Assembly: GCA_003557545.1 (NCBI GenBank)
Contig: PWOD01000024.1
Coordinates: 1-14,701, forward strand
DNA length: 14,701 bases
From: a bacterium
GTDB lineage: Bacteria > T1Sed10-126
Direction: 5' to 3'
Under the pieces are notes generated by a model. It saw only the letters and a list, made by a program, of their open reading frames with translations, made no database searches and was not told where the DNA came from. Position numbers and translations under genes: made by a program. This document shows, in pieces, positions 1-14,701 of the stretch (its first letter is position 1; each line of letters starts with the position of its first letter).

Positions 1-945
1 CATATATCCCACCAAACCGCCAAGTCGGTTGTTGCCTTCCACCTTGCCGGTGGCATAGGAGTTGGATATCTCTTCGTCAGGATTACGCAGACAACCCACC
101 AGACCGCCGACATGCTGAACGCCCTTGACGTCACCGGTGGCATGAGAGTTGTAGATGGAATGATAACTGCGGCCAACCAATCCACCCATGAAGGTTGTTC
201 CATCCCGGACCTCGGCGTCAGAGCTGGAATCCTCGATCAACCCGTAGTTACGGCCGACCACCCCACCCTGGTAACTACGCCGGCCACGGACGGCACCGCT
301 GCTGTGCACCCCGCGGATAACAGTGTTTCTATTGGTATCGGTCCGACCAACAATACCTCCGAAGTCATCATAACGGCCATCAAGTTCGACAACAGCCGTA
401 CAGTTAATCACCGAACCATTGTCATACAGATAACCAACAATTCCTCCTATCTCAAAATCACCGATCACAGTTCCGACAAAGCGACTCTCCTCAATCTCAC
501 CATAGTTACGGCCGGCAATTCCTCCGTGTCGCCGGGTAAATTCACTACCAATATCACCACGAACTTCGCTGTTGTAGATACGTCCATAGTTATAGGCGGC
601 AATCCCGCCAACATCATCGTTACCATAAATATAAACGTGATCGAAGGTTATATTTGCCACTTCACCCTCATTCTGCAGACGGTAGAACAGACCCTGATTA
701 TTGCTGGTGCGATCAATCCGCAAACCGCTGAGGGTATGGCCCTGGCCGTCCAGCCGACCTCTGAAGTTGTCGATCGGGTTCCAGCCGGCACCGACAAAAC
801 CAACCCGGTTGGTATAACCTGCAGCCGCCTGATCAAAACTCCGGATCACCTGATAATGAGCCGTCAAATTGTTACGCATCAGGTGAAGATGTTCCCAGTT
901 GGCAATCTGATAGGGATATGTTTCACTACCGTCACCACCGGCAAA
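1..945 (-). repeat. Composite unit 10, truncated by window edge (residues 4043-4357)
   Basis: The unit begins FAGGDGSETYPYQI with NWEHLHLMRNN. The entry motif is QGLFYR. At least eight GLUG-like motifs follow, mostly of the GGIVG or GGVVG type. The composition differs from the other units, being richer in Arg, Tyr and Asn, with short RRH, GRR and NRN patches. Cys4224 and Cys4327 lie here. The array is still running at base 1 (LGGLVGYM), and no closing SFWD segment is reached. Confidence 0.83.
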
Positions 946-3900
946 TTGAGTGGCAGTATAGACCGCGGTCACCTCGACATCTTCAGTAATAAACAGCTCG
1001 GTAGTCGTGTCCGAACCGGAAGCTGCACCGCCCCACTCAACAAAGCGGTAGTAATCTTCATTTTCAAAATCCTGGTGCTGGTAGATAGCCTCCAGCGTGG
1101 TAATCTCGCCGGCCGTTACACCGGTAGGAGCAACATAAGTCTCACCGTTTACCAGGGCAGTGCCAGCACCGACAAAATTAATCGTTAATCTAAATCTGTC
1201 GTCAAAAAAGGCGACGATCTCTTTGTCAGAATCAACATATAGATGGGCAATCTCATCACTGTCACTAAAGTCACCCTGCCAGCCCCAGAATCTCCAGTAA
1301 TCACCGGTGGTCGGGTCGGTAATTGCACCGGCTTCCAGGGTCAATGTTTCCCCGGAGGTTACTGACAGACTCTCGGTATAGGTGTCACCGTCAACCCAGA
1401 CCACACCCTGACCCTCGATATCGATGGAAACCTCGTAGATATCACGGCTGAAGATGGCCTGGATATTCTTATGGGAATCCATATAGACAGTTTCAGTCGG
1501 GCTGGTTCCGGCCAGATCAGCGGACCAGCGATCAAAATGCCAGAGATTAGAGGCCAGGGCGGTCAGCTCAACTGTATCCCCGGCGGGAAGCCGCAGCTGA
1601 TCAACAAAAGTTTCACCATTAACAAGTACCGCTCCATCACCGATTGTTGATATGTCCAGCGTAAAGGTATCTTCAAAGGTAGCAGTTACCTGCTTGTTGC
1701 CGTCAATAAACAGATCTGCCACGGCATCCTCGCCGAGCAGATCACCGCTCCACTCCTTAAAGCCCCACATGTCGGCGCCAACTGCCTGCAGCTCGACCAT
1801 ATGGGAGGGATAGACCGGAACCGGTTCCGTATAAAGTTGACCGTCCACATAAACCTCACCCTCACCAACGATATCAACCTCAAGACGGTAAACCGGAATT
1901 AGCCAGTTACCTTCGCCCGCCACATGGAAGGGCAGACTATCATTTTGATTGTCAAACTGGCCCTCAATATCCCAGCCAGCATCAAGATAAGTATTAATAT
2001 CCTGCATCTGCGGTTCAAACTGTCCAACTCCACCGGCACTATCGGTCAACCCGGAACTATCAATGTCCCAGAAACTTCCCGACACGGTTCCGGCGATATT
2101 ATGACCGATCAATCCACCTTCAGCCTGGTTTCCTGAAACCTGAGCGGTAGAGAAGGAGCGAGCCACTTCACCGCTACCCAGCCGACCAACCAGTCCACCA
2201 ACTTCAGAATCACCGCTGACGGAACCACGCAGATAAACATCTTGAATACGGCCGTTGAGATAGCCCGCCAGACCACCAGTCCAGTCACCCCCGGAAATCT
2301 GCAGAGACTTAACACCGAGGCTATGAATTAAGCCGGTATCGGCCACCTGACCGAAGATACCGACAGCAGACTCCAGCGGCCGGTTAATCGTCAGATCCTC
2401 AATAATATAACCATTACCGTCAAACTGTCCGGCAAACGGGGTCAACTCATCCCCGATCGGGGACCAGCCAGCGCCACCATCAGCCGAGGAGGAGGCTCTT
2501 TCCTGGTAATTAAAGGTACTGCTATTCAGATCATTTAAGAGAATAAAATATCTGTCACTGTAATGACGGACATTGTTGAGATGATCCCAGTTGGCGATCT
2601 TATAGGGAGCTTCCTCTGTGCCGAAACCACCGGCAAAATGATCAGGCTCAAAGGTGGCTTTGATCGAGGTATCCGCCGCAACGAAGAGCGTCTGTTGTTC
2701 CTCATCACCGGTGAGAGCGCCCTCCCACTCTGTAAAGAACCAGTAATCAGCCGGAACTGCTTCAATTATGGCAGTTTCACCCGGGTTAACCACGGCAAAT
2801 CCGCCGGTAACCTGCTGCTGATTGACATAAACGTCCCCTTCGCCCTCAATCTCAACAGTCAATATAGTGCTTTTCACCCAGGCCGGTGAATCACCGGTGG
2901 GCACCGGATAACCGTCATTCATCACGTCACCGGTACCGACCATGTTCCAGCCGGCATCGAGGTAGGTCTGAATCGATAACATCTCGAGACCGGTTTTAGG
3001 CTCGCCACCGTCACTTGTCGATTGACCGGTAGCATCTTCATCCCAGAAACTATTGATTACCGGAGTATTAATCGAAGGATTCAGGATTCCGGCAGTAAAC
3101 CCGGCGCTATCGACCGAACCAGCCGCATAGGACTCTTCAATCATTCCATCTTCTGCATAGCCGACAAGACCGGCAACAAAATTATCACCGGAAGTTTGTG
3201 CTCGGGAGAAGCTGCGGAAAACCTCACCGCCATCTAAAAATCCAACCAATCCACCGACGGCCTGATTGGCATGGATATGCCCGAGTGAATAGGAATAATT
3301 AATCGCGCCACCATTATTCCACCCGACCAGACCTCCAGCAATCTGTCCGGTAGAGCTCACCTGCACATCGGCAGAAGAAAGATATATGGAGCCAAAGTTT
3401 ACACCGGCCAGTCCACCGATATGATCATCAACAATAGAGGCCTCACCATGGACAGTAACATTATTTAGTTCTCCCCGGTTTTCTCCGACCAGAATACCAA
3501 CATTTCTCTGACCGGTCACCTGGGCATCAAGCAGTTCAACATTCTTAATCAGACTGGCGGAGAAGGTCTGCTCAAACAGCCCCACATTCTCCGAGCCGGG
3601 CCGATCGATATAAAGATCGGAAATAGTGTGTCCCTGGCCGTCTAACTGACCCGGGAAGGGAACTCCAGCCTCGCCGATCGGATCCCATCCAGCCCCAGCA
3701 TCCGCCGTGGGCCCGGCCAGTTCCTGATAACCGAAGGAGGTCTCATCAAGATCATCGACCAGCACGAAGTAGGCACCCATAAAATCACGAATATTATTTA
3801 GATGGAACCAGGAGGCGATTTCAAAAGGATCGGCGACCGAACCACTACCACCGGCAAATAAATCCTGAGCAAACAGCGCTGTAACCAGTTTATCATCATC

Positions 3901-6900
3901 AATATAAAGCTGCTGTTCAAGCTCGTTCCCCGATAACTCGCCACCCCATTCTATGAAATCCCAGAACTGATCGGGCTGGGCAGTTAAGGTAACTGTCTCG
4001 CCGACATCGACCGGGATATAATCTACAATAGTCTCACCATCGACCAGAACAGAACCTGCACCTTCAATCTCAGCCAGGACAACCGCCGGTTTCAACCAGA
4101 CCGGATTTTCCAGATCAGACAGATAGGGATAGCCCTGGTTTTCATCGTGAGCGGTAAACTCAATCTGCCAGCCGGCATTCAGATAATTTTCTCTGCGGCG
4201 CATTTGAGTGGCGGACAGACCGTCGCCTCCCTGGCTGGTCGGCTGATCACTGCTGTCAATATTCCAAAAAGAACCCAGGATCTGGGCGCCACCGGTATTA
4301 TTTCCGGCAAACCCACCACCGGAACCAGTATACTCTACATGGCCGATCGAAAAACTGCGATGAATTTCGCCAGCATCACGATTACGACCGATAAATCCTC
4401 CGACATCCTGCCCCCCGTGAACAGAGCTGCTGGAGTGAGAATTCTCAATCAAGCTTTGATGATTCTCACCAACAAGGCCACCTACCTGCCGTTCACCCTG
4501 CACATGGCCGCTGGAGTAAGAGCGGCGAATTTCTGCGGTATAGCCACCATCAGCGTAGTTGTCCCCGGACAGCCCCCCTACCATTTCAACCCCGGTAACA
4601 TCACCCGAAGCCCGGGAGGCGACAATCGTCCCACCCCAGTTCCAACCGACCAGGCCACCAACATAGTCTTCACCTGTAACCGACCCGGAAGCGGAAGAAT
4701 TCCTGATTGATCCATCATACCAGAGACCACCAACCAGACCCCCATGACCATAAGGCCACTCATAATCCCCGGCATAGCCGACATCAGCGGATGCAGAGGA
4801 ATGATGGATTTCACCATAGTAGCTCTTACCAACCAGTCCACCAACATCAAATCCACCGCTCGATTGACCGCTGGCATAGACATTTTCAACCGTTCCATAA
4901 TAGTTATAGCCAAGCAGCGGACCGACATATCCATAACCGGTTACGTCGACATCCAGCAGCTGCAGATTGAGCAGTCGACTGGCAGTATCGGCGTGCCCGA
5001 ACAGCCCCACGTAACTCTGTTTCGGTCGATCGATAAACAGCCCTTCAATCGAATAATCCTGACCATCAAACTGACCGCTAAACGGAACGGTCTCAGAGCC
5101 AAGCGGCAGCCAGCCGGAGTCCGACCGGGCCGAGGGAGCGGCCAGCTCATAATATCCAGAACTAGTTTCATCCAGCCGGTTAATCAGCTGGAAGTTAGCA
5201 TCTTTATAGTGACGTATATTATCCAGATGGTACCAGTTGCTGATCTGGTAAGGATAGTCAGCCGAGCCATCACCACCGGCAAATTCTGCTATTTCAAAAA
5301 CAGCGGTGACAGTCTTATCATCATCCATTAACAGATCATCAACAATGCTGGAGCCGCTGAGCGCACCCTGCCACTCCTGTAATCTCCAGAACTCATCGGC
5401 CTGGAAATCCCTGTATGGAACGGCCTCAAGCTCAACCATCCCACTGGCCACAACCGGTTCGACATAGGTCTCACCATCAACCAGAGCTTGCCCCTCACCC
5501 ACAACCTTTACGGTTAAAGCCGGGGTCTTTTCCCAGGTTGAGTTGGTTCCCCAGAGATAGGGATAACCATCATATTTAAACTCAGTACCAGCCTGAATAT
5601 CCCAGCCGGCATCAAGATAGGTCTGAAGACTGACAAGCTCAGCAAACTCTAAGCCCGTACCTCCCTGGCTGATTGCTTGATCGGAGGCGGCAATATCCCA
5701 GAAACTTGCATGGATCGTACCGGCATGTTTGACCCCGATCAGCCCACCGAGATCCTCAACCCCGGAAACTGAGCTGCGCGAGAGGACATTGACAACGTCA
5801 CCATTGGAGATAACACCAAATAATCCACCAGCAATCCGGGAAGCTTCCAGCTGCAGATCGGACAGAACGTTATCAACCCGGCCCGAACTGGATCCGGCCA
5901 ATCCACCAACCTGGTTACGACCGGTTACCGATCCATTAAGCCAGACGGTGGAAACATCACCGGCCAGATCTCCGGCCAGCAGACCGACCTTATCCCGGCC
6001 GGCCACTGCGGCCTGTTTGATCGCCAGCTGTTCAATCCGAGCAGTCTCCCCGAGACTGTGAAATAGTCCAACATAGTTTTCATCCGAACGAGCCACAACA
6101 AAATCAGCGATCTGGTGACCAGCGCCAAGCAGTTTACCTGTAAAGGGCTGGGGAAGGGTTCCGATAGGCTGCCAGCCGGCACCATCATGCGCCAGCGGAC
6201 CAGCAAATGAATCGTAGCCCTCACTGGAGGGGTCAAGATCATCGACCAGCAGATACCAGGCATCAAGTGATTGGCGCATATTGTCCAGATGTATCCAGTT
6301 AGCGATCTCATAGGGGGAGGTTTCAGTCCCATCACCAGCGGCATAGGTTGTCCGCTGAAAATCAGCCACAAGCTGCTTGGAACCATCGATCGGCAGCTCA
6401 ACCATCGTATCGGCAGTTGACAGATCACCCCTCCAGCCGGCAAACTCCCAGAACTCTCCGGGAACGGTTTCCAGCAGCAGTGTCTCCCCCGGAACGACGA
6501 CGAGAGGTTCCGAGTAGGTGTCTCCATCGACCAGCACCTGGCCCAGTCCCTCAATTTCCAGCTCAAGCATGGCACCGATCTGCCAGGAAGCAGCGGCAAA
6601 ATCATAATAGGGATAACCGGCATTTTCGAACAGGCCGACTCCAGCAATATCCCAGTCGGCTTCCAGATAGGTACTTAATCTTTGCATATCCCGGGAACTC
6701 AGCCCGGTTCCACCAACACTTCCGTCCTGGCCCGTAGCTTCTGTGTCCCAGAAACTATTTTTAACCTTATCGGTTACAGTTGGCGGAGTATTTAGTATCT
6801 CTACATTTCCATCGATTTTTGCCACCAATCCCCGGGCCAGCCGGGTGGCACTCACCGCTTCGCGAGCAAAACTTGTGCTAATTTGCGAGTTTTCTAAACT

Positions 6901-9900
6901 TCCCACCAGCCCCGCAACCAGATCATGTCCAGTAACCACGGCGTTGGAGGCCGATCTGCTGATCTCTCCGTTCTCAACAAATCCGGCGATTCCTCCGACA
7001 TTCTGACGCCCGGTAACTGAGCCCCAGACCGAAATTCTATCGGCCGATCCCTGGAGATAGCCGGCCACACTACCGGTATGATTACCACCGGTGAGCGACA
7101 GATTATATAGCTGTAAATCTTTAACCGAAGGTGTCTCACCATCCCCGGCAAGAAAACCGAACAGTCCAACATAGCGTCGGTCTGGCTGGTTAATTACCAG
7201 ATCAGAGATTGTATGACCATTTCCATCAAGGGTTCCTTTAAAGGGCTGCCAGTGGTTTTCCCCGACAGGCTCCCAGCCGGCCCCATCGTTGGCACCGGCG
7301 GCGCCGGCGGCTTCATACCCCTGTGTCTGATTATCAAGATCAGCGATCAACCGGTAATGAGCGGTCTGGTTATTTCGTATATTATTCAGGTGGATCCAGC
7401 TGGCGATCAGGTAGGGATCCTCGGCAGTCCCGGTGCCACCGGCAAAAGTGTCGGCGTCAAACAGTGCTGTGGCGAAACCATCGGCAGACACAAACAGCTC
7501 CTGCTGCAGGTCGGGACCCTGAACAGCACCCTGCCATTCGACAAAATCCCAGTACTGACTGGGAACAGCCTCGAGAGTAACCGTGTCAACTGCGGGGAAG
7601 GGGCGAACGTAGGTTTCACCATCAACCAGCGCCGAACCGTCACCGACGAACTCAAGGCTAACTATATAACTCTGGTACCATTCATCACTGCCCGGCTGAC
7701 GGTAGGGATAACCATCATTGAAGACCGGCGCCCGCTTGTTAATCACCCAGCCGGCATTGAGATAATTATTTTGGTCCATCATTTCAGCTGTTGTTAAACC
7801 GATTCCACCGTGACTGTCGATCTGTTCAGAACTTTCCTGATCCCAGAAACTATGGCGGACGAGACCATCCGAGTTAAATCCAACCAGTCCGCCAACATCA
7901 TTATTCCCTGTTACGCGGGCGGTAGAATAACTCTGTTGAATAATCCCTTCATCGACATAACCGACCATACCACCAACATAATTCTGACCATGAACAGCTC
8001 CGCGGACCATCGAACCACTGATCCGACCGTTTAATCTTCCAGCTATAGCACCGAGCTGATCAGCGCCGGTAATTTCGAGATTTACCAGGGACAGGTTGGT
8101 TACTTCACCACCGGCGGCCAGATAGCCAAAAAATCCAGCCGGCGACTGGCCGGGCCGATCAAACCAGAGGTCGGCTATCGTATAACCATCCCCCTCCAGA
8201 TGACCGGTAAATCCGTGATATTGATCAACGACCGGCTCCCATCCGCTCCCGCTGGAGACGATCTCATCATAACCCTCGGTATTAGCGTCAAGATCAGCCG
8301 TAAGTTGATAACTGGCATCCAGAAAACATCCCATATTACTCAGGTGGTACCAGTTACCTATCTGGTAGGGCTCAGCGGCAGTTCCTTCACCAGCGAGAAA
8401 GTTAGGTGTGAAAAGAGGTGTAACATAGATATCGTTTTCCATAAGCAGGACATGAGCCAGGTCATCCCCGCTGACTTCACCCTGCCACTGATCAAAAACA
8501 TAACAGGGAGTTATTTCAAAAGCCTCGAAACCAACGGTTTCACCATAAATTACTCTGACAGGTTCAACGTAGGTTTCACCCTCCACACTGACTCCACCCT
8601 CACCGACTATGTCGACATGGAGATGAAGCACCGGAATAACCCAATCCGGTGTTTCAGAATCGAAATAGGGCAGACCGTCATTATCGACCACCGAGGTTCC
8701 AGTTATCGACCAGCCGGCCGCCTGATAGAGCTCAATATCCCGCATCTCTTTAGTAGTTTTACCGCTGCCGCCATCACTGTCGGGCTGAGCGGTCTCTTCA
8801 AGATTCCAGAAACTATCAGTTACCTGACCGATCTCATTAAAACCTACCAACCCTCCGGTCTGCAGGTTTCCGCTGACCGGACCGGATGCATAGGAGTTAA
8901 CCAGGTCGGCTTGGTAGATGTTTCCAATTAAGCCACCAACCTCCTGGTCACCTGAGACGGTGGCTCTTGAATAACTATTTTCGACCAATCCCTGCCAGCT
9001 TCTTCCAACCAGGCCACCGACGCGATTATCTCCCTCGACGCTCCCTTCAGCAAAGGACTGGCTGATCTGGCCGTCATTTCTTCCAACAAGCCCACCAACC
9101 CGGCTGACACCGGTTATATGACCATCAAAGGCAACCCGTTCCAGGCTACCGTAGTTACGTCCCACCAATCCACCAACATACCAGTTTCCACTAATTTCTC
9201 CCGGTTTAACGGTAAGATTTTTAATTAACCCGTCCTGGCTGGTAAAGCCGAACAGCCCGACATGATCGTCCGCTTCACGATCAATCAGATAATCATGAAT
9301 TTCATATCCCTGCCCGTCAAATTTTCCTGCAAAGGGCTGATTGGGCGCAACAGGTTGATTAAATCTACCAATCGGCCGCCAGCCGTTATTACTGTGGGCA
9401 GCCGGACCGGCATACTGTTCGTAACCATAGGTTGTGGAGTCCAGATCATTCATCAGGATAAAGTGGGAGTCAGGATTGTCACGAACATTGTGCATATGGA
9501 TCCAGGTAACGATCTGAAAGGGATCGGCTTCGGTCCCTTCACCGGCCGAAAACTCCTCCGGTTCAAAGGTTGCGGTAAGATTTTTTTCGCCATCCACATA
9601 GAGATGATAGACAGTATCAGAGCCGCTAATATCGCCACTCCAGCTGTCAAAATACCAGTACAGATCAGGGCGGGTCTCAAGGGTGATTGTTTCACCATGA
9701 ATGATCACCATGGGCTGTTGATATGTCTCACCATCAACCAGCACCGAACCCTCTCCCACAATATCGATTTCCAGGTAAAGTTCAGCTATTTCCCAGTCTG
9801 TATCGCCACCGGTCAGGGCCGGATAACCCTGATTAACCACGGTGGTAATTCCATCTATCTGCCAGCCGGCGTCACGATAGTTATTAATATTTTTCATTTC

Positions 9901-12900
9901 TGAGGTAGACAATCCATCTCCCCCGGCACTAACCGCCTGACCGCTCAGATCGATATCCCAGAAGCTGGCCAGGACGCTGCCACCGAGCTGCTGTCCAACC
10001 AGTCCGCCAAGCTGATCCGCGCCACTAACCGGAGAGACCGCATAGGTTTGATCGATCGTTCCATCGGTGATGCGACCAACCAGCCCTCCAACGACCTCAC
10101 CACCCTGAACTTCGACCATAGAATAAGCATTGTTGATATTTCCAGAATTAACTCCGACCAGACCACCAATAGCTTCGGTTCCCTCGACAGTTCCCGAATG
10201 ATTAATAATATACTGCATCTGGCCGGCAAGATATCCAGCAACTCCACCTACATAACTTTCTCCAACAACTGTGCCGGCATGGCTCTCGACCCAGAGAATC
10301 TCAGCGTCTGCTGTCAGCTGACCAATCAGCCCACCAACCATGTCACGGCCGGTTATCGACAGGTCCCAGGTATGAATCTCGGCAATCTGACCATCGATAA
10401 TCTGACCGGCAAGGGCACCAACCATATCCTGCCCGGTAATGGAAAAATCCCTGATTTCTAGTTGAGTAATCTCTGCCTCACCAGCTAATTTACCAAAGAG
10501 ACCAAGCTTATCCTCAGCCGGCCGGTCGATGACCAGTTGTGAAATCTCATATCCCTGGCCATCAAAATTACCGGTGAAGGGGCTGCCCGGTTCACCAACC
10601 GGTCGCCAGCCGGCATTACTCCAGGCTGACGGCCCAGCATAGGCCGCATAGGCCTCAGAGGTCTCATCAAGTTGATTGATCAGAATAAAATGGGAATCAG
10701 GATAATTGCGAACATTATGCATATGAATCCAGGTGGCAATCTGGTAGGGATCTGTTTCACTGCCATCCCCACCGGCAAACTGTTTAGGAGCAAACTGAGC
10801 GGTTACTGTTTTATCGCTATCGATATAGAGCTGATCAATCGCTTCAGTTCCGGCATGGTCACCACTCCATCCGATAAACTCCCAGTAAATCCGGGGAACC
10901 GCTTCGAGGGTAACTGTTTCACCGGGAACAGCACCACGGACATCAACATAGGTATCGCCGTCGACCAGGACATTTCCTTCGCCCTCGATATTCACCGCCA
11001 GGCGAGCACTGATTGCCCAATCGTTGGGCTGATCCAGCGCAATGTAGGGATAGCCATCATTAGCATAGATAGCCGATCCGGCAATATCCCAGCCGGCATT
11101 GGAAAGAATTGTAAGATTTTTCAGCTCATCTGTGGTTAGACTATCTCCACCGGCACTGTGGGCTATCTGGGAACTTTCCAGATCCCAGAAACTGTCCATC
11201 ACATTACCAAAATCAGCAAAACCCACAAGTCCACCGATTTCATCGTCACCGGTTACCTGGCCGGTTGAGAAGGTTCGGCTGACCGTCCCCCGGACATCTC
11301 CAACCAGCCCCCCGATCCGGTCCAATCCCGACACATTACCCCGAGCATAAGCATTAGTTATCATTCCGCCACCCTGGCGACCAACCAATCCACCAACATT
11401 ACTGACACCGCCAACAGTTCCAGCGGCGTAAGATTCAGCCACGACACCATCGGAGCGACCCAGCAGTCCACCGACTCTATCGGCCCCGCCGGTAACATCA
11501 GCATAAGCGGCACTGGCGGTTATCTCGCCATTAAGAAAATAGCCGGCAAGTCCACCGACATACTGTTCAGTTCCCTGAACTTCTCCGGTTACTTTTACCC
11601 GTTCCAGATTTCCATTTTCTATTCGACCGACAGCCCCACCTGTGTAGCCCTGACCGGATACCTGAAGATCAAGCAACTCAAAGTTATCGATCCGGGCTCC
11701 CGGGTCATCAACAAAGCCGAACAGTCCAACATTATCGGTGCCGGGCCGGTCAATGGTCAGATCACTGATTGTCTGGCCATCACCGTCAAACAGCCCCCGG
11801 AATGGATTGGCAACGGTGCCCAGGGGCAACCAGCCCGCCCCTCCATCGGCCTGCGAAGAGGCCAGTGTGTCATAACCATCCGACTGAGCATCAAGTGATT
11901 CCAGCAGCAGAAACTCCGACTCCAGCTGGCGCCGAACCTCATGCAGCTGATACCAGTCGGTGATCAGGTAAGGATTAAGCTCAGAACCATCACCACCGGC
12001 AAAATTATATACCGTCAGCGGACGACCGGTAAAAGTTGTCCCGGCACCCGCCTCCACCATTGCCCCGTCATCGGCCAACTGGGGCGCGAAATAAAACTCA
12101 TTAACCCCCATCCCATCAAGATGGACGATCTTACTCTGCCGGGTATCACCATCGATCAACAGGTATATTTTTTCATAAAAACCAAACGGTTCCAGACCCT
12201 CAATAAACAGCCGTAGATAGGCCGTCTCTCCGGTGGAGACCTCCAGTTGACTCTGGGCGTCATCCACATCTATCGCAAAATTTGGTGAGTCCAGAACCTC
12301 GACGGTCCGGCTATCCTCATCATCCTCCGTAAATACACGCAGTAAGCTGCCGCTATCGGCCAGGTCAACCGGATAGTCAAACTCCAGCTGCTGGCTGGCG
12401 TTTCCGTCCAGTGTTAGATAACTACTGTCAGCCACCAGTCCGTCAACCTCAAAGTAGACCGGTTTGGTCTCTTCAAAGGGACTGTTATTGCTGATTTCCG
12501 CAGTCACCAGGGAGCTGACCCCCTCGCTTACTCGCAGCCGGCTGGCAGCGTCAATAATATCCACATGAAACTCAATCGGTTCACTCAGAGTCATCCGGTT
12601 CAATACCGGCGAGCTATCACCGGTTGGATGGCTGAACGTGATCCATACATAGATTTCATGAACATCAAAATCCCAGTCCAACTGCAGCTCTGTTTCTCCC
12701 GATAGGTTAAAATTGTAACTATCGAATTCTGCCCAAGCATCGTCATAGCCCTCGATACCTAGATTAATCTCGCCACCATTAAGTTGATAATCAAGGGTTA
12801 GATTCTCTGGCCGACTATTATCCGCCATAAAATTGTTTTCCCAGTTCCCGCTGGTTTCACCGGGAAGCAGCCGAACAGCACCTTCCGGGAGAACTTCCGT

Positions 12901-13071
12901 GTTCCAAAGCCACCCCTGTTCCCAGTCCGCCTGACTGTCATAGATGACCGAAAAATGGGCAGAGGCCACCCCGGCTCCCAACTGCAAAAAGATAAAACTG
13001 AAGAAAAACAGGGTAAGAATAAAACCGATTCGCTGCTGAATTGAGGTATGTTTAGAACCCCTCATGCTCAT
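1..13071 (-). CDS. Giant secreted GLUG / InlB-B-repeat-like surface protein, partial (C-terminus outside window)
   Basis: The minus-strand frame from the ATG at 13071 was read codon by codon to base 1 without meeting a stop, giving at least 4,357 residues. An in-frame TAA lies just upstream (13090-13092). A second in-frame ATG lies at 13065; the first is preferred because an AGG sits 5 nt before it. Order of parts: signal peptide (residues 1-38), unique beta-rich head (39-356), then ten composite units starting near residues 357, 765, 1174, 1558, 1876, 2243, 2597, 3072, 3479 and 4043. I count about 53 GLUG-like motifs, nine SFWD closing segments and twelve InlB-B-repeat-like domains. The protein is acidic and has only four cysteines by my reading (1523, 1582, 4224, 4327). 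GLUG and InlB-like repeats are known from bacterial surface proteins and adhesins. A role in adhesion, cell-cell contact or the cell envelope is inferred. No catalytic domain was seen, and any C-terminal anchor lies outside the window. Confidence 0.95.
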   Translation of the reverse strand, partial: MSMRGSKHTSIQQRIGFILTLFFFSFIFLQLGAGVASAHFSVIYDSQADWEQGWLWNTEVLPEGAVRLLPGETSGNWENNFMADNSRPENLTLDYQLNGGEINLGIEGYDDAWAEFDSYNFNLSGETELQLDWDFDVHEIYVWITFSHPTGDSSPVLNRMTLSEPIEFHVDIIDAASRLRVSEGVSSLVTAEISNNSPFEETKPVYFEVDGLVADSSYLTLDGNASQQLEFDYPVDLADSGSLLRVFTEDDEDSRTVEVLDSPNFAIDVDDAQSQLEVSTGETAYLRLFIEGLEPFGFYEKIYLLIDGDTRQSKIVHLDGMGVNEFYFAPQLADDGAMVEAGAGTTFTGRPLTVYNFAGGDGSELNPYLITDWYQLHEVRRQLESEFLLLESLDAQSDGYDTLASSQADGGAGWLPLGTVANPFRGLFDGDGQTISDLTIDRPGTDNVGLFGFVDDPGARIDNFELLDLQVSGQGYTGGAVGRIENGNLERVKVTGEVQGTEQYVGGLAGYFLNGEITASAAYADVTGGADRVGGLLGRSDGVVAESYAAGTVGGVSNVGGLVGRQGGGMITNAYARGNVSGLDRIGGLVGDVRGTVSRTFSTGQVTGDDEIGGLVGFADFGNVMDSFWDLESSQIAHSAGGDSLTTDELKNLTILSNAGWDIAGSAIYANDGYPYIALDQPNDWAISARLAVNIEGEGNVLVDGDTYVDVRGAVPGETVTLEAVPRIYWEFIGWSGDHAGTEAIDQLYIDSDKTVTAQFAPKQFAGGDGSETDPYQIATWIHMHNVRNYPDSHFILINQLDETSEAYAAYAGPSAWSNAGWRPVGEPGSPFTGNFDGQGYEISQLVIDRPAEDKLGLFGKLAGEAEITQLEIRDFSITGQDMVGALAGQIIDGQIAEIHTWDLSITGRDMVGGLIGQLTADAEILWVESHAGTVVGESYVGGVAGYLAGQMQYIINHSGTVEGTEAIGGLVGVNSGNINNAYSMVEVQGGEVVGGLVGRITDGTIDQTYAVSPVSGADQLGGLVGQQLGGSVLASFWDIDLSGQAVSAGGDGLSTSEMKNINNYRDAGWQIDGITTVVNQGYPALTGGDTDWEIAELYLEIDIVGEGSVLVDGETYQQPMVIIHGETITLETRPDLYWYFDSWSGDISGSDTVYHLYVDGEKNLTATFEPEEFSAGEGTEADPFQIVTWIHMHNVRDNPDSHFILMNDLDSTTYGYEQYAGPAAHSNNGWRPIGRFNQPVAPNQPFAGKFDGQGYEIHDYLIDREADDHVGLFGFTSQDGLIKNLTVKPGEISGNWYVGGLVGRNYGSLERVAFDGHITGVSRVGGLVGRNDGQISQSFAEGSVEGDNRVGGLVGRSWQGLVENSYSRATVSGDQEVGGLIGNIYQADLVNSYASGPVSGNLQTGGLVGFNEIGQVTDSFWNLEETAQPDSDGGSGKTTKEMRDIELYQAAGWSITGTSVVDNDGLPYFDSETPDWVIPVLHLHVDIVGEGGVSVEGETYVEPVRVIYGETVGFEAFEITPCYVFDQWQGEVSGDDLAHVLLMENDIYVTPLFTPNFLAGEGTAAEPYQIGNWYHLSNMGCFLDASYQLTADLDANTEGYDEIVSSGSGWEPVVDQYHGFTGHLEGDGYTIADLWFDRPGQSPAGFFGYLAAGGEVTNLSLVNLEITGADQLGAIAGRLNGRISGSMVRGAVHGQNYVGGMVGYVDEGIIQQSYSTARVTGNNDVGGLVGFNSDGLVRHSFWDQESSEQIDSHGGIGLTTAEMMDQNNYLNAGWVINKRAPVFNDGYPYRQPGSDEWYQSYIVSLEFVGDGSALVDGETYVRPFPAVDTVTLEAVPSQYWDFVEWQGAVQGPDLQQELFVSADGFATALFDADTFAGGTGTAEDPYLIASWIHLNNIRNNQTAHYRLIADLDNQTQGYEAAGAAGANDGAGWEPVGENHWQPFKGTLDGNGHTISDLVINQPDRRYVGLFGFLAGDGETPSVKDLQLYNLSLTGGNHTGSVAGYLQGSADRISVWGSVTGRQNVGGIAGFVENGEISRSASNAVVTGHDLVAGLVGSLENSQISTSFAREAVSATRLARGLVAKIDGNVEILNTPPTVTDKVKNSFWDTEATGQDGSVGGTGLSSRDMQRLSTYLEADWDIAGVGLFENAGYPYYDFAAASWQIGAMLELEIEGLGQVLVDGDTYSEPLVVVPGETLLLETVPGEFWEFAGWRGDLSTADTMVELPIDGSKQLVADFQRTTYAAGDGTETSPYEIANWIHLDNMRQSLDAWYLLVDDLDPSSEGYDSFAGPLAHDGAGWQPIGTLPQPFTGKLLGAGHQIADFVVARSDENYVGLFHSLGETARIEQLAIKQAAVAGRDKVGLLAGDLAGDVSTVWLNGSVTGRNQVGGLAGSSSGRVDNVLSDLQLEASRIAGGLFGVISNGDVVNVLSRSSVSGVEDLGGLIGVKHAGTIHASFWDIAASDQAISQGGTGLEFAELVSLQTYLDAGWDIQAGTEFKYDGYPYLWGTNSTWEKTPALTVKVVGEGQALVDGETYVEPVVASGMVELEAVPYRDFQADEFWRLQEWQGALSGSSIVDDLLMDDDKTVTAVFEIAEFAGGDGSADYPYQISNWYHLDNIRHYKDANFQLINRLDETSSGYYELAAPSARSDSGWLPLGSETVPFSGQFDGQDYSIEGLFIDRPKQSYVGLFGHADTASRLLNLQLLDVDVTGYGYVGPLLGYNYYGTVENVYASGQSSGGFDVGGLVGKSYYGEIHHSSASADVGYAGDYEWPYGHGGLVGGLWYDGSIRNSSASGSVTGEDYVGGLVGWNWGGTIVASRASGDVTGVEMVGGLSGDNYADGGYTAEIRRSYSSGHVQGERQVGGLVGENHQSLIENSHSSSSVHGGQDVGGFIGRNRDAGEIHRSFSIGHVEYTGSGGGFAGNNTGGAQILGSFWNIDSSDQPTSQGGDGLSATQMRRRENYLNAGWQIEFTAHDENQGYPYLSDLENPVWLKPAVVLAEIEGAGSVLVDGETIVDYIPVDVGETVTLTAQPDQFWDFIEWGGELSGNELEQQLYIDDDKLVTALFAQDLFAGGSGSVADPFEIASWFHLNNIRDFMGAYFVLVDDLDETSFGYQELAGPTADAGAGWDPIGEAGVPFPGQLDGQGHTISDLYIDRPGSENVGLFEQTFSASLIKNVELLDAQVTGQRNVGILVGENRGELNNVTVHGEASIVDDHIGGLAGVNFGSIYLSSADVQVSSTGQIAGGLVGWNNGGAINYSYSLGHIHANQAVGGLVGFLDGGEVFRSFSRAQTSGDNFVAGLVGYAEDGMIEESYAAGSVDSAGFTAGILNPSINTPVINSFWDEDATGQSTSDGGEPKTGLEMLSIQTYLDAGWNMVGTGDVMNDGYPVPTGDSPAWVKSTILTVEIEGEGDVYVNQQQVTGGFAVVNPGETAIIEAVPADYWFFTEWEGALTGDEEQQTLFVAADTSIKATFEPDHFAGGFGTEEAPYKIANWDHLNNVRHYSDRYFILLNDLNSSTFNYQERASSSADGGAGWSPIGDELTPFAGQFDGNGYIIEDLTINRPLESAVGIFGQVADTGLIHSLGVKSLQISGGDWTGGLAGYLNGRIQDVYLRGSVSGDSEVGGLVGRLGSGEVARSFSTAQVSGNQAEGGLIGHNIAGTVSGSFWDIDSSGLTDSAGGVGQFEPQMQDINTYLDAGWDIEGQFDNQNDSLPFHVAGEGNWLIPVYRLEVDIVGEGEVYVDGQLYTEPVPVYPSHMVELQAVGADMWGFKEWSGDLLGEDAVADLFIDGNKQVTATFEDTFTLDISTIGDGAVLVNGETFVDQLRLPAGDTVELTALASNLWHFDRWSADLAGTSPTETVYMDSHKNIQAIFSRDIYEVSIDIEGQGVVWVDGDTYTESLSVTSGETLTLEAGAITDPTTGDYWRFWGWQGDFSDSDEIAHLYVDSDKEIVAFFDDRFRLTINFVGAGTALVNGETYVAPTGVTAGEITTLEAIYQHQDFENEDYYRFVEWGGAASGSDTTTELFITEDVEVTAVYTATQFAGGDGSETYPYQIANWEHLHLMRNNLTAHYQVIRSFDQAAAGYTNRVGFVGAGWNPIDNFRGRLDGQGHTLSGLRIDRTSNNQGLFYRLQNEGEVANITFDHVYIYGNDDVGGIAAYNYGRIYNSEVRGDIGSEFTRRHGGIAGRNYGEIEESRFVGTVIGDFEIGGIVGYLYDNGSVINCTAVVELDGRYDDFGGIVGRTDTNRNTVIRGVHSSGAVRGRRSYQGGVVGRNYGLIEDSSSDAEVRDGTTFMGGLVGRSYHSIYNSHATGDVKGVQHVGGLVGCLRNPDEEISNSYATGKVEGNNRLGGLVGYM
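946..2637 (-). repeat. Composite unit 9, with four tandem InlB-like domains (residues 3479-4042)
   Basis: The unit begins FAGGFGTEEAPYKI. Only three GLUG-like motifs are present (TGGLAGY, VGGLVGR, EGGLIGH). The closing segment has SFWDIDSSG, GGVGQFEPQM and AGWDI...DSLPF. Four InlB-B-repeat-like domains follow in a row, where earlier units have one, making this the longest unit at 564 residues. Confidence 0.85.
949..1890 (-). repeat. Tandem array of four InlB-B-repeat-like domains
   Basis: The four copies start at about 1890, 1665, 1437 and 1194 on the minus strand and are 75, 76, 81 and about 81 residues long. Each has the pattern (V/I)-G-x-G-x-V-x-V-(D/N)-G-x-x-(Y/F), then an A/S-G-E/D-T-L-E turn, an aromatic-W pair, and a strand ending near D-x-x-V-x-A-x-F. 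The copies are diverged from one another, so this is not a recent or assembly-generated duplication. Domains of this family commonly act as extended spacers in surface proteins. A stalk here is inferred. Confidence 0.8.
2638..3858 (-). repeat. Composite unit 8 (residues 3072-3478)
   Basis: The unit begins FAGGSGSVADPFEI with WFHLNNIRDF. The entry segment ends VGLFEQ. There are five clear GLUG-like motifs and one decayed copy (SAGFTAG). The closing segment has SFWDEDATGQ and AGWNM...DGYPV, with GGEPKTGLEM in place of the usual GG.GL. One InlB-like domain follows, with VYVNQQQVTGG, which lacks the usual DGETY. Confidence 0.83.
3859..5283 (-). repeat. Composite unit 7, expanded and aromatic-rich GLUG array (residues 2597-3071)
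   Basis: The unit begins FAGGDGSADYPYQI. It has about eight GLUG-like motifs, the most of any complete unit. The first half of the array (about 4600-4930) is rich in Tyr, Trp, His and Gly. The closing segment has SFWNIDSSDQ, GGDGLSATQM and AGWQI...QGYPYL. One InlB-like domain follows, with VLVDGETIVDY. At 475 residues the unit is longer than its neighbours because of extra GLUG coils, not extra InlB-like domains. Confidence 0.83.
5284..6345 (-). repeat. Composite unit 6 (residues 2243-2596)
   Basis: The unit begins YAAGDGTETSPYEI, with the leading Phe replaced by Tyr. The entry segment ends VGLFHS, not VGLFG. Four GLUG-like motifs are diverged (VGLLAGD, VGGLAGS, IAGGLFG, LGGLIGV). The closing segment has SFWDIAASDQ, GGTGLEFAEL and AGWDI...DGYPYL. 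One InlB-like domain follows, with ALVDGETYVEP and WRLQEWQGALSG. Confidence 0.82.
6346..7446 (-). repeat. Composite unit 5 (residues 1876-2242)
   Basis: The unit begins FAGGTGTAEDPYLI with WIHLNNIRNN. There are three clear GLUG-like motifs (TGSVAGY, VGGIAGF, VAGLVGS) and one decayed copy (ARGLVAK). The closing segment reads SFWDTEATGQ, GGTGLSSRDMQ and ADWDI...AGYPYY. Most units have AGW here. One InlB-like domain follows, with VLVDGDTYSEP and PGETLLLETVP. Confidence 0.82.
7447..8400 (-). repeat. Composite unit 4, shortest complete unit (residues 1558-1875)
   Basis: The unit begins FLAGEGTAAEPYQI. Only three GLUG-like motifs are present (LGAIAGR, VGGMVGY, VGGLVGF), and the entry motif is altered to AGFFGY. 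The closing segment has SFWDQESS, GGIGLTTAEMM and AGWVI...DGYPY. One InlB-like domain follows, with ALVDGETYVRP. At 318 residues it is the shortest complete unit, consistent with loss of GLUG coils. Cys1582 lies in the entry segment, 59 residues after Cys1523 of unit 3. Confidence 0.85.
8401..9552 (-). repeat. Composite unit 3 (residues 1174-1557)
   Basis: The unit begins FSAGEGTEADPFQI and carries five GLUG motifs. Three of them are near-identical VGGLVGR copies, spaced about 20 and 24 residues apart between 9003 and 9180. The closing segment has SFWNLEET, GGSGKTTKEMR and AGWSI...DGLPY. The InlB-like domain has VSVEGETYVEP but a less typical second half. It carries Cys1523 in place of the usual aromatic-flanked position, one of only four cysteines in the protein. 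Confidence 0.85.
9553..10779 (-). repeat. Composite unit 2 (residues 765-1173)
   Basis: The unit begins FAGGDGSETDPYQI with WIHMHNVR. It has six GLUG-like motifs, the first of which (VGALAGQ) is degenerate. The closing segment has SFWDIDLSGQ, GGDGLSTSEMK and AGWQI...QGYPAL. One InlB-like domain follows, with VLVDGETY, GETITLETRP, a YWYFDSWSGD core and YVDGEKNLTATF. Its length of 409 residues is almost identical to unit 1. Units 2 and 3 share the entry sequence WIHMHNVR, which suggests they are relatively close copies. Confidence 0.85.
10780..12003 (-). repeat. Composite unit 1 (residues 357-764)
   Basis: The unit begins FAGGDGSELNPYLI and has the full order of parts. The entry segment ends in VGLFGF, followed by six GLUG-like motifs from TGGAVGR to IGGLVGF. 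The closing segment contains SFWDLESS, GGDSLTTDELK and AGWDI...DGYPY. One InlB-B-repeat-like domain follows, with VLVDGDTYV, GETVTLEAVP, the W-x-G pair and YIDSDKTVTAQF. This is the most regular unit and a good template for the others. GLUG stretches are expected to form beta-solenoid-like coils (inference). Confidence 0.85.
12004..12957 (-). other. N-terminal head of the giant protein, with a CARDB-like segment (residues 39-356)
   Basis: This 318-residue region does not repeat elsewhere in the protein. It is rich in Asp, Glu, Trp and Tyr with alternating hydrophobic residues, which suggests beta-sandwich domains. Residues about 178-275 look like a CARDB-type domain: a V-T-A-E-I-S-N-N-S stretch, then P-V-Y-F-E-V-D-G, then an L-D-G...LEFDYPV segment ending before the D-S-P-N linker near residue 280. 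The first part (39-175) has no family I can name, but its two Trp-rich strands could belong to a carbohydrate-binding-like sandwich. This part could be the exposed tip of the protein, which is inference only. The CARDB call rests on pattern alone. Confidence 0.5.
12958..13071 (-). other. Signal peptide of the giant protein (residues 1-38)
   Basis: The N-terminus has a basic n-region (R4, K7, R14), then an uninterrupted hydrophobic core from I15 to about G34 rich in Phe, Leu and Ile. It ends in V-A-S-A followed by H-F-S, a good AxA-type signal peptidase I site after Ala38. No lipobox cysteine is present, so this is not a lipoprotein signal. Export through the Sec pathway is inferred. Confidence 0.9.
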
Positions 13072-13080
13072 CACAACCTG
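13072..13080 (-). promoter_or_regulatory. Weak ribosome binding site of the giant gene
   Basis: The minus strand reads CAGGTTGTG directly before the ATG at 13071. The AGG sits 5 nt from the start codon, a short and weak Shine-Dalgarno match. It supports the start at 13071 over the ATG two codons later, but only modestly. Confidence 0.45.
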
Positions 13081-13194
13081 ATCAAGAGATTATTTGAACA
13101 ACTCTAATACTGGGGTTAATTAAGGGACAATTTTCCGCAAATAACCTACAACAATTCCACTAAGTTGGTTAGGCCTTACGTAAAATAGCCGTTC

Positions 13195-13211
13195 ACAGTA
13201 TCTGTTACTGT
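13195..13211. promoter_or_regulatory. Perfect inverted repeat at the predicted transcription start (possible operator or 5' hairpin)
   Basis: The two arms are ACAGTA (13195-13200) and TACTGT (13206-13211), separated by TCTGT. The repeat starts at the predicted +1, where it could be a repressor site or a 5'-end RNA hairpin. A further imperfect dyad lies just downstream: GGC at 13172-13174 and GCC at 13188-13190, around the palindrome TTACGTAA (13176-13183). A 6-bp dyad can occur by chance in this much DNA. Confidence 0.35.
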
Positions 13212-13217
13212 CAGTTG

Positions 13218-13246
13218 AGTATATTTCATAAGCAGAACAAATTCAA
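13218..13246 (-). promoter_or_regulatory. Predicted sigma-70-type promoter of the giant gene
   Basis: On the minus strand a -35 box TTGAAT (13246-13241, four of six consensus bases) is followed by exactly 17 bases and a -10 box TATACT (13223-13218, five of six). It points towards the giant gene, with a predicted start near 13211 and an untranslated leader of about 140 nt. The surrounding DNA is AT-rich. Nothing in the sequence points to an alternative sigma factor. Confidence 0.7.
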
Positions 13247-13350
13247 GGTAAATTCTTATTTTTTTATTTCAGCCGCTTTAAACAGCCGGTGACAATCCAC
13301 CTGTCAGAAGCCGCCAGCCAGAAAATCACTGCAGCCTGAAGAGCAATTAT

Positions 13351-14229
13351 TCAGAGCTGAAGACTGGTCAGCCGCTCCTGGAGCAGTTCAAACTCCCCGG
13401 GATCACTAAAATGAATTCTGATATGACCAGATTTACGATCAGACGATTTAATCTCCACGCTGGCCCCGAGTGCCTTCTCAAGTTCTACTTCCAGCTCACG
13501 ATAGGAGGGCTGAGGAGGTTTTTTAGTTTTTTTAGCCGGTCGGGAAGCGGCCTGTTTGAAGCGGTTAGCCAGCCGTTCGACCTGGCGGACCGACAGAGCT
13601 TCATCGAGCAGCTTCTGCAGCAGCTGTTTAACCTGTCGGAGTTCCAACCCTAACAGAGCTCGGGCGTGGCCGGCGGTGATCTGTCCGGCCAGCAGTGCTT
13701 TCTGGACCGGCTCGGGCAGCTCCAGCAGACGCAGCCGGTTGGCAATCGCGCTGCGACTTTTTCCAACCGAATCGGCCAGCTGTTGTTGATTCCATCCACT
13801 GTTTTCCAGCAGATCACGGAAGGCCCGGGCCTCTTCGAGAGGATTCAGATCCTCCCGCTGAATATTTTCTACCAGGGAAAAAACCCGGGCTTCGGTCTCA
13901 CTGAGCTGCAGCTCAATCACCGGAACTCGCTCCAGACCGGCCTGGAGAGCAGCCCGCCAGCGCCGTTCACCGGCAATAATCTGAAACTGCTGGTCGCCCT
14001 GCCGGCTGACCAGCAGCGGCTGCACCAATCCGTTCTGTGCGATCGAATCAGCCAGTTCACGGAGGCGGTCCGGATCAAACTCCCGCCGCGGTTGTTCGGG
14101 ATCGGGGCTGATTAAATCAACCGGAACTCTCTGCAGCTGCCCCTCGGCTGCCGGCTGACCAGCAGCCGGATCGAGCGGCGGCAGCAGGGAATCAAGACCA
14201 CGTCCCAACCCACTATTCTGTTTGTTCAC
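13351..14229 (-). CDS. parB: Chromosome-partitioning protein ParB
   Basis: This is a 292-residue ParB of normal length. ParB binds parS sites near the origin, spreads on DNA as a CTP-dependent clamp, and works with ParA and SMC in chromosome segregation. Visible parts are an N-terminal LGRGLDSLL motif (residues 8-16) expected to contact ParA, and a ParB/Srx nucleotide-binding domain (about 35-125) with the CTP-binding GERRWR (87-92) and ENIQRE (121-126). A helix-turn-helix follows (about 147-168, QQLADSVGKSRSAIANRL), then a lysine-rich linker near 240 and a C-terminal dimerisation segment. The start is a GTG at 14229, chosen because it gives the canonical N-terminus, and a GAGGAG lies upstream. 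It overlaps the end of parA by 17 bases, which suggests translational coupling. The closely related nucleoid-occlusion protein Noc is less likely beside a ParA partner. Confidence 0.97.
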   Translation of the reverse strand: MNKQNSGLGRGLDSLLPPLDPAAGQPAAEGQLQRVPVDLISPDPEQPRREFDPDRLRELADSIAQNGLVQPLLVSRQGDQQFQIIAGERRWRAALQAGLERVPVIELQLSETEARVFSLVENIQREDLNPLEEARAFRDLLENSGWNQQQLADSVGKSRSAIANRLRLLELPEPVQKALLAGQITAGHARALLGLELRQVKQLLQKLLDEALSVRQVERLANRFKQAASRPAKKTKKPPQPSYRELEVELEKALGASVEIKSSDRKSGHIRIHFSDPGEFELLQERLTSLQL

Positions 14230-14701
14230 GCCAGATCAACTCCTCGGTTGCACGCATATATGCAGCGCACCCACGCGAAGCAGGTGAATGAACTGCAACC
14301 GGTTTACCATAACCGGGAGCCTCACTCAACTTAATATTACGTGGGATCACACTGCTGAACAGCTTATCAGGAAAATAGTTCTGGACCTCCTGCTTAATCT
14401 CCCGGGCCAGGTTGGTCCGACTGTCGTACATGGTCAGGAGAATCCCCAACAGCTCCAGCCGGGAATTTAATCGCCGGTTGACCTGCTGAACCGTCTGCCA
14501 CAGCTGACTCAAACCCTCCAGAGCATAATATTCAGCCTGCAGAGGAATCAGCAGCCGCTCCACCGCGGCCAGCCCGTTGAGAGTCAGGGGACCCAGCGCC
14601 GGCGGGCAGTCGACGATAACCCAATCAAACTCCCCCTCCAGCTGCTGCAGAGCGGTTTTCAGCTCTGTGAAATCAGATCCCCGGCGGGGCAGGTCGGCCC
14701 G
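14213..14701 (-). CDS. parA: Chromosome-partitioning ATPase ParA (Soj), partial, C-terminal part only
   Basis: The visible 162 residues are the C-terminal part of a ParA/Soj-type deviant Walker ATPase, which cycles on the nucleoid and positions ParB-bound origins. The frame is open to the right edge, so the N-terminus with the P-loop lies outside the window. Walker B and switch II are clear in FDWVIVDCPPALGPLTLNGL. They are followed by LLIPLQAEYYALEGLSQL, a typical LLGILLTMYDSRTNLA stretch, and the late motifs IPRNIKLSEAPGYGKPV and SRGCAAY. These match chromosomal Soj proteins closely, not plasmid ParA families. The TAG stop (14215-14213) lies inside the start of parB. Confidence 0.96.
   Translation of the reverse strand, partial: RADLPRRGSDFTELKTALQQLEGEFDWVIVDCPPALGPLTLNGLAAVERLLIPLQAEYYALEGLSQLWQTVQQVNRRLNSRLELLGILLTMYDSRTNLAREIKQEVQNYFPDKLFSSVIPRNIKLSEAPGYGKPVAVHSPASRGCAAYMRATEELIWREQTE
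14240..14245 (-). promoter_or_regulatory. Ribosome binding site of parB, inside parA
   Basis: GAGGAG lies within the parA coding sequence, 10 nt before the parB GTG. The match is strong and the spacing slightly long. It supports the GTG start and coupled translation of parA and parB. Confidence 0.6.

Follow-up and report, generated by a model that had tools for sequence, protein, structure and literature searches.

A giant open reading frame beside parB in the T1Sed10-126 lineage is the 5′ part of a gene for a modular GLUG β-helix protein of probable cell-surface type

The window, a stretch of 14,701 nucleotides that forms the entire contig C228, carries on its minus strand a single giant gene, of which it holds the 5′ part. 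We consider it likely (probability of about 0.7) that this gene encodes an exported, acidic, rod-like cell-surface protein, with a T9SS-like exit and a role as a contact stalk. The frame runs from an ATG at 13071 to base 1, and its translation has 4,357 codons and zero stops; an alternative in-frame GTG start at 13074 gives 4,358 codons, also open at the 3′ end. The frame leaves the assembly as well as the window, and its 3′ end is missing. The window is organised as follows.

1..13071, minus strand: 5′ part (4,357 codons) of the gene for a giant modular protein, predicted to be exported, with the 3′ end beyond the contig (open reading frame, translation, Pfam)
12958..13071, minus strand: predicted Sec signal peptide, MSMRGSKHTSIQQRIGFILTLFFFSFIFLQLGAGVASA, the sole strongly hydrophobic segment (hydrophobicity, by eye)
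12004..12957, minus strand: N-terminal region preceding unit 1, without a Pfam match (profile search)
10780..12003, minus strand: unit 1, GLUG β-helix and InlB-type B repeat
9553..10779, minus strand: unit 2, GLUG β-helix and InlB-type B repeat, modelled with a pLDDT of 95.2
8401..9552, minus strand: unit 3
7447..8400, minus strand: unit 4
6346..7446, minus strand: unit 5
5284..6345, minus strand: unit 6
3859..5283, minus strand: unit 7, with a longer β-helix
2638..3858, minus strand: unit 8
946..2637, minus strand: unit 9, with four tandem InlB-type B repeats at about 946–1887
1..945, minus strand: unit 10, the contig end falling within its GLUG β-helix
13351..14229, minus strand: parB, the upstream neighbour of the giant gene on the same strand
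14213..14701, minus strand: parA, its 5′ end lost at the opposite contig end

The signal peptide is followed by an N-terminal region of approximately 318 residues and then by ten diverged units, which start (GTG numbering) at residues 358, 766, 1175, 1559, 1877, 2244, 2598, 3073, 3480, and 4044. The signal peptide was assigned by sequence inspection and hydrophobicity and is predicted; the readable part of the frame has no second strongly hydrophobic segment. Relatives of the N-terminal region (about 27–38% identical) are found elsewhere among the giant frames of this genome, with no match among 58 other genomes. The units are 315–564 amino acids long (unit 10 is cut) with pairwise identities of 28–46%, and every full unit consists of a GLUG block and then an InlB-type B repeat (one copy, four in unit 9). 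Both domains score far above their Pfam cut-offs on the giant frame, Glug with an E-value of 4e-71 (231 bits, cut-off 20.5) and the InlB-type B repeat (PF18998) with an E-value of 3e-46 (155.8 bits, cut-off 23.6). Single GLUG motifs exceed the Pfam cut-off 12 times in the window; with profiles built in this analysis, the frame has 41 repeats of GLUG-like type and 12 B repeats. The ten-unit alignment served as input for a model of unit 2, the β-helix of which (pLDDT 95.2) matches 3n6z in the PDB with a Z of 29.8 over 266 residues (rmsd 3.1). The non-catalytic β-helix of IgA1 proteases gives Z values of 25–29; the next rows have a Z of 16.6. Unit 2 is confidently modelled as a GLUG β-helix, each full unit would contain such a helix, and the B repeats would be spacers separating the helices. 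The protein is acidic, with a pI of 4.1 as compared to 7.1 for ParB.

The first-pass annotation had reported an uninterrupted minus-strand frame of at least 4,357 codons leaving the window. This is borne out, the Pfam domains recurring throughout a translation free of stops. The shadow frames that it warned of are also found, the complete open reading frames beneath the giant frame in other frames being at most 243 amino acids long. That the gene is very large and runs off the window stands, but counting it in the size class of the largest bacterial genes is too strong (PMC11573180). Draft assembly cuts genes of such size, and gene callers limited to complete genes overlook them. When the last 1,000 bases at the contig end were compared with the other contigs as DNA, no match was good enough for an overlap. 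Contigs C6, C8, C11, and C179, which start inside a GLUG block, were read as candidate 3′ continuations; none is provable as the continuation.

The draft genome of the window (G000) has 2.15 Mb in 239 contigs and is 91.9% complete. As 56 of its contigs were searched, the counts of giant frames are lower bounds. At least 36 frames of 1,000 amino acids or more have GLUG, B-repeat, or C-terminal domain (CTD) matches and make up 10.4% of the assembled bases; with frames of any length, the figures are at least 65 and 12.8% of the assembly. A contig end is touched by 24 of the 36 large frames, and the longest, with 5,487 codons, is likewise cut. GLUG matches occur in 2 of the 59 genomes compared, G000 (103 matches) and G001 (12 matches), the latter being, apart from G000, the sole member of the G000 family in this set. 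A small genome of an uncultured lineage (approximately 2.2 Mb) thus devotes at least one-tenth of its assembled bases to giant proteins of surface type. T1Sed10-126 is the name of a phylum with no cultured members, whose reported habitats are hypersaline soils and a salt mine (PMC10104926, PMC12942990). The ParB of the window is 55% identical to that of T1Sed10_126, the nearest named genome, the parB gene of which is 100% identical to that of G001; by this relationship, G000 would belong to the T1Sed10-126 phylum. A consensus scan located no terminator between parB and the giant gene. In T1Sed10_126 (L070, 10874–16449), chemotaxis genes (cheB, cheW, cheR, and MCP) come next after parB, on the opposite strand, so a giant gene at the parB site is not common to that genome.

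Most sibling giant frames that have their 3′ end terminate in a CTD of group A1 or A2, which are related domains. Both of the group A2 CTDs tested pass the T9SS type A model TIGR04183 (25.8 and 29.7 bits, cut-off 23); group A1 reaches 17–18 bits, below this cut-off. Against the PDB, the group A1 profile matches the CTDs of PorZ (5m11, E-value 1.6e-5) and PorU (6za2, E-value 9e-4), and this CTD also weakly matches FlgD_ig and CHU_C. Six loci in G000 and ten in G001 score above the cut-off for the PorV/PorQ family. A distant SprA-like N-terminal half is present as a fragment of 1,011 amino acids (L272, contig C23, 56–3088; 74.5 bits, cut-off 200), the contig ending in the gene. The fragment belongs to a genome outside Bacteroidota. 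Contig C86 was considered as a second SprA half; its weak C-terminal match was unconfirmed by hmmscan. The related genome G001 yielded no SprA, and no PorU sortase protease was found in the 92%-complete G000, in which the PorU model is matched by the CTD part alone.

From these sequence comparisons, a T9SS-like export route is likely in G000, and its giants probably reach the cell surface via a type IX-like secretion system. For the window gene, we infer this route from the CTDs of its siblings. The protein would cross the inner membrane by Sec, its missing C-terminus would be a type A-like T9SS CTD as in the siblings, and a translocon of SprA/PorV type would carry it through the outer membrane. 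At the surface it may form a long stalk touching other cells, particles, or matrix, in adhesion or as a surface coat; the fold class suggests such a contact or binding role. Of the earlier proposal of a surface protein with a C-terminal anchor, the probable surface protein holds; the readable part of the frame has no LPXTG motif. The type IX signal is the best supported of the anchors proposed; it is found in sibling genes, the window gene's own C-terminus being absent. With this genome one can ask concretely whether type IX-like secretion can export chains longer than 4,000 residues, and to what extent it occurs outside Bacteroidota.

The same giant exported protein could use another anchor or secretion route, with the T9SS-like CTDs of the siblings being FlgD-type Ig domains that work elsewhere. 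The missing C-terminus of the window gene would allow this, as would the weak scores of group A1 against FlgD_ig and CHU_C, the weak SprA match, and the failure to find the PorU protease. However, a group A1 or A2 CTD closes most siblings whose 3′ end is present, group A2 is above the TIGR04183 cut-off where tested, and the PorV family is both present and adjoins CTD genes; we regard this alternative as unlikely.

The remaining alternatives question the gene itself. That it is decaying or silent, and open merely by chance or recent duplication, appears very improbable. Decay may occur in the family, since the frame of one sibling (contig C214) is broken by two stops, TAA and TAG, but the ten units of the window gene are 28–46% identical, free of stops, and without a repeated 20-mer, which argues for long divergence under constraint. 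Moreover, the chance of 4,358 codons without a stop is approximately 10^-91 at the base composition of the frame's strand. Still more remote is an assembly artefact in which separate genes or repeat copies were wrongly joined. The assembly is a draft, with the high proportion of large frames at contig ends given above; against this, no 20-mer is repeated within the giant frame, so that misassembly through exact repeats is unlikely, the base composition is fairly even along the frame, and Tandem Repeats Finder reports nothing. We regard the frame as a real gene, of which the window holds the 5′ part only. A phage origin was considered and rejected, the N-terminal region having no match in phage records. 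GLUG units have relatives in 37 IMG/VR viral contigs (L297–L333), so the GLUG domain alone is uninformative on origin.

In G000, each of the six PorV-family genes above cut-off directly follows a CTD-bearing gene of the same strand (contigs C73, C231, C119, C136, C77, and C53), and nine of the ten in G001 are downstream of a CTD on the same strand (contigs C118, C6, C23, C79, C45, C20, and C102). In one such pair of G000, L281:9683–10528 comes after L281:10650–12194. The spacing from CTD to PorV is 87–301 bases, measured between profile matches, which overstates the actual gaps. A single PorV serves the type A cargo proteins in Flavobacterium johnsoniae, whereas a type B cargo gene is commonly followed directly by a cognate PorP/SprF gene (PMC12618676). 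The G000 arrangement, with PorV-family genes directly downstream of single CTD genes, resembles the layout known for the type B CTD with PorP/SprF (PMC12618676). This pairing is seen elsewhere in the two genomes and not in the window, from which the 3′ end of the giant gene is absent. No description of this layout for a type A-like CTD and a PorV-family gene was found in the literature searched, which is no proof of novelty. We tentatively suggest, at less than even odds, that in this candidate phylum a type IX-like system is the exporter of dozens of giant rods, and that single type A-like cargo genes each have a PorV-family shuttle to themselves. If so, the logic of one cargo and one shuttle, so far described for the type B CTD with PorP/SprF, would hold for type A-like cargo.

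The ingredients are already known, namely giant proteins in bacteria, GLUG helices, B repeats, and type A CTDs; new here are the window gene as a member, its architecture, and the scale of the family in the T1Sed10-126 lineage. The β-helix with GLUG rungs is common to the GLUG-motif proteins (PF07581), such as Bacteroides ovatus BACOVA_03286 (PDB 3n6z). BACOVA_03286 is one domain of 339 residues, whereas the window protein is a single chain in which ten diverged units alternate with InlB-type B repeats. Streptococcal and Gemella IgA1 proteases (M26) also share a non-catalytic GLUG-type β-helix with it. In contrast to these enzymes, the readable frame has no metalloprotease motif (no HExxH in 4,358 residues), and on present evidence the readable part of the protein is not a protease. 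Giant1–4 of Apilactobacillus kunkeei are surface proteins of 3,000–8,000 amino acids, and Giant1–5 occupy 6% of its small genome (PMC12863079). These giants and the window protein are both very large, of extracellular type, and built with β-solenoid domains. A. kunkeei is Gram-positive with five genes in one cluster; G000 has dozens of scattered genes, with T9SS-like CTDs in the siblings. With the T9SS type A cargo (TIGR04183) and its PorV shuttle, G000 shares the type A-like CTDs of the siblings and the presence of the PorV family.

Some further members of the family deserve description. On the minus strand of L188 (contig C214, 3–16061), a frame with InlB-type B repeats is broken by TAA at 14850–14852 and TAG at 13380–13382, and represents a decaying giant gene, a sequence error, or a population variant. 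Near-identical GLUG segments lie close to the starts of two contigs (L153, contig C8, 2–3034; L154, contig C11, 1–2523), a sign of possible recent duplication or gene conversion among giants. Tandem giants, two to three per row on one strand, occur at L167/L168 (C104), L176 (C133), L156 (C20), and L162 (C80).
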